A stretch of 64,000 bases of DNA, taken from contig JAPPNN010000029.1 in assembly GCA_028873815.1 (NCBI GenBank), forward strand, positions 41,515-105,514, written 5' to 3'. The translations under genes were made by a program, and so were the position numbers. Shown piece by piece: positions 1 to 64,000 of this stretch. Origin of the DNA: Gemmatimonadota bacterium (GTDB lineage Bacteria; Gemmatimonadota; Gemmatimonadetes; Longimicrobiales; Gaopeijiaceae). The notes under the pieces were generated by a model. The model saw only the letters and a program-made list of their open reading frames with translations. It was not told where the DNA came from and did not search any database. Within the stretch, counting starts at the first letter, position 1; the number at the start of each line of letters is the position of its first letter.

Positions 1-937
1 GATAGCCATAGCCGTAGCCGTAGCGGTTGTAGCGGCCGTATCCGTACATAAGGGGGGAGTAGTAGTAGCCGAAGGGGCTTGTCATGTATACGCGGCGGGT
101 TCGCTGGTCGGACCCGTACGCCTCGTCGGCGAGCGGTCCACCGCCTCCGAGCGCGAAGTGCTGCGGATACGAGATGGCCACGACGATGTCGATCACCTCC
201 GCCGACACGCCGGCGTCGTCAAGCCGGATCAACTGCTCGGAATCCAGCCCATCGAACTCCTGCCGGATCTGCGCGAGCCAACCCGCGACCGCCTTGGCGT
301 CGACATTGAGCGAAGCGTCAATCACGTCGTCGATCGTGACGCGGGCGGCCGCAAAGAACTCGGCTCCCTGCAGGAGGAACGGGAGCGGCTCGGTGCGCCG
401 CGGGAGCCCCAGGTCCTCTAGGACGGCGTCGTCCGCGTGGCTATACCACTGCGACCAGGCGGTCGTGCCGCCGTTCGCCTGGAGGGCCCGCACATCCAGC
501 CACTCTCCAGGGCCCGGCATCGAGATGATTCCGGTGCTTTGGCGGACCGTCCCGTTGTCGCAGGTCAGGTCGGACGTCGTGTACAGCCGCCGGCCATCAT
601 CGGAAAACCTGGCCGACTCCGTTCCGCGACAGTTGTCCTGCGCGACCGGATGCGGTTGTCCGTCGGCGTAGTAGCTCTCGCGGTGCGTGATCTCGCCGTC
701 CACGATGGTGAGCATCTCCACGTCGGCGCCGCTCGGGACGAAGCAGAGGATGCCCCTGTCGGCGGCTGCCTCGCTGTCGGCGGGCCATTCGGCCTGGGTC
801 GGAACGTTCGGCTCCCAGCAGCCAAGGTAGGGCTGCCACCCTTCTCGCACCTGGCCGGCTTGCGCCTGCACGACGCCGGGGATGGCGGCCAGAAGGAGGC
901 CGGCCGCCACGCTCATGCCCTTCGTTCTCGTCAACAT
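1..937 (-). CDS. Secreted protein with Gly/Tyr-rich tail, 3' end outside window
   Basis: The minus strand is open without a stop from an ATG at 937 to the left edge, about 312 codons. The start follows a weak AAAGGG Shine-Dalgarno (SD). A hydrophobic signal peptide ends near residues 22-24 with an A-Q-A type cleavage site, so the product is probably periplasmic or surface-bound. The mature part has four cysteines, enough for two disulfides, and no family I recognise. From about residue 285 the composition changes to alternating Gly-Tyr with some Arg and Asn, encoded by imperfect 6-bp repeats in bases 1-75. Such tails occur in outer-membrane-associated or self-assembling proteins, but the function is unknown. 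The gene is incomplete here. It is followed on the same strand by nothing visible and preceded by the barrel protein at 1006-1788. Confidence 0.75.
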   Translation of the reverse strand, partial: MLTRTKGMSVAAGLLLAAIPGVVQAQAGQVREGWQPYLGCWEPNVPTQAEWPADSEAAADRGILCFVPSGADVEMLTIVDGEITHRESYYADGQPHPVAQDNCRGTESARFSDDGRRLYTTSDLTCDNGTVRQSTGIISMPGPGEWLDVRALQANGGTTAWSQWYSHADDAVLEDLGLPRRTEPLPFLLQGAEFFAAARVTIDDVIDASLNVDAKAVAGWLAQIRQEFDGLDSEQLIRLDDAGVSAEVIDIVVAISYPQHFALGGGGPLADEAYGSDQRTRRVYMTSPFGYYYSPLMYGYGRYNRYGYGYGY

Positions 938-1005
938 GTCTGATCCCTTTCCGTCGCGCATCGTTTTCGTCCGTGCCGGGAGCGTCCGTCCCGGATCGTT
1001 CGCCG

Positions 1006-1788
1006 TCACAGCCTGAATCCTATCCCGAACGTGACCTGCAGCCCCGCCAGATCGAGATCCGGGAACCCCACGAAATCGGCCGACAGCGGGGCGCTCGCGA
1101 AACCGTATCTCGCTTCGCCAACCAACAGCACCCGACCGTTCACGGCGACATCCATCCCGCTGGACAATTGTATCGTAGCTCCCCTGTCCCGCGAATAAAA
1201 GCGGTCACCGAAGATCTCCAGGGTTTCGTAGTCGATAAAGTCGCCGTGCTGCGCGAAGCGGTACGAAACGATGCCCCCGGCGACACCCACGTACGGGTTC
1301 CACGTTTCCGGCACCCACGCGAACCGGCCGATGGCTCTCCCCCGGTCCTTCAGGTAGGCCTTCACTCCGACGGTGATGGGCCTGATCGAGAACTCGGTGG
1401 TCTGTTCGATCGGGAGGTCGTCCTGATCCACCCACTCGCGGAACTCCGACCTGGTCTTGGCATTGGTGTATCCGACGCTGAGGAGCACGTCCAACCGCGT
1501 CGTGGCCCGGATCGCGAGATCCCCTCCGATCGAGGCCCCGGCCAGATCCCGGGTATCGACCGTCAACTCCTCGCGGGTCAAATCCCAAAGGCTCTGCGTG
1601 CCGTCGCCGCTCGCGGCGCGGGGCATGTGCAGACCGGCCCTGAACGTGAAGGTCGCCCTGGGCGTGCCGAAGAGGAAGTCGCGGTTCTGAGCACTCGCCT
1701 CCGCCGGTGCCGCCGCCCCCAGCAGGAGAAGGACAAGGAGGCTGCCAAGTATGGGCCCTGCCCCGGTACTCCGTTCGCTACCGAGCAT
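1006..1788 (-). CDS. Predicted outer-membrane beta-barrel protein
   Basis: A 260-residue protein. I chose the ATG at 1788 because an AGGAG SD lies 7 bases upstream and a typical signal peptide follows (Leu-rich core, cleavage near A-S-A-Q). The rest is alternating hydrophobic/polar segments rich in Gly, Arg and aromatics, ending in F-R-L, the pattern of small barrels of the OmpA/OprF-like or PF13505 type. No enzymatic motif is visible. It lies upstream of the Gly/Tyr-rich secreted protein on the same strand, 68 bases away, and could be co-transcribed with it. Family assignment is by pattern only. A longer open frame upstream (to 1932) would put a long charged stretch before the signal peptide and is unlikely to be translated. 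Confidence 0.7.
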   Translation of the reverse strand: MLGSERSTGAGPILGSLLVLLLLGAAAPAEASAQNRDFLFGTPRATFTFRAGLHMPRAASGDGTQSLWDLTREELTVDTRDLAGASIGGDLAIRATTRLDVLLSVGYTNAKTRSEFREWVDQDDLPIEQTTEFSIRPITVGVKAYLKDRGRAIGRFAWVPETWNPYVGVAGGIVSYRFAQHGDFIDYETLEIFGDRFYSRDRGATIQLSSGMDVAVNGRVLLVGEARYGFASAPLSADFVGFPDLDLAGLQVTFGIGFRL

Positions 1789-1944
1789 TTCGGTCTCCTG
1801 GTTTACGGGTTCGGCCACGCTCATGCGCAAGACCCGTGCCGCTCTGGACGTGTGCCGTGGCGGGACTCTGGGACCTGTGCGGACGCCCGCCATCCCCCCG
1901 TGGGGACAGTGAGCGTCCACTTGGGGTGACACCTGCCCGCACCG

Positions 1945-2826
1945 TCATCCGCCGAGCGTCCTCTGCAGGTATGCCTTCAGACGTTCCCAGGCGTCGGCCG
2001 CCGGCGCGGTACGCACATCGGGGTCGTCGTCTACGCGCAGCCAGAAGCCGTGGTTCACGTCGTCGTAGATGTGCAGATCGTGTTCGACACCGGCAGCCCG
2101 CAGCGCGCTCTCGAACGCCGCCACGGACTGCGGCGACGGACCGTTGTCGAGCGCGGCGAAAGTGCCGTATACCTCGTGATCCAGCCGCGCGACGACCTCC
2201 GGGTCATCGACGAGGCGGCCGTAGAAGATGGCCGTCGCCTCGTGGTTGACGCCGTCGAGTCCGAAAGAGAGCGCTACCCCTCCACCGAAACACCACCCCA
2301 TGGCGCCGACTCGCCCGGTCACATCGGGACGTCCCTTGAGGTAGGCCACCGCGGCATCGAGGTTCGCGATCATCGCCGCCGGATCCGCTTGCGCTTCCCG
2401 AACCAGCGCCATGTTCTCGTCCGGGCTGGCGCCGGTGCGCCCATGGAACAGGTCTGCCGCAAGCGTCACGTACCCCTCGTCCGCGAAGTCGTCGGCCAGA
2501 TGGCGCACGCGGTCCTGGAGGCCGTTCCATTCGTGGATGATCACCAGGGCCGGAAACGGACCGTCGCCTTCCGGGACGGCGAGGTAGCCGGTCGTGAGTT
2601 CGTCCCCATCCAGGTAATTGAGGTCGCTGCCCTCTAGAGCGTCTCCCTCGCCGATGATCGCGGGGGGCAGCTCGGGGGCCTGGCTCGTGTCCTCGGCGGG
2701 TGGCGCCTCCGCGCACGCGAGCGCGAGCGGAACGAGGAGGAACGGGGCTCGGACGCGCGAAAAAACCGCTGCATCGACCCGGCGAGCGCCTGCTTCAGTG
2801 AATCCACCCATAGTCTTGTTTTCCAT
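1945..2826 (-). CDS. Dienelactone hydrolase family lipoprotein
   Basis: A 293-residue alpha/beta hydrolase of the dienelactone hydrolase family (PF01738). The N-terminus carries a lipobox, Leu-Ala-Leu-Ala-Cys with the lipidated Cys at residue 38, so the enzyme is probably membrane-anchored in the periplasm. The nucleophile is Cys179 in G-x-C-x-G-G, with a typical Glu at 99, Asp227 and His259 (motif NHGF) completing the active site. The family hydrolyses cyclic esters and lactones; the substrate here is unknown. The start could be the ATG at 2826 or at 2811; neither has a strong SD. It is divergent from the MBL-fold gene at 2974, and the shared upstream region has a small inverted repeat (2849-2866). 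Confidence 0.82.
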   Translation of the reverse strand: MENKTMGGFTEAGARRVDAAVFSRVRAPFLLVPLALACAEAPPAEDTSQAPELPPAIIGEGDALEGSDLNYLDGDELTTGYLAVPEGDGPFPALVIIHEWNGLQDRVRHLADDFADEGYVTLAADLFHGRTGASPDENMALVREAQADPAAMIANLDAAVAYLKGRPDVTGRVGAMGWCFGGGVALSFGLDGVNHEATAIFYGRLVDDPEVVARLDHEVYGTFAALDNGPSPQSVAAFESALRAAGVEHDLHIYDDVNHGFWLRVDDDPDVRTAPAADAWERLKAYLQRTLGG

Positions 2827-2848
2827 ACTGGTGATTGCCACCGAAAGG

Positions 2849-2866
2849 CTATTGGTTAGACAATAG
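2849..2866. promoter_or_regulatory. Inverted repeat in divergent promoter region
   Basis: CTATTG and CAATAG face each other across GTTAGA, a perfect 6-bp dyad in the 147-base gap between two divergently transcribed genes. The position suits an operator for a regulator of one or both genes. No regulator gene is nearby, so this is only a candidate site. Confidence 0.35.
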
Positions 2867-2973
2867 GTGGGACGGGCACGCCCGGCGTCAAATGGATGCG
2901 CGGGCCAGTGTCCGGTCTCGTCGGAAGTCCGACCGCTGTCGGAAGCGCAAGTTGGAACCACCAGGAGCGGGAG

Positions 2974-3909
2974 ATGCGCAGAATGAGGATTCCCCTTGTG
3001 GGAGAGTCGGGCCGCTGGCCCCGAATCGCCGCCGTCGCGGTTGTGCTCGCCGGTATCGGCACGGGCGCGCTGGAGGCGCAGCAGGACATGTCGGATGTGG
3101 AGATCACGACGGTGCCCCTGGAGAGCGACCTGTTCATGCTGATCGGACGGGGCGGAAACATCGGATTGTCTGTGGGAGAGGACGGCGCGTTCCTCATCGA
3201 CGACCAGTTCGCGCCCCTGACGGACAAGATCCTCGCGGCGGTCGCGGAGGTGACGGAACAGCCCGTTCGCTGGGTGCTCAACACGCATTGGCACGGCGAC
3301 CATACGGGGGGCAACGAGAATCTGGGCAATGCCGGAGCCATGATCGTCGCCCACCGCAACGTCTATCGGCGCATGAACCCGGAAGAGTTCGCGGACCTCG
3401 TTGGCCGGTCCAGCCAGGCCCCGCGGGCGGCCCTGCCCGTCGTCACGTTCGACGAAGGCGTCCAGTTTCACTGGAACGGCCGGCACATCGAAGTGACGCA
3501 CATCGGCCAGGCCCACACGGACGGCGACGCGATCGTGCACTTCCCGCGCGCCAACGTCTTCCACATGGGAGACACCTTCTTCCGCGGCCGCTACCCGTTT
3601 GTCGACATGGACAGCGGCGGCGGCGTCGACGGCGTCATCGCCGCGGCCAACTTCGTGCTGGAGCGGTCGAACGAAGGCACGAGGATCATGCCGGGCCACG
3701 GGGACCTCGCGTCGCCGGAGCACCTGCGCGAATATCGCGACATGCTCGAAACCGTGCGCATGCGCGTGGCGAGCCTTGTCGCCAACGGCCGTACGGAGGA
3801 TCAGGTCGTCGCCGCGGCGCCCACGGCCGACCTCGACGACACCTGGGGCGCCAACTCCGAGCGCTTCGTTCGCGCCGTGTACCAGAGCCTGGCAGGAGGG
3901 ATGCAGTGA
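2974..3909 (+). CDS. Metallo-beta-lactamase-fold hydrolase, secreted
   Basis: A 311-residue protein. The ATG at 2974 follows an AGGAG SD by 6 bases and begins an N-terminal hydrophobic export signal (about residues 12-34). The zinc-binding motif H-x-H-x-D-H is intact at His105/His107/Asp109/His110, followed by a later His in the G-Q-A-H-T segment, Asp in M-G-D, and a terminal P-G-H-G motif. This is the MBL superfamily fold of periplasmic hydrolases such as SoxH/quinoprotein-relay-like proteins and some subclass B enzymes; the substrate cannot be read from sequence. Its stop overlaps the start of the M20 peptidase (TGATG), so the two are translationally coupled and probably act on related periplasmic substrates. 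Confidence 0.88.
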   Translation: MRRMRIPLVGESGRWPRIAAVAVVLAGIGTGALEAQQDMSDVEITTVPLESDLFMLIGRGGNIGLSVGEDGAFLIDDQFAPLTDKILAAVAEVTEQPVRWVLNTHWHGDHTGGNENLGNAGAMIVAHRNVYRRMNPEEFADLVGRSSQAPRAALPVVTFDEGVQFHWNGRHIEVTHIGQAHTDGDAIVHFPRANVFHMGDTFFRGRYPFVDMDSGGGVDGVIAAANFVLERSNEGTRIMPGHGDLASPEHLREYRDMLETVRMRVASLVANGRTEDQVVAAAPTADLDDTWGANSERFVRAVYQSLAGGMQ

Positions 3910-5267
3910 TGAAGATGAACGTTGAACGCATTCGGGCGGTTACCGCAACAGCTGCCACGCGTGCGGCCGCGGCCGGGCTGGCGGTGATGGCCGCGCTCGC
4001 AGTCGCGGCGCCCATCTCACCCGCGGCCGTGCAGAACGCACGGGTCGACAAACTGGTGGCCACCGTTCAGGACACGATCATCCGGCTGCGCGAGCACATC
4101 CATCAGTACCCCGAGCTCGGCAACCGCGAATTCAACACGGCGGCGCTGGTCGCCGACCACCTGCGTGCGCTCGGCTTCGACGAGGTGCACACGGGGATCG
4201 CCCACACGGGCGTCGTGGGCATCCTCCGCGGCGGCCTGCCCGGCCCTGTGGTGGCGGTGCGCGCCGACATGGACGCGCTTCCCGTCACCGAGATGACGCC
4301 CTACGCCTTCCGGTCCACGGTGCGCACCACCTACCTGGGCCAGGAGGTGGGGGTGTCCCATGCGTGCGGCCACGACATCCACGTCGCGGTGCAGCTGGGC
4401 GTGGCGTCGGTGCTGGCCGGCATGCGCGACGAGCTGCCGGGGACGGTCAAGTTCATCTTCCAGCCAGCCGAGGAAGGGCCGCCGCCTGGCGAGGACGGCG
4501 GCGCGCGCATGATGGTGGCCGAGGGCGTCCTGCAGGATCCCGCCCCGAGCGCAATCTTCGGCCTCCACTCCTTCGCCGAGATGGAGGTGGGCAAGGTCGG
4601 GTTCACCTCCGGGCCGGCGCTCGCGGCGGTGGACCACTTCAAGATCCGCATCCTGGGGCTGCAGGCCCACGGTGCCGCGCCCCATCTGGGGATCGACCCG
4701 ATCGTGATGGCGTCCCAGGCGGTCAGCGCATTCCAGACCATCCGGTCGCGCAACCTGCCCCCGCTCGAGCCCAGCGTGGTGACGGTGGGGATCATCCGGG
4801 GCGGCACCCGCTTCAACATCATCCCGCACGTGGTCGAGATGGAGGGTACGGTCCGCACCTACAACCCCGACGTGCGCGACGCGGTCGAGCAGCGCATGGG
4901 CGAGATCCTGGCCGGGATCACGGCGGCGGGGGGCGGCACCTACGAGCTGGAGTACGACCGGGGCACGCCTGCCACGATCAACGATCCCGCGCTCGGGGAG
5001 CGCATGCTGCCCACGCTGGCCAGAGTCGTCGGCGAGGAGAACGTCGTCGACCTGGATCCCACGATGGGCGGAGAGGACTTCGCCTACTTCGCCAACGAAG
5101 TCCCGGGCTTCTTTTTCCGGCTGGGGCAGGTCATTCCCGGGGGAACCTCCGGCGGTCACCACACGCCGGACTTCCAGGCCGACAACTCGGCCGTGCCCGT
5201 CGGGATCCGCGCGATGACCAACCTGCTGCTGGACTACCTGAGGGCGGGGAGGGCGGCTTCGGAGTAG
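3909..5267 (+). CDS. M20 family amidohydrolase/metallopeptidase, exported
   Basis: A 452-residue M20-type amidohydrolase of the aminoacylase/hippurate hydrolase (AmhX/IAL) branch. The N-terminus has an Ala-rich signal segment to about residue 40. Metal ligands are visible in H-A-C-G-H-D (Cys153, His155), in P-A-E-E-G (Glu188/189), in a later G-L-H-S, and in a C-terminal G-G-H-H-T-P. The G-G-E-D-F segment is also typical. The family removes acyl groups from N-acyl amino acids. The start ATG at 3909 overlaps the stop of the MBL-fold gene. Together they make a two-gene unit likely to serve scavenging of amide- or ester-linked compounds outside the cytoplasm. Confidence 0.88.
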   Translation: MKMNVERIRAVTATAATRAAAAGLAVMAALAVAAPISPAAVQNARVDKLVATVQDTIIRLREHIHQYPELGNREFNTAALVADHLRALGFDEVHTGIAHTGVVGILRGGLPGPVVAVRADMDALPVTEMTPYAFRSTVRTTYLGQEVGVSHACGHDIHVAVQLGVASVLAGMRDELPGTVKFIFQPAEEGPPPGEDGGARMMVAEGVLQDPAPSAIFGLHSFAEMEVGKVGFTSGPALAAVDHFKIRILGLQAHGAAPHLGIDPIVMASQAVSAFQTIRSRNLPPLEPSVVTVGIIRGGTRFNIIPHVVEMEGTVRTYNPDVRDAVEQRMGEILAGITAAGGGTYELEYDRGTPATINDPALGERMLPTLARVVGEENVVDLDPTMGGEDFAYFANEVPGFFFRLGQVIPGGTSGGHHTPDFQADNSAVPVGIRAMTNLLLDYLRAGRAASE

Positions 5268-5294
5268 CGGCACGACACCGCCGGGCCGCTTGCC

Positions 5295-6953
5295 TCAGTA
5301 GGCGGACTGGTGCACCCCCGCGACCGCCCGTCCCGAGGGGTCGAGCGTCTTCGACAGCACCTCGTCCCATGCCAGCGCCTCGGGCGTGGAGCACGCCACG
5401 CTCGGTCCTCCGGGGACACAGTGCGCGGCGGCCGGCAGCGGGAAGTGCGACTCGAAGATCCGACGGTACAGGTACGCTTCCTTGTCGGCGGGCGGGTTGT
5501 GCGGGAAGCGGAAGGGGGCGCTGGCCATCTTGCGGTCGCTCACACTCTTCTCCGCGTAGTCCTTCAGCGAGTCGATCCAGGAATACCCCACGCCGTCTGA
5601 AAACTGCTCCTTCTGGCGCCAGGTGACCTCGGCCGGCAAGTAGTCGCTGAACGCTTCCCGGAGGATGCGCTTCTCGATTCCGCCGCCGGCCATCTTGCCC
5701 GCTGGATCGATCGACATGGCCACGTCCAGGAATTCCTTGTCGAGGAACGGGACGCGCGCCTCGATTCCCCACGCGGCCATGGCCTTGTTGGCACGCAGAC
5801 AGTCGTACTGGTGCAGCCGGTCGATCTTGCGAACGGTCTCCTCGTGGAAGGAGCGGGGGTCGGGCGCGCGGTGGAAGTACAGGTAACCGCCGAACACCTC
5901 GTCGGCCCCCTCGCCGGATAGCACCATCTTGATCCCCAGGGTCCGGATGCGCCGAGCCATCAGGTACATAGGGGTGGCGGCGCGCACCGTCGTCACGTCA
6001 TAGGTCTCCAGGTGATGAATGACGTCGGACAGCGCGTCCAGCCCGTCCTGCACGGTGAAGTGGAACTCGTGGTGCACGGTGCCGATGTGATCGGCCACGA
6101 CCCTGGCGGCGGCCAGGTCGGGAGATCCCTCCAGGCCGATACAGAACGAATGGAGCCGGGGCCACCACGCCTCGCTGCGGTCGTCATCCTCGATCCGGCG
6201 TCGCGAAAAGCGCTGCGCCACCGCGGACACGATGGAGGAGTCCAGTCCTCCGGACAGGAGCACGCCGTAGGGAACGTCGGACATGAGCTGCCGGTGCACG
6301 GCCGCCTCGAGCGCCTCGCGGATGCGTGACGGGTCGGGGTCCTCCGTTGCGGCGCTGAAGTTCCGCCAGGCCCGCGTGTAGTAGGGTCGCGGCGTGCCCT
6401 CCGCAGAGTCGAGAAGGTGTCCCGGCGGGAACTCGGTGACCGTGCGGCAGACCGGCGTAAGGGCTTTCATCTCGGACGCGACGTAGAACCGTCCGTCGTC
6501 ATCATGCCCGGTGTACAGCGGCACGATGCCGAGGTGGTCGCGCGCCACGAGGTATCGGTCCTGCTCCAGGTCGTATAGCACAAAGGCGAAGATCCCGTTC
6601 AGACGATCCAGGAAGTCGGCGCCTTCTTCGGCGTACAGCGCCAGAATGACCTCGCAGTCGCTTCGGGTGAGGAAGCGGTACGGGGTGCGGAGTTCGGACT
6701 CGAGCTGGCGGTGATTGTAGATCTCGCCGTTGACGGCCAGCACGTGGGTGCCGTCCGCGTTCTCCAGGGGCTGGGCACCGTGCTCCACATCCACGATTGC
6801 GAGGCGGTTGTGGGCCAGAACGGCGCGCTCGTGCGTGAATACGCCGGACCAGTCGGGCCCGCGATGCCGCTGCAGCTTCGACAGCGTCAGGACCCGCTCA
6901 CGCGGTGGTGGATCGGTAGGGTCGAATCCCAGGATGGCGAGGACGGAGCACAT
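5295..6953 (-). CDS. asnB: Asparagine synthase (glutamine-hydrolysing)
   Basis: A 552-residue cytoplasmic AsnB. Cys2 immediately after the initiator Met is the N-terminal nucleophile of the class II glutaminase domain (to about residue 200, with R-H-R-G-P-D and N-G-E-I-Y-N motifs). The C-terminal synthetase domain has the pyrophosphate loop S-G-G-L-D-S-S and the S-G-E-G-A-D-E motif. It transfers glutamine amide nitrogen to aspartate using ATP. The ATG at 6953 is fixed by the need for Cys at position 2. It is divergent from the UGA-containing peroxiredoxin-like gene, with only 72 bases between the two starts; the two need not be functionally linked. Confidence 0.95.
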   Translation of the reverse strand: MCSVLAILGFDPTDPPPRERVLTLSKLQRHRGPDWSGVFTHERAVLAHNRLAIVDVEHGAQPLENADGTHVLAVNGEIYNHRQLESELRTPYRFLTRSDCEVILALYAEEGADFLDRLNGIFAFVLYDLEQDRYLVARDHLGIVPLYTGHDDDGRFYVASEMKALTPVCRTVTEFPPGHLLDSAEGTPRPYYTRAWRNFSAATEDPDPSRIREALEAAVHRQLMSDVPYGVLLSGGLDSSIVSAVAQRFSRRRIEDDDRSEAWWPRLHSFCIGLEGSPDLAAARVVADHIGTVHHEFHFTVQDGLDALSDVIHHLETYDVTTVRAATPMYLMARRIRTLGIKMVLSGEGADEVFGGYLYFHRAPDPRSFHEETVRKIDRLHQYDCLRANKAMAAWGIEARVPFLDKEFLDVAMSIDPAGKMAGGGIEKRILREAFSDYLPAEVTWRQKEQFSDGVGYSWIDSLKDYAEKSVSDRKMASAPFRFPHNPPADKEAYLYRRIFESHFPLPAAAHCVPGGPSVACSTPEALAWDEVLSKTLDPSGRAVAGVHQSAY

Positions 6954-7025
6954 GCGATTAAGATAGGTCTCCCGGAACCGGGGGTGTACCCGGTGGAATC
7001 CGCCACTCTGCAACGGATCACGAAC

Positions 7026-7652
7026 ATGCTCCCATCCATTCGATTTGCGGCCGGCGCGCAATTCGTCGCGTTGCCGATGATGCTGGCCCTGCTTGCGACC
7101 GCTTCCGCGGCCCGTGCACAGGACCTGGGTCCCGCTGACGGTCACGACATGCCGGGCACCGACATCGAGCGCGTGGCTGTCGGGGACGAAGCGCCGCTGT
7201 TCACGCTCGAATCCTTCGACCGCGGCCCGGTGACGCTCTCGGACTTCCGGGGGGACAAGAACGTCGTGCTCGTCTTCTACCGGGGCCACTGGTGACCCTA
7301 CTGCGCCAGTCAGCTCGTGGAGCTGAGAGCCCTTTTACCCGAAGACCTCAGGGACGAGACCGAAATCGTGACGGTGTCGGTGGACGACCAGGAGGGGATG
7401 CAGCTGATGATCGACCGTGTGGCCGCCGAAGACGGCATGGCTCCCGACTTCATCATGCTCTCCGACCCGGACCACGCCGTGATCGACCGCTACGGCCTGT
7501 TCAATGAGAATGCGCCTCCGAACCGGCCTCTGCCGCATCCCGCCACCTACGTGATCGACAAGGAGGGTGTCGTGCGGTACCGCTTCGTGGAGGTGGACTA
7601 CCGGGTGCGGCCCACCAACGAGGACATTCTGGAGGTCCTGAAGACGCTGTAG
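7026..7652 (+). CDS. Exported peroxiredoxin-like protein with in-frame TGA (predicted selenocysteine)
   Basis: A 208-codon frame interrupted only by TGA at 7293-7295 (codon 90). Upstream are a signal peptide (ends near A-R-A-Q) and the first half of an AhpC/TSA-type redoxin domain. The frame reads F-Y-R-G-H-W, then TGA, then P-Y-C. In the AhpC/TSA_2-like family this segment is Y-R-G-x-W-C-P-Y-C, so TGA sits exactly on the first catalytic cysteine. After it the frame continues with well-conserved redoxin sequence (V-S-V-D-D near residue 120, H-P-A-T-Y-V-I-D-K-x-G near 180) to a normal stop. That preservation argues for readthrough as selenocysteine rather than a pseudogene. A hairpin follows at the right distance (7310-7326). 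Alternative start: ATG at 7077. Role: peroxide or thiol redox chemistry in the periplasm. Confidence 0.78.
7310..7326 (+). promoter_or_regulatory. SECIS-like hairpin downstream of UGA
   Basis: A 7-bp perfect stem (TCAGCTC with GAGCTGA) closes a GTG loop. The loop starts 21 bases after the TGA codon. Bacterial SECIS elements are short stem-loops just downstream of the UGA, with a G near the start of the apical loop roughly 16-37 bases away; this one fits. The stem is short and could arise by chance in G+C-rich coding DNA, so it is supporting evidence only. Confidence 0.5.
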
Positions 7653-7923
7653 CGGGTTTGGGGCACCGCCGCGCGAGCCACGGCCCGCGCGAGCCACTCC
7701 CCACGCTAGCCACGCGCCGCGCGAACAGGGGCAGTGGAGGCGGGTGTTCCCGGGTGGTTGGGGGTGTTCAGGGTCGGCGTACGCCCGAATCGTGGTGCCT
7801 GAAGGGGGCGATTTGCGCTCCTGGAACATTTTGTCCCATCCAGACATGTAAACGCACATCCGGTGCGGGTAGCGTGGGTCTCGCTTGATCGAGTCACGAC
7901 CCACCGAGAGTGGAGCCGCCCGG

Positions 7924-8523
7924 ATGCCTGAAAGCCACTGCGAAGCGCACAGCCGACCGAAAACACCCTCGGAGCCCCGCGTCGCAAGGCGCCGCCGCTC
8001 GGCGATCCTGACGCTGGTGCTGGTGCCGGCGACGATCGTACTCGCGGCGCTCGCGGTCTCCGACCTGCCCCGCATGGGGCGAATGGCGGCACGCGTCGAC
8101 CTGGCCAGGCTGGATGCGGAGTTCCTAGGAGATGACGCGGTCGTCTTCCAGTCCGCGCTGAACGACTGCGGGCCTGCCGCGCTGGCGAACATGATGCGCG
8201 TGGTCGGCGTTGTCGCGCCCTCCACCGACTCGCTCGCGGTGCTCGCGGACATGGGGCCGAGGGGCACGACCGCCCGCGGACTGATTCGCGCCGCCGGCCG
8301 ATTCGGCCTGCCGCTTGAGCTGGTACGCCTCACGCCGGCAGACCTGTACCAGGCACGCACACCGTTCATCGCGTGGGTGAACCGCAATCACTTCGTGACC
8401 GTCATCGGAAGGTCCCCGTCCGGCCGTCTGACCGTGGTGGATCCGACGGCGGGCCGCTACTCGATCAGCGAAGAAGCATTCCAGGAAATCTGGTCCGGCG
8501 AGTCGATCGTGCTCGCCGGATAG
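7924..8523 (+). CDS. Membrane-anchored C39-type leader peptidase
   Basis: A 199-residue protein with one N-terminal transmembrane helix (about 27-45) preceded by an Arg-rich stretch, which predicts the catalytic domain outside the cytoplasm. The rest is a C39 cysteine peptidase domain: Gln76 (oxyanion hole), Cys82 in D-C-G-P-A, His156 in N-H-F-V and Asp173 in V-D-P. C39 domains cut bacteriocin leaders after double-glycine type sites, and are normally fused to an ABC exporter; here it stands alone. I chose the ATG at 7924 (GGAG 8 bases upstream); a TTG at 7885 is possible. It begins the cluster, 65 bases before the first precursor gene, and is the obvious candidate to mature the six peptides. 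Confidence 0.88.
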   Translation: MPESHCEAHSRPKTPSEPRVARRRRSAILTLVLVPATIVLAALAVSDLPRMGRMAARVDLARLDAEFLGDDAVVFQSALNDCGPAALANMMRVVGVVAPSTDSLAVLADMGPRGTTARGLIRAAGRFGLPLELVRLTPADLYQARTPFIAWVNRNHFVTVIGRSPSGRLTVVDPTAGRYSISEEAFQEIWSGESIVLAG

Positions 8524-8588
8524 TTCCTGGGTCCGGCCGCGGCGAGGGGCGTTGCGGCTTCGTTTACAATCGCTGAAGGAGGAGGATG

Positions 8589-8873
8589 ATGAGGAAAGGA
8601 CGAATGCGGGCAACCGTGTACGCGCTCTGTCTTGCGCTGCTCGCGGGGCAGGGAGCCCAACTGACCGCGGGACTACCGGTCGCCGTCTTCGAGAACGGGG
8701 TACCGACCGCAGTTGAGGGCCGCGGATGGCTAACGTTCAGTATCTGCGTCGGTTGCATAGCGTCGGGCATGTTCCTGGCTGCTACAGGCGGAATCGTGGC
8801 AGCGGCGAGTGTACCCGGTTCGACCATGGCGGCCGCCGGGTGTGTAGCCGCGTGTTACGACGCAATCTTTTGA
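8589..8873 (+). CDS. Precursor peptide 1 of Cx2C/Cx3C family
   Basis: 94 residues; the second of two adjacent ATGs (8586, 8589) best fits the AAGGAGG SD at 8576-8582. An N-terminal signal-like hydrophobic helix (about 8-28) is followed by a short polar spacer and the junction V-E-G-R-G. The predicted core then has Cys-Val-Gly-Cys, 28 small or hydrophobic residues including G-G and A-A-A runs, and Cys-Val-Ala-Ala-Cys, ending Y-D-A-I-F. The junction matches the [VI]-[VE]-G-[GRQ] pattern shared by all six peptides. Likely product: a secreted hydrophobic peptide of about 49 residues with two disulfides. No database family is recognised by me. Confidence 0.8.
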   Translation: MRKGRMRATVYALCLALLAGQGAQLTAGLPVAVFENGVPTAVEGRGWLTFSICVGCIASGMFLAATGGIVAAASVPGSTMAAAGCVAACYDAIF

Positions 8874-8890
8874 TTGACAAGGAGATCCGG

Positions 8891-9226
8891 ATGAATAAGA
8901 CGTTGCACCAACAGATGCACGTCGGCATGGCGATGATGCTGTTCCTTGCCCTTATGAATGGCCTGGTGAACCCGTTTGCGGTCGGAGGGCGGACGGATAC
9001 GACCGCTGAAATCACGATAGCGGAGTCCCTTGGCCGGGGGGCAGTTGAGCGAGACGTGATCGCTGTCGAAGGAGGGCAGGCGCTTGCAAGGACTGGCTGC
9101 GTTCTATGCGTTGGAGGCATTCTCTTTGCTGGCGGAGCAAGCATCGTCGGTTTGATAGCAGTGGCGGCGGCGGCTCCCTTTGCCACGGGTGCGTGTGCCT
9201 TCGTTTGTACGCTGGGATATGGATGA
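8891..9226 (+). CDS. Precursor peptide 2 of Cx2C/Cx3C family
   Basis: 111 residues from the ATG at 8891, with an AAGGAG SD 6 bases upstream. The leader is the longest of the six: a hydrophobic helix (about 11-31), then an acidic, Thr-rich spacer, then V-E-G-G followed by Q-A-L. The core has Cys-Val-Leu-Cys, 28 residues dominated by Gly, Ala, Ile and Val with several G-x3-G-like spacings, and Cys-Ala-Phe-Val-Cys, ending L-G-Y-G. This is the clearest double-glycine junction with an acidic residue just before it. It starts 17 bases after the stop of peptide 1. Confidence 0.8.
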   Translation: MNKTLHQQMHVGMAMMLFLALMNGLVNPFAVGGRTDTTAEITIAESLGRGAVERDVIAVEGGQALARTGCVLCVGGILFAGGASIVGLIAVAAAAPFATGACAFVCTLGYG

Positions 9227-9254
9227 TCATCGATTGCGGTGACAAGAGAGGACA

Positions 9255-9551
9255 ATGGCGCTAATGAAGAACAAGAGTGTTGCAACTGTGATACGAGCCT
9301 TGACCGTGGTTGCGCTGGCGAACGCCACAAACGCGAGCAGCCGGCGGGCGGAAGTCGTCGTTGACGAAGCCGGAACGGTCGAGGCAAGCATGGTGTTGGA
9401 GGAGGCGGTCGTAGGCGGACAGAACACGGGGCTCAACATTGCGTGTTGGGGATGCATCAGTGTCACTGTGGTTCTGGTGGCAATGGCGGGGGTTGGAGGT
9501 TTCCTGAGCATCGCTTGCGGCTTTGCGTGTGGAAAACTTGCCTTGGCGTAA
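9255..9551 (+). CDS. Precursor peptide 3 of Cx2C/Cx3C family
   Basis: 98 residues from the ATG at 9255, behind a GAGAGG SD. The hydrophobic N-terminal helix is short (about 8-24) and is followed by an acidic spacer with V-V-V-D-E and L-E-E, then the junction V-V-G-G before Q-N-T-G. The core has Cys-Trp-Gly-Cys, 20 residues (Val/Ala/Gly-rich) and Cys-Gly-Phe-Ala-Cys, ending G-K-L-A-L-A. The acidic/hydrophobic alternation before V-V-G-G resembles classic double-glycine leaders (L-x3-E-L-x-x-I-x-G-G) more than any other member. It lies 28 bases after peptide 2. Confidence 0.8.
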   Translation: MALMKNKSVATVIRALTVVALANATNASSRRAEVVVDEAGTVEASMVLEEAVVGGQNTGLNIACWGCISVTVVLVAMAGVGGFLSIACGFACGKLALA

Positions 9552-9568
9552 ACAAAAAGGAGGAGATT

Positions 9569-9862
9569 ATGACTAAGCTACGGAGTAAAGGGCTCACGGG
9601 AGCCGTGTTGGTCGCGGTATTGATGGCAGGGTCGCTGCGAGGGCTAGAGGCCGGTGCTGACAACGCCGCGGCGTGGGAAACGCGTTCAGCGGTGGCGGAG
9701 TCGAGTGTGATTGAGGGACAGGGATGGTGGAAGTTCGCTGCATGTATCGGGTGTGTGGCGGGAGCAGTGGTGGGCTCGGTCGTGTCTGCGGGAACTGGAG
9801 CAGCTGCCGCTGCCATCGGCTGTGGAATCTTGTGCGGCATGGCAGCTGCTGATGACTTCTAG
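9569..9862 (+). CDS. Precursor peptide 4 of Cx2C/Cx3C family
   Basis: 97 residues from the ATG at 9569, with a strong AAGGAGGAG SD at 9558-9566. A hydrophobic helix (about 8-24) is followed by an Ala/Glu spacer and the junction V-I-E-G-Q-G. The core starts with W-W-K-F, has Cys-Ile-Gly-Cys, 22 Gly/Ala/Val residues including a run of five Ala, and Cys-Gly-Ile-Leu-Cys, ending A-D-D-F. It pairs with peptide 1: both have E-G-[QR]-G-W at the junction instead of G-G-Q, suggesting two subgroups within the array. It starts 17 bases after peptide 3. Confidence 0.8.
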   Translation: MTKLRSKGLTGAVLVAVLMAGSLRGLEAGADNAAAWETRSAVAESSVIEGQGWWKFAACIGCVAGAVVGSVVSAGTGAAAAAIGCGILCGMAAADDF

Positions 9863-9884
9863 GACCTGGTTATGGAGGTGTACC

Positions 9885-10178
9885 ATGAGGCGGGCAATGA
9901 ACACGTGGTCCCGCGGCTCTGTCGTCGCGCTAATGTTGGGCATTGGCATCGCTTCGGGTCTGCAGCCCAAGAGTAACATGGCACAAAGGAACGCAGTTGC
10001 CCCGACCGACATGATTGAGCAAGCAGTTGTGGTCGGTGGCCAGGGGCTGAACGGCACGTTGGCGTGCAAGCTGTGTTGGTTGGCTGTCAGGCGTCTGGTC
10101 TTTTCGGCGCCAGGAGGCGCAGTGATTGGCGGTTTAATCTGTACGGCCGCCTGTTCAACGCATATCAGTCCCTTGTAG
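9885..10178 (+). CDS. Precursor peptide 5 of Cx2C/Cx3C family
   Basis: 97 residues from the ATG at 9885, with a GGAGGTG SD at 9874-9880. A hydrophobic helix (about 11-26) is followed by a polar spacer, then I-E-Q-A-V-V-V-G-G and Q-G-L-N-G. The core has Cys-Lys-Leu-Cys, 21 residues that include two Arg and an A-P-G-G turn, and Cys-Thr-Ala-Ala-Cys, ending I-S-P-L. The central P-G-G suggests a helix-turn-helix shape, with the two cysteine pairs bracing the ends. It starts 22 bases after peptide 4. Confidence 0.8.
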   Translation: MRRAMNTWSRGSVVALMLGIGIASGLQPKSNMAQRNAVAPTDMIEQAVVVGGQGLNGTLACKLCWLAVRRLVFSAPGGAVIGGLICTAACSTHISPL

Positions 10179-10197
10179 AGAAAGGCAGAAGAAAGTG

Positions 10198-10497
10198 ATG
10201 AGGATGAACAGCGGGATTGTTCGAGGTGTCGTAGTGGCGGCTGCCGTGTTGACGCTTGGGACCGCAGGAACATCGAGCACAGGATATGGTGTCGGAGCGG
10301 ACACAGGCCAGGTTGGAGCGTCGGCGTCGGCGCAGGTGACGGATCAGGTTGTGGGAGGTCAGCACGCGGGCGTGGTGGCGCTCGTAGCTGCATTGCGTTT
10401 GTGGTGCGTGCAATGCGTCTTCGGCGCTGCTTCGACCGGGCAGGTCGACCTCGTCGAGTTGGCCCAGTGCGCCATCTTCTGCGACATCGCGTTCTAG
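10198..10497 (+). CDS. Precursor peptide 6 of Cx2C/Cx3C family
   Basis: 99 residues from the ATG at 10198; a GTG at 10195 is an alternative, and the SD (GAGAAAGG, 10178-10185) is weaker than in the other members. A hydrophobic helix (about 7-26) is followed by a Gly/Ser/Ala spacer, then V-T-D-Q-V-V-G-G and Q-H-A-G. The core has Cys-Val-Gln-Cys, 17 residues and Cys-Ala-Ile-Phe-Cys, ending D-I-A-F. This is the most divergent core: the inter-pair stretch is shortest and contains Asp and Glu. It may be a less hydrophobic partner peptide or an immunity/signal form. It is the last peptide before the hairpin at 10513. Confidence 0.78.
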   Translation: MRMNSGIVRGVVVAAAVLTLGTAGTSSTGYGVGADTGQVGASASAQVTDQVVGGQHAGVVALVAALRLWCVQCVFGAASTGQVDLVELAQCAIFCDIAF

Positions 10498-10512
10498 TCG
10501 GACGGAAACAGA

Positions 10513-10547
10513 GGGGGACCCGGGCCGCTGCTTTGTCCGGGTCCCCC
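10513..10547 (+). terminator. GC-rich hairpin after the peptide array, possible attenuator
   Basis: A perfect 11-bp inverted repeat (GGGGGACCCGG, 13-base loop, CCGGGTCCCCC) follows the last peptide gene by 15 bases and precedes the thioredoxin-like gene. No T-run follows, so it may act as a partial terminator or 3'-end mRNA stabiliser. Either would yield more peptide transcript than transporter transcript. Confidence 0.65.
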
Positions 10548-10559
10548 GATGGATGAATC

Positions 10560-11108
10560 ATGGAGGTATCGAAACCATCGATGCGTGAAAAGAGCGTGGC
10601 GTTGGCGGTGGCGGCTTGTGTTGCGGGTATTGCGATTGTGCCGTTGGTCTGGATGGGCAGAACCGGGGATGGTCCGGATGCCCCGCCCTGGGTGCTACCG
10701 CCCGTCTCAGGTTGGCTGGGGGAGTCGGAAACGTGGACATACCGGGCGAACGAGACGGGGTCGACGGCCTTGATCTATGTCGATCGCAGTTGTGTTCACT
10801 GCAAGGCGGAACTGGAGTTGTGGGAGTCGGTGCAGGAAGATCACGCGAACGGGGTAGCGGTCTGGGTGGTGGCCTCCCCGAGGTCGGTCATGGAGAGAGC
10901 GCGGTGGGTTCCCCCATCGCTTCGTGAACGGACGGTACATGACCGCGACGGAAGTGTGGGCCGGGCCCTGGGGGTCAGCGCGGTGCCCGCGACGTTCTGG
11001 ATCGACGAGACCGATACGGTCCGGATCCTACGTGTCGGACGCAGCAACAGGAAAATGCTTGCCGACAACATCGCCGCAATGCGCGGAAAGGGAGAATCGA
11101 AGTCATGA
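10560..11108 (+). CDS. Thioredoxin/TlpA-like membrane-anchored oxidoreductase
   Basis: 182 residues if started at the ATG at 10560; an ATG at 10581 (after GGAGGT at 10562-10567) is equally plausible. An N-terminal transmembrane segment (about 11-32) anchors a thioredoxin-like domain on the periplasmic side. The active site is Cys78-Val-His-Cys81, and the cis-Pro is Pro143 in V-P-A-T-F. The C-V-H-C dipeptide resembles TlpA/DsbE-type proteins. Its position directly after six peptides, each with two cysteine pairs, suggests it makes, reduces or isomerises their disulfides. Its stop overlaps the next gene's start (ATGA). Confidence 0.85.
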   Translation: MEVSKPSMREKSVALAVAACVAGIAIVPLVWMGRTGDGPDAPPWVLPPVSGWLGESETWTYRANETGSTALIYVDRSCVHCKAELELWESVQEDHANGVAVWVVASPRSVMERARWVPPSLRERTVHDRDGSVGRALGVSAVPATFWIDETDTVRILRVGRSNRKMLADNIAAMRGKGESKS

Positions 11109-11785
11109 GTGGACGAGATGGAGCGCGTGGGGGCGTGCGACGGATTCTGGCAGCGCTGCGGCACTTTCTGAACATGCTCGTGCCCAGTCTGGATGACATT
11201 CGCGAGTATCAACCCATCGCACCCCCGCTGGTCATGGGATGGGTGTTCTCGCTGGTAGCCGCGTTGTCGCTCCGGCCGTTGGTATTAAGCGCAATGGCAA
11301 CCCAGGGACCGGAGATTGCGCAGGGGACGCTTCTGGTGCTGGGTGTAGTGGCAGTGATTGCGCCGCTGATTCACCTGCTCAAGGCGGGGCTTCTGGCAGC
11401 CTTGGGATGGGCTGTGCTGGTGCTTGCGAACTCGAAGCGCCGCATCCGTCCGATGCTTTCGGTACTCCTGTACGGGGAAGCGATTCTGGCGGCGCAGGGA
11501 GTGCTCCAGGCGCTCTATCTGCACCTGGTGACGGGCGGAAGCCCGACGTCACCTGCTGATCTGCAGTCCAATTTGGGGTTGGCAGCCTTCGTACCTGCCA
11601 CGAGCCCGGGTCTGCTGGCGGTCGCCCAGAGTTTCTCGTTGGGCCATTTCCTGTGGTTCGGATTCCTCGTGATTGCACTGCGCCGGTGCGATGGTCCCGA
11701 GCGTCGACCGTCCCTCGGACTCGCACTGTTCTTCTGGGGCGTCATGGTGGCCTTTTCTGCGGCACGCGCATGGGTCACATTGTAA
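11105..11785 (+). CDS. Multi-pass membrane protein, Yip1-like
   Basis: 226 residues, translationally coupled to the thioredoxin-like gene by a 4-base overlap. Five hydrophobic segments are visible (about 42-58, 70-88, 95-112, 120-140 and two near the C-terminus). The arrangement and the P-M-L-S-V-L-L-Y-G segment resemble Yip1/YIF1 domain proteins (PF04893), which occur beside ABC genes in many bacteria with unclear roles. In this cluster it is a candidate immunity protein or transporter accessory subunit. No catalytic motif is seen. Function is inferred from position only. Confidence 0.6.
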   Translation: MSGRDGARGGVRRILAALRHFLNMLVPSLDDIREYQPIAPPLVMGWVFSLVAALSLRPLVLSAMATQGPEIAQGTLLVLGVVAVIAPLIHLLKAGLLAALGWAVLVLANSKRRIRPMLSVLLYGEAILAAQGVLQALYLHLVTGGSPTSPADLQSNLGLAAFVPATSPGLLAVAQSFSLGHFLWFGFLVIALRRCDGPERRPSLGLALFFWGVMVAFSAARAWVTL

Positions 11786-11828
11786 TGCGGGCGAGAGAGA
11801 GGGTGGGCGGGCGGCGTTGGGGGGGCAA

Positions 11829-12545
11829 ATGGCGGGAGTGAGGCTGCGGGGATTCAGCGTCCGGTACTCCAACTTCTTCCTGGAACCGATGGATCTGACC
11901 GTCGATCCGGGAGAACGCGTTGCGTTGGTTGGAGCGAACGGGGCCGGGAAGAGCACGACGCTCAAGGCGATTGCGGGTCGGCTGCGGGACTACGAGGGCA
12001 GGGTGGAACTCTGCGGAGACGACATCCGACCCCAGTTGCCGGAGATCAGGACGCGTGTTGGGTTTCTTCCCGAAAAGCTGCTCGGATTCGGTTGGATGAC
12101 CATCGATGAGCACCTGCGGTTCCTCTCGACCTTCTTCCCCACCTGGGACCGCGACTACGAGCAAGAGCTCCTGACTCGCCTGGATCTTCCGGGGGCGTCG
12201 AAGGTGGGCACGCTTTCCAGGGGGATGTCGGTCAAGCTGTCGCTGGTAACTGCCGAGGCCCACCGGCCACCGGTCCTCATCCTCGACGAGCCCACCACGG
12301 CCATCGATCCGGTCATGCGCCGAGAGCTGCTTGGGATCATTGGTGATTGCGCACCCCGGGGCGGCGATCGCCTCGTCCTCTTTTCCAGCCATATCCTCGA
12401 AGATGTGGAGGTCATCGCCGAGCGGGTCGTCCTGATGAGGGTGGGACAGATCCTTGAGGACGTGACCACGAAGGAGCTTCAGGAACGCGATCCCGGTTCG
12501 CCTCTCTCCCAAGTCCTCCTTTCAACATTGGAGTCCGATGACTAG
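11829..12545 (+). CDS. ABC transporter ATP-binding protein
   Basis: 238 residues. Walker A G-A-N-G-A-G-K-S-T is at 35-43, the signature is the variant L-S-R-G-M, Walker B ends L-I-L-D-E-P-T, and the H-loop is in S-S-H-I-L. This is the domain type of ABC-2 exporters and bacteriocin self-immunity systems (CcmA/BcrA-like). The start at the ATG at 11829 gives a normal N-terminus; the upstream G-run is a weak SD. It overlaps the permease by 8 bases. It has no C39 domain, so leader cleavage and transport are split between separate proteins here. Confidence 0.93.
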   Translation: MAGVRLRGFSVRYSNFFLEPMDLTVDPGERVALVGANGAGKSTTLKAIAGRLRDYEGRVELCGDDIRPQLPEIRTRVGFLPEKLLGFGWMTIDEHLRFLSTFFPTWDRDYEQELLTRLDLPGASKVGTLSRGMSVKLSLVTAEAHRPPVLILDEPTTAIDPVMRRELLGIIGDCAPRGGDRLVLFSSHILEDVEVIAERVVLMRVGQILEDVTTKELQERDPGSPLSQVLLSTLESDD

Positions 12546-13239
12546 TCAAGCCCTTTGGACGCTGGTGGGACTTGAGTTTCTACGGCCCCGCCGGACCTTC
12601 GCGCGTGGTTGGCTTTTCCTCCTGGCAATCGTGATCCTTGTGGTTGCGATAGGGTCTGACACGCAAGCGGCACTAGCGTTGACCTCGGTCGGTGCCGCGT
12701 TTGCCACTCAAATCCCCGCTAATACCCTCCATGACAGGCTTACAGGCAGTCTGGAAGCGGTTACCACACTCCCCGTGAGCGCCGGGACGCTCGCAGCAGC
12801 CCGCCTTGCGGCAGTTGGCCTTATGACGGCGATGGGCGCGGTTCCGATCGCTGTCGCCGGTGGCATTGCAGGCCCCGCCATGCTGGAGGACTCCAGCCTG
12901 ATCCACATAGTGATGGTCTTCTTTGTGGCGGCCTGGATCTTGCTCTCGGTGTTGTCGGCGGTGTCCCTCGCGGTCCTGCTCCGCTTCAGGACCCAGTCGA
13001 TAGTGTCCCATGGCCTGATTGTCGGGTTTGTGACACTAGTGGGCGTGGGCTACCTCTACGATCGGCTCTTCGGGAGCCCATTGCGGTTGATCCGGGCCGT
13101 GATGACCAGCGATCACACCCTGGCGATCGCCATTGGCAGCGCCTTGGTTGGCTCGGCAGTGGTCCTGACGGCCTCATTCCTGCTCACCCGCAGGGGATTC
13201 GAGATCTACCAGCCGGAACCGGACGCGATGGACTGGTAG
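12538..13239 (+). CDS. ABC-2-type permease, bacteriocin export or immunity candidate
   Basis: 233 residues with six predicted membrane helices and short loops, overlapping the ATPase gene by 8 bases. Length and helix pattern fit ABC-2/CcmB-like permeases. With one ATPase and one permease this would form a homodimeric exporter or a LanFEG-like immunity pump that expels hydrophobic peptides from the membrane. If precursors cross the inner membrane by Sec, as their signal-like N-termini suggest, immunity is the more likely role. It is the last gene in the cluster before a change to metabolic genes. Confidence 0.82.
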   Translation: MTSQALWTLVGLEFLRPRRTFARGWLFLLAIVILVVAIGSDTQAALALTSVGAAFATQIPANTLHDRLTGSLEAVTTLPVSAGTLAAARLAAVGLMTAMGAVPIAVAGGIAGPAMLEDSSLIHIVMVFFVAAWILLSVLSAVSLAVLLRFRTQSIVSHGLIVGFVTLVGVGYLYDRLFGSPLRLIRAVMTSDHTLAIAIGSALVGSAVVLTASFLLTRRGFEIYQPEPDAMDW

Positions 13240-13399
13240 GACGGCGCTCGTCCGCTTCGGTGGCCGCGGGAATTCGACCGCTCGGCGGCACTTGCCCGGG
13301 CACCTGCACGCCAACACGGGCGAGCGCTCACGGGTCTTCAGGGTTGCGGGGTGGGTTATTGTACTCCCGGAAACACGGCGCCTCCAACCTGTGGAATCC

Positions 13400-15190
13400 A
13401 TGTCCCGAGGTACCACGAGTCTGGTCGAATCCCTCCTGTCAAGGGTGTCATTCGCAGAGCGCTCGGAAGGATGGAGCCTGATCGAGCGGTTTGCGGTACT
13501 CGTGCGCGAATCCGGGTCGCCGGACGAGCGCGCGGCCGCGCACTACATCGTGTCGCGCCTTGAGAACGCGGGAGTCCCTCACGACGTCTACGAGCCGGAA
13601 CTCTATCTCTCCATACCGAAGGGTGCCTCGGTCGCATTTGCGGGCGTGGACTTCGCCGGCAAGCCGCCGTCGTTTGCGGCGTCAACCCCGAAGAGGGGGC
13701 TGTCGGCGCCTGCCGTCCACATCCCCGCGAACCCGTCCAGCGACGCCGCCGATCTGTTCAAGTCGCCGCACGGTCCACTCCCCGACGACATCGCGGGCAA
13801 GATCGTGGTGACCGAGGGAATGCCCATGCCCGTGTCGGTGGCGCGTTTCGAAGCGGCGGGCGCGGTCGGCCAGGTGTACATCAATCCGGGAAGCCGCGTC
13901 CACTGGGGAATCTGCACGACCGTGTGGGGCACGCCGGGCGAGTCCCAACTCGGGCTGCGTCCCACGACGCCGGTGGCGGCCATCGATCGCTGGGACGGCG
14001 ACAAGCTGATTGCGGCCATCGCGGATGGCCTGGACAGGATCACCGTCCACACCGACCTGGAGGAGGGGTGGTACCCCTGCCAGCTTCCGGTCGCGCGTAT
14101 CGACGGCCAGGAGGAGGATTTCGTCCTCGCGCACGGGCACTATGATTCGTGGGACGTCGGAATCGGCGACAATGCGGTGGGCGACGCCACGCTGCTCGAG
14201 CTGGCGCAGATCTTCCACGAACACCGGGAGGACCTGAGGCGGTCGCTGAGGGTGGCCTGGTGGCCGGCGCACTCTACGGGCCGCTATGGCGGATCGACCT
14301 GGTTCGCCGACCAGTTCGCTCTGGAGTTGTCGCAGCGATGCGTGGCCGCCGTCAACATCGACTCGCCAGGCTGCTGGGGCGCGACCGAATACGACGCCGT
14401 ACCCTGGATGGCGGAGGCCGGCAAAGTCTGCCGCTCCTCGATCCTGTCGGTGGCGGGTGTCGAGCCGACCCGCCAGCGGCCCCTCCGGGCCGGGGACTAT
14501 TCGTTCGACCAGATCGGGCTTACCTCCTTCTTCATGCTGCTCTCCAACATCCCCCAGGAGGAGCGGGACCGGCTGGGCTTCTACCCCGTGGGTGGCTGCG
14601 GGGGCAACATCGCGTGGCATACGGAGAAGGACCGGATCGAGGTGGCGGACCGCGCCAACCTGGAGCGCGACCTCCGGGTCTATCTGACGGCCATCGCCAG
14701 GTTTCTGGAGGACGAAGTCCTGCCCCTGGACTTCCGCGAGACCGCGGCCGAGTTGGGAGATGCTCTCGAGGCGTACGAAGGGACGATCGACAAGGACCTC
14801 GGCAAGGTGTTCAACCTGGTGCCGGTCAGAGAGGCCTACGATGAACTGGTGGAGCGGCTGAACGCCTTCTACGACTCGATCGAAGAGGGCAATGTCGACC
14901 CTGACGTGGCAAACGAGGCGCTGCTCAGACTGGCACGGATCCTGGTTCCCATAGGGTACGCGCAAGGGCCCCGGTTCGAGCACGATCCGGCGACGCCACG
15001 CGTACCCATTCCCAGGCTTGCCAGGGTTCCCGACCTCGCCGCGATGCGCGAAGAGGACCCGGAGATGTTCCGGTTCGTCGTGACGGAGCTGCGGCGCCGG
15101 TCCAACCAGGTCGTTGCCGGCTTCACCGAGGCGTCATGGCTGCTCAAGCGGTTGGCCGCGCCCCTCGTTCCCCATCTGTCCGTCGGCTGA
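13400..15190 (+). CDS. M28-type peptidase with altered metal site
   Basis: A 596-residue protein without a signal peptide, so probably cytoplasmic. The central M28 domain has His247-Tyr-Asp-Ser-Trp-Asp and a G-D-N-A-V-G-D segment typical of the first metal ligands. The usual Glu-Glu pair after the third strand is replaced: the segment reads P-A-His291-Ser-T-G-R-Y-G-G-S. A later W-H-T matches the last His ligand. A PA-like insert lies between residues 60 and 230. The C-terminal 130 residues are helical and unassigned. Related proteins with this His-Ser variant may have changed mechanism. Its 3' end overlaps the convergent racemase gene by 57 bases. The start has no strong SD. Confidence 0.8.
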   Translation: MSRGTTSLVESLLSRVSFAERSEGWSLIERFAVLVRESGSPDERAAAHYIVSRLENAGVPHDVYEPELYLSIPKGASVAFAGVDFAGKPPSFAASTPKRGLSAPAVHIPANPSSDAADLFKSPHGPLPDDIAGKIVVTEGMPMPVSVARFEAAGAVGQVYINPGSRVHWGICTTVWGTPGESQLGLRPTTPVAAIDRWDGDKLIAAIADGLDRITVHTDLEEGWYPCQLPVARIDGQEEDFVLAHGHYDSWDVGIGDNAVGDATLLELAQIFHEHREDLRRSLRVAWWPAHSTGRYGGSTWFADQFALELSQRCVAAVNIDSPGCWGATEYDAVPWMAEAGKVCRSSILSVAGVEPTRQRPLRAGDYSFDQIGLTSFFMLLSNIPQEERDRLGFYPVGGCGGNIAWHTEKDRIEVADRANLERDLRVYLTAIARFLEDEVLPLDFRETAAELGDALEAYEGTIDKDLGKVFNLVPVREAYDELVERLNAFYDSIEEGNVDPDVANEALLRLARILVPIGYAQGPRFEHDPATPRVPIPRLARVPDLAAMREEDPEMFRFVVTELRRRSNQVVAGFTEASWLLKRLAAPLVPHLSVG

Positions 15191-15925
15191 TCCGACGCCG
15201 ACCTCGGCCAACTGCTTGCGCGGCGCGGGGTAGGCTTGCGCCGACGGCGCCAAGCCGACCGCGACCATTCCCTCGGCAGCCTTGAGCGCGGCGACAACAG
15301 GATTGACGACCGGCACACCCAGGCGCCCCTGCAGGTCCCGTGTCACGTCCAGAAAGCCCATCGTCATGCATCCGAGCACGATGGTGTCGGCGCCGTTCGC
15401 TACGGCCGCGCGCCCTTCGGCCTCCAGCGTGACCAGCACCTGTTCACGCCTGCCCCGCAACTCCAGAACCGGCACGTCCACGGCCCGAACCTCTGAAACG
15501 AACCCCTCCAGCCCGTGACCGCGCATTTGCCGGTAGATGGAGGGCACCACCTCGTCCACGACCGTCAGCACAGCGAATTGATCGCCGAGCTGGGCTGCAA
15601 GATGTCCGCTCGCCTGTCCCGGGCCCACGACCGGGATACTCGTGACCTCGCGAACGGCAGAAAGTCCGGGATCACCGAAACAGCCGACGATGATGGCATT
15701 GGTGCCCCCGGATTCCAGCCGCGGAGCCGCCGCCAACAGCCATGGCACACAGAGGGCCTCCTCAGCCGAGCTCTCGATCGACGCGGGTCCCTCCTCGCTG
15801 TCCTCCACCGCCACCGTCGTGCCGGGAGCGGCGTGGCGTTCCAGGTACGCCCGTCGGCGTTCCAGTTCCCCGTATCCGAGAGGACCGCGCGAGAGCGGGC
15901 CGGGAATGAAGTAGGTGACATGCAT
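15134..15925 (-). CDS. Asp/Glu/hydantoin racemase family protein
   Basis: A 263-residue cytoplasmic protein of the Asp/Glu racemase superfamily. The two catalytic cysteines are Cys82 (G-C-F-G-D-P-G) and Cys186 (L-G-C-M-T-M-G), placed as in hydantoin racemase and arylmalonate decarboxylase relatives. The family inverts or deprotonates at an alpha carbon without cofactor. The start at 15925 follows a GAGGAGG SD, and that SD lies inside a 15-bp direct repeat (15927-15960). The gene is convergent with, and overlaps, the M28-type peptidase. A hydantoinase lies at 35.6 kb, but a link is only a guess. Confidence 0.82.
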   Translation of the reverse strand: MHVTYFIPGPLSRGPLGYGELERRRAYLERHAAPGTTVAVEDSEEGPASIESSAEEALCVPWLLAAAPRLESGGTNAIIVGCFGDPGLSAVREVTSIPVVGPGQASGHLAAQLGDQFAVLTVVDEVVPSIYRQMRGHGLEGFVSEVRAVDVPVLELRGRREQVLVTLEAEGRAAVANGADTIVLGCMTMGFLDVTRDLQGRLGVPVVNPVVAALKAAEGMVAVGLAPSAQAYPAPRKQLAEVGVGSADGQMGNEGRGQPLEQP

Positions 15926-15926
15926 T

Positions 15927-15960
15927 TAGGGCCTCCTCGCCCCTGTAGGGCCTCCTCGCC
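15927..15960. repeat. Tandem 15-bp direct repeat upstream of racemase
   Basis: TAGGGCCTCCTCGCC occurs at 15927-15941 and again at 15946-15960, 19 bases apart. On the minus strand each copy contains GAGGAGG, so the ribosome-binding region of the racemase gene is duplicated. Confidence 0.8.
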
Positions 15961-16052
15961 GATGCCTGAATGTAGTCTTGTCCACACGCTCCTTTGGTGC
16001 CAGCCTTACTATCTTGTCGCCTCTGTCATCGATGTCGTTCAGGAAACGGAAA

Positions 16053-18404
16053 ATGAGAAGAATTATGAGGGTTCTTCGGGCAGGCCTGGTGGCCACGGTG
16101 CTCCTCCCCGGCTCGCTGCTCGCGCAGGGGTTCGGAGGAAGCGTGGCGGTTTGGGGCAATGAGGTTCTGGTGGCGGACCCCGCCTTTGGCGGCTCCAGCG
16201 CCGGGGGTATCTACACCTACGTGCGCGAAGGGGACCGCTGGGTCGAGACCGACAGGCTCACCGGTCCGGAACCCTCCGCCGGCGACGGATTCGGGTACGG
16301 GATCGCTGTTTCGGGAGACCGCATGCTCGTGACGGCCCTGAACCCGCGCTCTCGCCAGGGCGGTGGCATCCATTCGTATGTTCGCACTGGGACAGGGTGG
16401 ATTCATGATGGGATGGTTGTTGCCGATGCGTTTCCCGAAGGCACGATGATGGGCCTCGCCGCGTTGCATGGCGACCGCGCCGCGATAGCTACGGCCTCGA
16501 TGGGTGCGGAAGGGTCCGTCCTGCTGTTCCGCCACGTCGACGGCTCCTGGATCCAGGAGGCCGAGCTGGTGTCGCCCCGGCAGCGGGAGAGGACCGGATT
16601 CGGCGGGTCGATCGCGCTATCCGACGACCTGCTCGTCGTGGGAGCGCCCATTGCCGACTCCGCGATGGGTGCGGCGTTCGTCTACGAGCCGGGCCCCGAC
16701 GGGTGGGACATGACCGCGGAACTCGCCACGGACGGGGGCAGCGGCGCCTATCTGGGCACGGCCGCGCTGATCATGGAAGACCGTATCCTCCTGGGCGGCG
16801 GGCACCCCCTGAACGAAGCGGGGGCGGTGTACGTCTTCGCGCGCGAGGACGATGAATGGGCCGAGCTGGGCCGACTCGGCGCCTTCGACGGATCTCCCGG
16901 CGACCAGTTCGGGACCACCATGGCGGCGGACGGACCGACGCTGTGGGTGGGCGCGCCGGGCGTGGACACCCGCCGGGGCGGCATCTACGAGTTCACCAGC
17001 GACGGAACGGGTGGCTGGGCCTCCGCGATGAAGCTGACCGAGGCCGCGCCCGCGCCCGGTGCCTGGATGGGCACGAGAGTGGCCTACGGCAACGGGGTGC
17101 TGGTTTCGGGAATGCCCAGGGACGACTACGGTGCCGGCACGGCACTGATTCTCGAGCGGGACGGGGAAGGTTGGACGGATGGCTTTTCCGTGTTCACGGA
17201 CATCGATGGGATGGAACCCGTGCTCGGAGGCCAGGTCGACTGCGCCGAGGGCATCGCGTCGGCGTTCGGGTGCAGCGACGTGGACCTTGTCTCCTTCGTT
17301 CCGGTGGAGGATCTCGGCGGCAGCCGCGGTGTCCGTGTCAACGATGTATGGGGATGGACGGATCCCGAGTCGGAGCGTGACTATGCCATCGTGGGACGGA
17401 TGGACGGCACTTCCTTCGTGGACGTGACCGACCCGGGCACCCCTGTCGTCGTCGGCAACCTGCCCAAGCCGGAATGGGCGCCGGGGAGCATCTGGAGGGA
17501 CATGAAGGTCTATCGCGACCATGTCTTCATCGTGGCGGACGGAGCTGCCGACCACGGCATGCAGGTGTTCGACCTTACCAGGTTGCGCGAGTTCGCCGGC
17601 GAGATGCTCACCTTCGACATGGACGCGCACTACGACCGGATCAACAGCGTTCACAACATCGTGATCAACGAGGAGACCGGATTCGCGTACGCCGTCGGCA
17701 GCAGTGGAGGCGGGGACACCTGTGGTGGTGGGCTCCACATGATCAACATCCAGGAGCCCCAGGATCCGGTGTTCGCGGGGTGCTTCGCAGACCCCACAAC
17801 GGGAAGATCCGGCACCGGTTACTCCCATGACGCCCAGTGTGTCATCTATGACGGACCCGACCGGGAGCACGCCGGCAAGGAGATCTGCTTCGGCGCCAAC
17901 GAGACGGCGCTGAGCATCGCCGACGTTACCGACAAGGAGAATCCGATCGCCCTGGCGATGGGCGAATACCCCAACGTCGGCTACACGCACCAGGGCTGGC
18001 TCACCGAGGATCAGGCCTACTTCTACATGAACGACGAGTTGGACGAAGTGGGCGGGCTCACGCAGGGAACGCGGACCCTCATCTGGGACGTCAGCGATCT
18101 GGACGAGCCGATCATGGTCAAGGAGCATGTGTCGGAAAACACGGCCAGCGACCACAACCTCTACATCGTCGGCAACCTGATGTACCAGTCCAACTACAAC
18201 AGCGGACTGCGTGTTCTGGACATCTCCGATGCCGTTAACCCGCTCGAAGTCGCGTTCTTCGACACGGTGCCGGGTGAGGATTCTCCGTCCATGGACGGCT
18301 CCTGGAGCAACTACCCCTTCTTCGCATCCGGAGTCATCGTCGTGACATCGGGGTCGCAGGGACTGTTCCTGGTCAAGAAGCGGAACCGCACGCCTGTCTC
18401 CTGA
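16053..18404 (+). CDS. Secreted choice-of-anchor-B family beta-propeller protein
   Basis: 783 residues. The ATG at 16053 follows AGGA by 8 bases and starts a signal peptide (cleavage near L-L-A-Q). Residues 30-410 are FG-GAP/PQQ-like propeller blades of the form V-G-A-P-x-A with repeats about 50 apart. Residues 430-780 are the LVIVD/choice-of-anchor-B region, with G-W-T-D-P, C-G-G-G-L-H-M-I, Y-S-H-D-A-Q-C and S-D-H-N-L-Y. These are surface or secreted proteins of unknown substrate. A close paralogue lies at 60823-63336 on the other strand. The gene is followed 34 bases later by two more propeller genes in the same direction. Confidence 0.85.
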   Translation: MRRIMRVLRAGLVATVLLPGSLLAQGFGGSVAVWGNEVLVADPAFGGSSAGGIYTYVREGDRWVETDRLTGPEPSAGDGFGYGIAVSGDRMLVTALNPRSRQGGGIHSYVRTGTGWIHDGMVVADAFPEGTMMGLAALHGDRAAIATASMGAEGSVLLFRHVDGSWIQEAELVSPRQRERTGFGGSIALSDDLLVVGAPIADSAMGAAFVYEPGPDGWDMTAELATDGGSGAYLGTAALIMEDRILLGGGHPLNEAGAVYVFAREDDEWAELGRLGAFDGSPGDQFGTTMAADGPTLWVGAPGVDTRRGGIYEFTSDGTGGWASAMKLTEAAPAPGAWMGTRVAYGNGVLVSGMPRDDYGAGTALILERDGEGWTDGFSVFTDIDGMEPVLGGQVDCAEGIASAFGCSDVDLVSFVPVEDLGGSRGVRVNDVWGWTDPESERDYAIVGRMDGTSFVDVTDPGTPVVVGNLPKPEWAPGSIWRDMKVYRDHVFIVADGAADHGMQVFDLTRLREFAGEMLTFDMDAHYDRINSVHNIVINEETGFAYAVGSSGGGDTCGGGLHMINIQEPQDPVFAGCFADPTTGRSGTGYSHDAQCVIYDGPDREHAGKEICFGANETALSIADVTDKENPIALAMGEYPNVGYTHQGWLTEDQAYFYMNDELDEVGGLTQGTRTLIWDVSDLDEPIMVKEHVSENTASDHNLYIVGNLMYQSNYNSGLRVLDISDAVNPLEVAFFDTVPGEDSPSMDGSWSNYPFFASGVIVVTSGSQGLFLVKKRNRTPVS

Positions 18405-18438
18405 CGTGAGAGTGTTCTTCCGATCGAAAGGCGCAGTG

Positions 18439-19539
18439 ATGACCTTGTCGCATACCCCTCGCACGGCAGCGCGCCACGCCCTCGCCATCCTGCTTGCCTG
18501 CATCGGTGGGGCACTGAACGGCGCCGCGCATGTCGCGGACGGCCAGACGGCAACGACCGAGCGCGTGTATGTGGCCAACCAGGCGGCCGCCAGTGTCTCC
18601 GTCATCGACGCGGCGTCCGGGACGGTCATCGAGACCATCGACCTCACGCAACTCGGCTTCGACCCCAACTGCCGCCCCCACCACACCGCGGTGGATCCTG
18701 ACGGCCGTCACTGGTACGTCTCGCTGATCGGCGGCGGCAACGTCCTCCGTTTCAACGCGGACAATGAACTGGTCAGCCGCGCGCCGTTCGAGACGCCCGG
18801 CCTGCTGACCGTCGACCCGTCCAGCGACCGCTTGTACGTGGGCCGCTCGATGATGGCGGTCAATCCGCCGCAGCGCATCGGTGCGATCGACCGCGACGAC
18901 ATGACCGTGCAGGAGCTGGACGTGTTCTTCCCGCGTCCGCACGCCCTGACCATCGACCCCGTGACGAACCGCATCTTCACGGCTTCGCTGGTCGAGAACC
19001 GCGTCGCGGTTGTGGAAGGCGGCACCGAGGCGCTGGAGCTGGTGGACATCGCCGGCCCGCCCCACACCCTCGTGCAGTTCGCGCTTTCCCCCGACGGCCG
19101 CCGTCTCGTAGCCACCACCCAGTTGACCGGAAAGCTCCTGGTCTTCGACGCCACCACGCCCGCCCTCGCCCTTGTTGCCGAAGTCGACGTGGGTACGCAG
19201 CCCTGGCATCCGGCCTTCTCGCCGAGCGGGGACCGGGTGTATTTCGGCGCCAAGGACGATGACGCGGTCGTGGTGGTCGAGACGGAGGGCTGGTCCGTGG
19301 TGACACGCATCACCGCGCCGGGAATCGTGGAACCGCACGGCAGCGCGGTCACCGCCGACGGCCGCTACCTGTTCGTATCGAACCGGAACCTCAAGGGCGC
19401 CTACACGCCCACGCGCCAGGTGGAGAACAACGCCGATGTGGGCACGGTGGTGAAAATCGACACCCGCACGCTGGAAGTCGTACAGACAATCGAAGTCGGG
19501 ACGTATCCTGCCGGGATCTCGCTTGGGGCCATTCCGTGA
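18439..19539 (+). CDS. Secreted YVTN-type beta-propeller protein
   Basis: 366 residues from the ATG at 18439, with GAAAGG upstream. An Ala-rich signal peptide (about residues 8-32) is followed by YVTN/lactonase-like blades: V-Y-V-A-N-Q, D-P-x-G-x-H-W-Y, S-P-D-G-R-R-L, G-R-Y-L-F-V-S-N. Such proteins bind surfaces or cofactors and rarely have a proven enzymatic role. The stop overlaps the GTG start of the FG-GAP gene by four bases, so the three propeller genes from 16053 to 21410 form one transcription unit, probably building extracellular or outer-surface structures. Confidence 0.82.
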   Translation: MTLSHTPRTAARHALAILLACIGGALNGAAHVADGQTATTERVYVANQAAASVSVIDAASGTVIETIDLTQLGFDPNCRPHHTAVDPDGRHWYVSLIGGGNVLRFNADNELVSRAPFETPGLLTVDPSSDRLYVGRSMMAVNPPQRIGAIDRDDMTVQELDVFFPRPHALTIDPVTNRIFTASLVENRVAVVEGGTEALELVDIAGPPHTLVQFALSPDGRRLVATTQLTGKLLVFDATTPALALVAEVDVGTQPWHPAFSPSGDRVYFGAKDDDAVVVVETEGWSVVTRITAPGIVEPHGSAVTADGRYLFVSNRNLKGAYTPTRQVENNADVGTVVKIDTRTLEVVQTIEVGTYPAGISLGAIP

Positions 19540-21410
19540 CCCCCGGCCGTACCGTCGCCGTCGTCCTTTTCCTGTCGGGGTCCGTCGGCGTGTGTGCCCC
19601 TGCGCCAGCCCCGCTGCCTCCGGCTCCGGTATCCTTCGCCCCGGCTTCCGACTGGGAACGCGTCGTATACGGCATCGAGGTCACGGACGAGGCGGGAGAG
19701 CCGATCGATCATCCCTTCCTGGGTGGGTTCAACCTTCCCCGGCCGCAGCTCGCCGATGCGGACGGAGACGGCGATCTGGACCTCTTCATCCAGGAGCGCT
19801 CGAACCAGGTGATGTTCTTCCGCAACGAGTCGGAGGGCGGCCCGCCCGCCTACCGCTGGGTCACCGATGCTTTCGAAAACCTGCCGGTGGGCGAGTGGTT
19901 CCGTTTCGTGGACGTGGACCTCGACGGCGACCTGGACCTTCTCGCGGAAGAGCCGTTCAGCTACATCCGCTACTACCGCAACGACGGCGGGGCGGGGCCG
20001 GCCGCCTACGTCCTGGCGACAGATACGATCAAGGACGTCATGGGCGAACCCGTCTTCTCCGACCGCCAGAACATCCCCAACGCGGCGGACATCGACTGCG
20101 ACGGGATGCTCGATCTCCTGATCGGCCGCCTCACGGGCACCATCACGCGCTACGAGGCCGAGTCCATCGACGAGGACGGCGTGCCGCGCTTCCGTCACGT
20201 CACGGATTCGTTCGAGGACATCGAGATCATCGGTGCCTTCCAGGGAAGTCTGCACGGCGCCAACACCATGGCGCTCGGCGACATCGACGAGGACGGCGAC
20301 CACGATCTTTTCTGGGGCGATTTCTTCGAGCCCGGCCTCCTCTTCATCGAGAACACCGGCAGCTGCCGCCGTCCCGTGCTCAGGGGCGTGCCGAGGCCGT
20401 TTCCGCTGCGCGATCCCGTGAGCACGTCGGGCTACAATGCTCCCGCGCTCGGGGACATCGACCAGGACGGCGACATGGACCTGACCATGGGAGTGCTGGG
20501 CGGGGCCTTCAATCCCAACCTCACCACGGTCGAGAACCTCCACCAGTTCCAGCAGGGCACGGACGGCGGGTTCACCGAGACCTCCACGCGGCTGGTTCGC
20601 AGCCTCGACGTCGGCAGCGAGTCGATCCCAGCGTTCACGGACCTGGACGGCGACGGCGATCTGGACCTCCTCGTGTCCAACAAGATCGAGCCGGGGGACA
20701 CCCGCAGCGGACGGCTCTACGTGTTCGAGAACACCGGCACACCGACCGCCCCCGCCTTCACCGCGCGAGGCACCGTGCCGGGGCTACCGGAAGCGTACCA
20801 CTATGCTCCCGCCTTCGGAGACCTCGACGGCGACGGCGACGACGACATGCTGCTGGGCGAATGGCGCGACCGGGTCGCCTACTACCGCAACGACGGCGGC
20901 CGCCGCGGCCGTGCGGGACGCCGCGGTTCGGACGACCTGCTGCCGCGCTGGACCCTCGTGGACTCGGCAGCAGCCACACTCACGCGCGGACGCAACACCA
21001 CTCCCGCCCTGGGCGATCTGGACGCGGACGGAGACCTCGATCTCATCGTCGGCGAGTCGTCCGGCACGCTCAACTATTACCGCAACGACGGTGGCCCGGG
21101 TTCGCCGGACTTCGTGCTCGTCTCGGACGAATTCCAGGCCATCGACATCGGCCGCAGGAGTGTTCCCACCATCCTCGATCTGGACGGCGACGGCGACCTG
21201 GATCTCGCCGTGGGAACGGAGGCCTCCGGGCTTCTGTTCTACCTGAACGAGGGATCTCCCGACGAGCCTGTTTTCGTCGAGACCGTGCCTTTTTCGCCCG
21301 CAGTCCCCACATTCACCGCACCCGTTTTCGTCGATGTCGACGGAGACGGTGACCGGGATCTGGTAGCGGGCGGGGTGGGTGGCGGGATCACGGTCTACCG
21401 CAGACGATAG
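19536..21410 (+). CDS. Secreted FG-GAP/VCBS repeat protein with ten calcium loops
   Basis: 624 residues from a GTG at 19536 overlapping the previous stop (GTGA). After a signal-like N-terminus come FG-GAP/VCBS repeats. Ten D-x-D-x-D-G-x-x-D loops are visible between residues 65 and 610 (for example D-A-D-G-D-G-D-L-D and D-I-D-Q-D-G-D-M-D), the calcium-binding loops of integrin-type propellers. Spacing of about 45-70 residues suggests seven or more blades. The Y-Y-R-N-D-G-G segments are the characteristic blade ends. The protein is probably extracellular and calcium-stabilised, with a role in adhesion or polymer binding that cannot be specified. Confidence 0.85.
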   Translation: MTPGRTVAVVLFLSGSVGVCAPAPAPLPPAPVSFAPASDWERVVYGIEVTDEAGEPIDHPFLGGFNLPRPQLADADGDGDLDLFIQERSNQVMFFRNESEGGPPAYRWVTDAFENLPVGEWFRFVDVDLDGDLDLLAEEPFSYIRYYRNDGGAGPAAYVLATDTIKDVMGEPVFSDRQNIPNAADIDCDGMLDLLIGRLTGTITRYEAESIDEDGVPRFRHVTDSFEDIEIIGAFQGSLHGANTMALGDIDEDGDHDLFWGDFFEPGLLFIENTGSCRRPVLRGVPRPFPLRDPVSTSGYNAPALGDIDQDGDMDLTMGVLGGAFNPNLTTVENLHQFQQGTDGGFTETSTRLVRSLDVGSESIPAFTDLDGDGDLDLLVSNKIEPGDTRSGRLYVFENTGTPTAPAFTARGTVPGLPEAYHYAPAFGDLDGDGDDDMLLGEWRDRVAYYRNDGGRRGRAGRRGSDDLLPRWTLVDSAAATLTRGRNTTPALGDLDADGDLDLIVGESSGTLNYYRNDGGPGSPDFVLVSDEFQAIDIGRRSVPTILDLDGDGDLDLAVGTEASGLLFYLNEGSPDEPVFVETVPFSPAVPTFTAPVFVDVDGDGDRDLVAGGVGGGITVYRRR

Positions 21411-21417
21411 GAGTCGG

Positions 21418-21930
21418 ATGGACCTCAGAGACGTGCAGGCCGTCATCGACAGCGCGAAGGTCCGGGACAACGGTATGCTGGAGGACTTCATCCGCAGCAC
21501 CGCGCCGAACGCGACGGAAGAGGAAGTCCTGGAGGCGGCCGCAGTCGCGATCGAGGTCGTGGAAACCGTTCCGGTGCTGCTGGCCAGGGCCGCCCAGGCC
21601 GCGGACCAGCGTGGCCTCAGGGTGGTGGTCATGCCGCTGCTGGAACACGCAGCGCGCTACTTCGTCAATCCCGTCGACCTGATTCCCGAGATGACCCAGG
21701 GCATGGCGGGGCTTCTGGACGACACCTACCTGGCCCTGCGCATCCTCGAAAACCTGAATCGGGGCTCGGACCCGCTGTTCGACGCTGACTTCGACGAACC
21801 GCTGCGCTTCCTGCGTAGGCTTGTGGGTCGAGAGATCGCCAGAAAGCTCGACGCCGCCTCGATCTTCGCACTCCAGGACGTGTCGACGCACGTCAGCAGG
21901 GTGTTCGCCGAGATGGGAAGGCCCTCCTGA
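21418..21930 (+). CDS. YkvA-like (DUF1232) protein
   Basis: 170 residues, ATG at 21418 preceded by AGGAG at 21410-21414 and 7 bases after the propeller stop. The middle contains the DUF1232 core: Y-F-V-N-P-V-D-L-I-P-E followed by G-x-x-G-L-L-D-D, here on a longer helical scaffold. DUF1232 proteins are small membrane-associated proteins of unknown function. The rest is helical and acidic. The gene is probably the distal member of the propeller operon, though there is no reason to link the functions. Confidence 0.72.
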   Translation: MDLRDVQAVIDSAKVRDNGMLEDFIRSTAPNATEEEVLEAAAVAIEVVETVPVLLARAAQAADQRGLRVVVMPLLEHAARYFVNPVDLIPEMTQGMAGLLDDTYLALRILENLNRGSDPLFDADFDEPLRFLRRLVGREIARKLDAASIFALQDVSTHVSRVFAEMGRPS

Positions 21931-21990
21931 CCGTGCGCGGCCGGGAAAACGGGAAACGTTGCGGTTGCCGGGACCGTATTTGAGCAAAAA

Positions 21991-22005
21991 CGGGGCTGAG
22001 CCCCG
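21991..22005 (+). other. Short hairpin in leader of small membrane-protein gene
   Basis: CGGGGC and GCCCCG pair across TGA, ending 18 bases before the ATG at 22024. It could be a weak terminator for the upstream gene or a leader structure; no T-run follows. Confidence 0.35.
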
Positions 22006-22023
22006 GGAAAGGACAGAAAGACC

Positions 22024-22299
22024 ATGTTTGAGTTGATTGCTCTGGGCATCGGCGGTGCGGCGGGCCTGTTCGGACACGTGAAGTCGAAGGACTTCGTACG
22101 CCGCAAGCTCAGGTACACCAAGGTCGCGGAGAAGTCGGCGGGCGGAATGGGACTGGCGGCCGGCGCGGCCACGGCGATCGCCGCCGCACCGGTCGTGGCA
22201 TTGCTGCCGGTGGTGGGTACGGGCACGGCGATCCTCGTCGGCCTCGGCGTGGGAACGGGCGTCGGAGTCGGCATCAAGCAGGCGCGAAAGGGACAATAG
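22024..22299 (+). CDS. Small glycine-rich membrane protein, unknown
   Basis: 91 residues from the ATG at 22024. Two hydrophobic Gly/Ala/Val segments (about 5-18 and 42-83) flank a basic stretch with K-S-K-D-F-V-R-R-K, and the C-terminus is basic. The second segment has G-x-G and G-x3-G spacing (G-V-G-T-G-V-G-V-G type), which can form tight helix packing or a glycine-zipper. It resembles no family I can name. A 17-base hairpin (22304-22320) follows the stop. It lacks the cysteine motif of the peptides at 8.6-10.5 kb, so it is not part of that family. Confidence 0.6.
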   Translation: MFELIALGIGGAAGLFGHVKSKDFVRRKLRYTKVAEKSAGGMGLAAGAATAIAAAPVVALLPVVGTGTAILVGLGVGTGVGVGIKQARKGQ

Positions 22300-22303
22300 A
22301 GCA

Positions 22304-22320
22304 GGCCTCACGGGGAGGCC
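22304..22320 (+). terminator. Candidate hairpin after small membrane-protein gene
   Basis: GGCCTC and GAGGCC form a 6-bp stem with a 5-base loop, 5 bases after the stop codon. No T-run follows, so this is only a weak terminator candidate. Confidence 0.35.
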
Positions 22321-22374
22321 CCACGGGGACAGCCCCCGCCTTCCTAGCGTGCACCGCACAAAGGACCCGACCCC

Positions 22375-23649
22375 TTGAACCAGGACAAGCGCACCGTCAG
22401 GTCATGGGTGCTGTACGACTTCGCGAACTCCATCTTTCCGGCGGTGATGACGACGGCGGTGTTTCCGCTGTTCTACGTGAACGTCATCGTGGCCGAAGAG
22501 GGGGGACTGGGAGATCTCTGGTGGACCAGGGCGGTGTCACTCTCGGCGCTGGTGGTGGCGTTCACGTCTCCCGTGCTGGGCGCCATCGCCGACCGCAGCG
22601 GTGTACGCAAGAGGTTCTTCGCCTCCTACGTCGCGGTGTGCCTCTTCGGCGTGGCACTCATGACGACGCTGGAGCCCGGAATGATCGTCGCGGGCTTCGT
22701 CTTTTTCGTGATCGCCAACGTGGGCTTCGAGAGCGCGGCCGTCTTCTACAACGCCTACCTTCCGGACATCGCTTCGCCCGAGCGGCTCGGGGAGGTGTCG
22801 GGCAGGGGTTTTGGCTGGGGATACCTCGGCTCGGCGCTCGGCCTGCTGCTGGTGCTTCCGTTCGGCCTGGAGCAGGGGCGCGAACTGCTGGGGGTCACGG
22901 AAGAGCAGGGATACCAGTTCATCTGGCTCACCGTGGTCGCCTTCTTCTTCCTGTTCTCGATCCCCGCCTTTCGGAGACTGCCGCGGGATGGTCAAGCCGA
23001 GATGGGGATCGGCCGGGCGGCTGTCCTCGGCTTAGGCAACGTCAGGTCCATCGCGGCCGAGGTATGGCGGATTCCGAACCTGCGGAAGTTCCTGTTCGCG
23101 TATTTCTTCTACATTGACGGCGTGCTGACCATCATCGCGATGGCGGGCGTGATCGCGGGGGTTACCTTCGGCTTCACGACGGTGGGCGTCATCGTCCTGT
23201 TCCTCATCGTGCAGTTCTCGGCGATGGCCGGGGCTCTGGCCATGGCAAGGCCCACGGATCGCGCCGGGCCGAAGAAGGTGCTGACATGGGTGTTGGCGAT
23301 GTGGGTGGCTGCGGGCGTCGCGGCGTACTTCATCCAGGGCCAGACCGCGTTCTACGTGCTAGCTGTAGTAGCCGGAATCGGTCTGGGGACGGTGCAGTCG
23401 GCCAGCCGCGCGTTCATGGCGTCCCTGATTCCCGACGGAAGAGAGGCCCAGATGTTCGGTTTCTACGCCCTCTGCGGGAAGTCGTCGTCCGTACTCGGAC
23501 CGTTCTTCTTCGGCCTGGTGACCGTGTGGGCCGGAGGGAACCAGCGTCCGGGCTTCCTCTTGTTGACGGCCTTTTTCCTCATCGGACTCATATTGCTGCA
23601 GCGGGTGCGCGACCCCAAAGCCCCCGCCGCTCAAGGAGCAACTACATGA
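22375..23649 (+). CDS. MFS transporter, UMF1/Atg22-like
   Basis: 424 residues with about 12 membrane helices. The N-terminus W-V-L-Y-D-F-A-N-S and later Y-N-A-Y-L-P-D-I are diagnostic of the UMF1/Atg22-like branch of MFS (PF11700). I chose the TTG at 22375 because AAAGGA lies 8 bases upstream. The stop overlaps the start of the methyltransferase gene by four bases (ATGA type). UMF1 members are poorly characterised and include amino-acid effluxers in fungal vacuoles. The neighbour suggests a possible role in moving an arsenic or methylated compound, but this is only context. Confidence 0.88.
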   Translation: MNQDKRTVRSWVLYDFANSIFPAVMTTAVFPLFYVNVIVAEEGGLGDLWWTRAVSLSALVVAFTSPVLGAIADRSGVRKRFFASYVAVCLFGVALMTTLEPGMIVAGFVFFVIANVGFESAAVFYNAYLPDIASPERLGEVSGRGFGWGYLGSALGLLLVLPFGLEQGRELLGVTEEQGYQFIWLTVVAFFFLFSIPAFRRLPRDGQAEMGIGRAAVLGLGNVRSIAAEVWRIPNLRKFLFAYFFYIDGVLTIIAMAGVIAGVTFGFTTVGVIVLFLIVQFSAMAGALAMARPTDRAGPKKVLTWVLAMWVAAGVAAYFIQGQTAFYVLAVVAGIGLGTVQSASRAFMASLIPDGREAQMFGFYALCGKSSSVLGPFFFGLVTVWAGGNQRPGFLLLTAFFLIGLILLQRVRDPKAPAAQGATT

Positions 23650-24527
23650 CCATCAACGCCACGGAACGGCGCGCCGCCGTGCGCGAACGCTACGCGCGGG
23701 CCGCGACGACGGGCGACGGCTGCTGCGGGCCTTCGGACTGCCGCGCACCCTCGGACGACCCGGGCGCGACCGCCGCCACCGCCACAATCACCACCATCGC
23801 CGACGAAATCAGCTGCGCCGTCGGCTACGACCAGGACGAACTTAGCCGCGTCCCCGAGGGAGCCAACCTGGGTCTCGGGTGCGGGAATCCCGTCGCGCTG
23901 GCGTCGCTGGCCCCCGGCGAGACCGTGCTCGACCTCGGCTCGGGCGCTGGATTCGACTGCTTCCTGGCCGCGGAGCGGGTCGGGCCGGCCGGCCGGGTCA
24001 TCGGCGTGGACATGACACCCGAGATGCTGGAAAGGGCCCGCGCCAACGCGCTCGGCGGCAACTTCGCAAACGTCGAGTTCCGGCTGGGCGAGATCGAGGC
24101 GCTGCCGGTGGCCGACGCCAGCGTCGATGCGGTCATCTCCAACTGCGTCCTCAACCTCTCGGCCGACCGTTCGCGCGTTCTGGCCGAGACGATGCGCGTG
24201 CTCAGGCCCGGCGGGCGCATCATGATCTCGGACCTGGTGTCGGACCGGCCCATGCCGGACTTCGTGGCCAACTCCAGGGAGTCGCTGGTCGGCTGCCTCC
24301 CGGTCGGGATCGCCGAGTACCAGATCGACCTGGCCGCCGCCGGATTCACGGCCATCGGCATCGAAAAACGCCAGCGCTACCCGTCCGAACACATCCTTTC
24401 GGATCCGCGGGTGCAGGAGGTCATCAGCCGCGACCCCGCGCGCGAGGCCGAGGTCCACAGCTTCGTGGAGTCCATCTACGGCGGTACCATCCAGGCGGCG
24501 AAGCCGGGGGGCACAAAGGAGGGGTAG
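23646..24527 (+). CDS. arsM: Arsenite methyltransferase-like SAM enzyme
   Basis: 293 residues. The ATG at 23646 overlaps the MFS stop. Class I SAM domain motifs: L-D-L-G-S-G-A-G at about 99-106, followed by G-V-D-M-T-P-E-M and S-N-C-V-L-N-L. The N-terminal G-C-C-G-P-S-D-C cluster, a cysteine in the C-V-L-N segment and another near V-G-C-L-P match the ArsM-type arrangement that binds As(III) thiols. It would methylate arsenite using SAM. No ArsR regulator is nearby, and the closest relatives could also be generic methyltransferases, so substrate is likely but not certain. Confidence 0.8.
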   Translation: MTINATERRAAVRERYARAATTGDGCCGPSDCRAPSDDPGATAATATITTIADEISCAVGYDQDELSRVPEGANLGLGCGNPVALASLAPGETVLDLGSGAGFDCFLAAERVGPAGRVIGVDMTPEMLERARANALGGNFANVEFRLGEIEALPVADASVDAVISNCVLNLSADRSRVLAETMRVLRPGGRIMISDLVSDRPMPDFVANSRESLVGCLPVGIAEYQIDLAAAGFTAIGIEKRQRYPSEHILSDPRVQEVISRDPAREAEVHSFVESIYGGTIQAAKPGGTKEG

Positions 24528-24531
24528 CAGG

Positions 24532-25821
24532 ATGATAAGACTTGCCGGCAAGGTCCGCCGTACGGCGCTAACCACCCTGGGAGCCGCAGCGGCCGTGCTG
24601 GCCTCTGCCGCCGTGCCAGCGCCGGTGGCTTCCCAACAGCGCGGGCCCGAGACCACCACGGTCGCGACCGTCGCTCCGGTCACCGCGGTCGCGCCAGCCG
24701 CGCAGATCGCGACCCCCGCCGAGATGCAGGCCATCATCGAGGGCGTCCAGACGCCGAACCGCCAGGGACTGGACGTGCTCACGCTCGAAGAGGTCATGGA
24801 GCGGTTCGGCGTGCCCGGGATCAGCGTGGCCGTGATTCACGACTTCGAGGTGCACTGGGCGAAGGGGTACGGGATCGCGGATGTGGAGACCGGCGCGCCG
24901 GTCGACGCGGAGACGCTCTTCCAGGCGGCGTCGATCAGCAAGCCCGTGACCGCGATGGCGGCCATGGTGGCCGTGCAGGACGGCCGCTTCTCGCTCGACG
25001 ACGACATCAACGAGATCCTCACGTCGTGGCAGCTGGACGGCAACGGCTTCACGGATGGGAGGCCGGTCACGCCGCGCCTGCTCTTCAGCCACACCGCGGG
25101 CCTCGGCGACGGACACGGCTTCCCCGGCTACGATCCCGGCGTCCCGCGTCCCACTGCGGTGCAGATCCTCGACGGCGACGAGCCGTCCAACGTGGAGGCC
25201 GTGACCATCGTGCGGCCGCCGCTCTCAGCCATGCACTATTCGGGCGGCGGGACGACGATCATGCAGCTCGCGCTCACCGACGTCTTCGGCGAGTCCTTCC
25301 CGGAACTCATGCGGAAGACCGTCCTCGAGCCCGTCGGGATGACGACCAGCACCTTCGCGCAGCCGCTCCCCGCCGACCGCGACGCCAACGCGGCCCGCGC
25401 CCACGCGGGCGGCCAGGCCCTCGGCGACGCCAAGTGGCACGTCTACTCGGCCATGGCGGCGGCCGGACTTTGGACCAACGCGCGGGACCTGGCGCGCTTC
25501 GCCATCGAGGTGCAGAAGGCCGCGCGCGGCGACCCGGACCGCGTGGTCACCCGCGCCTCGGCGGCCGAGATGCTCAGCCCGGTCGGCGTGGGCGACTTTG
25601 CGGTAGGCTTCAACATCATGCGCCAGGGCGAGGGCTGGTACTTCAGCCACTCGGGCGGGAACTGGGGCTTCACCTGCTTCCTGATCGCCCACAAGGCGAA
25701 GGGCTACGGAGCCGCCGTCATGACCAACGCGTCCGGAGGCGGCCAGGTCTTCCGCGAGGTCATGGAGCGCATCCAGCGCGCATACGGCTGGGACTCGCTG
25801 GACAAGCCGACGCTGCGGTAG
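24532..25821 (+). CDS. Exported serine hydrolase, beta-lactamase class C-like
   Basis: 429 residues from the ATG at 24532, following a GTAGCAGG region 4 bases after the methyltransferase stop. A signal peptide ends near V-A-S-Q. The SxxK motif is Ser134-Ile-Ser-Lys137, the second motif is Tyr-Ser-Gly (M-H-Y-S-G-G), and a C-terminal H-S-G-G replaces the classic K-T-G. This is the beta-lactamase/esterase (PF00144) fold, which includes DD-peptidases and esterases. The substrate is unknown. It is in the same direction as the arsM-like gene but is probably independent. Confidence 0.88.
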   Translation: MIRLAGKVRRTALTTLGAAAAVLASAAVPAPVASQQRGPETTTVATVAPVTAVAPAAQIATPAEMQAIIEGVQTPNRQGLDVLTLEEVMERFGVPGISVAVIHDFEVHWAKGYGIADVETGAPVDAETLFQAASISKPVTAMAAMVAVQDGRFSLDDDINEILTSWQLDGNGFTDGRPVTPRLLFSHTAGLGDGHGFPGYDPGVPRPTAVQILDGDEPSNVEAVTIVRPPLSAMHYSGGGTTIMQLALTDVFGESFPELMRKTVLEPVGMTTSTFAQPLPADRDANAARAHAGGQALGDAKWHVYSAMAAAGLWTNARDLARFAIEVQKAARGDPDRVVTRASAAEMLSPVGVGDFAVGFNIMRQGEGWYFSHSGGNWGFTCFLIAHKAKGYGAAVMTNASGGGQVFREVMERIQRAYGWDSLDKPTLR

Positions 25822-25858
25822 CCGCGCAACATTTCCTGGTGCGGCTGCTCCGGCGGGC

Positions 25859-25966
25859 TCACCTTCGCCGGGCCGGGCGCTCAGGGTCCACGGATGTCGC
25901 GTAGGCCAGCATGGCCCTGAGCGTCGCTTGTTGTTGCAGGTCGTCGGTGACGATCTTGTCGTAATT
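25859..25966 (-). pseudogene. Remnant of a secreted M28 peptidase C-terminus
   Basis: On the minus strand a 35-codon open segment reads Y-D-K-I-V-T-D-D-L-Q-Q-Q-A-T, then L-R-A-M-L-A-Y, and ends at a stop (TCA at 25859-25861). M28 peptidases of this lineage typically have a (Y/F)D(K/R)IV(P/T)xDLQQ(A/Q) segment near the C-terminus after the last metal ligand. Upstream, the frame meets a stop at once, so only the 3' end survives. It lies next to the toxin-antitoxin pair, which suggests that part of a peptidase gene was lost when that module arrived. Similarity is from memory, so confidence is moderate. Confidence 0.45.
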
Positions 25967-25981
25967 CTATACCGTATTACT

Positions 25982-26002
25982 ATATACATTACTTATGTAG
26001 AT
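25982..26002. promoter_or_regulatory. AT-rich palindrome in antitoxin promoter
   Basis: ATATACAT and ATGTAGAT face each other across TACTT, with 7 of 8 positions paired. It overlaps a possible -10 element (TACTAT, about 16 bases from TTGTCG at 25956) and ends 21 bases before the antitoxin start. RHH antitoxins bind such dyads to repress their own operon. The surrounding 50 bases are strikingly AT-rich for this genome. Confidence 0.55.
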
Positions 26003-26023
26003 ATCTTGTGGTGGAGACAATCC

Positions 26024-26257
26024 ATGAAGGCGATTCAGGTGACGTTTGACGAGGCGCTCCTCGCCAGACTCGATCGACACGCGCTGGTTCGCGAGCGCAG
26101 TCGATCCGCGGTCCTGCGCGAGGCTGCCTCGGCTTTCCTGAAGCGGAAGGAAGCCGAGGAGATCGATCGGAAATACCGCGAGGGATACGCGGATGCCTGC
26201 GGGCTCGAACGCGAGCTGAGGGAGTGGGCGGCCCAGGCAGTGTGGCCCGAGGAATGA
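26024..26257 (+). CDS. RHH/CopG-type antitoxin
   Basis: 77 residues from the ATG at 26024. The first 45 residues show the ribbon-helix-helix pattern: an N-terminal beta strand (K-A-I-Q-V-T-F), a helix with L-L-A-R-L-D, then R-S-R-S-A-V-L-R-E-A and a third segment, followed by an acidic Glu/Arg tail that would contact the toxin. The stop overlaps the next start (ATGA). RHH proteins upstream of MazF-type toxins act as neutralising antitoxin and autorepressor. The palindrome at 25982-26002 is the likely binding site. Confidence 0.85.
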   Translation: MKAIQVTFDEALLARLDRHALVRERSRSAVLREAASAFLKRKEAEEIDRKYREGYADACGLERELREWAAQAVWPEE

Positions 26258-26580
26258 ACGGACGCCCACAAAGGGGAGAAGTCTGGCTGTACACCTTCAA
26301 GCCGCCGGACAAGAGACGCCCGGTGGTGATACTGACTCGGCAATCGGTGCTCCCGCTCCTGCGCACCGCAATGGTAGCACCGGTGACCTCCAACATCCGC
26401 GGGTTGCCAAGTGAAGTGCCGGTAGGGGTGGACGAAGGCCTGAAGCACAGCTCCGTGGTGAATGTGGATTGGGTTCAGACCGTCGAGCAGCGACTCCTTA
26501 CGCACTATGTGGGGTCACTTGGCGAGGCCAGGATGGCGGAGGTATGCCGTGCACTCTCGATCGCCACGGGATGTGACTAG
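26254..26580 (+). CDS. MazF/PemK-type toxin (endoribonuclease)
   Basis: 108 residues starting at the ATG at 26254 within the antitoxin's stop. The N-terminus R-G-E-V-W-L-Y, then K-R-R-P-V-V-I-L-T-R, V-A-P-V-T-S-N-I-R-G-L-P-S-E-V, and a C-terminal D-W-V-Q-T-V-E-Q are the strands of the MazF/PemK fold (PF02452). MazF toxins cut mRNA at short specific sequences during stress; the target sequence is unknown. Overlap with the antitoxin gives translational coupling, and the module appears intact. Confidence 0.88.
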   Translation: MNGRPQRGEVWLYTFKPPDKRRPVVILTRQSVLPLLRTAMVAPVTSNIRGLPSEVPVGVDEGLKHSSVVNVDWVQTVEQRLLTHYVGSLGEARMAEVCRALSIATGCD

Positions 26581-26599
26581 TCCGCGCGCTGCTCTGGCC

Positions 26600-27205
26600 A
26601 TGACCTGCAACCGCGTCGTGTCCTTCGCCCTGGCTACGTCCCTGGCCCTGGCCGCGTCCTTGCCGCTGGCTCCACTCCCTTGGCGCGCCGCCGCCCAGAC
26701 CATTGCCGCGGCGACCGCCCAGGATCCCTCCGAGGCGACCGCCCAGCGCTTCTTCGACGCGCTCAGCCGGCTGCGCTGGGAGCGAGTATCGGCGGAGTTG
26801 CACACCGCGGCCCTCGACGAGTTTCACCTCATCTCGCGGCAGCTCGTCGAGAGCCTGCGGGGCGACAGCATACTGATCCAGCTCTACGACGCTTCGCGCG
26901 AGGAGTGGGCTAGCTGGTCGAGCCGGGAGGTCTTCGAGCGCTCGATGGCGGGGCTCACGCGATATGCGCGTGGCCTGATGGAGTCGCAGGTCATGACCGA
27001 TTTCCGCGTTCTGGGGACGGTGCCGGAGGGTGACACGATCCGCCATGTCGTGTATCGGGAGACCACCGACCACATGGGTACGGTCATCGAGGCCGCGCCG
27101 ACGACCACGCTGGTGATCGAAGACGGCGTGTGGCGGGTGCGCGAAAACGCGGAACTCGCGGTGCTGCGGGTGGCGCTGCGCGGGATTCCGATCGGGCGGC
27201 GCTGA
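26600..27205 (+). CDS. Exported protein of unknown function
   Basis: 201 residues from the ATG at 26600, beginning with a strong signal peptide (two Leu/Ala-rich turns, cleavage near A-A-A-Q). The mature part has a helical N-terminal half with F-F-D-A-L-S-R-L-R-W and W-E-R-V-S-A-E-L, and strands near the C-terminus (T-L-V-I-E-D-G-V-W-R-V). This length and helix-then-strand pattern hint at a cystatin/NTF2-like fold, but I cannot assign it. It lies 19 bases after the toxin gene and 149 bases before the BNR gene; no operon partner is evident. Confidence 0.65.
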   Translation: MTCNRVVSFALATSLALAASLPLAPLPWRAAAQTIAAATAQDPSEATAQRFFDALSRLRWERVSAELHTAALDEFHLISRQLVESLRGDSILIQLYDASREEWASWSSREVFERSMAGLTRYARGLMESQVMTDFRVLGTVPEGDTIRHVVYRETTDHMGTVIEAAPTTTLVIEDGVWRVRENAELAVLRVALRGIPIGRR

Positions 27206-27277
27206 GCGGGCGGGGGATCCGGCGGCTCCGCGCTTCGTCGTCTGTACCCTGCCCGCGCGGCGCGATACCTTGAATCC

Positions 27278-27301
27278 GCCCGGGCGCATCCATGCCCGGG
27301 C
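27278..27301. terminator. Candidate hairpin between two secreted-protein genes
   Basis: GCCCGGGC occurs twice, separated by GCATCCAT, giving a perfect 8-bp inverted stem. It lies 72 bases after the upstream gene and 54 before the BNR gene. It may end transcription or sit in the leader of the downstream gene. No T-run follows. Confidence 0.45.
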
Positions 27302-27354
27302 AACTGCAGTGGCAAGCAACACGACAACACGCCCCAACCCGAAAGAGACCCCGC

Positions 27355-30300
27355 ATGAGAAGGCTTCTGGGCATCATGACCCTCGCCGCCGCCGCGGCCA
27401 CCAGTGCCGCCCTCTTCCCACCTGCTCCCGCCGCCGCCCAAAACGGTGCCTCCGCCTTCAGCGAGGACCTCTTCGGCAGCCTCCGCTACCGCTATGTCGG
27501 GCCCTCACGGGGCGGGCGGGTCACCGCCGTGGCCGGGCACGTGGCCCATCCGACCACCTTCTACATGGGGGCCACCGGGGGCGGCGTGTGGAAGACGACC
27601 GACAACGGCCACAGCTGGCACAACATCTCGGACGGGTACTTCGGGACGGGCTCGATCGGCGCGATACGCGTCGCGGACTCCGACCCGGACATCGTCTACG
27701 TGTCGACCGGATCGGACGGGCTGCGCAGCAACGTGATCATCGGCGACGGGGTCTACAAATCCACCGACGCCGGGGCCACATGGCGGCATGTCGGGCTGGA
27801 TGCCACCGGGAACAGTGGGGCCATCCTCATCCACCCCTACAACCCCGACCTGGTCTACGTCGCCGCCATCGGCAATCCCTTCGCGCCGAATGACGAGCGG
27901 GGGGTCTACCGCAGCAGCAACGGAGGTGCGAGCTGGGAGAACATCCTCTTCGTGTCGGACAGCACCGGCGCGGTCGACCTGGAGTTTGCGCCCGACGACC
28001 CGAACACGATCTACGCGAGCATGTGGCAGGCCGAACGCAAGCCCTGGACGATCATCTCCGGCGGCATGCAGGGCGGCGTCTTCATCTCGCGCGACGGGGG
28101 CGACAGCTGGGACCGCGCGACCGACGGGCTGCCGACCGGCCTTCGCGGCAAGTCCGACCTCGCGGTCAGCGCGGCCGATCCCGATCGCGTGTACGTGCTC
28201 ATCGAGGCGCCGGCTGATGCGGGGGGCGTCTACCGCTCCGACGACCGGGGCGCCACCTGGCGTCAGGTCACCGACTTCCAGCCGATCCGCAACCGGCCCT
28301 TCTACTACAACAACCTGGAAGGGCACCCGACCGATCCCGACATCCTCTGGGGCATGGCCGAAGGGCACTGGAAGTCCGTCGACGGGGGCGTCAGCTGGCA
28401 ATCCGAACGCACCCCGCACGGGGACAACCACGACATGTGGATCAACCCGGAGAACCCCGACATCCTGATCCAGTCCAACGACGGGGGCGCCAACGTGTCG
28501 CTGGACGGCGGCATGACGTGGTCCACGCAGTACAACCAGCCCACCGCCGAGCTGTACCAGGTGGATGTCTCCGACGACTTCCCCTACCGCCTCTACGCGG
28601 GCCAGCAGGACAACTCGACGATCTCGGTGCCCGGGCTGCCGGAGCGCTCGGAGCCCGGCGGCCCGCAATCGGCGTGGGAGGCCCACGGGGGATGCGAGAC
28701 CGGACCGGTGGTGCCCAAGCCCGGCGATCCGGACATTGTCTACGCCAACTGCAAGGGCCGTTTCGGGCTCTACAACCGGCGCACCGGGCAGGAGGCCCAG
28801 TACTACGTCGGCTTCGGGAACCTGTACGGGCACAACCCGCGCGACCTGGACTTCCGTTTCCAGCGCGTGGTGCCGATCCACGTCTCGCCTCACGACCCGA
28901 ACAAGGTCTACCACGGGTCGCAGTTCGTGCACGTGACCACCAACGGCGGCCAGCTCTGGGAGACGATCTCGCCCGACCTCACCGCCTTCACCCCCGAAAC
29001 CCAGGTCGTCTCGGGCACGCCGATCACCATCGACGTCACCGGCGAGGAGCACTTCTCGGTCCTCTACGACATCCAGGAGTCGGTGCTGGAGCCGGGCGTG
29101 ATCTGGGCGGGCGCCAACGACGGGCCCGTGCACGTCACCCGCGACAACGGCCGCAGCTGGACCGACGTGACGCCTCCCGGCATCGGCCCCTACGGCCGCG
29201 TGCAGACCATCGAGGTCTCCCACCACGACGCCGCCAAGGCCTACGTGGCGATCCTCCGCTACATGATGGGCGACTTCACCCCGCACACCTACCGCACCGA
29301 CGACTACGGCGCGACTTGGACGCGGATCACGACCGGCGACAACGGCGTGCCGAACAACCATCCGGTGCGCGTCGTGCGCGAGGATCCCGACCGCGAGGGC
29401 CTGCTCTACCTGGGCACCGAGTTCGGGATGTTCGTCTCGTTCGACGACGGCGGCTCCTGGCAGCCCTTCCAGCTGAACCTTCCGGCCACGCCCATCACGG
29501 ACATGAAGGTGGTACACGACGACCTGGTGTTGTCGACGATGGGCCGGGGCTTCTGGATCGTGGACAACCTCACGCCGCTGCACGAGCTCAGCGACCGTGT
29601 AGCCGGCGCTGACGCGCACCTTTTCGGTATCCGGGACGCGTACCGGTTGCGTTACGGCGGTGGTTTCGGCGGCTTCCGGCCGCGCAGCCCCCATGAGCCC
29701 GAGTACCCGCAGGCGGGCGCACAGATCGACTACATGCTGGCCCAGTCCCCGCAGGGCCCGGTCACGCTCGACATCGTGGCCTCGAGCGGCGAGGTCGTGC
29801 GGTCCTTCTCGAGCGAAGGCCCCGGCGAGTACACCGTCCCCGCCGAGCCGGGGATGCGCGAGTGGCGTCTGGAGCGCTTCGGGACGCCTCGGCTGCCTTC
29901 CAGCGCCGGGACCCATCGCTTCACGTGGGACCTGACCTACCCGGGCCCGTGGGACGCCAGCCCGATGCGGTCGGGGCGCGGAGGCCCGATGGTGCCGCCG
30001 GGGACGTATACCGCGCGCCTGTCGGCCGGAGACTGGAGCGCGAGCCGCACCTTCGAGGTCATGCTCGACCCGCGCGTCGTGGCCGAGGGGATCGGCGAGG
30101 ACGTGGTGATGCGCCAGGTGGAGCTGGCGCTGCAGGCGCGTGACGCGCTGAGCGAGGGCCGGCTGGCGGTGCACCGCATCAACGAGGCGCGGGAGCGGGG
30201 CGGCGGCAACCTCGCGGCCGAGATCGAGGCGATCGAGCGCGAACTCGTCACGGCGCCGATCCGCTACTCGCGTCCCATGCTCGTCGACCAGCTTCAGTAC

Positions 30301-30450
30301 CTGTACAGCAACCTCACCCGGGCCGACCAGGAGCCGGGCCAGGACGCGATCGTGCGGTACGACCAGCTGAACACGGCGCTGGAAGAGCACGTGCGGCGGC
30401 TGGAGCGGCTGCTCAGGGCGAACATCTCGGACGACGCCCTGGGGCGCTGA
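27355..30450 (+). CDS. Large secreted BNR/Asp-box beta-propeller protein (VPS10-like)
   Basis: 1031 residues. The ATG at 27355 begins a signal peptide (cleavage near A-A-A-Q). About ten Asp-box motifs (S-x-D-x-G-x-[ST]-W) are spread from residue 75 to 700, for example T-T-D-N-G-H-S-W and S-R-D-G-G-D-S-W, as in sortilin/VPS10 and BNR sialidase propellers. The C-terminal 250 residues are beta-rich with a G-T-H-R-F-T-W-D-L segment and a final helical region, resembling C-terminal sorting-type modules. No sialidase Arg triad is evident. Proteins like this are abundant in Gemmatimonadota and are probably surface proteins of unknown ligand. It ends 4 bases before the SDR gene. Confidence 0.85.
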   Translation: MRRLLGIMTLAAAAATSAALFPPAPAAAQNGASAFSEDLFGSLRYRYVGPSRGGRVTAVAGHVAHPTTFYMGATGGGVWKTTDNGHSWHNISDGYFGTGSIGAIRVADSDPDIVYVSTGSDGLRSNVIIGDGVYKSTDAGATWRHVGLDATGNSGAILIHPYNPDLVYVAAIGNPFAPNDERGVYRSSNGGASWENILFVSDSTGAVDLEFAPDDPNTIYASMWQAERKPWTIISGGMQGGVFISRDGGDSWDRATDGLPTGLRGKSDLAVSAADPDRVYVLIEAPADAGGVYRSDDRGATWRQVTDFQPIRNRPFYYNNLEGHPTDPDILWGMAEGHWKSVDGGVSWQSERTPHGDNHDMWINPENPDILIQSNDGGANVSLDGGMTWSTQYNQPTAELYQVDVSDDFPYRLYAGQQDNSTISVPGLPERSEPGGPQSAWEAHGGCETGPVVPKPGDPDIVYANCKGRFGLYNRRTGQEAQYYVGFGNLYGHNPRDLDFRFQRVVPIHVSPHDPNKVYHGSQFVHVTTNGGQLWETISPDLTAFTPETQVVSGTPITIDVTGEEHFSVLYDIQESVLEPGVIWAGANDGPVHVTRDNGRSWTDVTPPGIGPYGRVQTIEVSHHDAAKAYVAILRYMMGDFTPHTYRTDDYGATWTRITTGDNGVPNNHPVRVVREDPDREGLLYLGTEFGMFVSFDDGGSWQPFQLNLPATPITDMKVVHDDLVLSTMGRGFWIVDNLTPLHELSDRVAGADAHLFGIRDAYRLRYGGGFGGFRPRSPHEPEYPQAGAQIDYMLAQSPQGPVTLDIVASSGEVVRSFSSEGPGEYTVPAEPGMREWRLERFGTPRLPSSAGTHRFTWDLTYPGPWDASPMRSGRGGPMVPPGTYTARLSAGDWSASRTFEVMLDPRVVAEGIGEDVVMRQVELALQARDALSEGRLAVHRINEARERGGGNLAAEIEAIERELVTAPIRYSRPMLVDQLQYLYSNLTRADQEPGQDAIVRYDQLNTALEEHVRRLERLLRANISDDALGR

Positions 30451-30454
30451 CTGC

Positions 30455-31231
30455 ATGGACCTCGGACTTGCCGGCAAGGTCGCGGTCGTCACGGGCGGCA
30501 GCCGCGGCCTCGGCTTCTACAGCGCCCGGGCGCTGGCGGCGGAGGGCGCGCGGCTCGCGATCTGTGCGCGCGGGGAGGAGGGGCTGGCGGCGGCGGCGAA
30601 GACGCTGCGGGGTGATGGCGCCGAGGTGTTGACCGTTCGGTGCGACATCGCCGAGAAGGGCGGTGCGGCCGAGCTGGTCGACGCCGCGTGGGAGCGCTAC
30701 GGCGCCCTCGACGTCCTGGTCAACAACGTCGGCGGCAACCGGCGCGGCCGCTTCGAGGAGACGTCCGACGAGGACTGGCTGGACATCATCCAGCTCAACG
30801 TGCTGTCGGGCTTCCGGACCGCGCGGCTCGCGATTCCGCTGATGCGTGAGGCGGGCGGGGGGTCGATCGTGTTCATCTCATCGGTGTTCGGGCGGGAAAA
30901 GGGCGGCCCGGGGCTCTCGATCTACAACACGACCAAGACGGCGCTGATCTCGGCGGCCGGGATCATGGCGCTCGAGCTGGCCAAGGACGGGATCCGCGTG
31001 AACTGCGTGGCGCCGGGCTCGATCCAGTTCCCGGGCGGCAGCTGGGACAAGCGCGTGAAGGCCGACCCGGACGGGATGCGGGCGTTCATCAGGGCGAACC
31101 TGCCGCTGGGGCGCTTCGGGAAGGGTGAGGAGGTGGGGGATGTGGTCACGTTCCTGGCATCGGAGCGCGCGAGTTTGATCACGGGGGCGTGCGTGGCGGT
31201 GGACGGAGCGCAGGGGCGGTCGCTGGTGTGA
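30455..31231 (+). CDS. Short-chain dehydrogenase/reductase
   Basis: 258 residues. The Rossmann fold is shown by T-G-G-S-R-G-L-G near the N-terminus and N-N-V-G-G about residue 90. The catalytic residues are Ser in F-I-S-S-V-F-G and Tyr-x3-Lys in Y-N-T-T-K. The NAD(P) preference cannot be decided reliably; the Arg in A-R-G-E-E-G suggests NADP. The substrate is unknown. The start ATG at 30455 lies 4 bases after the BNR stop, so the genes are likely co-transcribed, perhaps only by read-through. Confidence 0.88.
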   Translation: MDLGLAGKVAVVTGGSRGLGFYSARALAAEGARLAICARGEEGLAAAAKTLRGDGAEVLTVRCDIAEKGGAAELVDAAWERYGALDVLVNNVGGNRRGRFEETSDEDWLDIIQLNVLSGFRTARLAIPLMREAGGGSIVFISSVFGREKGGPGLSIYNTTKTALISAAGIMALELAKDGIRVNCVAPGSIQFPGGSWDKRVKADPDGMRAFIRANLPLGRFGKGEEVGDVVTFLASERASLITGACVAVDGAQGRSLV

Positions 31232-31248
31232 GGCTTACGGCCCTCTGC

Positions 31249-31683
31249 TCAGACGCGCTGGTGGTCTGCACGCCAGTGCTCGACGGCCTGCTTTATCGAC
31301 TTCGGGTCCGTCAGTTCGCCCGCGAGGACCCGGCGGACCAAGCCGGCCAGTTCCGCGTCAGAAGCGAAGCGCAAGCCGATCAGCTGCTCCGTCGTCAACT
31401 GCCCGATTGCGCCCTTCAGTTCGTCCGGCAGAAGCCTCTCCAGCCGGAGGCGCTCCTCGAGGCGGATCACTCGGTCCTGAACGCGCGTTGAGAAGCGCCG
31501 CGCATAGAGAAGGCCGATCGCCGTACAGGCGGCGACCACGAACAGGGCCAGGGTCCCTGCGCTGAAATCGACCACGAGCAGGTAGCCGACACCCAACGTG
31601 GCGGCCGTTGAGAGGTAGCACCCCGCGAGGAACAGCAATGGAGGGCGCCTGGCGTGGTTCGCGTAGTTCTGCGGCCGGGCCAT
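31249..31683 (-). CDS. DUF6526-like small membrane protein
   Basis: 144 residues from the ATG at 31683. The N-terminus starts A-R-P-Q-N-Y-A-N-H-A-R-R-P-P and resembles the R-x-Q-N-Y-x-N-H motif of DUF6526/YenE-like proteins. Two hydrophobic helices (about 17-35 and 44-62) are followed by a basic, helical tail with R-L-E-E-R-L-R-L-E-R and L-P-D-E-L. Function is unknown. It is convergent with the SDR gene and lies directly downstream (10 bases) of the YjbQ-fusion gene on the same strand. Confidence 0.68.
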   Translation of the reverse strand: MARPQNYANHARRPPLLFLAGCYLSTAATLGVGYLLVVDFSAGTLALFVVAACTAIGLLYARRFSTRVQDRVIRLEERLRLERLLPDELKGAIGQLTTEQLIGLRFASDAELAGLVRRVLAGELTDPKSIKQAVEHWRADHQRV

Positions 31684-31693
31684 CACAGAGCCC

Positions 31694-32800
31694 CTACACG
31701 AACCTGACCAGCCTGACCTCCAACTCACGGATTGGGCGGGGCGGCGCCTTCCACTGGACCAGGATCGGGCTCTGATAGGTCCCCCAGCCGATCTCTCCGG
31801 TCCCGTCGCCCGTCCGGTCCAGCACGGGGAGGCTGAACCCGCGCTTCATGCGCAGGAAGTGCGAAACCGGCAGTGCCAGCGCCCGGTTGACCACGCGTTC
31901 CACCAGCGACTCCCGCAGGCGGGTAGTGTCCATCAGCTTGTTGAGGACCTGCAGGGCGTCGAACTGGGCGAAATTCAGGGCCTTGGCGGGCAGTGTGCGC
32001 GGGTCGCGAAGGGCGCCCGTCACGTCCCTGCCGGTCTGGGCCATGAAGCGGAAGGGATTCTTGAGAGCCTCGCGCAGGTCATGGTTCATCAGCAGCGTTT
32101 CGTACTCGTTGACGGTCAGGCCCGCGTCCTGCTCCTCGTCGGGCAGCAGCACGTCGAACCGTCCGAACGAGATGCCGTGCTTCTCGACAAGCGCTTCCAG
32201 CTCGCCGATGAAACCCAGCTCGGGGTCGCGGAGATTCTGCGCGTCGATGGGGTGTGGCGACGACTTGACGGGCACCTTGAGGCGGACGACCTCGTCCTCC
32301 CCGTCATAGGCAACTACCGTTGTGCGCCGGTGGCGGGTGCCGCCCACATGGACGCCGTCAAGCTCCACGAACCAGACGGGCTCGGGTCCGTCGAGTTCGT
32401 ATGAAGCCGAGTTCCGGAGACCCGCGCCGATGAAGGTCAGGTGGGAATCGGCGTTGAGCGGCTCGTTGGCCCGCTGCTCCTCCGTCAGCTCGGTCCGCAG
32501 GTGCATCGTGTCGTGCACATAGTCCGCGCCGGGCGGGAAAAGGTGCTGGAAGAGCTGCAGGTAGCCCTCGATTCCCTGGCCGTCGTGTTCCAGGAGCTCC
32601 GCGAGTCGCTGATCCAGATACCCGGCGGTCGTGTGGTTCGAGATGTAGAAGGACTTGGTGAAGCGGGTGAAGTCGTCTCCGAATTCCTCGCGCAACCTGC
32701 CCCGGACGTCGATCAGCTGCACCCGTGACGCCGGCTTGATCCGCAGCGTGGCCTGGAACGGACCCTTGCCGGTGCGCGTGTGCCGGTCAATGAGAATCAT
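31694..32800 (-). CDS. YjbQ/UPF0047-domain protein with long unknown C-terminal domain
   Basis: 368 residues. The N-terminal ~160 residues resemble the YjbQ (UPF0047) fold: S-N-H-T-T-A-G-Y-L near residue 55, a D-T-M-H-L-R segment, N-A-D-S-H-L-T-F-I-G-A-G near 115-125 and V-E-L-D-G-V-H-V-G-G near 145. Standalone YjbQ proteins are about 140 residues and have secondary thiamine-phosphate synthase activity. Here the domain is longer and joined to about 190 C-terminal residues rich in Arg, Leu and Glu, which I do not recognise. The start ATG at 32800 fits. The product is probably cytoplasmic. It is the first gene of a two-gene unit with the DUF6526-like gene. Confidence 0.7.
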   Translation of the reverse strand: MILIDRHTRTGKGPFQATLRIKPASRVQLIDVRGRLREEFGDDFTRFTKSFYISNHTTAGYLDQRLAELLEHDGQGIEGYLQLFQHLFPPGADYVHDTMHLRTELTEEQRANEPLNADSHLTFIGAGLRNSASYELDGPEPVWFVELDGVHVGGTRHRRTTVVAYDGEDEVVRLKVPVKSSPHPIDAQNLRDPELGFIGELEALVEKHGISFGRFDVLLPDEEQDAGLTVNEYETLLMNHDLREALKNPFRFMAQTGRDVTGALRDPRTLPAKALNFAQFDALQVLNKLMDTTRLRESLVERVVNRALALPVSHFLRMKRGFSLPVLDRTGDGTGEIGWGTYQSPILVQWKAPPRPIRELEVRLVRFV

Positions 32801-32851
32801 CCTGCTCTGTTCTCCCTGCCCGAAGTCAAGGTCGAGCCGTACGCAGACAAC

Positions 32852-34147
32852 TTACCGCGACAGCGCGCCGTATACGAGCGCACGCAGCTTGGGGTGGTCG
32901 TCCGGTTGCCGGACGCTGCGGAGTTGCGTGAAGTATACGACGACGAGCTGCTCGGCGGGATCGACCCAGTACGTCGTGTGGTAGGCGCCGCCCCATCCGT
33001 AGTCGCCGACGGAACCGGGCTCGCCGGCGGCACCCAGGTCCAGGCGGACCTCGAAACCCAGGCCGAAGCCTCTGCCGGGGCCGAGCAGGTCGCCGACGTG
33101 GTTGGCGGTCATGAGTGCCACGCTCGCGGGCGACAGAATGCGTGCGTCCCCGAGCGTGCCGCCGTTCAGCATCATCTGGAGGAAACGGGCGTAGTCGCGG
33201 GCGGTCGACAGCAGGCCCGCGCCACCCGAGTAGCTCACGCGGGGGCCGTTCACGTACTGCCCCTGCGTGTTCATCCCGGGTCCCTCGGGCGAACGAATCA
33301 GCTTGCCGGCGGAATCGTGGCCGTGTACGGCGGCCAGCCGGGCTTCTTTGCCGGGCGGCAGGTAGAAGTGGGTGTCACGCATGTCGAGGGGCTCGAAGAG
33401 GCGCGTCGCGAGGAATTGGTCCAGCGGGAGGCCGGAGACCTCTTCCACCAGGGCGCCGAGAATGTCGGTGGCGTATCCGTACACGTAGCGATCCCCCGGC
33501 TGCGCCTGAAACGGCAGGGCCGCCATGCGGTCCACGGTCTTGCGCACGGGTTCGTCGCGATGGGCGAAGTACCACCCGGTGATTTCCGCCTCCTGCCAGC
33601 GGTCGCCGCCCGGTCCGTAGCCGTAGGATATGCCTGCCGTATGGGTCAGGAGGTCGCGGATCGTGATCGGCCGGTTCGCCGGCACCACCTCGTACGCGCC
33701 GTCGTCTCCGGGGACCGCCACTTTGGTCTGTGCGAATGCGGGGAGGCGCTTGCCGACCGGGTCGGAGATGAGGAGCGCGCCCTCGTCCTGGAGCATCATG
33801 ACGGCGACGCTGACGACGGCTTTCGTCTGCGACGCGATGCGGAAAACGGCGTCGGGCGTGAGCGGCGCGCCCGTATCGATGTCGCTGTATCCGACGGCCC
33901 GTTCGTAGACGACCGCCCCGTTGCGGAGGACGGCCACGACCGCGCCGGGGAGTTCGCCCTCCATCACATAGTCTTTCAGTACATCCTCGATCAGCGCGAG
34001 ACGGTCCGCTTCGAAGCCCGCATCTTCGGGGGCGATCCTCGGCAGCTCCTGGGCCACGCCCGCGGTCGGGGCGAACGCGGCGAGCGTCGCGAGGGACAGG
34101 TACGAGACCACAGAGAGCGCCCTGGAGGGCAATGGCATGTGCTTCAT
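32852..34147 (-). CDS. Exported serine hydrolase, beta-lactamase family
   Basis: 431 residues from the ATG at 34147, which starts a clean signal peptide ending V-A-Q. The SxxK motif is Ser106-Gln-Thr-Lys109 and the tyrosine motif is Tyr-Gly-Tyr (Y-V-Y-G-Y). The third motif is the variant W-G-G in W-G-G-A-Y-H-T. This is the PF00144 serine hydrolase fold, like EstB-type esterases or DD-carboxypeptidases. It is divergent from the DinB-like gene by 120 bases. Substrate unknown. A second protein of this fold occurs at 24532-25821. Confidence 0.88.
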   Translation of the reverse strand: MKHMPLPSRALSVVSYLSLATLAAFAPTAGVAQELPRIAPEDAGFEADRLALIEDVLKDYVMEGELPGAVVAVLRNGAVVYERAVGYSDIDTGAPLTPDAVFRIASQTKAVVSVAVMMLQDEGALLISDPVGKRLPAFAQTKVAVPGDDGAYEVVPANRPITIRDLLTHTAGISYGYGPGGDRWQEAEITGWYFAHRDEPVRKTVDRMAALPFQAQPGDRYVYGYATDILGALVEEVSGLPLDQFLATRLFEPLDMRDTHFYLPPGKEARLAAVHGHDSAGKLIRSPEGPGMNTQGQYVNGPRVSYSGGAGLLSTARDYARFLQMMLNGGTLGDARILSPASVALMTANHVGDLLGPGRGFGLGFEVRLDLGAAGEPGSVGDYGWGGAYHTTYWVDPAEQLVVVYFTQLRSVRQPDDHPKLRALVYGALSR

Positions 34148-34267
34148 GGAACCGGTCGGGCTGGAGGGATTGGCGTCGGCAAGTCGGCAAGCTAGACTTG
34201 GCAACCCCGGGCGACAACCAGCGCCGCCCGTTCCCGCAACCATTGCGATCGCACAGGACAAGCGAAC

Positions 34268-34738
34268 ATGTCGGCTGCCACCCCCCTCGTCACGCAGCTT
34301 CAGACGTCACTCAAGTACATGAAGACCACGATATCGGTTTTCGACGAGGGTGACTCGGGGTTTGCGCCCCAGCCTGAGCTCTACACGGTGTCGGGTCATA
34401 TCGCGCATGCCGCCGACTCGGTCGACTGGTTCGTGGAGGGGGCGTTCGGCGAGGGTTGGAACATGGACTTCGAAGGCCTCATCGCGGCCGCCAGGGCCGT
34501 CACTTCGCTGGACGATGCGAACGCGTGGCTGGACCGCGCCTACGCCGCGGCCATCGCCGCGATCGAGGCTGCGCCGGACGAGGTCCTGCATGCGCCGATC
34601 CCCGACGAGCGCATCATGCGGGGTGCGCCGCGTGCCGCCATCGTCGGTGCCATCGTGGATCACACGGCCCACCACCGGGGAGCGCTGACGGTCTACGCGC
34701 GGCTCCTCGGCAAGGTGTCGCCGATGCCGTACGGTTGA
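34268..34738 (+). CDS. DinB/YfiT-like protein
   Basis: 156 residues. A four-helix bundle pattern with an early G-H-I-A-H-A-A and a late D-H-T-A-H-H-R-G matches the DinB superfamily (PF12867), whose conserved histidines bind a metal ion. Members include thiol-S-transferases that use mycothiol or bacillithiol. The start at the ATG at 34268 is the natural one. It lies 44 bases before the SDR gene, in the same direction. Confidence 0.78.
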   Translation: MSAATPLVTQLQTSLKYMKTTISVFDEGDSGFAPQPELYTVSGHIAHAADSVDWFVEGAFGEGWNMDFEGLIAAARAVTSLDDANAWLDRAYAAAIAAIEAAPDEVLHAPIPDERIMRGAPRAAIVGAIVDHTAHHRGALTVYARLLGKVSPMPYG

Positions 34739-34781
34739 TCCCGGCGCCTCGGAGTTCGCAGCCCGTGACCTCGCTCAGCCC

Positions 34782-35579
34782 GTGATTTCGCTCGAGGGGA
34801 AGACCGCCGTCGTGACAGGCGCGGCCAGGGGAATCGGGGCCGCGTGTGCCCGGGCCTTCGCCGAGCACGGCGCCGCCGTGGTGCTGGCCGACGTTCTCGC
34901 CGAACAGTGCGCCGAAGCCGCCCGCGGGATTGCCGCCGACACCGGCGCAGCCACCCTCGCCGTACGCACCGACGTCAGCGACGAGAGGGACTGTGCGGCG
35001 CTGCTCGAGGCGTGCGTGGACCGCTTTGGAGGCTGTGACATCCTGCTCAACAACGCCGGGATCATCGTCCCGGGCTCCATTCTCGACGCCACGGTGGAGA
35101 ACTTCGACCGCGTCCTCGCGGTGAACCTCCGCGGCACCTTCCTGGTCAGCCGGCAGATCGCGCGCCACATGGTGGAGCGAGGCACGAAGGGCGTCATCAT
35201 CAACATGTCCTCGACCAACGCGGTCGTCACCATCCCCGACCAGATGGCGTACGCGGCCTCGAAGGGCGGCGTCGCGCAGATGACGAAGGCGATGGCGATG
35301 GCTCTGGCCCCGCACGACATCCGGGTCAACGCGATCGGGCCGGGCACGATCCTCACCGACATGCTCAAGGTCGTGATCGCAAACGACGAAGCCCGGCGCA
35401 CGATCCTGTCGCGCACGCCCATGGGCAGGATCGGCGATCCCGCCGAGGTCGCCAGCGTCGCGGTCTTCCTGGCCTCCGATTACGCCTCGTATCTGACCGG
35501 CGAGACGATCTATCCGGACGGCGGTCGGCTATCCCTCAACTACACCGTACCGGTTCGCGAGGACGGGGAGAAGACGTGA
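34782..35579 (+). CDS. Short-chain dehydrogenase/reductase
   Basis: 265 residues from a GTG at 34782. T-G-A-A-R-G-I-G (nucleotide loop), N-N-A-G, catalytic Ser in N-M-S-S-T and Tyr-x3-Lys in Y-A-A-S-K are intact. The N-A-I-G-P-G-T-I-L-T-D segment marks the classical SDR substrate loop. The stop overlaps the GTG start of the hydantoinase-like gene, so the SDR, HyuAB and the following esterase are one operon. The SDR probably oxidises an alcohol released or used in the same catabolic pathway. Confidence 0.88.
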   Translation: MISLEGKTAVVTGAARGIGAACARAFAEHGAAVVLADVLAEQCAEAARGIAADTGAATLAVRTDVSDERDCAALLEACVDRFGGCDILLNNAGIIVPGSILDATVENFDRVLAVNLRGTFLVSRQIARHMVERGTKGVIINMSSTNAVVTIPDQMAYAASKGGVAQMTKAMAMALAPHDIRVNAIGPGTILTDMLKVVIANDEARRTILSRTPMGRIGDPAEVASVAVFLASDYASYLTGETIYPDGGRLSLNYTVPVREDGEKT

Positions 35580-38500
35580 GCGGCGGCGCGGGCGGGCTTG
35601 CCGCGAGACTCGCGATCGACATCGGGGGGACCTTCACCGACGTTGCCCTGGAGACGGGGGACCGCCTCGTGACCACCAAGGTGCTTACGACCCACGCCGC
35701 GCCCCAGGAGGGCGTGCTGGAAGGCATTCACAAGGTGCTCGGCATCGCCGCGGTGCCTCCCTCGGCCGTGCGGCTGGTCATTCACGGCACGACCCTGGCC
35801 ACCAACGCCGTCATCGAGCGCAAGGGGGCGCGCACCGCGCTCATCGTCAGCGAGGGGCATCGCGACGCCCTGGAGATGGCCCAGGAGAACCGCTTCGAGC
35901 AATACGACATCGGCGTCGACCGGCCGCCCCCACTGGTGCCGCGGCGGTTGCGGCTGCCGGTGCGGGAGCGTGTCGACCGGCACGGACGCGTACTGATTCC
36001 CCTGGACGAAGACGCCGTCCGGGCTCTCGTGCCCGTCCTCGACGAACACGGGATTGAGTCCCTCGCGGTGGGGCTGATCCACGGATACGCCGACCCCGCG
36101 CACGAACAGCGGATTCGGGCGATTATCGCCGAGGAGCGCCCCGGTCTCTTTATCACGCTGGCCTCGGATGTCTGTCCGGAGGTCAGGGAGTACGAGCGTC
36201 TCTCGACGGCCTGCACGAACGCGTACGTCCAGCCCCTGATGTCGCGCTACCTCCAGGGTCTGGCGGAGTCGCTGCGCGAATCGGGGCTCGGCTGTCCCTT
36301 CCTGCTCATGACCTCGGGAGGCGGGCTCACGACGCTGGAGACGGCGGTGGCGGCGCCGGTTCGCCTGGTGGAATCCGGCCCCGCCGGGGGCGCGATCCTG
36401 GCAAGCCATCTGGCTCGGGAACTGGAGCTGGGCGACGTGCTCTCGTTCGACATGGGGGGTACGACCGCCAAGCTCTGCGTGATCGACGGGGGCGAGCCGC
36501 TCCACTCCCGGACCTTCGAGGTGGCGCGCAGCTACCGCTTCAAGCAGGGCAGCGGACTGCCCGTGCGGATTCCGGTGATCGAGATGGTCGAGATCGGTGC
36601 CGGGGGCGGGTCGATCGCGGGGGTGGACGACCTGGATCGCATCCAGGTGGGTCCCGAGAGCGCGGGGTCGGAGCCGGGTCCGGCGGCGTATGGGCGGGGA
36701 GGGGATCGGCCCACCGTGACCGATGCGGACGTGGTGCTGGGACGAATCGAGCCGGAGCTGTTCGCGGATGGCGCGATCGCGCTGGATCGGGGCCGGGCGG
36801 AGGCGGCGATCGGCGGCCGCGTGGGTGCGGAGCTGGGGCTCGACGCCCGGTTGGCCGCGCTGGGGGTAAGCGAGATGGTGGACGAGAACATGTCCAACGC
36901 CGCGCGCACGCACGCGATCGAGTGGGGCAAGGGACTTGTGGGCCGCACGATCGTGGCGTTCGGCGGATCGGCGCCGATTCACGCCGCGCGGCTGGCCGAC
37001 AAGCTGGAACTGGACCGCTTTCTCGTGCCGGGCGACGCCGGGGTCGGTTCGGCGGTCGGGTTCCTCCTGGCGCCGATCTCGTACGAGGTCGTGCGCAGCC
37101 GGTACATGCGCCTGTCCGGGTTCGATGCGCACCTCGTGCGCGATGTGCTCGCCGGGATGAGGGAGGAAGCGGCGGCCGTGGTCGCCGAAGGCGCCCCGGG
37201 GGTTGCCACCACGGAACGGGCGCACGCGTACATGCGGTACGTGGGCCAGGGACACGAGATCGGGGTGGAGTTGCCGCCGGAGGTGATGGCGGGGGCGGCC
37301 GGCGGCGCTGCGCCGCACGGGGCGAATGGCCGGGGTGGTGGGGAACCGATGGCTGCCCTGCGCGCCGCATTCGATCGTGCATACCACGCCGTGTATGGCC
37401 GCACGATACCGGGACTGGATGTGGAGGTGCTCAGTTGGACGCTGGTGGTGTCGGCTCCGGCGCGCTCCCCGGTGCCAGCCGAGTCGCCGGACACGGGCTG
37501 GGCACAGGCCTCGCCGCCCGCAGACCCACCGCGAGCCTCGCCGGCCCCGGACCCGACGCGGGCCTCGCCGCCGCCGCAGCCGATCGCGCAAGCCGAACTC
37601 TTCGATGGCACCGGCGACGGCACGGTGAACGCCGCGGTCCACCACCGCCGTGCCCTCGACCCAGGCGCCCACGTCCGCGGCCCCGCGCTCATCGCCGAAA
37701 CCCAGACCACCACGGTGATCCCGGACGGATGGGAGGCACGGGTGCTGCGCGGCGGCCACCTGCTGGCGGAACGCCGCGCCCGGGGCCTCGCCGCCGCGGG
37801 GATCTCCGCTCTTCAGGACCAGATCATGTGGAGCCGCCTGCTCTCCGTGGTCGAGGAACAGGCCCGGACGCTGGTGCGCACGGCCTTTTCGACGCCGGTG
37901 CGGGAGGCGGGCGACCTCTCGGCGGGCGTCTTCGATCTCTCGGGCCGCATGCTGGCGCAGGCGGTGACCGGCACGCCGGGACACGTCAACGCCATGGCGG
38001 CCTCGGTCGGCTTCTTCCTGCGCGATCATCCGGTGGAGACCCTGGAACAGGGCGACGTGCTCGTGACCAACGATCCGTGGGAGGGGACTGGCCACCTGAA
38101 CGACTTCACCGTCGTCACCCCGGCCTTCCTCAAGGGCCGTCCGGTGGCCCTGTTCGCCGCGACGAGCCACATTGCCGACGTCGGCGGCCGCGGCTTCGGC
38201 GCCGACGCCAACCAGGTGTACGAGGAGGGGCTCCGGATCCCGATCGGCTACCTCATCCGCGCCGGCGCGGTGGACGAGACGCTCATGCGCATGGTGCGCG
38301 CCAATGTGCGTGAGCCGGACGTGGCCCAGGGCGACCTGTACTCGCTGGCGGCGTGCAATCGGACCGGTTGCGACCGCCTCATCGCGATGATGACCGAGTT
38401 CGGGCTGGACTCGCTTGACGAACTGGCCGAAATGATCGTGGCCGCGTCCCGCCGCGCCATGGTGGAGCGGATTCGCGCCCTGCGGCCCGGCATGTACACG

Positions 38501-39466
38501 CACCGCATGACCATCGACGGCTACGACGAGGACCTGGAGCTGGTGTGTGCGCTCACGGTGACTCCGGACGGCATCCACATCGACTTCGACGGCACCTCGC
38601 CCATGTCGCCCTACGGGATCAACGTCCCCGAGACGTACACCCGCGCGTACGCGTCGTTCGGCGTTCGCTGCGTGGTGGGCTCCGAAGTCCCCAACAACGC
38701 GGGCTCGCTGGACACGATCGAGGTCACGGCTCCGCTCGGCTCCCTCCTCAACGCGCCGCCGCCGGCCGCCGTTTCCGCGCGCCATTCCATCGGCCAGATG
38801 CTCCCCGACGTCGTGCTCGGCTGTCTGGCCCAGGCGATGCCCCGGGGGTCCGTGCCAGCCGAGGGGGCTTCGTGCCTGTGGAATCCGGTGTTCATGGGTG
38901 GGCCGGGGCTCACGGGGTCTCATCCGTACGGCGACGCGGAACCGTTCGTCGTCAACCCGTTCCACACCGGCGGCACCGGCGCCCGTCCCGGCAAGGACGG
39001 GCTCTCCGCGACCTCGTTCCCGTCGGGAGTGCGCAGTACACCGATCGAGATCACCGAGACGGTGGCGCCCCTCATCTTCTGGCGGAAGGAATACATTCCC
39101 GACTCCGGTGGTGCGGGCGAGTATCGCGGAGGTCTGGGCCAGGTCATGGAGATCGCGCACGCCGAGGGCGCACCCTTTGCCGTGTCCAAGATGTTCGAGC
39201 GCGTCCGCAACGCGGCGCGGGGCCGGGAGGGGGGAGGCAACGGTGCCCCGGGCCGGGTCTACGTTCCGGGCGCCGGCGAGATGCGGGTCAAGGGCCGCGA
39301 GGTCGTGCCGCCCGGCCACCGGATCGTTCTGGAGACGCCCGGGGGCGGAGGGTTGGGAGATCCCTGCCGGCGTGACCCGAAGAAGGTCGAAGAAGACGTG
39401 GTCGACGGATTCGTGAGCGCCGAGCAGGCGCACGGGTCCTACAACGGCGGCGGAGGGACCCCCTGA
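35576..39466 (+). CDS. Fused hydantoinase/oxoprolinase HyuA-HyuB protein
   Basis: 1296 residues from a GTG overlapping the SDR stop. Residues ~11-600 are the HyuA part (A-I-D-I-G-G-T-F-T-D-V nucleotide-binding loop, later D-M-G-G-T-T-A-K, and G-A-G-G-G-S-I). A Pro/Ala/Ser-rich linker occupies about 627-675. Residues ~740-1290 are HyuB (N-A-M-A-A-S-V-G motif, T-N-D-P-W-E-G-T-G-H, D-G-T-S-P and a G-G-G-G-L-G-D-P end). Separate subunits are more common; a fused form matches 5-oxoprolinase and N-methylhydantoinase architecture. It hydrolyses cyclic amides with or without ATP; the exact substrate is unknown. The next gene begins inside its stop codon. Confidence 0.9.
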   Translation: MSGGAGGLAARLAIDIGGTFTDVALETGDRLVTTKVLTTHAAPQEGVLEGIHKVLGIAAVPPSAVRLVIHGTTLATNAVIERKGARTALIVSEGHRDALEMAQENRFEQYDIGVDRPPPLVPRRLRLPVRERVDRHGRVLIPLDEDAVRALVPVLDEHGIESLAVGLIHGYADPAHEQRIRAIIAEERPGLFITLASDVCPEVREYERLSTACTNAYVQPLMSRYLQGLAESLRESGLGCPFLLMTSGGGLTTLETAVAAPVRLVESGPAGGAILASHLARELELGDVLSFDMGGTTAKLCVIDGGEPLHSRTFEVARSYRFKQGSGLPVRIPVIEMVEIGAGGGSIAGVDDLDRIQVGPESAGSEPGPAAYGRGGDRPTVTDADVVLGRIEPELFADGAIALDRGRAEAAIGGRVGAELGLDARLAALGVSEMVDENMSNAARTHAIEWGKGLVGRTIVAFGGSAPIHAARLADKLELDRFLVPGDAGVGSAVGFLLAPISYEVVRSRYMRLSGFDAHLVRDVLAGMREEAAAVVAEGAPGVATTERAHAYMRYVGQGHEIGVELPPEVMAGAAGGAAPHGANGRGGGEPMAALRAAFDRAYHAVYGRTIPGLDVEVLSWTLVVSAPARSPVPAESPDTGWAQASPPADPPRASPAPDPTRASPPPQPIAQAELFDGTGDGTVNAAVHHRRALDPGAHVRGPALIAETQTTTVIPDGWEARVLRGGHLLAERRARGLAAAGISALQDQIMWSRLLSVVEEQARTLVRTAFSTPVREAGDLSAGVFDLSGRMLAQAVTGTPGHVNAMAASVGFFLRDHPVETLEQGDVLVTNDPWEGTGHLNDFTVVTPAFLKGRPVALFAATSHIADVGGRGFGADANQVYEEGLRIPIGYLIRAGAVDETLMRMVRANVREPDVAQGDLYSLAACNRTGCDRLIAMMTEFGLDSLDELAEMIVAASRRAMVERIRALRPGMYTHRMTIDGYDEDLELVCALTVTPDGIHIDFDGTSPMSPYGINVPETYTRAYASFGVRCVVGSEVPNNAGSLDTIEVTAPLGSLLNAPPPAAVSARHSIGQMLPDVVLGCLAQAMPRGSVPAEGASCLWNPVFMGGPGLTGSHPYGDAEPFVVNPFHTGGTGARPGKDGLSATSFPSGVRSTPIEITETVAPLIFWRKEYIPDSGGAGEYRGGLGQVMEIAHAEGAPFAVSKMFERVRNAARGREGGGNGAPGRVYVPGAGEMRVKGREVVPPGHRIVLETPGGGGLGDPCRRDPKKVEEDVVDGFVSAEQAHGSYNGGGGTP

Positions 39467-40371
39467 TTCGGCCGGGGCGGCCAGGGCGGCTGCTGGTATT
39501 CCTCGCGCTCGGCGCGGCCGCATGCGATGCTTCGTCCACCGACTCCACAGGCGACACGCCGGCTGCCCCGTCCGTCTTCATCATCGGCGGCGATCGTCCG
39601 GCCACGCTGGTCCGCCCCCTGGACTACACGGCCGGCACTCGTCTTCCCCTGGTGATCGCACTCCACGGTTATACCAGCAACTCCGCCAACACCAATCGCT
39701 ATTTCGGCCTGTCGCAACGCGTCACGCGCGACCAGTTTGCGCTGATCCTGCCCAACGGAACCCGCAATCCCGAGGGCGCCAACTTCTGGAACGCCACGGA
39801 CTATTGCTGCGATTTCTGGGGCACCGGTGTGGATGATGTCGGGTACCTGAACGGCCTGGTGGTCGAGGCGGACGAGCACATCGTCGCCGACGGAGTCTAT
39901 CTCGTCGGGCTCTCGAATGGCGCCTTCATGTCCTACCGGATGGCATGCGAGTCGATGCCGGGACTGCGGGGCATCGTGCCCGTCGCCGGCACCACCTTTG
40001 ACGATCCCGAGCGGTGTGCGGGAGCCGCGCCCGTCTCCGTGCTGCACATTCACGGCACGGCGGATGTCGTGATCCGGTACGGCGGCGGCAGCAGCAACAC
40101 GGGCAACACCCACTATCCCGGTGCCGAGGAGAGCGTCCGCCGGTGGGCTGCCCGCGCGGGGTGCGATCTCGACGCCGCTGAAACGCTGGAACCTCTCGAT
40201 CTCGATTTCACGCTGTCGGGCGCGGAAACGCAGCCGCTCCGATACCGCGCGGGATGCGCGCAAGGAGTCACCGTCGAATTGTGGACGATCGAGCAGGGCG
40301 CCCACGTGCCGGCGTTCGATCCCGACAGGATCGGCGCACGCCTCATCGACTGGCTCTTCGCGGGGCGCTGA
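39463..40371 (+). CDS. Lipoprotein esterase, PHB-depolymerase-like, apparent CTG start
   Basis: A 302-codon frame opens at CTG 39463, overlapping the HyuAB stop (CTGA), with a GGAGGG SD at 39452-39457. ATT at 39466 is another candidate; no ATG, GTG or TTG in this frame precedes the signal sequence. The first 20 residues are R-rich then hydrophobic and end in A-A-A-C, a lipobox. The body is an alpha/beta hydrolase of the LpqC/PHB depolymerase type: L-H-G-Y-T-S-N oxyanion loop, nucleophile Ser in G-L-S-N-G, and His in G-A-H-V-P. It probably acts on an ester in the periplasm or at the membrane. Starting at the GTG at 39652 would remove the lipoprotein signal and half of the first strand. Confidence 0.75.
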   Translation: MIRPGRPGRLLVFLALGAAACDASSTDSTGDTPAAPSVFIIGGDRPATLVRPLDYTAGTRLPLVIALHGYTSNSANTNRYFGLSQRVTRDQFALILPNGTRNPEGANFWNATDYCCDFWGTGVDDVGYLNGLVVEADEHIVADGVYLVGLSNGAFMSYRMACESMPGLRGIVPVAGTTFDDPERCAGAAPVSVLHIHGTADVVIRYGGGSSNTGNTHYPGAEESVRRWAARAGCDLDAAETLEPLDLDFTLSGAETQPLRYRAGCAQGVTVELWTIEQGAHVPAFDPDRIGARLIDWLFAGR

Positions 40372-40413
40372 ACTCGTCCGGCCGGAACGCGAATCCAAAA
40401 TGTCAAGCAAACA

Positions 40414-40426
40414 TTACATAATGTAA
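40414..40426. repeat. AT-rich palindrome between convergent genes
   Basis: TTACAT and ATGTAA face each other across a single A; another TTTACATT follows 3 bases later. It lies in the 69-base gap between two convergent genes. The half-site resembles the palindrome at the antitoxin promoter (25982-26002), so it could be an operator remnant rather than a terminator. Confidence 0.45.
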
Positions 40427-40440
40427 ACTTTACATTCCAC

Positions 40441-40851
40441 TCATTCGCTCGGGCACTCCGGATAGATCACCAGCGACTCCAGGTCCTCCGTGATCGCCTG
40501 GTACACCGTCTCGGGCTCCGCCGGGTTCTCGTTCTCGATCCAGCCGCCGCACTGCGCTCCGCCGGACATCTCGCCCTGGTATCGCACGCGCCCGCTTTCG
40601 TGATACACCGTCAGCTCGCCCTCCCAGGTGCCGCTCCGCAGACTGGCCTCCAGTTGCAGGAGGCTGTCTTCGCCCGGAAAGTGGCGGACGACGCGGCCCG
40701 AGTAGGGCAACATCGAGGCCGGGTCGAGATAGGTGCTGTCCTGAATGATCAGCTCCTCGAGATTGCGCGTGGGGGTCGGAACGCACGCAAAGAGCGCGGG
40801 GGCGAGCAGGCATGCGAACAGCGCCGCGCCGCGGGTCAGCCGCGACGACAT
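40441..40851 (-). CDS. Small lipoprotein with MORN/YwqK-like repeats
   Basis: 136 residues from the ATG at 40851; an ATG at 40905 would extend the protein upstream, overlapping the divergent gene's start. A basic n-region and a hydrophobic helix end at L-F-A-C, a lipobox, so it is a lipoprotein. The mature part has repeats of about 23 residues with G-x-V-V-R-x-F-P, G-T-W-E-G-E-L-T-V-Y-H and G-R-V-R-Y-Q-G-E, the MORN/YwqK pattern. Two Cys follow near C-G-G-W and at the end. Such proteins are envelope-associated and of unknown function. Confidence 0.68.
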   Translation of the reverse strand: MSSRLTRGAALFACLLAPALFACVPTPTRNLEELIIQDSTYLDPASMLPYSGRVVRHFPGEDSLLQLEASLRSGTWEGELTVYHESGRVRYQGEMSGGAQCGGWIENENPAEPETVYQAITEDLESLVIYPECPSE

Positions 40852-40903
40852 CCGGCGCCGGGGCCTTGAACGATGGTCCGAACCTCGTACAGATTGCTTC
40901 ACC

Positions 40904-42343
40904 ATGAGCATTAACCTAGCCGATGACGCCGTCCATGCGCTGAACCGCGCTTCCGCAGCGGCCGCCCGCGAGGGGGCGGAAGCGATTTCGCCGCGCAACA
41001 TTCTGGCGGGGATCGTCTCTCAGCGCGCGCCGGGCCTGTTGGAGCTTCTCGATCCGCTGGGACTGGAGCTCGAAGCCCTCCCTGAGGAAATGCGGGACCT
41101 TCCCGAGACCTATCACGGCCACCTCCCCTTCACATCGGATGCCCACGAAGTGCTTGCCGCGGCCGTGACCGCCGCGTCCGAATCGGGTGGTGGCGCGACC
41201 ACCAGCGGCCATCTCCTCCTGGGGGTGGCGCGTGCCGGCGACGCACTGGCACGGCAGGCGTTGGAGGAGTGGGGGCTGGCGGAGGACGCACTCGCGGCCG
41301 CGCTGGTCCCGCAACCGGACGGCGACGCCGACACGGTGTCGGCCACCCCCGCGGCCGGCACGGTCCTGCTGGTCGCGCTCTCCATCGCGCTGGCGTGCAC
41401 GGGCGACACGGTGCCGGACCCGTCTCAGGACACCGGAGATCCCTTCGCGTCGACGCCGACCGACGGCGCGCTCCCTGAGATCGGTCCCGCTCCGCCCGAC
41501 TACGTGCCCACCGCGGCCGGGGCCCCGTCCACCGACATCTGGCTCGGCCGGCTCGGCCGGGACGAGCAGGGCGGCCTCGTGGTGAGCGGTCTCTCCAACG
41601 GCACCGACCGTGACGGCTACGACAATCAGCCGGCGTTCGACCCTGCCGGAGACGTCATCTACTACACGGCCGCTATGGATTCCACGCAGACGGACGCTTT
41701 CCGCTATCTCGTGGAAGACGGCGCGACGGAACAGGTCACGCATACGCCGGACGCCAGCGAGTTTTCGCCCACGCCCATTCCCGGCCAGGCGGCGTTTTCG
41801 GCCATCCACGAGAAGAACGGCCTGCAGTACCTGTGGCGGTACGGCGTCGACGGGTCCGAGTTGGGGCCGATCTTCGCCACGGCCGAGCCGGTCGGATACC
41901 ACGCATGGGCGGACGAGCGGACGGTGGCGATGTTCATTCTCGGCAGTCCGCCCACGCTGCAGGTCGGCGACGCGCTCTCCGGAGAGATCCGTGTCGTGGC
42001 CGAGAACCCGGGCCGCTCGATCCACCGGATCCCGGGATCGAGCGAGATATCCTTCGTTCGCAAGGTCGACGACGAGGAATGGTGGATCGAACGTCTGGAT
42101 CCGGGGTCGGGCGACAGCGAGCGCATCGTGCGGACGCTGCCGGCTCGTGAAGACCATGCGTGGACGCCCGGCGGCGAGATCCTGATGGGTGACGGGACCG
42201 TGCTGTTCGCCTGGTCCGGGGACGCTGGATGGCGGGAGATCGCGGATCTGGGCGCCGGGTCGGGGGACATTTCGCGCATCGCGGTAAGTCCCGATGGTTC
42301 GAGGATTGCATTGGTGAGAAACCGGACGGACGAAGGGGGCTGA
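40904..42343 (+). CDS. Clp-N domain fused to TolB-like propeller
   Basis: 479 residues from the ATG at 40904. Residues 1-150 form two Clp-N (PF02861) repeats (I-S-P-R-N-I-L-A-G-I and T-T-S-G-H-L-L-L-G-V-A). Residues about 152-167 are a hydrophobic helix ending A-L-A-C, lipobox-like. From 180 onwards are WD40/TolB-like propeller blades (N-Q-P-A-F-D-P, Y-Y-T-A, V-S-P-D-G-S-R-I-A-L). Clp-N is normally cytoplasmic while TolB propellers are secreted, so a single-span topology would put the two on opposite sides of the membrane. A GTG in the frame at about residue 145 could start a separate lipoprotein. Either one chimeric protein or a fusion of two genes. Confidence 0.6.
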   Translation: MSINLADDAVHALNRASAAAAREGAEAISPRNILAGIVSQRAPGLLELLDPLGLELEALPEEMRDLPETYHGHLPFTSDAHEVLAAAVTAASESGGGATTSGHLLLGVARAGDALARQALEEWGLAEDALAAALVPQPDGDADTVSATPAAGTVLLVALSIALACTGDTVPDPSQDTGDPFASTPTDGALPEIGPAPPDYVPTAAGAPSTDIWLGRLGRDEQGGLVVSGLSNGTDRDGYDNQPAFDPAGDVIYYTAAMDSTQTDAFRYLVEDGATEQVTHTPDASEFSPTPIPGQAAFSAIHEKNGLQYLWRYGVDGSELGPIFATAEPVGYHAWADERTVAMFILGSPPTLQVGDALSGEIRVVAENPGRSIHRIPGSSEISFVRKVDDEEWWIERLDPGSGDSERIVRTLPAREDHAWTPGGEILMGDGTVLFAWSGDAGWREIADLGAGSGDISRIAVSPDGSRIALVRNRTDEGG

Positions 42344-42456
42344 TTCGCCCGAGATCGGCGCGCGCGAAACAAAGAGCACCGCGCGACAGTACATTTCAAA
42401 GACGACGCCGGACGTCACACGGAGGACACCCCCTCCACCGAGTCGAGGAGACAGGC

Positions 42457-42747
42457 ATGTTGGGAGACTTCTTCAGCTTTTACCTAACCTCTCTCGGAGA
42501 GTTCTGGAGCTCGGCCATCAGAATCGGCCTCCCGCAGATCCTGCTGGTGATCCTGCTCATCTGCTGGCTGCGCCGGAAGGGCTGCGGCAAGTCCTGTTCC
42601 AAGTCCTGCTGCTGGATCTGGTCTTGCGGCACCGGCGGGGGTTCCTGGTGTTGCCCCGAGGATGAGGGCTGCGGTTGCACCTGCGGCGGCTGTTGGTGCC
42701 AGACGCGCAAGGACGACACCGGTGAAGCCGACGCGGATGAGGAATAG
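42457..42747 (+). CDS. Small cysteine-rich membrane protein
   Basis: 96 residues from the ATG at 42457, with GAGGAG 6 bases upstream. One transmembrane helix (about 23-38) precedes a cytoplasmic-or-extracellular tail with 12 more cysteines in 40 residues: C-G-K-S-C, S-C-C-W, W-C-C-P and a C-G-C-T-C-G-G-C-W-C cluster, ending with a negatively charged tail. I cannot match a family. The Cys density is far above that of neighbours and could bind a metal (Zn, Cu, Fe-S) or make a tight disulfide knot. Not related to the six peptides by motif. Confidence 0.7.
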   Translation: MLGDFFSFYLTSLGEFWSSAIRIGLPQILLVILLICWLRRKGCGKSCSKSCCWIWSCGTGGGSWCCPEDEGCGCTCGGCWCQTRKDDTGEADADEE

Positions 42748-42783
42748 GTCGTTGCGGGACGGCCCTGCCCGCGTGCGGGGCGT

Positions 42784-45015
42784 GTGCGCGTAGTCCGCCC
42801 GGTGTTTCTGGCGGCCCTTGCCGCCTCCCTGCACTACGGCCCCCTATACGGACAGGACGCTGCATCCCGCCAACCGGCCGGTGCCCCGGCGCTTGACGAA
42901 CCGACGGTCCGAGCCGTCCGAACCGGCCAGCCGCCGACCATCGACGGGATTCTCGACGAGCCGTTCTGGCACGAGATCGAATCCGTCACCGACTTCCGCC
43001 AGCGCGTGCCCGTCGACGGCGCCCCGTCGTCCGAACTCACCGAGCTGAGGGTCGCGTTCGACGACAACAACCTCTATTTCGCGGTCGTGCTCCACGACTC
43101 GGACCCGTCGGGGATCCGGCGCAGCATCCTGCACCGCGAGGGGCGGATCGACCAGGACGACAATATCCGAATCGGGCTCGACACGTACCACGACCGGCGC
43201 AACGCCTACATCTTCGAGATCAACCCGTTCGGGACGCAGGGGGACGCCCTGATCACCGACGAGTCCATGACGCTCTCGAACTGGTGGTGGGAGGGCGTCT
43301 ACGAGAGCGAGGCGCGGGTCACGGATGAGGGGTGGGTCGTGGAGGCGGCCATCCCGTTCACGACGATCCGCTTCGACGACGCGGACGCGCTCGAGATGGG
43401 GATCCTCATGGAGCGCACCATCCGCCGCAAGAACGAGATGGTGTACTTCCCCCACATCGGGCAGGAGTTCAGCCGCGCTCTCAGCCAGGTGTCGCAGTAC
43501 GCCACCCTGACCGGGCTGGAAGGGCTGCGCCGCGGCCGCTACATGGAGGTGAAGCCCTTTGCGATCACGGGCCGCTCGGCGACCGGGCAGCAGGGTGAGT
43601 TCGGCGGCGAGACCGAGACGCTCAACGACCTCGGACTCGATTTCAAGTACTCGATCACCTCGAACCTGACGCTGGACGCGACCCTCAACCCCGACTTCGC
43701 CCAGGTGGAGGCCGACAACGTCCAGATCAACCTGACGCGCTTCGGCCTCTTCTTCCCCGAGAAGCGGGAGTTCTTCCTGGAGCGGGCCGGGCTCTTCGAC
43801 TTCGGCGATCCGGAGGAGACGCAGGTCTTTTTCAGTCGCCGGATCGGGATCACCAACGACATCGCGGGAGGCACGCGGCTGACGGGTCAGGCCGGCCCGA
43901 TTTCCGTGGGCGCGCTCAGTCTCTTTACCGACGACGCCCGGGACGCGGACGGCCGCGTGATTGCCGGCGGCCTCAATTCAGTGCTGCGGCTGCGCGCCGA
44001 CCCGTTTCCGAGGACGACCGTTGGAGGCATCTTCACGTCGCTGGATACGGACGACGGCGCGAGCAGGGTCGTCGGCGGCGACATGCAGTTCCGTTTCGGC
44101 GGGTCCACCGTGAGGGGATGGATGGCCCGCTCGTCCGGGAGCGGCAGCCTGGTGTCCGGGACCGGCAGCACGTCCGCTGGCGGCACCACGGCCGGGACCT
44201 TCGAAGTCGACCTGCGCAACGATCTGCTCTCGGCGGGAGGAAGCTTCGCCCAGGTGCCCAACGGATTCAACCCGGCCCTGGGCTTTGTCCGTCGTCGCGA
44301 CATCCGCACCCGTTCGGGTTCCCTCGCCGCTTTCCCCCGTTTCGAGCAGAGCGACTGGGCACGCCAGCTGATCACGGTCGTGAGCGGCGACTACATCGCG
44401 GGGATGGACGGGGAGAAGCAGAGCACCTTCCTCCTGTCGCACAACATGCTGACCTTCGACAGCGGCGACCGCATGATGCTCAACATCACACGCCGGGGAG
44501 AGGTCCTGCATCAGCCGGTGCGGATTCAGGGACGCGAGCTGGTTCCCGGCGACTACGTGTTCAGCGGGGCCCAGGTCCGGTTCAACACCAACGACAGCCG
44601 CGAGTTCTCCGCCCGCGGCGGGTTTTCCAGAGGCGGATTCTGGGGAGGCACGGGCACCGAGGTGGCGATCGGGGGCATGTGGAAGACGGGGCCCTACCTC
44701 ACGCTCAGCGGTGACTATACGCGCAACGACATCAGCCTCCCCGTGGAGGACGGCGACTTCACCACCAGCCTCTACAGCCTGACCGTCCTGGCCGCGGTCA
44801 GCCGGTCGCTCTTCGCCAACGCCCTGGTCCAATACGACGACGTCTCGAACCAGATCCAGGCCAACATCCGCATCAACTGGATCCATACACCCGGCAGCGA
44901 CTTGTTCTTGGTGTTCGACACGGGGTATCTGACGGGGGACCTGTTGGACCCGAGAACGGAGCGCTGGCAGCGGCGAACCGGCGTGGTGAAGCTGACGTAC
45001 ATGAAGGCGTTCTAA
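42784..45015 (+). CDS. CBM9-like/DUF5916 protein, predicted outer-membrane barrel
   Basis: 743 residues from a GTG at 42784. A signal peptide ends near L-Y-G-Q. Residues about 40-200 are the carbohydrate-binding family 9-like module (P-P-T-I-D-G-I-L-D-E-P-F-W and N-L-Y-F-A-V-V-L). A long beta-strand-rich region follows, with R-I-G-I-T-N, G-L-F-F-P-E-K-R-E-F-F and regular aromatic alternation, the DUF5916 barrel. These occur beside TonB-type transport in environmental bacteria. Function unknown; likely a sugar- or polymer-binding outer membrane protein. A bidirectional hairpin (45039-45058) follows. Confidence 0.83.
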   Translation: MRVVRPVFLAALAASLHYGPLYGQDAASRQPAGAPALDEPTVRAVRTGQPPTIDGILDEPFWHEIESVTDFRQRVPVDGAPSSELTELRVAFDDNNLYFAVVLHDSDPSGIRRSILHREGRIDQDDNIRIGLDTYHDRRNAYIFEINPFGTQGDALITDESMTLSNWWWEGVYESEARVTDEGWVVEAAIPFTTIRFDDADALEMGILMERTIRRKNEMVYFPHIGQEFSRALSQVSQYATLTGLEGLRRGRYMEVKPFAITGRSATGQQGEFGGETETLNDLGLDFKYSITSNLTLDATLNPDFAQVEADNVQINLTRFGLFFPEKREFFLERAGLFDFGDPEETQVFFSRRIGITNDIAGGTRLTGQAGPISVGALSLFTDDARDADGRVIAGGLNSVLRLRADPFPRTTVGGIFTSLDTDDGASRVVGGDMQFRFGGSTVRGWMARSSGSGSLVSGTGSTSAGGTTAGTFEVDLRNDLLSAGGSFAQVPNGFNPALGFVRRRDIRTRSGSLAAFPRFEQSDWARQLITVVSGDYIAGMDGEKQSTFLLSHNMLTFDSGDRMMLNITRRGEVLHQPVRIQGRELVPGDYVFSGAQVRFNTNDSREFSARGGFSRGGFWGGTGTEVAIGGMWKTGPYLTLSGDYTRNDISLPVEDGDFTTSLYSLTVLAAVSRSLFANALVQYDDVSNQIQANIRINWIHTPGSDLFLVFDTGYLTGDLLDPRTERWQRRTGVVKLTYMKAF

Positions 45016-45038
45016 AGGGGCAAGTCTACCCCGCGGCG

Positions 45039-45058
45039 CTTGTGAACTGCTTCACAAG
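45039..45058. terminator. Bidirectional hairpin between convergent genes
   Basis: CTTGTGAA and TTCACAAG pair perfectly over 8 bp with a CTGC loop. It lies 24 bases after the DUF5916 stop and 52 bases from the SLC13 stop, in the gap between convergent genes. It can work as a factor-independent or partial terminator for both; no T-run is present. Confidence 0.6.
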
Positions 45059-45109
45059 GGTCCGGGTGACGGACACGGCGATCCGGCTACGGCGGGCCGT
45101 CGGGAGTCC

Positions 45110-46660
45110 CTACTCGTGCGCCCCCTCCGCCATGGATTTCGCCCACTCCGGCACCATGGCCGGGTCGATGTCGAACACGTGCAGCCCCACCGTGAAGACG
45201 ACGGTCGCGATGACGACCACGCCGATCAGGTTGAGGAAGATGCCCGCGCGCGCCATCTCGCCGACGGTGATCCGGTCGCTGCCGAAGACGATCGCGTTGG
45301 GCGGGGTCGCCACCGGCATCATGAAGGCGCAGGACGCGGACAGGGTCGCGGGGATCATCAGCACGAGGGGGTGGGTGCCGGTCACGACCGCCACGGACGC
45401 GAGGATCGGCAGCACCATCTCCGTGGTGGCCGTGTTGCTGGTGAATTCCGTTAGGAAGGTCAGCGCCGCGCACACCAGCAGGATCATCACAAACACGGGC
45501 AGACTGCCCAGCACATCGAACTGGTTGCCGATGAGCTGCGCGAGTCCGGTCTCCTGAAAGCCTGCGGCCAGCGCGAAGCCGCCGCCGAAGAGCAGCACGA
45601 TGTTCCAGGGCAGGCGCGGGATCACGTCGGGTCCCATGACCCGCGTCGCGCCCTTCTTCCGGTTCCTTGCGGGGATGAAGAAGAGCAGAGAGGCGAGCGT
45701 GATCGCAACGGTTCCGTCATCGATCATCCCCGGGTCGGGAAGGACGCGCGACCAGCCCGGCACCGTGAGAAAGCCCAGCTGCAGGTCGACGCGGAACACC
45801 CACAGCAACGCCGTCGCCGCGAAGACGCCGAGCACCGCGCGCTCCTCGAACGAAATGGCGCCCAGGCCCTGGCGCTCCTTCTCCACCACGCCGTGATCGA
45901 TGGTGACCCCCTCCGGGACCCGGTGAAGCACATGCGTGATCAAGAACCAGGACACGATCAGCATGATCAGGCCCACCGGGAACGCCATGATGAGCCACTG
46001 GCCAAACGCGATCGCGGGGGCGTCGGGGAAGAGGATCTCGAAGATGCGCACGAAGGAGAGGTTGGGCGGCGTGCCTACCAGCGTCGTGAGCCCGCCCACC
46101 GTGCAGCCGTACGCAATCCCCAGCATCAGCCCCACTGACAGGTGGCGCGCACCGTCCCGGCCTGCCTCGCTCTCGATCTGCAGGCAGATGGCAAGCCCGA
46201 TCGGCACCATCATGACCGCGGTGGCCGTGTTCGAAATCCACATCGACAGGAAGGCGGCGGCGACCATGAAGCCGAGAACGATTCGCGCCGGCCCGCCCCC
46301 GACCGCGTGGATGATGTTGAGCGCGATACGCCGGTGCAGGTTCCACTTCTCCATCGTCAGGGCGATCATGAAGCCGCCCAGGAAGAGCACGATCGTGCTG
46401 TTGAAGTAGATCGGGGCGGTGTCGCCCCCGGACATGATGCCGAGGAGGGGATACAGGACGAGGGGCAGGAGCGCGGTGGCGAAGAGCGGAATCGCGTCGG
46501 TGACCCACCAGATCGCCATGAGAAGGGCCACCGCGGCCAAACGGCTCGCCGGGACGTTCGTGGCGTCCACGGGGAACACCAGGAGAAGGACGAAGGCGCC
46601 CAGGCCGAGCCAAAGGCCCAGAACTCGGCCCTTCGAGGTCGATTGTCTTTCGACGGCCAT
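45110..46660 (-). CDS. SLC13/DASS family transporter
   Basis: 516 residues with about 11-12 membrane helices. The two S-N-T motifs of the DASS family are present: S-N-T-A-T-A-V-M-M near residue 138 and S-N-T-A-T-T-E-M near residue 415, the sites that bind sodium and carboxylate. Family members import di- and tricarboxylates or sulfate. The start at the ATG at 46660 is consistent with length. Substrate cannot be read from sequence. It lies 27 bases downstream of the cytochrome/monooxygenase-like gene, in the same direction. Confidence 0.9.
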   Translation of the reverse strand: MAVERQSTSKGRVLGLWLGLGAFVLLLVFPVDATNVPASRLAAVALLMAIWWVTDAIPLFATALLPLVLYPLLGIMSGGDTAPIYFNSTIVLFLGGFMIALTMEKWNLHRRIALNIIHAVGGGPARIVLGFMVAAAFLSMWISNTATAVMMVPIGLAICLQIESEAGRDGARHLSVGLMLGIAYGCTVGGLTTLVGTPPNLSFVRIFEILFPDAPAIAFGQWLIMAFPVGLIMLIVSWFLITHVLHRVPEGVTIDHGVVEKERQGLGAISFEERAVLGVFAATALLWVFRVDLQLGFLTVPGWSRVLPDPGMIDDGTVAITLASLLFFIPARNRKKGATRVMGPDVIPRLPWNIVLLFGGGFALAAGFQETGLAQLIGNQFDVLGSLPVFVMILLVCAALTFLTEFTSNTATTEMVLPILASVAVVTGTHPLVLMIPATLSASCAFMMPVATPPNAIVFGSDRITVGEMARAGIFLNLIGVVVIATVVFTVGLHVFDIDPAMVPEWAKSMAEGAHE

Positions 46661-46687
46661 GGGGGGTTTTCGCGCGGAGGGATGACC

Positions 46688-48064
46688 CTACCGGTTAATC
46701 CCCTCCCTGGTCTCGTTTTCGTCGGCCATGGCCTCGCGTTTCGCCACTTCGGCCTCGTACTGCTCCTCGGTGAGATAGGTTACGTCGACCCAGGCGTGGG
46801 CCATCTCGTCGACGGTCCGGTCGCCCCAGCCGACCCACTGCGTGTGGTCGGGGTTGTTGGGGTTCTCGGGCGTGTTGTCGTGCCAGGCAGTGAAGACCAG
46901 CGTGGTGCCCGCGGGGAGGAGCGGCGCAGCGTGATCGGCGTAGATGTAGTTGATGTGCCACTGCCACTGGAAGTTGTTGACCTGGCTCAGGATCTCCCTG
47001 CGGCCGTCCGGGTAGATGGCCTCCATGGCCATGGCCTTGCCCCGCATGTGCATGTGGGGCTGGTAGTTCTCGAGCCGTGCGGGCCACTTGACCACGTGGA
47101 AGTCCTGGGTGACCGCGATCTGACCTGGCGGGATGTCGAGATCGTCGCCGGTCGCGTTGTAAAACGCCAGTCGGGTCCTGTTCTGGGGGATCTGGTCTCT
47201 GGGGTAGAACCAGATGCCGAGCTCCACGTAGCTGTCCTTCACCTCCTGGCCGATCGCGTGCATGTGCACTTCCCACCGGATTCTGGAGCCCGGCAGCATG
47301 AGCTTCCCGGCCCCGTCGGGGAAGATCTCCCCGACCTTGCCGACGGCCCACTCCATGAAGAGCCCGGGCCCGCCCATCGCACGGCTGCTGGTGCTGAGCG
47401 CCGCTGTCTCCGCAGTCATGGCGTCAGGGTCCTCGTCCTGGACCAGGTACGCCAGCGTGTGATGGACGATCCGCCGTCCGTCGGGCCAGGAAGGCCGAAT
47501 CTCTATCGCCTTGACCCAGCGCTCTTCGGTGAGGCCGGTCGGCGTCTCCGGCCGGAACCACTTGTCCTGAGTCTGCGCGGGCAGCGTGTACGGCTCGGAC
47601 CGGATGACAAGGTCGGGTTCTCCGAACTGGTCCGCGAATTGCCACTCGCTCCCGTCCGGGAACACGGGCGGAGGCGGCATGTCGGCCTCGTCGCCGAAGG
47701 GCATGTCGCCGTCGAGCCAGGTGACCAGCGTCTCGAGTTCATCGTCGGTCAGGCCCCGGTCGTTCTTGAACTCCTGGATTCCCACCGAACGGTCGATATG
47801 CCACGGCGGCATGATGCGGGCCGCCACCTTCTCGCGTATCCGGGGGGCGTATCGCTTCACCGCCTCGTAGCTGGTGAGCGACATGGGCGCGATCGAGCCG
47901 GGCTGGTGGCAGATCTGGCAGTTCTGCTGAATGATCGGAGCCACGTCGCGGGCGAAGGTGGGGCGATCCTGGGCCGTGGCGTGCGCGGGTGCGACCACCA
48001 GGGCTGTGGTCACCAGCATTCCGCTCGCGGCGGCGTTCCGGAACAGGCGGCGTTGTGGGCGCAT
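46688..48064 (-). CDS. Cytochrome c fused to PHM-like copper monooxygenase domain
   Basis: 458 residues. The ATG at 48064 begins a signal peptide ending A-T-A-Q. Residues 35-130 are a cytochrome c domain with Cys49-Q-I-Cys52-His53 and axial Met in A-P-M-S. Residues 170-440 resemble the peptidylglycine alpha-hydroxylating monooxygenase fold: H-H-T-L-A-Y, H-M-H-A-I-G and Q-P-H-M-H-M-R-G supply possible copper ligands. This fusion would let the cytochrome feed electrons to copper. Substrate is unknown; periplasmic. The next gene (48079) overlaps no stop but lies only 14 bases upstream, so both are in one operon. Confidence 0.82.
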   Translation of the reverse strand: MRPQRRLFRNAAASGMLVTTALVVAPAHATAQDRPTFARDVAPIIQQNCQICHQPGSIAPMSLTSYEAVKRYAPRIREKVAARIMPPWHIDRSVGIQEFKNDRGLTDDELETLVTWLDGDMPFGDEADMPPPPVFPDGSEWQFADQFGEPDLVIRSEPYTLPAQTQDKWFRPETPTGLTEERWVKAIEIRPSWPDGRRIVHHTLAYLVQDEDPDAMTAETAALSTSSRAMGGPGLFMEWAVGKVGEIFPDGAGKLMLPGSRIRWEVHMHAIGQEVKDSYVELGIWFYPRDQIPQNRTRLAFYNATGDDLDIPPGQIAVTQDFHVVKWPARLENYQPHMHMRGKAMAMEAIYPDGRREILSQVNNFQWQWHINYIYADHAAPLLPAGTTLVFTAWHDNTPENPNNPDHTQWVGWGDRTVDEMAHAWVDVTYLTEEQYEAEVAKREAMADENETREGINR

Positions 48065-48078
48065 CGTCTCTCTTTCGG

Positions 48079-48927
48079 TCAGCGGGTCACTCTCACCCGT
48101 ACAAATCCATTGGTCCAGCAGCACTGGGAATGGCCTGCGGTTGACACACCGGATGCGTCGTTTGCTCTCACGCGAATCACATAGTCGCCGGGTTGCGTGA
48201 AGATGGCCCTGGTCGTCGCCATGCCACCCTCGACCGGCACCCTCGCCGAATCCTCGTCAAACGTCACATCACCCGGCCCCAGGTGCTTGAACCAGGTCAG
48301 GGTGACCGGGACTCCGGTGCGTCCCGCCCTGACCACACTGCCGCGGGAACGGCCATCGTCCCAGGCCCAGACGGTCAGCGGCACAGGCCTGCCCACCATG
48401 CCTTCGACCGGATCGCCCCAAGGGCCCCCGGGCCCGGCGCCTCTCGGCCCGTCCTCTGCAAAGGCCAGTAACGGCGGCGTATTGCCGGTCTCGGCCTCGC
48501 CGTCCAGCGCATCGATCCTCCAGTCGAGGTGGAGGCGGCCGGGTATCGAGGTGCGCTCGCCGCGGAAGTCGATGGTCCACACGACCGCCTGGTCGCCGAA
48601 GTCCGCCGGGACCGTCACAGTGAAGACTCCCCAGTGCCTACGCGGGTGGAAGCGCGTGGGCTGCGCGCCGTCGAAGACCGCGGGCTCCAGGTGGTTGGCC
48701 GCTCCGTGCGGCAGTTCGACGATCTCTTCGAAGTTGCGGTTGTAGTAGCCGAACGAGAGGCTGAACGTCCCGTCGGCGTTCTCGTACCAGCCCTCGTAGA
48801 CGGGTGAGATAGTCAGGCCCGAGGCGGTGCGAATCCCAAGGGGGACCTGCGATGCACCGGACCCCGGAACAGCCAGGACCGCGCACGCTGCGGCGATCGC
48901 TGCGAGAGTCGGGGGGAGTCGTTTCAT
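48079..48927 (-). CDS. Exported beta-sandwich protein of unknown function
   Basis: 282 residues from the ATG at 48927, starting with a signal peptide (cleavage near S-G-A-S). The mature part alternates strand-like segments (F-G-Y-Y-N-R-N-F-E-E, W-G-V-F-T-V-T-V-P, V-V-W-T-I-D-F-R-G) and ends with a V-I-R-V-R-A-N-D segment and C-C-W. The pattern suggests a beta-sandwich of the type found in Gemmatimonadota surface proteins. It precedes the cytochrome/monooxygenase gene by 14 bases on the same strand, so it could be its partner. No catalytic motif. Confidence 0.62.
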   Translation of the reverse strand: MKRLPPTLAAIAAACAVLAVPGSGASQVPLGIRTASGLTISPVYEGWYENADGTFSLSFGYYNRNFEEIVELPHGAANHLEPAVFDGAQPTRFHPRRHWGVFTVTVPADFGDQAVVWTIDFRGERTSIPGRLHLDWRIDALDGEAETGNTPPLLAFAEDGPRGAGPGGPWGDPVEGMVGRPVPLTVWAWDDGRSRGSVVRAGRTGVPVTLTWFKHLGPGDVTFDEDSARVPVEGGMATTRAIFTQPGDYVIRVRANDASGVSTAGHSQCCWTNGFVRVRVTR

Positions 48928-49056
48928 CGAGTACCGGAGAAGAGGGATTTGCAGCACTGACATTAAGATGCGCGTTGATTCGACGCAAAAGCGGAATGGT
49001 CGTATGGATGACCCCGGATCCTGCACCAGGGAGATCCCGCTCGCGCGGCCTTTTCC

Positions 49057-50514
49057 CTACCGCACCAGATGCAACTCAGTCTGCCGCCGCAACATCCACC
49101 GGATCTCGCCGTCCGCGGTGATCTCGGCCTCTTCCTCCTGTGCCATGCGGACGGGCTGCCCGTCCCACTCGGGAACCGGCGTCGTGACCTGGAGTTCGGT
49201 CGAGAACCACATGCTCGGGATCACATAGGGGTCGCCGCGCCCGGGAACGCCCGTCTGGTAGTCCCACAGACCGATCAGCGGGCCCGCGCCGTGACCGTGA
49301 TCGCCGATCGGGTGGGTGTACATGGTGCCGTTGAGCCCCTCGGCCCGCATCTTCTCCAGCACTGAGGCGAGGATCTCGTTGCCGGTGCGTCCCACTTTCG
49401 TCTCCTCGAGCAGAATGTCCTGGAGGCGGTTCGAGTTGGCCAGCGCCTGCTGCAGCCCGGCGGGTGCTTCCGACTCGCCCTCCCGCAACACATAGGCCAT
49501 ATGCTGGGTATCGGTCGTGAGCCCCATGGCGACGATCCCGAAGTCGCAGTGCAGCACGTCGCCCCGCTCGATGACCGGGGCGACGGAGCCTGCCATGGAC
49601 ACGCCCCGGCGCTGAACGGACACCGATGGCTGGAACCACGAGCCCAGACCCAGGTCGTGCACCCGCTGCCGCATCCACCACACCACGTCGGCGGTAGTGG
49701 TCTGTCCGGGGACGATCACCACATCGGAAAACGCCGTCGCGATGATCTCGTGCACGATCGTCTGCATCTTGCGGTAGACCGGGGTCATCGCCGGAACCCG
49801 CATGGCCAGGTAGTCGATGGCCAGCAGCGGCTTCCGCACGACGCGCCCGGCCAGCTCGGGCCCCAGCGCCGCCTCCATCTGTTCCCATTCGCCTGCCGTG
49901 AGCCCGTCGGCGAAGTTGTGCTCGTGCGAAATGTTCACGGCGATGTTCGCCGGATCACGCTCCCGCACCATGTGTGCGAAGAGATCCCACTGATCCCTGC
50001 CCCATAACTCCGCCGCGCGGCCATCGGGGGCGGTCACGGTGGCCCGCACGGGTTCGTAGGCACCCCCTTGCGAGCTGCCTCCGAGTGCCAGCCGCTCCAC
50101 CCCCTCCTCCTGGCCGCGGTCGTGGAACATGTAGATCGTGCGGCGGCGTGCGGCGAAGGTGGTGGGCGACACGAGCGCGGGGAACACCGGGTCCTCGTTG
50201 TACTCGCGCATGGTCACGACCCACATCTCGACACCGTGCTTCCGCATCAGCATCGGGAGGTTCCTTTCGAGTCGCTCTTCGAGCCACGCCTGCTGCGTGC
50301 GGGCCTGCTCGCGCAGGGTGCCGAAGGGGCGTTCCGGGCTGTAGTCGCGGGCCTGGGCATGGAGGGGTGGCGCGGCGAAGCACACTGCCGTGCCAAGGCA
50401 CAGGGCGGCGGCGCGCCAGTGGGCAGCGGCGAGTTGGGGACGGCACCGCTCGGGGCTGGCGGCACGCCGTCGACGCGGCCTGCGGGTCTGGGTGGTCACC
50501 GGGTCGGTGGTCAT
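49057..50514 (-). CDS. M24 family aminopeptidase-like protein, exported
   Basis: 485 residues. An Arg-rich N-terminus precedes a hydrophobic signal segment (about 31-50). The C-terminal M24 (pita-bread) fold has His-Cys-Asp-Phe-Gly (metal Asp), T-T-D-T-Q-H (second Asp), H-P-I-G-D-H-G-H-G-A-G (His) and a later T-E-L-Q-V segment for a Glu ligand. The N-terminal domain (about 55-210) is the creatinase/prolidase-type domain. Probably a periplasmic X-Pro-type peptidase or related amidinohydrolase. Confidence 0.85.
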   Translation of the reverse strand: MTTDPVTTQTRRPRRRRAASPERCRPQLAAAHWRAAALCLGTAVCFAAPPLHAQARDYSPERPFGTLREQARTQQAWLEERLERNLPMLMRKHGVEMWVVTMREYNEDPVFPALVSPTTFAARRRTIYMFHDRGQEEGVERLALGGSSQGGAYEPVRATVTAPDGRAAELWGRDQWDLFAHMVRERDPANIAVNISHEHNFADGLTAGEWEQMEAALGPELAGRVVRKPLLAIDYLAMRVPAMTPVYRKMQTIVHEIIATAFSDVVIVPGQTTTADVVWWMRQRVHDLGLGSWFQPSVSVQRRGVSMAGSVAPVIERGDVLHCDFGIVAMGLTTDTQHMAYVLREGESEAPAGLQQALANSNRLQDILLEETKVGRTGNEILASVLEKMRAEGLNGTMYTHPIGDHGHGAGPLIGLWDYQTGVPGRGDPYVIPSMWFSTELQVTTPVPEWDGQPVRMAQEEEAEITADGEIRWMLRRQTELHLVR

Positions 50515-50539
50515 CGGATCACTCGTGGGGTTGCGGGGT

Positions 50540-51079
50540 TCAGGCGCCGGACCGGGGTTCGCCGGCGGCCGAGCGGACCAGGTCCAGCACTTCCTTCAGA
50601 ACCGTCTTTCCCTTGTCACGCGCGTAGAAGCGGCGCACCTGGGCATAGCGCGGTCCGGGTTCCATCTTCATCCCGTCTTCCATCACCCACTTCTGCAGCT
50701 CGGTGGGCCGCGGACCCCACCAGCCGCGCTCCCTGTAGTCTTCGTCCAGCAGGATCACCACGGGGATGGACCGGCTCGTGCCGTTGGTCAGGTGCGCGTC
50801 CATGATGTCGAGGTTGTCGTCCCGGGTCAGCACGCGCAGGTCCACGCGATCGAGCGCTTCGGTCAGGCGGTCCAGCACGGGCAGGATGTTGATCGCGTCG
50901 CCACACCAGTCCTCGCTCAGGGCCAGCAGGTGCCAGGTGCCGGGCAGGTCGCGGGCCTCGTCGACGACAGCGGCGGGCAGGCGCACGCGGTCATTGATGG
51001 CGCGCCAGAGTTCCTCGTTCCTGCGAACGGTCTCCAGATATGCGGGGAAGGGTAGGGCGGATTCGAATCGGTTGCGCAT
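50540..51079 (-). CDS. Thioredoxin-fold protein with a single active-site Cys
   Basis: 179 residues from the ATG at 51079. A thioredoxin fold is suggested by H-L-L-A-L-S-E-D-W-C-G-D-A at about 50-62 and by S-I-P-V-V-I-L-L near 108 (cis-Pro). The usual CxxC is reduced to C-G-D-A: only the first cysteine remains. Such proteins (for example the BrxC/YtxJ type) act on mixed disulfides. The product seems cytoplasmic. It is 26 bases from the TesB gene in the same direction. Confidence 0.78.
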   Translation of the reverse strand: MRNRFESALPFPAYLETVRRNEELWRAINDRVRLPAAVVDEARDLPGTWHLLALSEDWCGDAINILPVLDRLTEALDRVDLRVLTRDDNLDIMDAHLTNGTSRSIPVVILLDEDYRERGWWGPRPTELQKWVMEDGMKMEPGPRYAQVRRFYARDKGKTVLKEVLDLVRSAAGEPRSGA

Positions 51080-51104
51080 GCGGCGGGCTCCGGTCGGCAA
51101 TTGC

Positions 51105-51986
51105 CTAGCGGCGGTTCTCTCCTGGTGTGATGACGCGAAGCAGTCCCTCCTGGGCGGCCGAAGCGACAAGCTGGCCGTGGCGAGTGAAGAAGCTTCCCGT
51201 CGCGAATCCCCTGGCTCCGTGGGCGACGGGACTCTCTACGACGTATAGAAGCCATTCATCGGCCCGAAAGGGGCGGTGGAACCACAACGAGTGGTCCAGG
51301 GAGGCAGCCATGAGATCCCGGTCCCGGACGTTTCTGCCGTGAGGCTGGAGGGCGGTCGACAGAATACCATAATCGGAAGCGTAGGCAAGCGCGGCCTGGT
51401 GGTGGGCCGGGTCGTCGCCCAGGGAGCCCGAAGACTTGACCCACGTGCGGCGAACCGGTGCCCGAGCTTCGCGGTCGAAGGGGTGGTACGGCTCGACCGG
51501 CCTGAAGTCCAGCGGCCGATCCTGGGTGAGCATGTCCCGCAGGCGTGCCGGGATCTTCTCGGGCGCCTCCCGCACGATCTCGAGCTCGGAGCGCAACTCC
51601 TCCGGTGGCGGAACCTCGGGCATCGTTGCCTGGTGGGAGAGACTCTCCTCGGTGCGGTGAAAGGACGCCGACAGGGTGAAGATTGCACGGCCGTGCTGGA
51701 TGGCGGTCACATTGCGCGTGGTGAAGCTCCGCCCGTCGCGAAGACAGTCCACGAAGTACACGACGGGGATGTCCAGATCGCCCTCGAGAATGAAGTAGCC
51801 GTGAAGCGAATGCGCCGCGCGGTCCGCCTGCTCGATCGTGCGGCGCGCGGCGACCAGCGCCTGGGCCAGGACCTGTCCACCGAAGATCCGGCCGGAGCCG
51901 ATGTCCCGGTTTCGGCCCCGGTAGATATTGTCTTCAATCCGCTCGAGGTCGAGCAACTCGATCAGGGCTTGGGTCGAACGGGGCAT
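51105..51986 (-). CDS. tesB: Acyl-CoA thioesterase II
   Basis: 293 residues with two hot-dog domains. Motifs: I-F-G-G-Q-V-L-A-Q-A-L near residue 34, L-H-G-Y-F near 62, and the C-terminal S-L-D-H-S-L-W-F-H with A-R-G-F-A-T-G at 266. The catalytic Asp/Thr/Gln triad of TesB is consistent with D in S-L-D-H. The enzyme releases free fatty acids from acyl-CoA. The ATG at 51986 gives a normal-length TesB. It is divergent from the amidase gene at 52120 and is followed by the thioredoxin-fold gene. Confidence 0.93.
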   Translation of the reverse strand: MPRSTQALIELLDLERIEDNIYRGRNRDIGSGRIFGGQVLAQALVAARRTIEQADRAAHSLHGYFILEGDLDIPVVYFVDCLRDGRSFTTRNVTAIQHGRAIFTLSASFHRTEESLSHQATMPEVPPPEELRSELEIVREAPEKIPARLRDMLTQDRPLDFRPVEPYHPFDREARAPVRRTWVKSSGSLGDDPAHHQAALAYASDYGILSTALQPHGRNVRDRDLMAASLDHSLWFHRPFRADEWLLYVVESPVAHGARGFATGSFFTRHGQLVASAAQEGLLRVITPGENRR

Positions 51987-52119
51987 GGCTCCTGATGGTA
52001 GTGCAATGGCTTCGACGGCGAAACGGGCCCAACCCGGCTTGTTGTGGGCGTCCGGGGGGCCGACCTAGTACCTTGGCAGACCCGCTGCTGCTTCCCACCC
52101 GGATTACAGAGGACGCCCA

Positions 52120-53745
52120 ATGGCCTGTTCCCGTCCGACCCGTCTGACTCTGGCCGTGGCGATCGTGGCCCATCTGACCGGCGGGACGTCGTCTGCCCAG
52201 GCGCCAGGGACATCCCGCGACGCGAGGCCAGGGGCCGCCATCGATGTCGTGGAACTCACGGCCGTCCAGGTCCAGGACGACCTGCGCGCCGGGCGGTACA
52301 CGGTCACCCAGCTGGTGGAGGCATACCTGGCCCGGATCGACCGCTACGAGGACCGCTACAACGCGTTCATCTCGATGAACCCGGATGCGCTGGCCACAGC
52401 CGCGGCGCTCGACGAGGAGCTCCGCACGACCGGTCCCCGGGGGCCCTTGCACGGTGTTCCGGTCGTCATCAAGGACAACCTGGACCACGCCGGACTGGTC
52501 ACCACGGCGGGTTTCGACGGCTTCAGTTCGGCTGCGGGCGGCGTGGACCTGATTCCCGGTGACGACGCGGCTGCGGTGGAGCGGCTCACGGAAGCGGGCG
52601 CGGTTATTCTCGGCAAGACCAACATGCCCGACTTTGCCAGACACGGCACCAGGACCCGGAGTTCGGTCGCGGGGGAGACACTCAACCCATACGCGGTGGA
52701 CCGCGTGCCAGGCGGCTCCAGCGGCGGCACGGCTACCGCGGTCAACGCCAGCTTCGCGGTGCTGGGCCTGGGGACCGAAACGGGCGGCTCGATCCAGAAC
52801 CCAGCCGCCGCGCAGGCTCTGGTCGGGGTCAAGCCCACCTTCGGCCTGGTCCCCCTGGAAGGCGCGCTTCCCATGGATGCAACCTACCGGGACGTCGTCG
52901 GCCCCATCGCACGGACGGTCAGGGACGCCGCCCTTGCGCTGGACGTGATCGCGGGCCCCACACCCGAAGATCGTGCGACGTACGCGGCGGTTGAGCACAT
53001 GCCCGAGGGCGGGTATGCGGCCGCCCTCAGCACGTCGGCGCTTGCGGGCAAGCGGTTCGGTCTCGTCGGCCCGGGGTGGCGGGAGTCGTACCTGCCGTTG
53101 GCCCCCGAGACGGAGGCCCGATACCGCGAGGCCATTGCTGTACTCGAGACTCGGGGCGCCAGCGTCGTGGAGGACCCCTTCGCGCACCGGGGCTGGGTCG
53201 AACTGTACGGAGATCGTCCGTCGGTCCCCTCGGTCGCCAGCCACGACCTGCTCGTGTACCTCCAGGGTCTGGGGCCGGACGCTGCCTTCCACAGCATCGA
53301 AGAGTGGGAGACGCTCACCGGACGCGATTTCCGTCGTGGCCGCCCGGGCCGTCCACCTGCCGCACCCACAGCCACCGAGGAAGGCGACGCGTTCCAGGCG
53401 TGGCGGAAGGAGATTCGCGCCCTGTTCAGGGCGGTGCTGCGGGAGAACGAACTGGACGGTCTCTTCTTCCCCCAGGCTGGCGAGCCCATTCGGCCGCTGG
53501 TGGAGGACCCGGAGCGCCCGGACTATCGGCCCAACAACCACGCGGAGCTGCCCAGCAACATCGTCAACGACATCGGGCTGCCGACCGTCACCGTGCCGTT
53601 CGCGTATTACGATGACGGCACGCCGTTCGTGATGGCCTTCATCGGGGACCTGTGGACGGACGCGGATCTGCTGGCGTACGCGTACGACCTCGAACAGGCG
53701 ACCCTGGCGCGCGTCCCCCCGGAGCTGGAGGCTGAGGCGCGCTAG
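52120..53745 (+). CDS. Amidase signature family enzyme, exported
   Basis: 541 residues. A signal peptide (residues 1-27) is followed by the amidase signature domain: Lys118 in V-I-K-D-N, cis-Ser200 in P-G-G-S-S-G-G and nucleophile Ser224 in T-G-G-S-I-Q, an intact Lys-cisSer-Ser triad at typical spacing. The V-G-V-K-P-T segment follows. It hydrolyses amides, perhaps peptide amides. Divergent from tesB by 133 bases. No substrate can be assigned. Confidence 0.9.
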   Translation: MACSRPTRLTLAVAIVAHLTGGTSSAQAPGTSRDARPGAAIDVVELTAVQVQDDLRAGRYTVTQLVEAYLARIDRYEDRYNAFISMNPDALATAAALDEELRTTGPRGPLHGVPVVIKDNLDHAGLVTTAGFDGFSSAAGGVDLIPGDDAAAVERLTEAGAVILGKTNMPDFARHGTRTRSSVAGETLNPYAVDRVPGGSSGGTATAVNASFAVLGLGTETGGSIQNPAAAQALVGVKPTFGLVPLEGALPMDATYRDVVGPIARTVRDAALALDVIAGPTPEDRATYAAVEHMPEGGYAAALSTSALAGKRFGLVGPGWRESYLPLAPETEARYREAIAVLETRGASVVEDPFAHRGWVELYGDRPSVPSVASHDLLVYLQGLGPDAAFHSIEEWETLTGRDFRRGRPGRPPAAPTATEEGDAFQAWRKEIRALFRAVLRENELDGLFFPQAGEPIRPLVEDPERPDYRPNNHAELPSNIVNDIGLPTVTVPFAYYDDGTPFVMAFIGDLWTDADLLAYAYDLEQATLARVPPELEAEAR

Positions 53746-53908
53746 CCCGACTGCGAGACGGGTCGATGCGCGGCGGGCACCGGGGGCCGCATCCTTGCGT
53801 CCGGCGGTCGTGCTTTCCAGTCTCCTGACCCACGGCCGCTCGTCCATTCGAGGTCGACGACGGACCCAGCAACTCGCTCACCGGCAACACTCCGGGTAAG
53901 GCAGCCAC

Positions 53909-56530
53909 ATGTTCGCTTCATCGACAAGAACACCGTCCCTCCGAAACGCGCCTGCGATGGTCCTTTCGCTGCTCCTCGCGGCGATGGCCTTTGCGCACCC
54001 CGGCACGGCCACGCTGGCGGCGCAGGGGATCCACCCCACGATCGCCGAGAAGACCGAGGGCACGACCGCGATGGAGGGGTTTTTCAACCTCTACTGGGAC
54101 GACGACGAGGGAGTGCTGTACTGGGAGCTCGATCTCGCGGGAGGCGAGTTCCTGTATCAGATCTCGATGGGCTCGGGCCTCGGCTCCAACCCCGTGGGCA
54201 TCGACCGGGGACAGTTGCGCGGCACCCACGTGCTCGAGGCGAAGCGGGTCGGTCCTCGCGTGCTTCTCATGGAGCCCAACTACCAGTTCCAGGCCCGGAG
54301 CGACAACGCCACCGAGGTGCAGGCCGTGCGTGACGCCTTCGCACCGTCGGTGTATTGGGGCTTCGACATTGCGGCCCGGACCGGGGACCGGGTGCTGGTG
54401 GACGCCACCCCGTTCTTCATCCGGGACGCGCGCAACGCGATCGGCCAGATCGCCCAGCGGGGCCAGGGCACGTTCCGGCTGGACGCATCCCGTTCGGCCA
54501 TTCACATGCCCGCCACGAAGTCATTTCCGGAAAACACCGAAGTCGAGTCCCTGCTCACCTTGACCAGCGACGACCCGGGTGGCCTGGTGCGCGGCGTGGC
54601 CGTGAACCCGGGGGCGGTCACGCTGCGGCAGCACCACTCGTTCATTCGCCTCCCGGACGACGGATACCGGACCCGGGTCGCGGACCCGCGGATCGGCGTG
54701 AACGGTCCCACCATCTTCGACTACGCGACGCCAATCGACACGGACCTTCGCCTCAGGCTTGCGGCCCGCCACCGCCTGCAGAAGCGCAATCCCGGACCCG
54801 CGCCCTCCGAGGCGGTGGAGCCCATCGTCTACTACGTGGACCCCGGCACCCCCGAGCCCATCCGCAGCGCGCTGATCGACGGGGCCGCGTGGTGGGCGGA
54901 CGCCTTCGAGGCCGCCGGCTTCATCGACGCCTACCGGGTCGAGGTCCTGCCGGAGGGAGTCGATCCGCAGGACATCCGCTACAACATGATCCACTGGACC
55001 CACAGGCGGACACGGGGATACTCGTACGGCAACACCGTCACCGACCCGCGCACCGGTGAGATCATCCGGGGCGTGGTCAACCTCGGCAGCCTCAGATTGC
55101 GGCAGGACTATCTGCACGGTCAGGGCATGGTCGCCCCGTTTGCCGGCACGGTCGGCGGTGGGGGGCAGGACGATGCACCCGCGTACGGAGGATGGCCCTG
55201 GGATGCCGAAGATCATTCAGGCCACGGCGCGGCGTGCCTGCTCGCGGCTGCGCCCGACTTCGAGTACCTGGCGCAGGTGTCCGCCAACTCGGACGCCGTG
55301 GAAATGGCGCTGGCGCGTGTCCGGCAGCTTTCCGCGCACGAGGTCGGCCACACGATCGGATTCCCTCACAACTATGTCGCCAGCACCTATGGGCGCGAGA
55401 GCGTGATGGACTATCCCGCGCCGTATGTCGAGATCGACGACGACGGCAAACTGGATCTGTCGAACGCCTACGTGCAGCGAATCGGGGAGTATGACAAGCT
55501 CTCTGTCAACTGGCTCTACCGGGAGTTCCCGGAGGGGACGGACGAAGCCGCCGCGCTCGAAGAGATCGTCATGCAGGGCATCCGCGACGGCCTGATCTTC
55601 ATGGCCCATACCAACAACAACTTCATCGGGTCCGGGCACCCCTATGCGAGCGTCTGGGACAACGGCGCGAACCTGGTGGATCACCTCAAGCACGAAATCG
55701 AGGTGCGCAACATCGGCATGGCGAACTTCGGGACTTCGATGATCCGCCACGGCCGGCCTCTCTCCGACCTCGAGTTCGTGCTGCTGCCGCTGTACATGCA
55801 CCACCGCTTCCAGCTGCGCTCGGCGGCGCAGACGCTGGGGGGTGCGGACTACGCCTACGCATTGAAGGGAGACGGCCAGACGCCGGTTGCCATCGTGCCC
55901 GGTGAAGAACAGCGGGATGCCCTGGAGACGATCCTCTCGGCGCTCACCGTGGACTTTCTGGCGCTGCCGCAAGAGGTGATCGGGATCATTCCCCCGCCGG
56001 CGTTCCGTCACGACGAGGGCGAGGTCTTCGCGGGCCACACCGAGCTGCTCTTCGACCCGCTGGGCGCGGCCGAGGCGGCTGCCGACTTCACCGTCGGCGA
56101 GATCCTGCACCCGGCGCGGATGGCGCGCCTGGTCGTCTATGGTAGCATGGGCGACTACCCGGATCTGGAAGAGGTGACCGACCGGCTGCTCACGGCAACC
56201 TGGGCTGCTCCTTCGGAAGCCGACGAGTACCGTCGCCAGGTGCAGCACGCCATTCAGCGCGCGGTGGTCGACCGAATGATGCAGGAGGCGGGCAGCGCAG
56301 CCACCATGACCGCGGCACGCGCCGTGCTTTCGGACCGCCTGGCGGGGCTGGCGGGGCGCCTCGAAGCCGTAGTGGACCCGTCGCCGCATGAGCGACTGGT
56401 CGCGGCGGACATTCGCCGTTGGCAGGAGCGGATCGAGAACACCACGCCGGGCCCGGCGCTCCAGCTGCCGCCCGGGGATCCAATCGGCGGCGCGGCCGCG
56501 AGAGATCCGGGGTGGCGCCCTCGACGCTAG
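53909..56530 (+). CDS. Zinc metalloprotease, DUF5117/DUF5118 type
   Basis: 873 residues from the ATG at 53909. A signal peptide ends near L-A-A-Q. Residues about 30-170 are DUF5118-like and 170-400 DUF5117-like beta-rich regions. The zinc motif is His477-Glu-Val-Gly-His481 with His487 (H-E-x-x-H-x5-H), followed by S-V-M-D-Y-P-A-P, the Met-turn of metzincin-like proteases. It probably degrades proteins outside the cytoplasm. The end overlaps no gene; a GTG-start kinase-like gene follows 10 bases later. Confidence 0.88.
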   Translation: MFASSTRTPSLRNAPAMVLSLLLAAMAFAHPGTATLAAQGIHPTIAEKTEGTTAMEGFFNLYWDDDEGVLYWELDLAGGEFLYQISMGSGLGSNPVGIDRGQLRGTHVLEAKRVGPRVLLMEPNYQFQARSDNATEVQAVRDAFAPSVYWGFDIAARTGDRVLVDATPFFIRDARNAIGQIAQRGQGTFRLDASRSAIHMPATKSFPENTEVESLLTLTSDDPGGLVRGVAVNPGAVTLRQHHSFIRLPDDGYRTRVADPRIGVNGPTIFDYATPIDTDLRLRLAARHRLQKRNPGPAPSEAVEPIVYYVDPGTPEPIRSALIDGAAWWADAFEAAGFIDAYRVEVLPEGVDPQDIRYNMIHWTHRRTRGYSYGNTVTDPRTGEIIRGVVNLGSLRLRQDYLHGQGMVAPFAGTVGGGGQDDAPAYGGWPWDAEDHSGHGAACLLAAAPDFEYLAQVSANSDAVEMALARVRQLSAHEVGHTIGFPHNYVASTYGRESVMDYPAPYVEIDDDGKLDLSNAYVQRIGEYDKLSVNWLYREFPEGTDEAAALEEIVMQGIRDGLIFMAHTNNNFIGSGHPYASVWDNGANLVDHLKHEIEVRNIGMANFGTSMIRHGRPLSDLEFVLLPLYMHHRFQLRSAAQTLGGADYAYALKGDGQTPVAIVPGEEQRDALETILSALTVDFLALPQEVIGIIPPPAFRHDEGEVFAGHTELLFDPLGAAEAAADFTVGEILHPARMARLVVYGSMGDYPDLEEVTDRLLTATWAAPSEADEYRRQVQHAIQRAVVDRMMQEAGSAATMTAARAVLSDRLAGLAGRLEAVVDPSPHERLVAADIRRWQERIENTTPGPALQLPPGDPIGGAAARDPGWRPRR

Positions 56531-56540
56531 GATCTGGCCG

Positions 56541-57146
56541 GTGGCTGAATTCGAGAGGGCCGTCCAGCGGACCGAGGGCGTCCAACCCTGGCGCCGCCTG
56601 TTTCACGCGGTGGGCGGCCTGATGCTCATCGCCTTCGTGCAGTGGACGGGGCCCGAGTCCGCATTGGCGCTGGCCGGAATCGGTGCCGGTGTGGCGGCGG
56701 CACTGGTTCTCGATTGGGCCCGCCTTCACTTCGAAGGTGTCAACACGGTCTTCTTCAGAGTGTTCTCCAGGCTCGCTTCTCCCCGTGAAGCCACCGGGAT
56801 AGCGTCTTCTACCTGGTACATGGTCGGCGCTCTGGCGGTGCTGGTGGTCGCGCCGCCCCGGCTGTTCATGCCCTCAATGCTGGTCCTGGCGTTCGCCGAC
56901 CCCGCTGCCAGCGTCGTCGGCCGGGTTTGGGGACGGCACGGACTGGGCAACGGCACATGGGAGGGAACGGCGGCCTTCTTCCTGGTGGCGGCGGCCGTAC
57001 TGACTCCCGTCACAGGGGTTGGGGCCGCGCTGTTCGCAGCGCTTGTGGTCGCGGCCATGGAGGTACTGCCTATCGGCCTCGATGACAATCTGGTCGTCCC
57101 ACTCAGTACTGCCCTGGCTCTCTGGCTGACGGGGATCCCGGTCTAG
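56541..57146 (+). CDS. Polyprenol/diacylglycerol kinase-like membrane protein
   Basis: 201 residues from a GTG at 56541, preceded by AGGA. Six membrane helices, with the conserved F-A-D-P-A-A-S-V-V-G-R segment and a later T-W-E-G-T-A of the dolichol-kinase/SEC59 and VTE5-type family. Such CTP-dependent enzymes phosphorylate isoprenoid or diacylglycerol alcohols. Substrate unknown. It is 10 bases downstream of the metalloprotease gene, but no functional link is evident. Confidence 0.78.
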   Translation: MAEFERAVQRTEGVQPWRRLFHAVGGLMLIAFVQWTGPESALALAGIGAGVAAALVLDWARLHFEGVNTVFFRVFSRLASPREATGIASSTWYMVGALAVLVVAPPRLFMPSMLVLAFADPAASVVGRVWGRHGLGNGTWEGTAAFFLVAAAVLTPVTGVGAALFAALVVAAMEVLPIGLDDNLVVPLSTALALWLTGIPV

Positions 57147-57399
57147 CTCGAATGTCGCGTCCCGGAAGCTCCCCGCCCGCCGGGATGTTGACCCGAGCGG
57201 CTTTTGCTGTCAGTTTTCGCCCTTACCAAACAGGAGCAAGTCTGCGCGGTCAGTACCAATTCACCCACGACGGGCCAACACCCGACACAGGGAGTGCCCG
57301 TCATTCTTCTTTCCGCAGTATCCCGCCCAAGCCGCATGATGTTTGTGTGGCGGGTCCCGGATCAGCAGACTGCCCCGCGACACGAGGGAGAGCAGCAAC
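57147..57399 (+). promoter_or_regulatory. Long leader region before cold-shock gene
   Basis: A 253-base gap precedes the csp start. It holds no evident gene, and contains an inverted pair CCCGCC/GGCGGG separated by about 21 bases (roughly 57327-57358). Cold-shock genes often have long structured 5' leaders, so this is a candidate regulatory leader. No promoter can be placed confidently. Confidence 0.4.
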
Positions 57400-57609
57400 G
57401 TGCGTATGCAGGGAACCGTCAAGTGGTTCAACGACCAAAAGGGCTTTGGCTTCATTTCCAGAGCCGACAATGGACAGGATTGCTTCGTCCATTTCTCCGC
57501 CATCCAGTCCGAGGGCTTCAGAAGCCTTGCCGAGGGCGAAAAAGTCGAATTTGATGTGGTCGACGGCGCGAAGGGGCCGGCGGCCGAAAACGTCGTCCGA
57601 GTGGACTGA
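57400..57609 (+). CDS. cspA: Cold-shock domain protein
   Basis: 69 residues from a GTG at 57400; an ATG at 57406 lies six bases later, but the GGGAG SD at 57386-57390 is spaced for the GTG. RNA-binding motifs RNP1 (K-G-F-G-F-I) and RNP2 (F-V-H-F-S-A-I) are intact. It binds single-stranded RNA or DNA and helps translation in the cold or during growth changes. It is followed by a strong hairpin. Standalone gene. Confidence 0.95.
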
Positions 57610-57624
57610 ACCACTGGGGGATCC

Positions 57625-57660
57625 GCGGCGCCGGCGCGTGACGGCACGTGCCGGCGCCGC
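57625..57660 (+). terminator. Long perfect hairpin after cold-shock gene
   Basis: A 16-bp stem (11 G/C-rich pairs outside, then GCGTG with CACGT including one G-T) closes an ACGG loop, 16 bases after the stop. It lacks a U-run, so it may act through hairpin-induced pausing or protect the mRNA 3' end. Confidence 0.75.
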
Positions 57661-57749
57661 ATCCACAAGCGCCGACTGACCGGCTCTGTCGGTTGGCGCA
57701 ACCCAGGCCGTATCGCGCGCGGTCGGGCTATCCCGGCTGCCGGGTTCTG

Positions 57750-58424
57750 CTATTCGCCGGGATCTTCTACGCGCCCACGTCCTCCCGTTGCGGCCGCGAC
57801 CGCGGCGCACAGGCGTGATCTGTTGACGACGGGCACGCGAATCCGGTAGCGAACGTCGGTCCCGAAATCGCGCGAGAGGATCTGCGCATCCAGTTTGGGG
57901 AGGACGGGGTCAATCCGGCCGGACGCCTCGTAGGCAACCGTGACCAGCACCGTAACACGGTCCACCTTCCGTTCGGTCGGGCAGGCCGCGAGAGCACCCT
58001 TTGCGCCGCGCGCGTAGGCGCGGGCGAGCCCCCCCGTGCCAAGCTTCACGCCGCCGTAGTATCGGGCGCAGACTACCACCACTTCGCCCACCCCGGAGTG
58101 AAGCACGGCCGTGAGGATGGACGCGCCAGCCGTGCCACGCGGCTCGCCGGCGTCGCTGGCGCCGATTCGGGCGGTCGACCCGGGGGGCCCGGCGTTGAAC
58201 GCCCAGCAGTAGTGGGTCGCCCCCTGCACGAGGTCCCGCACGGACTGGATGAACCGGAGAGCGGACTCGCGCGAATCCGCACGCCCCGCGCAACTGACGA
58301 ACCGGCTCCGGCGGATGACCTCCTCAAAGCGGCCCGTGGCGCCTGGCACCGGATAGGGATCGTCCAATCGCGGGCTCCTGGGAGGGGTCGTATTGTTCCG
58401 GGGACGCGGCGGTGGGCTTTCCAT
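57750..58424 (-). CDS. yigZ: YigZ/IMPACT family protein
   Basis: 224 residues. The family signature is clear: D-A-G-E-P-R-G-T-A-G-A-S-I-L near residue 92 and Y-Y-G-G-V-K-L-G-T-G-G-L-A-R-A-Y near 122. Members are small cytoplasmic proteins of uncertain role, linked to translation control (IMPACT). Convergent with csp and divergent from feoA, with 118 bases between its start and feoA. Confidence 0.92.
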   Translation of the reverse strand: MESPPPRPRNNTTPPRSPRLDDPYPVPGATGRFEEVIRRSRFVSCAGRADSRESALRFIQSVRDLVQGATHYCWAFNAGPPGSTARIGASDAGEPRGTAGASILTAVLHSGVGEVVVVCARYYGGVKLGTGGLARAYARGAKGALAACPTERKVDRVTVLVTVAYEASGRIDPVLPKLDAQILSRDFGTDVRYRIRVPVVNRSRLCAAVAAATGGRGRVEDPGE

Positions 58425-58463
58425 TTCCGGAACACCACCTTACTCTAATACGGTGCGAGCCGA

Positions 58464-58486
58464 TTGAGAATCAGTTTCAATCTCAA
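58464..58486 (+). promoter_or_regulatory. Predicted Fur box upstream of feoAB
   Basis: TTGAGA and TCTCAA form a perfect dyad flanking the sequence TGAGAATCAGTTTCA (58465-58479), which matches the 7-1-7 Fur consensus at 11 of 14 arm positions. It lies 57 bases before the feoA start, in the yigZ-feoA gap. Ferrous-iron transport genes are usual Fur targets. Other regulators (MntR, Zur) have similar half-sites. Confidence 0.7.
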
Positions 58487-58542
58487 CGGCTCCCACGGGA
58501 GCATGTTCGGGTCCCGAAACAGGTATCCCATCCGGAGGAAGT

Positions 58543-58836
58543 GTGAAGCGCAAGCCAGAGACGGCGCAGAAACCTGCCGATCGCATGCTGGCGGACGTTC
58601 CCCTGGAAGAGGAGGTCGTCCTGGTCCGGATCGACGTGGCCGGCGACGACGTTGAGCCGTTGCTCGAGCGCGGGATTGTGCCGGGTTGCACGCTTTGTCC
58701 GGTGCGGCACGCTCCGGTAGGCGGCCCCACGGTCTATCGCGTGGACGGCGTGCTTGTCGCGCTGCGGAGGGAAACCGCGTCCTGTCTGTGCGTGCGCAGC
58801 TCGCTGGAAGCCGCGGGGGTTCTCGACTCGAATTGA
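58543..58836 (+). CDS. feoA: FeoA-like ferrous iron transport protein
   Basis: 97 residues from a GTG at 58543, with GGAGGAA at 58534-58540. An SH3-like FeoA domain follows: P-L-E-E-E-V-V-L-V-R-I, R-G-I-V-P-G-C-T-L, and a strand D-G-V-L-V-A-L-R-R. FeoA associates with FeoB to aid ferrous iron uptake. The Fur box is upstream, and feoB begins 20 bases after the stop with a second SD inside the gap. Confidence 0.83.
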   Translation: MKRKPETAQKPADRMLADVPLEEEVVLVRIDVAGDDVEPLLERGIVPGCTLCPVRHAPVGGPTVYRVDGVLVALRRETASCLCVRSSLEAAGVLDSN

Positions 58837-58856
58837 ACGGAGGGACCGGGTCGGCC

Positions 58857-60776
58857 GTGCTGGACCGGGGTTCGGCACCGGGAGCCGGTGTCGATCGCGG
58901 GGCCCCGCTGGTTGCGGTGGTAGGTCCTCCCAACTCGGGCAAGTCTACCCTCTTCAACCATCTCACCGGTCTTCGCCAGAGAGTCGCGAACTATCCTGGC
59001 GTGACTGTGGAACGCCGGTGTGGCACGGTCAATCTGCCGGTGGGGCCGGTGGAACTGATCGACCTGCCCGGGGTGCACGGCCTTTCACCGCGCAGTCTCG
59101 ACCAGATGGTGACCCGCGACGTGCTCCTGGGCGAATTCGAGGGCGATCGGCAGCCAGACGCAATCGTGTTGGTTCTGGACGCCACGCGCCTCAAGTCACA
59201 CCTGATGGTCGCCGAGCCGGTTCTGGCCCTCGGCCTCCCCACGCTGGTCGTGCTTACCATGGCCGACGAGCTGAACCGGCGCTACGGTGCGCTCCGTCGC
59301 TCGAGCCTGTCGGAGGAACTGGGCGTAGAGGTGGCATTGGTCAACGCCCGTGACGCTGCGACGCTGCAGCCGGTGCGCGCTTTCCTCAAGGCGCTCCACA
59401 CTGGTGGCGAGGAGGTTCGCGCGTGCCCGATCGTCGCTGTGGCCGAGCATCCCGAGGGGAGGGGCGCCGGGCGTGCCCTGCCGATGATCGACCTGTTTGC
59501 GGAGCGTCGTCAGCGCGCCCGCGAACTCGGTCGCTCGGCCGGATTCCAGGCTCCCCGCCCGTCGCGCACCAACGAGCGACTCGATGCCCTGGCGCTGCAC
59601 CGATTCTGGGGACCCGTGGTCTTTGCGGGTGTCGTGGCTGTCGTCTTCCAATCGATCTTCGCCTGGGCGGTGCCGTTGATGGACGGCACGGAGGCCGCAA
59701 TCGCCGCGTCCGGGAACTACCTTGGGTCGGTACTTCCCGAGAGCTGGTTCCGTTCGCTTCTCCTCGACGGAGTGTGGGCCGGGGTCGGTTCGGTGATGGT
59801 GTTTCTGCCCCAGATCCTGATCCTGTTCTTTTTCATCGCGATCCTGGAGGACTCGGGATACATGGCTCGTGCGGCGGTGATCGCCGATCGTCTCATGCAC
59901 CGCGTCGGTCTCCAGGGCAAGTCCTTTCTGCCGTTGCTGTCGGCTTACGCGTGCGCGGTGCCGGCCATCATGTCCGCCCGCACGGTGGAGGACGAACGGG
60001 ACCGGATCGCCACAATCTTCGTCGCGCCCTTCATGACCTGCTCGGCACGCCTGCCCGTGTATGCGCTCCTGATCGCCGCGTTTATCCCGGCCCAACCCAT
60101 CCTGGGACCGTTCTTCGGCACCCAGGCGGCGGTCCTGATAGGTCTGTACGTGATGGGAGTGGTGGCGGCCATCGTGACGGCGGCGCTCCTGAAGCGCACG
60201 CTGCTCCGGGGACGCTCCGCCCCGTTCGTGATGGAGCTGCCTCCCTACCGCCTGCCCACGGTGCGGTCGATTCTGACCCGGCTGCTGGATCGCACCAAGG
60301 TGTTCCTCCGCCGCGCGGGCAAGATCATCCTGGCCGTGACCGTCGTGCTCTGGGTTTTCACGCAATTCCCCAGAATGCCCGGCGGTGAGGCTCCGCCGAT
60401 CGGCGACAGCGCCCTCGGGCAGGCCGGCCAGGTCATCGAACCGGCGATCGAACCGCTGGGATTCGACTGGCGCATCGGCATCGGCCTGGTGACCTCGCTG
60501 GCGGCCCGCGAGGTGATCGTCGGGACGCTGGGCACGATCTACGGCGTCGAGAGCGACGACGAGGAGGCGTTCGAACTCCAGGCGGCCCTGCAGCAGGATC
60601 TCGATCTGGGCTCGGCCGTGGCACTGCTCGTGTTCTTCGTATTCGCGCTCCAGTGCATGTCCACCGTGGCCATCATGCGGCGCGAGACGGGAGGCTGGCG
60701 CTGGCCGGCGCTGCAGTTCTGCTACATGCTCCTCCTCGCGTACGCGGGGGCGTGGGTCGCCAACGCCATCCTGTAG
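58857..60776 (+). CDS. feoB: Ferrous iron transporter FeoB
   Basis: 639 residues from a GTG at 58857, chosen for the GGAGGGA SD at 58839-58845; a TTG at 58833 overlapping the feoA stop is an alternative. The N-terminal G domain has G1 G-P-P-N-S-G-K-S at 23-30, D-L-P-G (G3) and a G4 reading T-M-A-D instead of N-x-x-D. The transmembrane part has the S-A-Y-A-C-A-V-P-A-I-M and T-C-S-A-R-L-P-V-Y gate motifs. It imports Fe(II) across the inner membrane. The final H-R/TrmE-like C-terminal FeoC is absent. Confidence 0.92.
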   Translation: MLDRGSAPGAGVDRGAPLVAVVGPPNSGKSTLFNHLTGLRQRVANYPGVTVERRCGTVNLPVGPVELIDLPGVHGLSPRSLDQMVTRDVLLGEFEGDRQPDAIVLVLDATRLKSHLMVAEPVLALGLPTLVVLTMADELNRRYGALRRSSLSEELGVEVALVNARDAATLQPVRAFLKALHTGGEEVRACPIVAVAEHPEGRGAGRALPMIDLFAERRQRARELGRSAGFQAPRPSRTNERLDALALHRFWGPVVFAGVVAVVFQSIFAWAVPLMDGTEAAIAASGNYLGSVLPESWFRSLLLDGVWAGVGSVMVFLPQILILFFFIAILEDSGYMARAAVIADRLMHRVGLQGKSFLPLLSAYACAVPAIMSARTVEDERDRIATIFVAPFMTCSARLPVYALLIAAFIPAQPILGPFFGTQAAVLIGLYVMGVVAAIVTAALLKRTLLRGRSAPFVMELPPYRLPTVRSILTRLLDRTKVFLRRAGKIILAVTVVLWVFTQFPRMPGGEAPPIGDSALGQAGQVIEPAIEPLGFDWRIGIGLVTSLAAREVIVGTLGTIYGVESDDEEAFELQAALQQDLDLGSAVALLVFFVFALQCMSTVAIMRRETGGWRWPALQFCYMLLLAYAGAWVANAIL

Positions 60777-60822
60777 CGACAGCGTCCGCCGCCAGACCAG
60801 ACCCTGCCGGAACCCACGCACG

Positions 60823-63336
60823 CTACGACACCCGCGGGGGCCGCTTCCTCAGGACGAACAGTCCCTCCTTGATGCTGGACACGATGATCACGCCGCTCTC
60901 GAAGTAGGGATACACGCTCCACGCTCCCGCGAACCCGGCGTTGTCGTCGCCGAAGGGCACCGTGTCGAAGAAGCCGATCTCTTCGGGCGACTCCGGATCG
61001 GAGATGTCGAGAATGCGCAGTCCGCTGAGATAGTTGGCCTGGTACATCACGTCACCGATCACGTACAGGTTGTGATCCGACGACCCGGTGGTGCCGAAGT
61101 GCTCCTTGACCAGGATCGGGTCGTTCAGGTCCTGGATATCCCACACCAGAGTCCGCGTCCGCGACACGTTGCCGCCCAGTTCATCGGTCTCGTCGTTCAT
61201 GTAGAAGTAGCGGTGGTCGTCCGTGATCCAGCCCTGGTGCAGGTAGCCGGTGTTGGGGTAGGAGGATGCCGATAGCGCCACGGTGGCGTCCTTGTCGGTG
61301 ACGTCCGCGATCGAGAGTGCGTTCTCGTTCGCGCCCAGGCAGATCTCGCGGCCGACGTACTCCTCGTCCGGGCCGTTGTAGCGTACGCACTGTGCGTCGT
61401 GACTGTACCCCGTTCCCGCCCCGCCCGTGTTGGCGTCGGCGAAGCACCCGGCAAAGGTGGGGTCCTTCGGGTCGCTCAGATCGATCATGTGCAGTCCGCC
61501 GCCGCAGGTCTCTCCTCCGCCGGAGGCCCCCACCACGTAGGCGAATCCTGTCTCCTCGTTGATCACGATGTTGTGGGCGGAGTTGATGCCGTCGTAGTGC
61601 GCGGTGGGCTCGAAGGTGACCGGCGGATCCGTCACGTCCCGCAGCCGGGTCAGGTCGAACACCTGCACACCGTGCGCCCCCGCGTTATCGGCGACCACGA
61701 AGGCGTGGTTGTCGTACACCTTGATGTCCCGCCACATGTTGACGATCGCGCCCTCGGTCAGGGGCATTTCGCCCAGGTACACGGGATTGCCCGGATCGCT
61801 CAGGTCCACGAAGGTCGTGCCGTCGGCGCGGCCCATGATCGCATACTCGCGCCCGGACTCGGGGTCGGTCCAGCCCCACAGGTCGTTGGCGATCATCCCG
61901 CGCTCGCCACCCAGGTCTCCTGTCGGAACGAAGGCGACGAGATCGACCTCGCTGCACGCGAATCCTGCAGCGGACCCATCTTCGCACTCGCTCGCGTCGC
62001 CCAGCACGGCATCGAGACCGGCTGCGTCGTCGACGATCGTTCCCTCAGGCTCCCAGCCGTCCCTGGTGCGCTGGAACACGAAGCCGGTGCCCTCGAAGAA
62101 GTCCGCGCCCGGGGCGCCCACGACCGTGATGTCGTCCTCGATCGCGACGGCGATTCCGTAGAAGGCGAACGAGCTTCCAGGCCCGAATGTGGCGACCTGT
62201 CCCCAGCTGCCGGCCTCATTCCGGCGAAAGGCGAATCCGCCGCCGATGCCACCGCCCGCCAGCGGCGTCCCGACCACGACATCGTCGCCCGAAGCCGCCA
62301 CCGCCATCCCGAAGCCGGACATGGGCGCGGGAGACTCGGGCCGGATGGCGTCGGCGATCGTCCACTCGGTGGCGCCACCCTCGTCCGAACGCGTGAAGTG
62401 GAACACGGTGCCGGTGAACTGACCGCTCAGGGGCGCTCCGGCGAAGATCTCGCCCCCTGACACGGACACGCTGGCGCCCAATGACGCCGGTCCGGGATCG
62501 GGGGGAGCGAGGTGGCCGGCCGGAGACCACGTCCCGTCGGCAGCGCCGAACAGGTGTACCGAGCCCGGCTGGAAGTTGGGCGCGCCGGTGCCCGGGATGA
62601 GCGCGATGCCGCCCCCGGGAGCTCCGATGGCGAGCAGGTCGCCCTCGAGGTCCATCGCCGTGCCGAATCCTGCCCCGGGCGGCGCATCGCCGGCTCGCAA
62701 GGTCGCGGCTTCCGTGTACCCCGTCTCATCCCCCACGAAGACCACCGCGACACCGGACCCCGATTCCGCGCCGGGAGCACCGACCACGATGTCGCGGCCG
62801 TTGGTGGCGACCGTCGCGCCGAAACGGTCGTCGGCGCCGGCCGCGGACCAGGTCAGGCGCTGCTGCAGCTGCCACTCGTCCGATGTGCGCCGATACACGT
62901 AGACGGCGCCTGTACCGTCGCTGGGCGCGCCGACCACCATCACGTCGCCGGCGGCATCCAACCCCTCCCCGTACGCGATCGCCGACCGTGTCTCGTCCGG
63001 GCCCAGCGACGCGGTCTCCGCCCAAGAGCCGCCCGCGCGGCTGAACACGTGCACACCTCCCTGCCGATTGCCCGGCATGGGGAAGAGCGTAAGGACTCCC
63101 GGCCGGCCCACGTAGATGTCTCCGTCCACCACCTCGACCGCGGCGGAGAAGGCGGTGACCGCAGCGGTCAGGGGGACGGGCCGGTCCAACTCGGCGGTGG
63201 TCTGCGCATGGGTGCCCATGGGACCGAGAGACGCCAGGCTGACCAGCGCCAGGAGCACGGGCAGTGCCGTTGCTTCGCGGCCATCACGCCGGCGTTGCGG
63301 TTCGGTCGCGTGCGGAAGGTGTTCTTGTGTTGACAT
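60823..63336 (-). CDS. Secreted choice-of-anchor-B family beta-propeller protein
   Basis: 837 residues from the ATG at 63336. A charged N-terminus precedes a signal helix (about 26-45). Residues 60-470 are FG-GAP/PQQ-like blades with V-G-A-P repeats; 490-835 are the choice-of-anchor-B region with G-W-T-D-P, C-G-G-G-L-H-M-I, Y-S-H-D-A-Q-C and S-D-H-N-L-Y. It is a paralogue of the protein at 16053-18404, colinear through the shared motifs. Its stop is 46 bases from the feoB stop, convergent. Confidence 0.87.
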   Translation of the reverse strand: MSTQEHLPHATEPQRRRDGREATALPVLLALVSLASLGPMGTHAQTTAELDRPVPLTAAVTAFSAAVEVVDGDIYVGRPGVLTLFPMPGNRQGGVHVFSRAGGSWAETASLGPDETRSAIAYGEGLDAAGDVMVVGAPSDGTGAVYVYRRTSDEWQLQQRLTWSAAGADDRFGATVATNGRDIVVGAPGAESGSGVAVVFVGDETGYTEAATLRAGDAPPGAGFGTAMDLEGDLLAIGAPGGGIALIPGTGAPNFQPGSVHLFGAADGTWSPAGHLAPPDPGPASLGASVSVSGGEIFAGAPLSGQFTGTVFHFTRSDEGGATEWTIADAIRPESPAPMSGFGMAVAASGDDVVVGTPLAGGGIGGGFAFRRNEAGSWGQVATFGPGSSFAFYGIAVAIEDDITVVGAPGADFFEGTGFVFQRTRDGWEPEGTIVDDAAGLDAVLGDASECEDGSAAGFACSEVDLVAFVPTGDLGGERGMIANDLWGWTDPESGREYAIMGRADGTTFVDLSDPGNPVYLGEMPLTEGAIVNMWRDIKVYDNHAFVVADNAGAHGVQVFDLTRLRDVTDPPVTFEPTAHYDGINSAHNIVINEETGFAYVVGASGGGETCGGGLHMIDLSDPKDPTFAGCFADANTGGAGTGYSHDAQCVRYNGPDEEYVGREICLGANENALSIADVTDKDATVALSASSYPNTGYLHQGWITDDHRYFYMNDETDELGGNVSRTRTLVWDIQDLNDPILVKEHFGTTGSSDHNLYVIGDVMYQANYLSGLRILDISDPESPEEIGFFDTVPFGDDNAGFAGAWSVYPYFESGVIIVSSIKEGLFVLRKRPPRVS

Positions 63337-63496
63337 GGCTGTGTTTCCTCGGGGACGGATCCTGTTCTTCCTGTAGGGGCCGGGGAGACGCGCATCCAAT
63401 GGCGCTCCCTCCCGGGCACGTTAGCCAAATAACCCGGTCATCGCCTATCGTACAAGTATGCAGACAACACCGTGGAATCGCCGCGGGAGACCGGCC

Positions 63497-63682
63497 ATGA
63501 TCTCCGCCCGTCCGCCGCCGCTGTTCGTAACCGCACTCGTCGCGGGCGTCGCGTGTCTGGCGACCGCCAGCTGCGATTCCGGCGCGCGGGAGGCCGTGCA
63601 CCTCGCCACGGCGCACCAGATGGGACCGGTTGCGTACCGTGATCCGGCTGGGGCGGTATCGCCGGACGGGCGGAGCACATGA
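63497..63682 (+). pseudogene. Truncated lipoprotein, remnant of a secreted TolB-like gene
   Basis: 61 residues from the ATG at 63497, with GGGAGA at 63485-63490. A signal peptide ends at L-A-T-A-S-C, a lipobox. The mature segment reads G-P-V-A-Y-R-D-P-A-G-A-V-S-P-D-G-R, which in this group of organisms normally opens a full WD40/TolB-like propeller protein, but here a stop comes at once. It may be a real short lipoprotein, but a truncated remnant is more likely. Confidence 0.5.
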
Positions 63683-63912
63683 GGCCCGAATCACGGCAGG
63701 GAATCACGTAAGTCTAATCAGGACTGCACGATCTGCCATTCCTGCCGTGGGAGCCGATCGGGTTGGCGCGTGGCCGAATCGCTGGATTACCGGCGTCAAT
63801 TGACGGGAACACCGCAGCAACAACGCGCCGTTTGTCCGACCCAAATCCTGAGGCATGGTCGGCGTCCAGCCTCTACGGTCACGGGTGTCGCGATCGGCCT
63901 TCGGACCCCGTT
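63683..63912. other. Intergenic region, no gene seen
   Basis: A 230-base gap after the truncated lipoprotein, at a lower apparent G+C content in places. No gene, RNA or clear regulatory motif can be supported. Confidence 0.5.
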
Positions 63913-64000
63913 CAGAACGTGAAGTCGAGCGCAAATCTGAATCCCAGGTTGGGGTTTTGGCCGGGCAGTTGGCTGCGCGATCCCTCGATGCCGAGCCGGA
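63913..64000 (-). CDS. C-terminus of an outer-membrane barrel protein, start outside window
   Basis: The minus-strand frame ending at the stop TCA (63913-63915) reads ...Q-N-P-N-L-G-F-R-F-A-L-D-F-T-F. The final Phe and alternating pattern of the last strand are the C-terminal signature recognised by BamA in outer-membrane proteins. Only 28 codons lie inside the window, so the family cannot be named. Confidence 0.6.

What the first reader, a model, noticed from the sequence alone, without database searches (positions are those of the whole stretch)
7924..13239. A self-contained, apparently undescribed peptide system: C39 peptidase, six linked precursors, redox protein and ABC transporter
Sequence: one strand holds a C39 peptidase with an intact Cys-His-Asp set, six adjacent small genes with the same architecture, a CVHC thioredoxin-fold protein, a Yip1-like protein and an ABC ATPase-permease pair. 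Known: C39 domains cut double-glycine bacteriocin leaders, and ABC-2 pairs commonly give immunity or export. Inferred: these parts form one bacteriocin or signalling-peptide pathway, which lacks the usual modifying enzymes (LanM, rSAM, YcaO) and differs from colicin-V-type systems because peptidase and exporter are separate. I know no described family with this composition.
Basis: partly seen in the sequence, partly recalled or inferred. Interest (0 to 1): 0.95.

Follow-up and report, generated by a model that had tools for sequence, protein, structure and literature searches.

The report
Export-first, trim-outside paired peptide system
A gene set found in the same order in 18 Gemmatimonadota loci encodes pairs of small peptides with four-cysteine cores next to a C39 cutting enzyme, a redox protein and a pump; the peptides are predicted to be exported first and then likely trimmed and disulfide-bonded outside the inner membrane, and would most probably serve as weapons against rival bacteria.

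Summary
Window 7924-13239 is one same-strand block: C39 peptidase, six small precursors, CVHC redoxin, Yip1-like protein, ABC ATPase, ABC-2 permease. It is not unique: 18 loci across Gemmatimonadota carry the whole set in that order, each with an adjacent pair of precursors (pep1-type, pep2-type; in one locus pep1 keeps only its core). In the genus the block lies between two genes that are 158-343 bp apart in six genomes without it, so it is a discrete unit. Of 51 catalogued precursors 50 have a hydrophobic, signal-like N-terminus and 48 a V-x-G-x-(G/Q) site before a hydrophobic CxxC...CxxxC core. The C39 forms its own clade apart from exporter-sized C39s, keeps its catalytic residues and usually has an N-terminal anchor predicted to place it outside. 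A Fidelibacterota locus repeats the logic: C39, signal-peptide leaders conserved up to V-x-G-(G/S), different cores. Best reading: an inverted double-glycine pathway, export first and C39 trimming afterwards, making disulfide-locked two-peptide bacteriocins, with a Pmt-like pump and Yip1-like protein for immunity or release. Topology, cleavage, disulfides and killing are inferred. Precedent for an extracytoplasmic C39: FapD, substrate undetermined in the papers consulted.

The parts
7924..8523 (+). C39 cysteine peptidase with N-terminal membrane anchor (residues about 28-44); catalytic domain outside the membrane by prediction
   Evidence: PF03412 E 1e-21; catalytic residues invariant in 40 homologues; anchor with charge +5 on the N-side, +1 on the C-side; in a clade of 17 block enzymes, support 97/94
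8586..8873 (+). precursor pep1 (pep1-type, seen in all 18 loci; predicted cut AVEGR/GW)
   Evidence: in L010 only the core is in frame
8891..9226 (+). precursor pep2 (pep2-type, seen in all 18 loci; predicted cut AVEGG/QA)
9264..9551 (+). precursor pep3 (alternative start 9255)
9569..9862 (+). precursor pep4: among 13 orthologues mean identity 89% in residues 1-28, 64% in the pro-stretch, 46% in the core
9885..10178 (+). precursor pep5
10198..10497 (+). precursor pep6
10513..10547 (+). RNA hairpin without a T-run between the precursors and the downstream genes, a candidate attenuator or stabiliser
   Evidence: -32.4 kcal/mol, z -2.7; similar in L004 and L005
10560..11108 (+). redoxin/thioredoxin-fold protein with N-terminal hydrophobic segment, CVHC active site
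   Evidence: PF08534 E 5.4e-6; CxxC in 18 of 18 loci
11105..11785 (+). Yip1-superfamily, YknW-like membrane protein
   Evidence: YknW_fam matched by 6 of 11 orthologues at E up to 0.1, best 6e-12, window copy 0.0025; Yip1 by 4 of 11
11829..12545 (+). ABC ATPase; closest NCBIfam model is PmtA
   Evidence: 130 bits, cut-off 350; best of 44 matches to that model in the genome
12538..13239 (+). ABC-2 type permease

Best explanation
The block encodes linked peptide precursors with four-cysteine cores that are predicted to be exported through Sec and then likely cut at a V-x-G-x site by a C39 peptidase predicted to be anchored outside the inner membrane, giving peptides that would probably be disulfide-locked and act in pairs as bacteriocins. 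Steps: (1) the precursors have a hydrophobic, mostly basic-headed N-terminus, an acidic-leaning pro-stretch and a hydrophobic core (shown in sequence); export through Sec is predicted. (2) The C39 protein keeps its catalytic set (shown); its topology, and its cleavage of the precursors right after G-x in V-x-G-x-(G/Q), are inferred. (3) The core's CxxC and CxxxC are likely oxidised into a helical hairpin, with the CxxC redoxin as oxidant, isomerase or reductant (inferred). (4) The Pmt-like ATPase and ABC-2 permease with the Yip1/YknW-like protein would clear these membrane-seeking peptides from the producer's membrane, as immunity and perhaps release (inferred by resemblance). (5) pep1-type and pep2-type are the constant pair and extra precursors are optional (shown); that both are needed together is inferred.
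For: Same gene order with both precursor types in 18 loci. Empty site: flanking genes 158-343 bp apart in six same-genus genomes, 5132-6309 bp apart with the block inside in six others. 51 precursors (picked by the CxxC...CxxxC pattern): no further Cys in the core in 51 of 51, none between residue 31 and the core, hydrophobic N-terminus in 50 of 51; site motif 48 of 51 against a shuffled mean of 9.7. pep4: residues 1-28 89% identical against 46% in the core, core lower in 78 of 78 pairs, the pattern expected of diversifying bacteriocins. C39: catalytic Cys, His and Asp in 17 of 17 (the Asp of L107 by eye), N-terminal anchor in 16 of 17; the 17 form one clade, 97/94, apart from 25 exporter-sized rows, 21 of them distinct. 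Independent repeat in Fidelibacterota locus L016: C39 followed by precursors with a classical signal-peptide end (..VNA), a 45-residue leader 71-87% identical among three relatives and reaching to YDVxG(G/S), and different cores. Precedent: FapD is a Sec-exported periplasmic C39 that needs its active-site Cys (PMC5557850, passages).
Against: No cleavage, disulfide, export or killing has been measured. No signal-peptide predictor was available; only hydropathy and charge were computed, with script-chosen starts and no positive control set. The residue before the predicted cut is R, T, Q or another residue in 24 of 48 correctly placed sites, while canonical C39 enzymes cut after GG, sometimes GA. 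Diversifying cores are not general: pep2 and pep3 have cores more conserved than the N-terminus (82 against 77%, 85 against 65%), pep1 and pep6 are near even. L013's C39 as called shows no anchor and L011's charge pattern points the other way. ATPase, permease and Yip1 matches are below family cut-offs. The pep1 structure model is of low confidence (pLDDT 60). The window block holds no evident outer-membrane exit protein. L019, the other Fidelibacterota relative, showed no such peptide, and one of L016's two precursors has a frame that ends early.
Confidence: 0.55

Rival explanations
1. Same maturation route, but the peptides are signals (quorum-sensing or development) and not weapons.
For: Small processed peptides with a linked pump are also typical of signalling (recalled); some precursors (pep2, pep3) have conserved cores.
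Against: The eleven genes of the window block include no receptor kinase or regulator; the other loci were not annotated gene by gene. Several paralogous precursors per locus in part of the loci and the variable pep4 cores fit antagonism better; cores are long and hydrophobic for a signal.
Confidence: 0.15
2. A Fap-like surface-material system: the anchored C39 matures hydrophobic subunits that stay in or on the envelope.
For: FapD, a periplasmic C39, serves amyloid secretion; one of 40 C39 homologues matches the FapD model weakly.
Against: The window block has no gene left over for FapA, B, C, E or F (they were not searched for as such); precursors carry a fixed set of core cysteines; an ABC ATPase and permease are present in all 18 loci.
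Confidence: 0.12
3. A split version of the usual peptidase-exporter: the C39 cuts in the cytosol and the ABC pair exports the core.
For: C39, ATPase and permease are all in the block; all 40 C39 homologues resemble the NHLM exporter's peptidase domain; L011's charge pattern and L013's missing anchor.
Against: The positive-inside rule puts the C39 outside in 15 of the 16 proteins with an anchor; N-termini are signal-like in 50 of 51 precursors; the block C39s are a clade apart from exporter-sized ones.
Confidence: 0.1

Closest known systems
FapD, periplasmic C39 protease of the Pseudomonas functional amyloid system
   Same: Stand-alone C39 with a Sec signal peptide, active in the periplasm (PMC5557850, passages)
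   Different: Substrate undetermined in the two papers whose passages I saw; serves an amyloid system; the FapD model matches 1 of 40 homologues, weakly
Peptidase-containing ABC exporters (colicin V, NHLP, PCAT1, ComA)
   Same: C39 catalytic domain (PCAT1 4ry2 E 7e-17, ComA peptidase 3k8u E 4e-16); glycine-type site with hydrophobic P4
   Different: Peptidase not fused to an exporter; N-termini are signal-like; P1 is often not G, A or S
SDP toxin of Bacillus subtilis with SdpI and YknWXYZ protection
   Same: Secreted hydrophobic disulfide-containing peptide toxin (recalled); a YknW-like protein next to an ABC transporter (YknWXYZ as SDP efflux pump from the PMC4887032 search listing)
   Different: C39 is used; no membrane-fusion protein in the block; the YknW match is far below its cut-off
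PmtABCD phenol-soluble modulin exporter
   Different: Below the PmtA cut-off of 350 bits; PSMs are leaderless (recalled); one ATPase-permease pair only
Two-peptide (class IIb) bacteriocins
   Same: Two adjacent short hydrophobic precursors that recur together (18 of 18 loci)
   Different: Four conserved core cysteines; signal-like N-terminus; joint activity untested

Membership tests
Peptidase-containing ABC exporter systems (PCAT/NHLP/colicin V) | C39 domain fused to the exporter | tested here: not met
   199-aa stand-alone protein; own clade against 25 exporter-sized rows, 21 distinct
Peptidase-containing ABC exporter systems (PCAT/NHLP/colicin V) | Intact C39 catalytic Cys-His-Asp | tested here: met
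Peptidase-containing ABC exporter systems (PCAT/NHLP/colicin V) | Canonical double-glycine leader | tested here: inconclusive
   no NCBIfam model, leader models included as far as recalled, fits the six peptides, and N-termini are hydrophobic in 50 of 51, but no known leaders were run as controls
FapD / Fap system | Match over the FapD model's cut-off | tested here: not met
   1 of 40 homologues, E 1.5e-4; not among the three families listed for the window protein
FapD / Fap system | Extracytoplasmic C39 | tested here: inconclusive
   anchor and charge pattern only
YknW family (SDP protection) | Score over the NF052650 cut-off of 110 bits | tested here: not met
   17 bits for the window protein; 6 of 11 orthologues match at E up to 0.1, best 6e-12
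Pmt phenol-soluble modulin exporter | ATPase over the PmtA cut-off of 350 bits | tested here: not met
   130 bits
Pmt phenol-soluble modulin exporter | Pmt-type permease fold | tested here: inconclusive
Class IIb two-peptide bacteriocins | Two adjacent precursor genes | tested here: met
   18 of 18 loci, with only the core of pep1 in frame in L010
Class IIb two-peptide bacteriocins | Full killing activity only with both peptides | not testable with these tools
   needs peptides and indicator strains

The most novel reading that the evidence does not exclude
An inverted double-glycine pathway: peptides go out through Sec first and are then cut at a V-x-G-x site by a membrane-anchored C39 and oxidised outside, yielding a new family of disulfide-locked two-peptide bacteriocins in Gemmatimonadota, with a simpler sister system in Fidelibacterota. 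It would supply natural substrates for an extracytoplasmic C39 protease.
Probability: 0.5. Interest if true: 0.82.

Novelty: new variant of a known kind. Interest (0 to 1): 0.72.

Why it matters
Double-glycine peptides are usually trimmed by a C39 domain on the cytosolic face of an exporter (PMC5557850, passage). A block that joins an apparently extracytoplasmic C39 with its own candidate substrates makes the question that the FapD papers left open (what does a periplasmic C39 cut, and where?) directly testable, and points to an uncharted class of probably disulfide-bonded peptides. The peptides match no family model in Pfam or NCBIfam, so mining keyed on known leaders may miss them.

Tried and rejected
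Considered and rejected: (1) membership in PCAT/NHLP, Fap, YknW or Pmt families, each by a tested feature not met (see Membership tests). (2) Lasso or other modified peptides because of the upstream asparagine-synthase-like gene (5295-7082, minus strand; name by eye): it was found beside the block in 6 of the 15 loci compared and not in L008, L010, L012 and L014, which hold at least 9 kb upstream; some others hold too little upstream DNA to tell. (3) A general leader-conserved, core-variable rule: true for pep4 only. (4) AlphaFold2 of pep1 gave pLDDT 60, helices 4-23, 46-67 and 79-94; not used for a fold search. (5) Hairpin after the last precursor: clear in window, L004 and L005, weaker in L006, not in L007 and L009, where hand-set coordinates may have missed the gap. 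(6) L019, the other near relative in Fidelibacterota, showed no matching peptide in the stretch held. (7) Other stand-alone C39s outside the clade (L068-L071, L074, L075, L022, L030, L032) lacked the set. (8) PLSDB plasmids: 41 records, all under 60% identity, none covering 80% of the query. (9) Two plasmid regions fetched as possible leader controls were not used, so no positive control for leader hydropathy was run.

Limits: loci were found by C39 similarity, so clusters lacking C39 would be missed. One search scored only the 7986 candidates sharing most words; one search scored 7 first-look candidates per genome. The pep1-type/pep2-type labels of loci outside alignments A5 and A6 are by eye. 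Precursors were picked by the CxxC...CxxxC pattern. Dropped before counts: L010 pep1 (core only) and L010's two CxxC-only peptides are not in the 51; the script placed one site wrongly, inside the signal of the L105 pep1, hence 48 and not 49 sites; L108 is not among the 17 C39s because its C39 is cut by the contig start. Tree: of 63 loci given, four (L053, L055, L070, L074) were left out because no active-site Cys pattern was found; truncated loci (L003, L027, L108, L109), L075 and duplicates were not given; 59 rows, 52 different. Some row starts in alignment A3 are off by a residue.
Full report
WHAT IS THERE. The window lies in a genome assembly of 4.29 Mb in 87 contigs (G000); its closest named relative, L003, is a Gemmatimonadetes MAG with a C39 95% identical. 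Between 7924 and 13239 lie eleven genes on the + strand: C39 peptidase (7924-8523), six precursors (8586-8873, 8891-9226, 9264-9551, 9569-9862, 9885-10178, 10198-10497), redoxin (10560-11108), Yip1-like (11105-11785), ABC ATPase (11829-12545), permease (12538-13239). Gaps are 17-62 nt and two pairs overlap, as expected of an operon. Pfam and NCBIfam name the C39, the redoxin and the ATPase, hint at Yip1/YknW and ABC-2 for the membrane proteins, and give the six peptides no credible match.

IT RECURS. A genome-contig scan with the C39 alignment gave 32 loci. Of these, L004-L015 hold the complete set in the order C39, precursors, redoxin, Yip1-like, ATPase, permease (the L013 permease by profile in L106, the same contig). 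L003 is the same block cut by the contig end; L027 is cut inside the C39. Searches of unnamed relatives added five complete loci, L065, L067, L105, L107 and L108 (the C39 of the last cut by the contig start). With the window that makes 18. In one search, 15 of 148 relatives had a C39 match at E 1e-24 or better. In a phylum-wide sample 26 of 395 genomes matched at E 1e-20 or better (7 candidates scored per genome): 17 have a frame of 209-293 aa, 2 are fragments at contig ends, and 7 are exporter-sized. Within the genus 7 of 23 genomes have the block's C39.

IT IS A UNIT. In the genus the block sits between an AhpC-like gene and an M28-type peptidase gene (names by eye). Both neighbours are in 23 of 23 genomes. 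They share a contig in 19: 158-343 bp apart in six genomes without the block, 5132-6309 bp apart in six with it, and 3.1-15.5 kb apart with other DNA in seven (for G005 the second-best AhpC match was used). In three of the seven (G002, G016, G014) the slot holds a 106-aa ORF whose first 57 residues match the C39 N-terminus of relatives (43-49 of 57 identical) and then diverge, a likely relic of loss. In seven distant loci (L011-L015, L065, L067) neither neighbour was found in the stretch held (L105, L107 and L108 not tested), so the block is not tied to this site.

THE PRECURSORS. 51 precursors were catalogued in the 18 loci. 50 of 51 have an 11-residue stretch of mean hydropathy at least 1.8 near the N-terminus, and 45 of 51 at least two Lys or Arg before or at its start. 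The core is CxxC, 16-32 residues, CxxxC; no further Cys occurs in it in 51 of 51, nor between residue 31 and the core. The V-x-G-x-(G/Q) site lies mostly 9-10 residues before the first Cys and was found in 48 of 51 against a shuffled mean of 9.7. At these 48 sites P4 is V in 40, P1 is G, A or S in 24 and R, T, Q or others in 24 (P4, P2 and P1' were constrained by the pattern). Mature cores would be 39-54 residues, rich in Ala, Gly, Leu, Val and Ile, with little charge; pro-stretches lean acidic. pep1-type and pep2-type genes are neighbours in all 18 loci, extras raise the number to six; in L010 the pep1 core is intact but no signal-like N-terminus is in frame. pep4 orthologues keep residues 1-28 (89%) and vary the core (46%), in 78 of 78 pairs; pep1 (83 and 78%) and pep6 (70 and 69%) are near even; pep2 (77 and 82%) and pep3 (65 and 85%) go the other way.

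A SECOND PHYLUM. In locus L016 (Candidatus Neomarinimicrobiota, Fidelibacterota) a C39 with a hydrophobic N-terminus (by eye) is directly followed by a precursor whose frame ends early after the site; 1.2 kb on, beyond another ORF, comes an intact one, then a membrane protein with a weak ABC-2 match (PF12730, E 0.018, below cut-off) at the contig end. These two and a third relative on a short contig without context (P0147-P0149) share a 45-residue leader (32-39 of 45 identical) with a classical signal-peptide end, VNA, reaching to YDVxG(G/S); the cores give no BLAST match to each other at E up to 10, though one of the three is only 13 residues long. This is the best support for both halves of the model: signal peptide first, V-x-G-x boundary second. 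L019, the other Fidelibacterota locus, has no such peptide in the stretch held.

HOW IT LIKELY WORKS. Export through Sec, trimming outside by the anchored C39, oxidation helped by the redoxin, then action on the membrane of rivals by a pair of hydrophobic hairpins, with the ABC pair and the Yip1/YknW-like protein keeping the producer clean. Only the sequence features are shown; every step is inferred. The analogies are FapD for a periplasmic C39 (PMC5557850 and PMC6173800, passages), YknWXYZ for protection against SDP (PMC4887032, search listing), and Pmt for export of PSM peptides (PMC8535901, passages). None of these is a family membership.

NOVELTY. The listings of searches joining C39 with Gemmatimonadota, bacteriocin, thioredoxin, stand-alone, Sec or periplasm terms showed nothing describing this set; the FapD papers came, after the FapD model appeared. 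The library is open access only and two listings were partial, so absence from print is not shown.

Noticed in passing
window 7008-7652: The AhpC/redoxin-like gene just upstream has an in-frame TGA at FYRGHW-TGA-PYC; 8 of 8 relatives compared have TGA at the same place and the genome has a tRNA-Sec match of 79.7 bits against a cut-off of 47. Likely a UxxC selenoprotein; no SECIS search was made.
   Followed up: partly
L110, L111, L116 (G002, G016, G014): The same slot holds a C39 N-terminal relic and a roughly 344-aa protein; in L110, the one read out, also several other small signal-bearing cysteine peptides: perhaps another peptide system in the same hotspot.
   Followed up: no
L112, L113, L114, L115: In four other genomes the slot holds an ABC ATPase and a roughly 360-aa protein that looks by eye like a membrane-fusion protein.
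   Followed up: no
window 10513-10547: Strong hairpin between the last precursor and the redoxin gene, alike in L004 and L005.
   Followed up: partly
window 8500-11500: G+C falls to about 59% and GC skew rises to about 0.3 over the precursor genes.
   Followed up: no
L001 (G000:C38:36473-36850): The genome has a second C39, in an 806-aa frame of peptidase-exporter size.
   Followed up: no
L010 11222-11855: Two further small signal-bearing peptides with CxxC pairs but no CxxxC lie in the precursor region.
   Followed up: no
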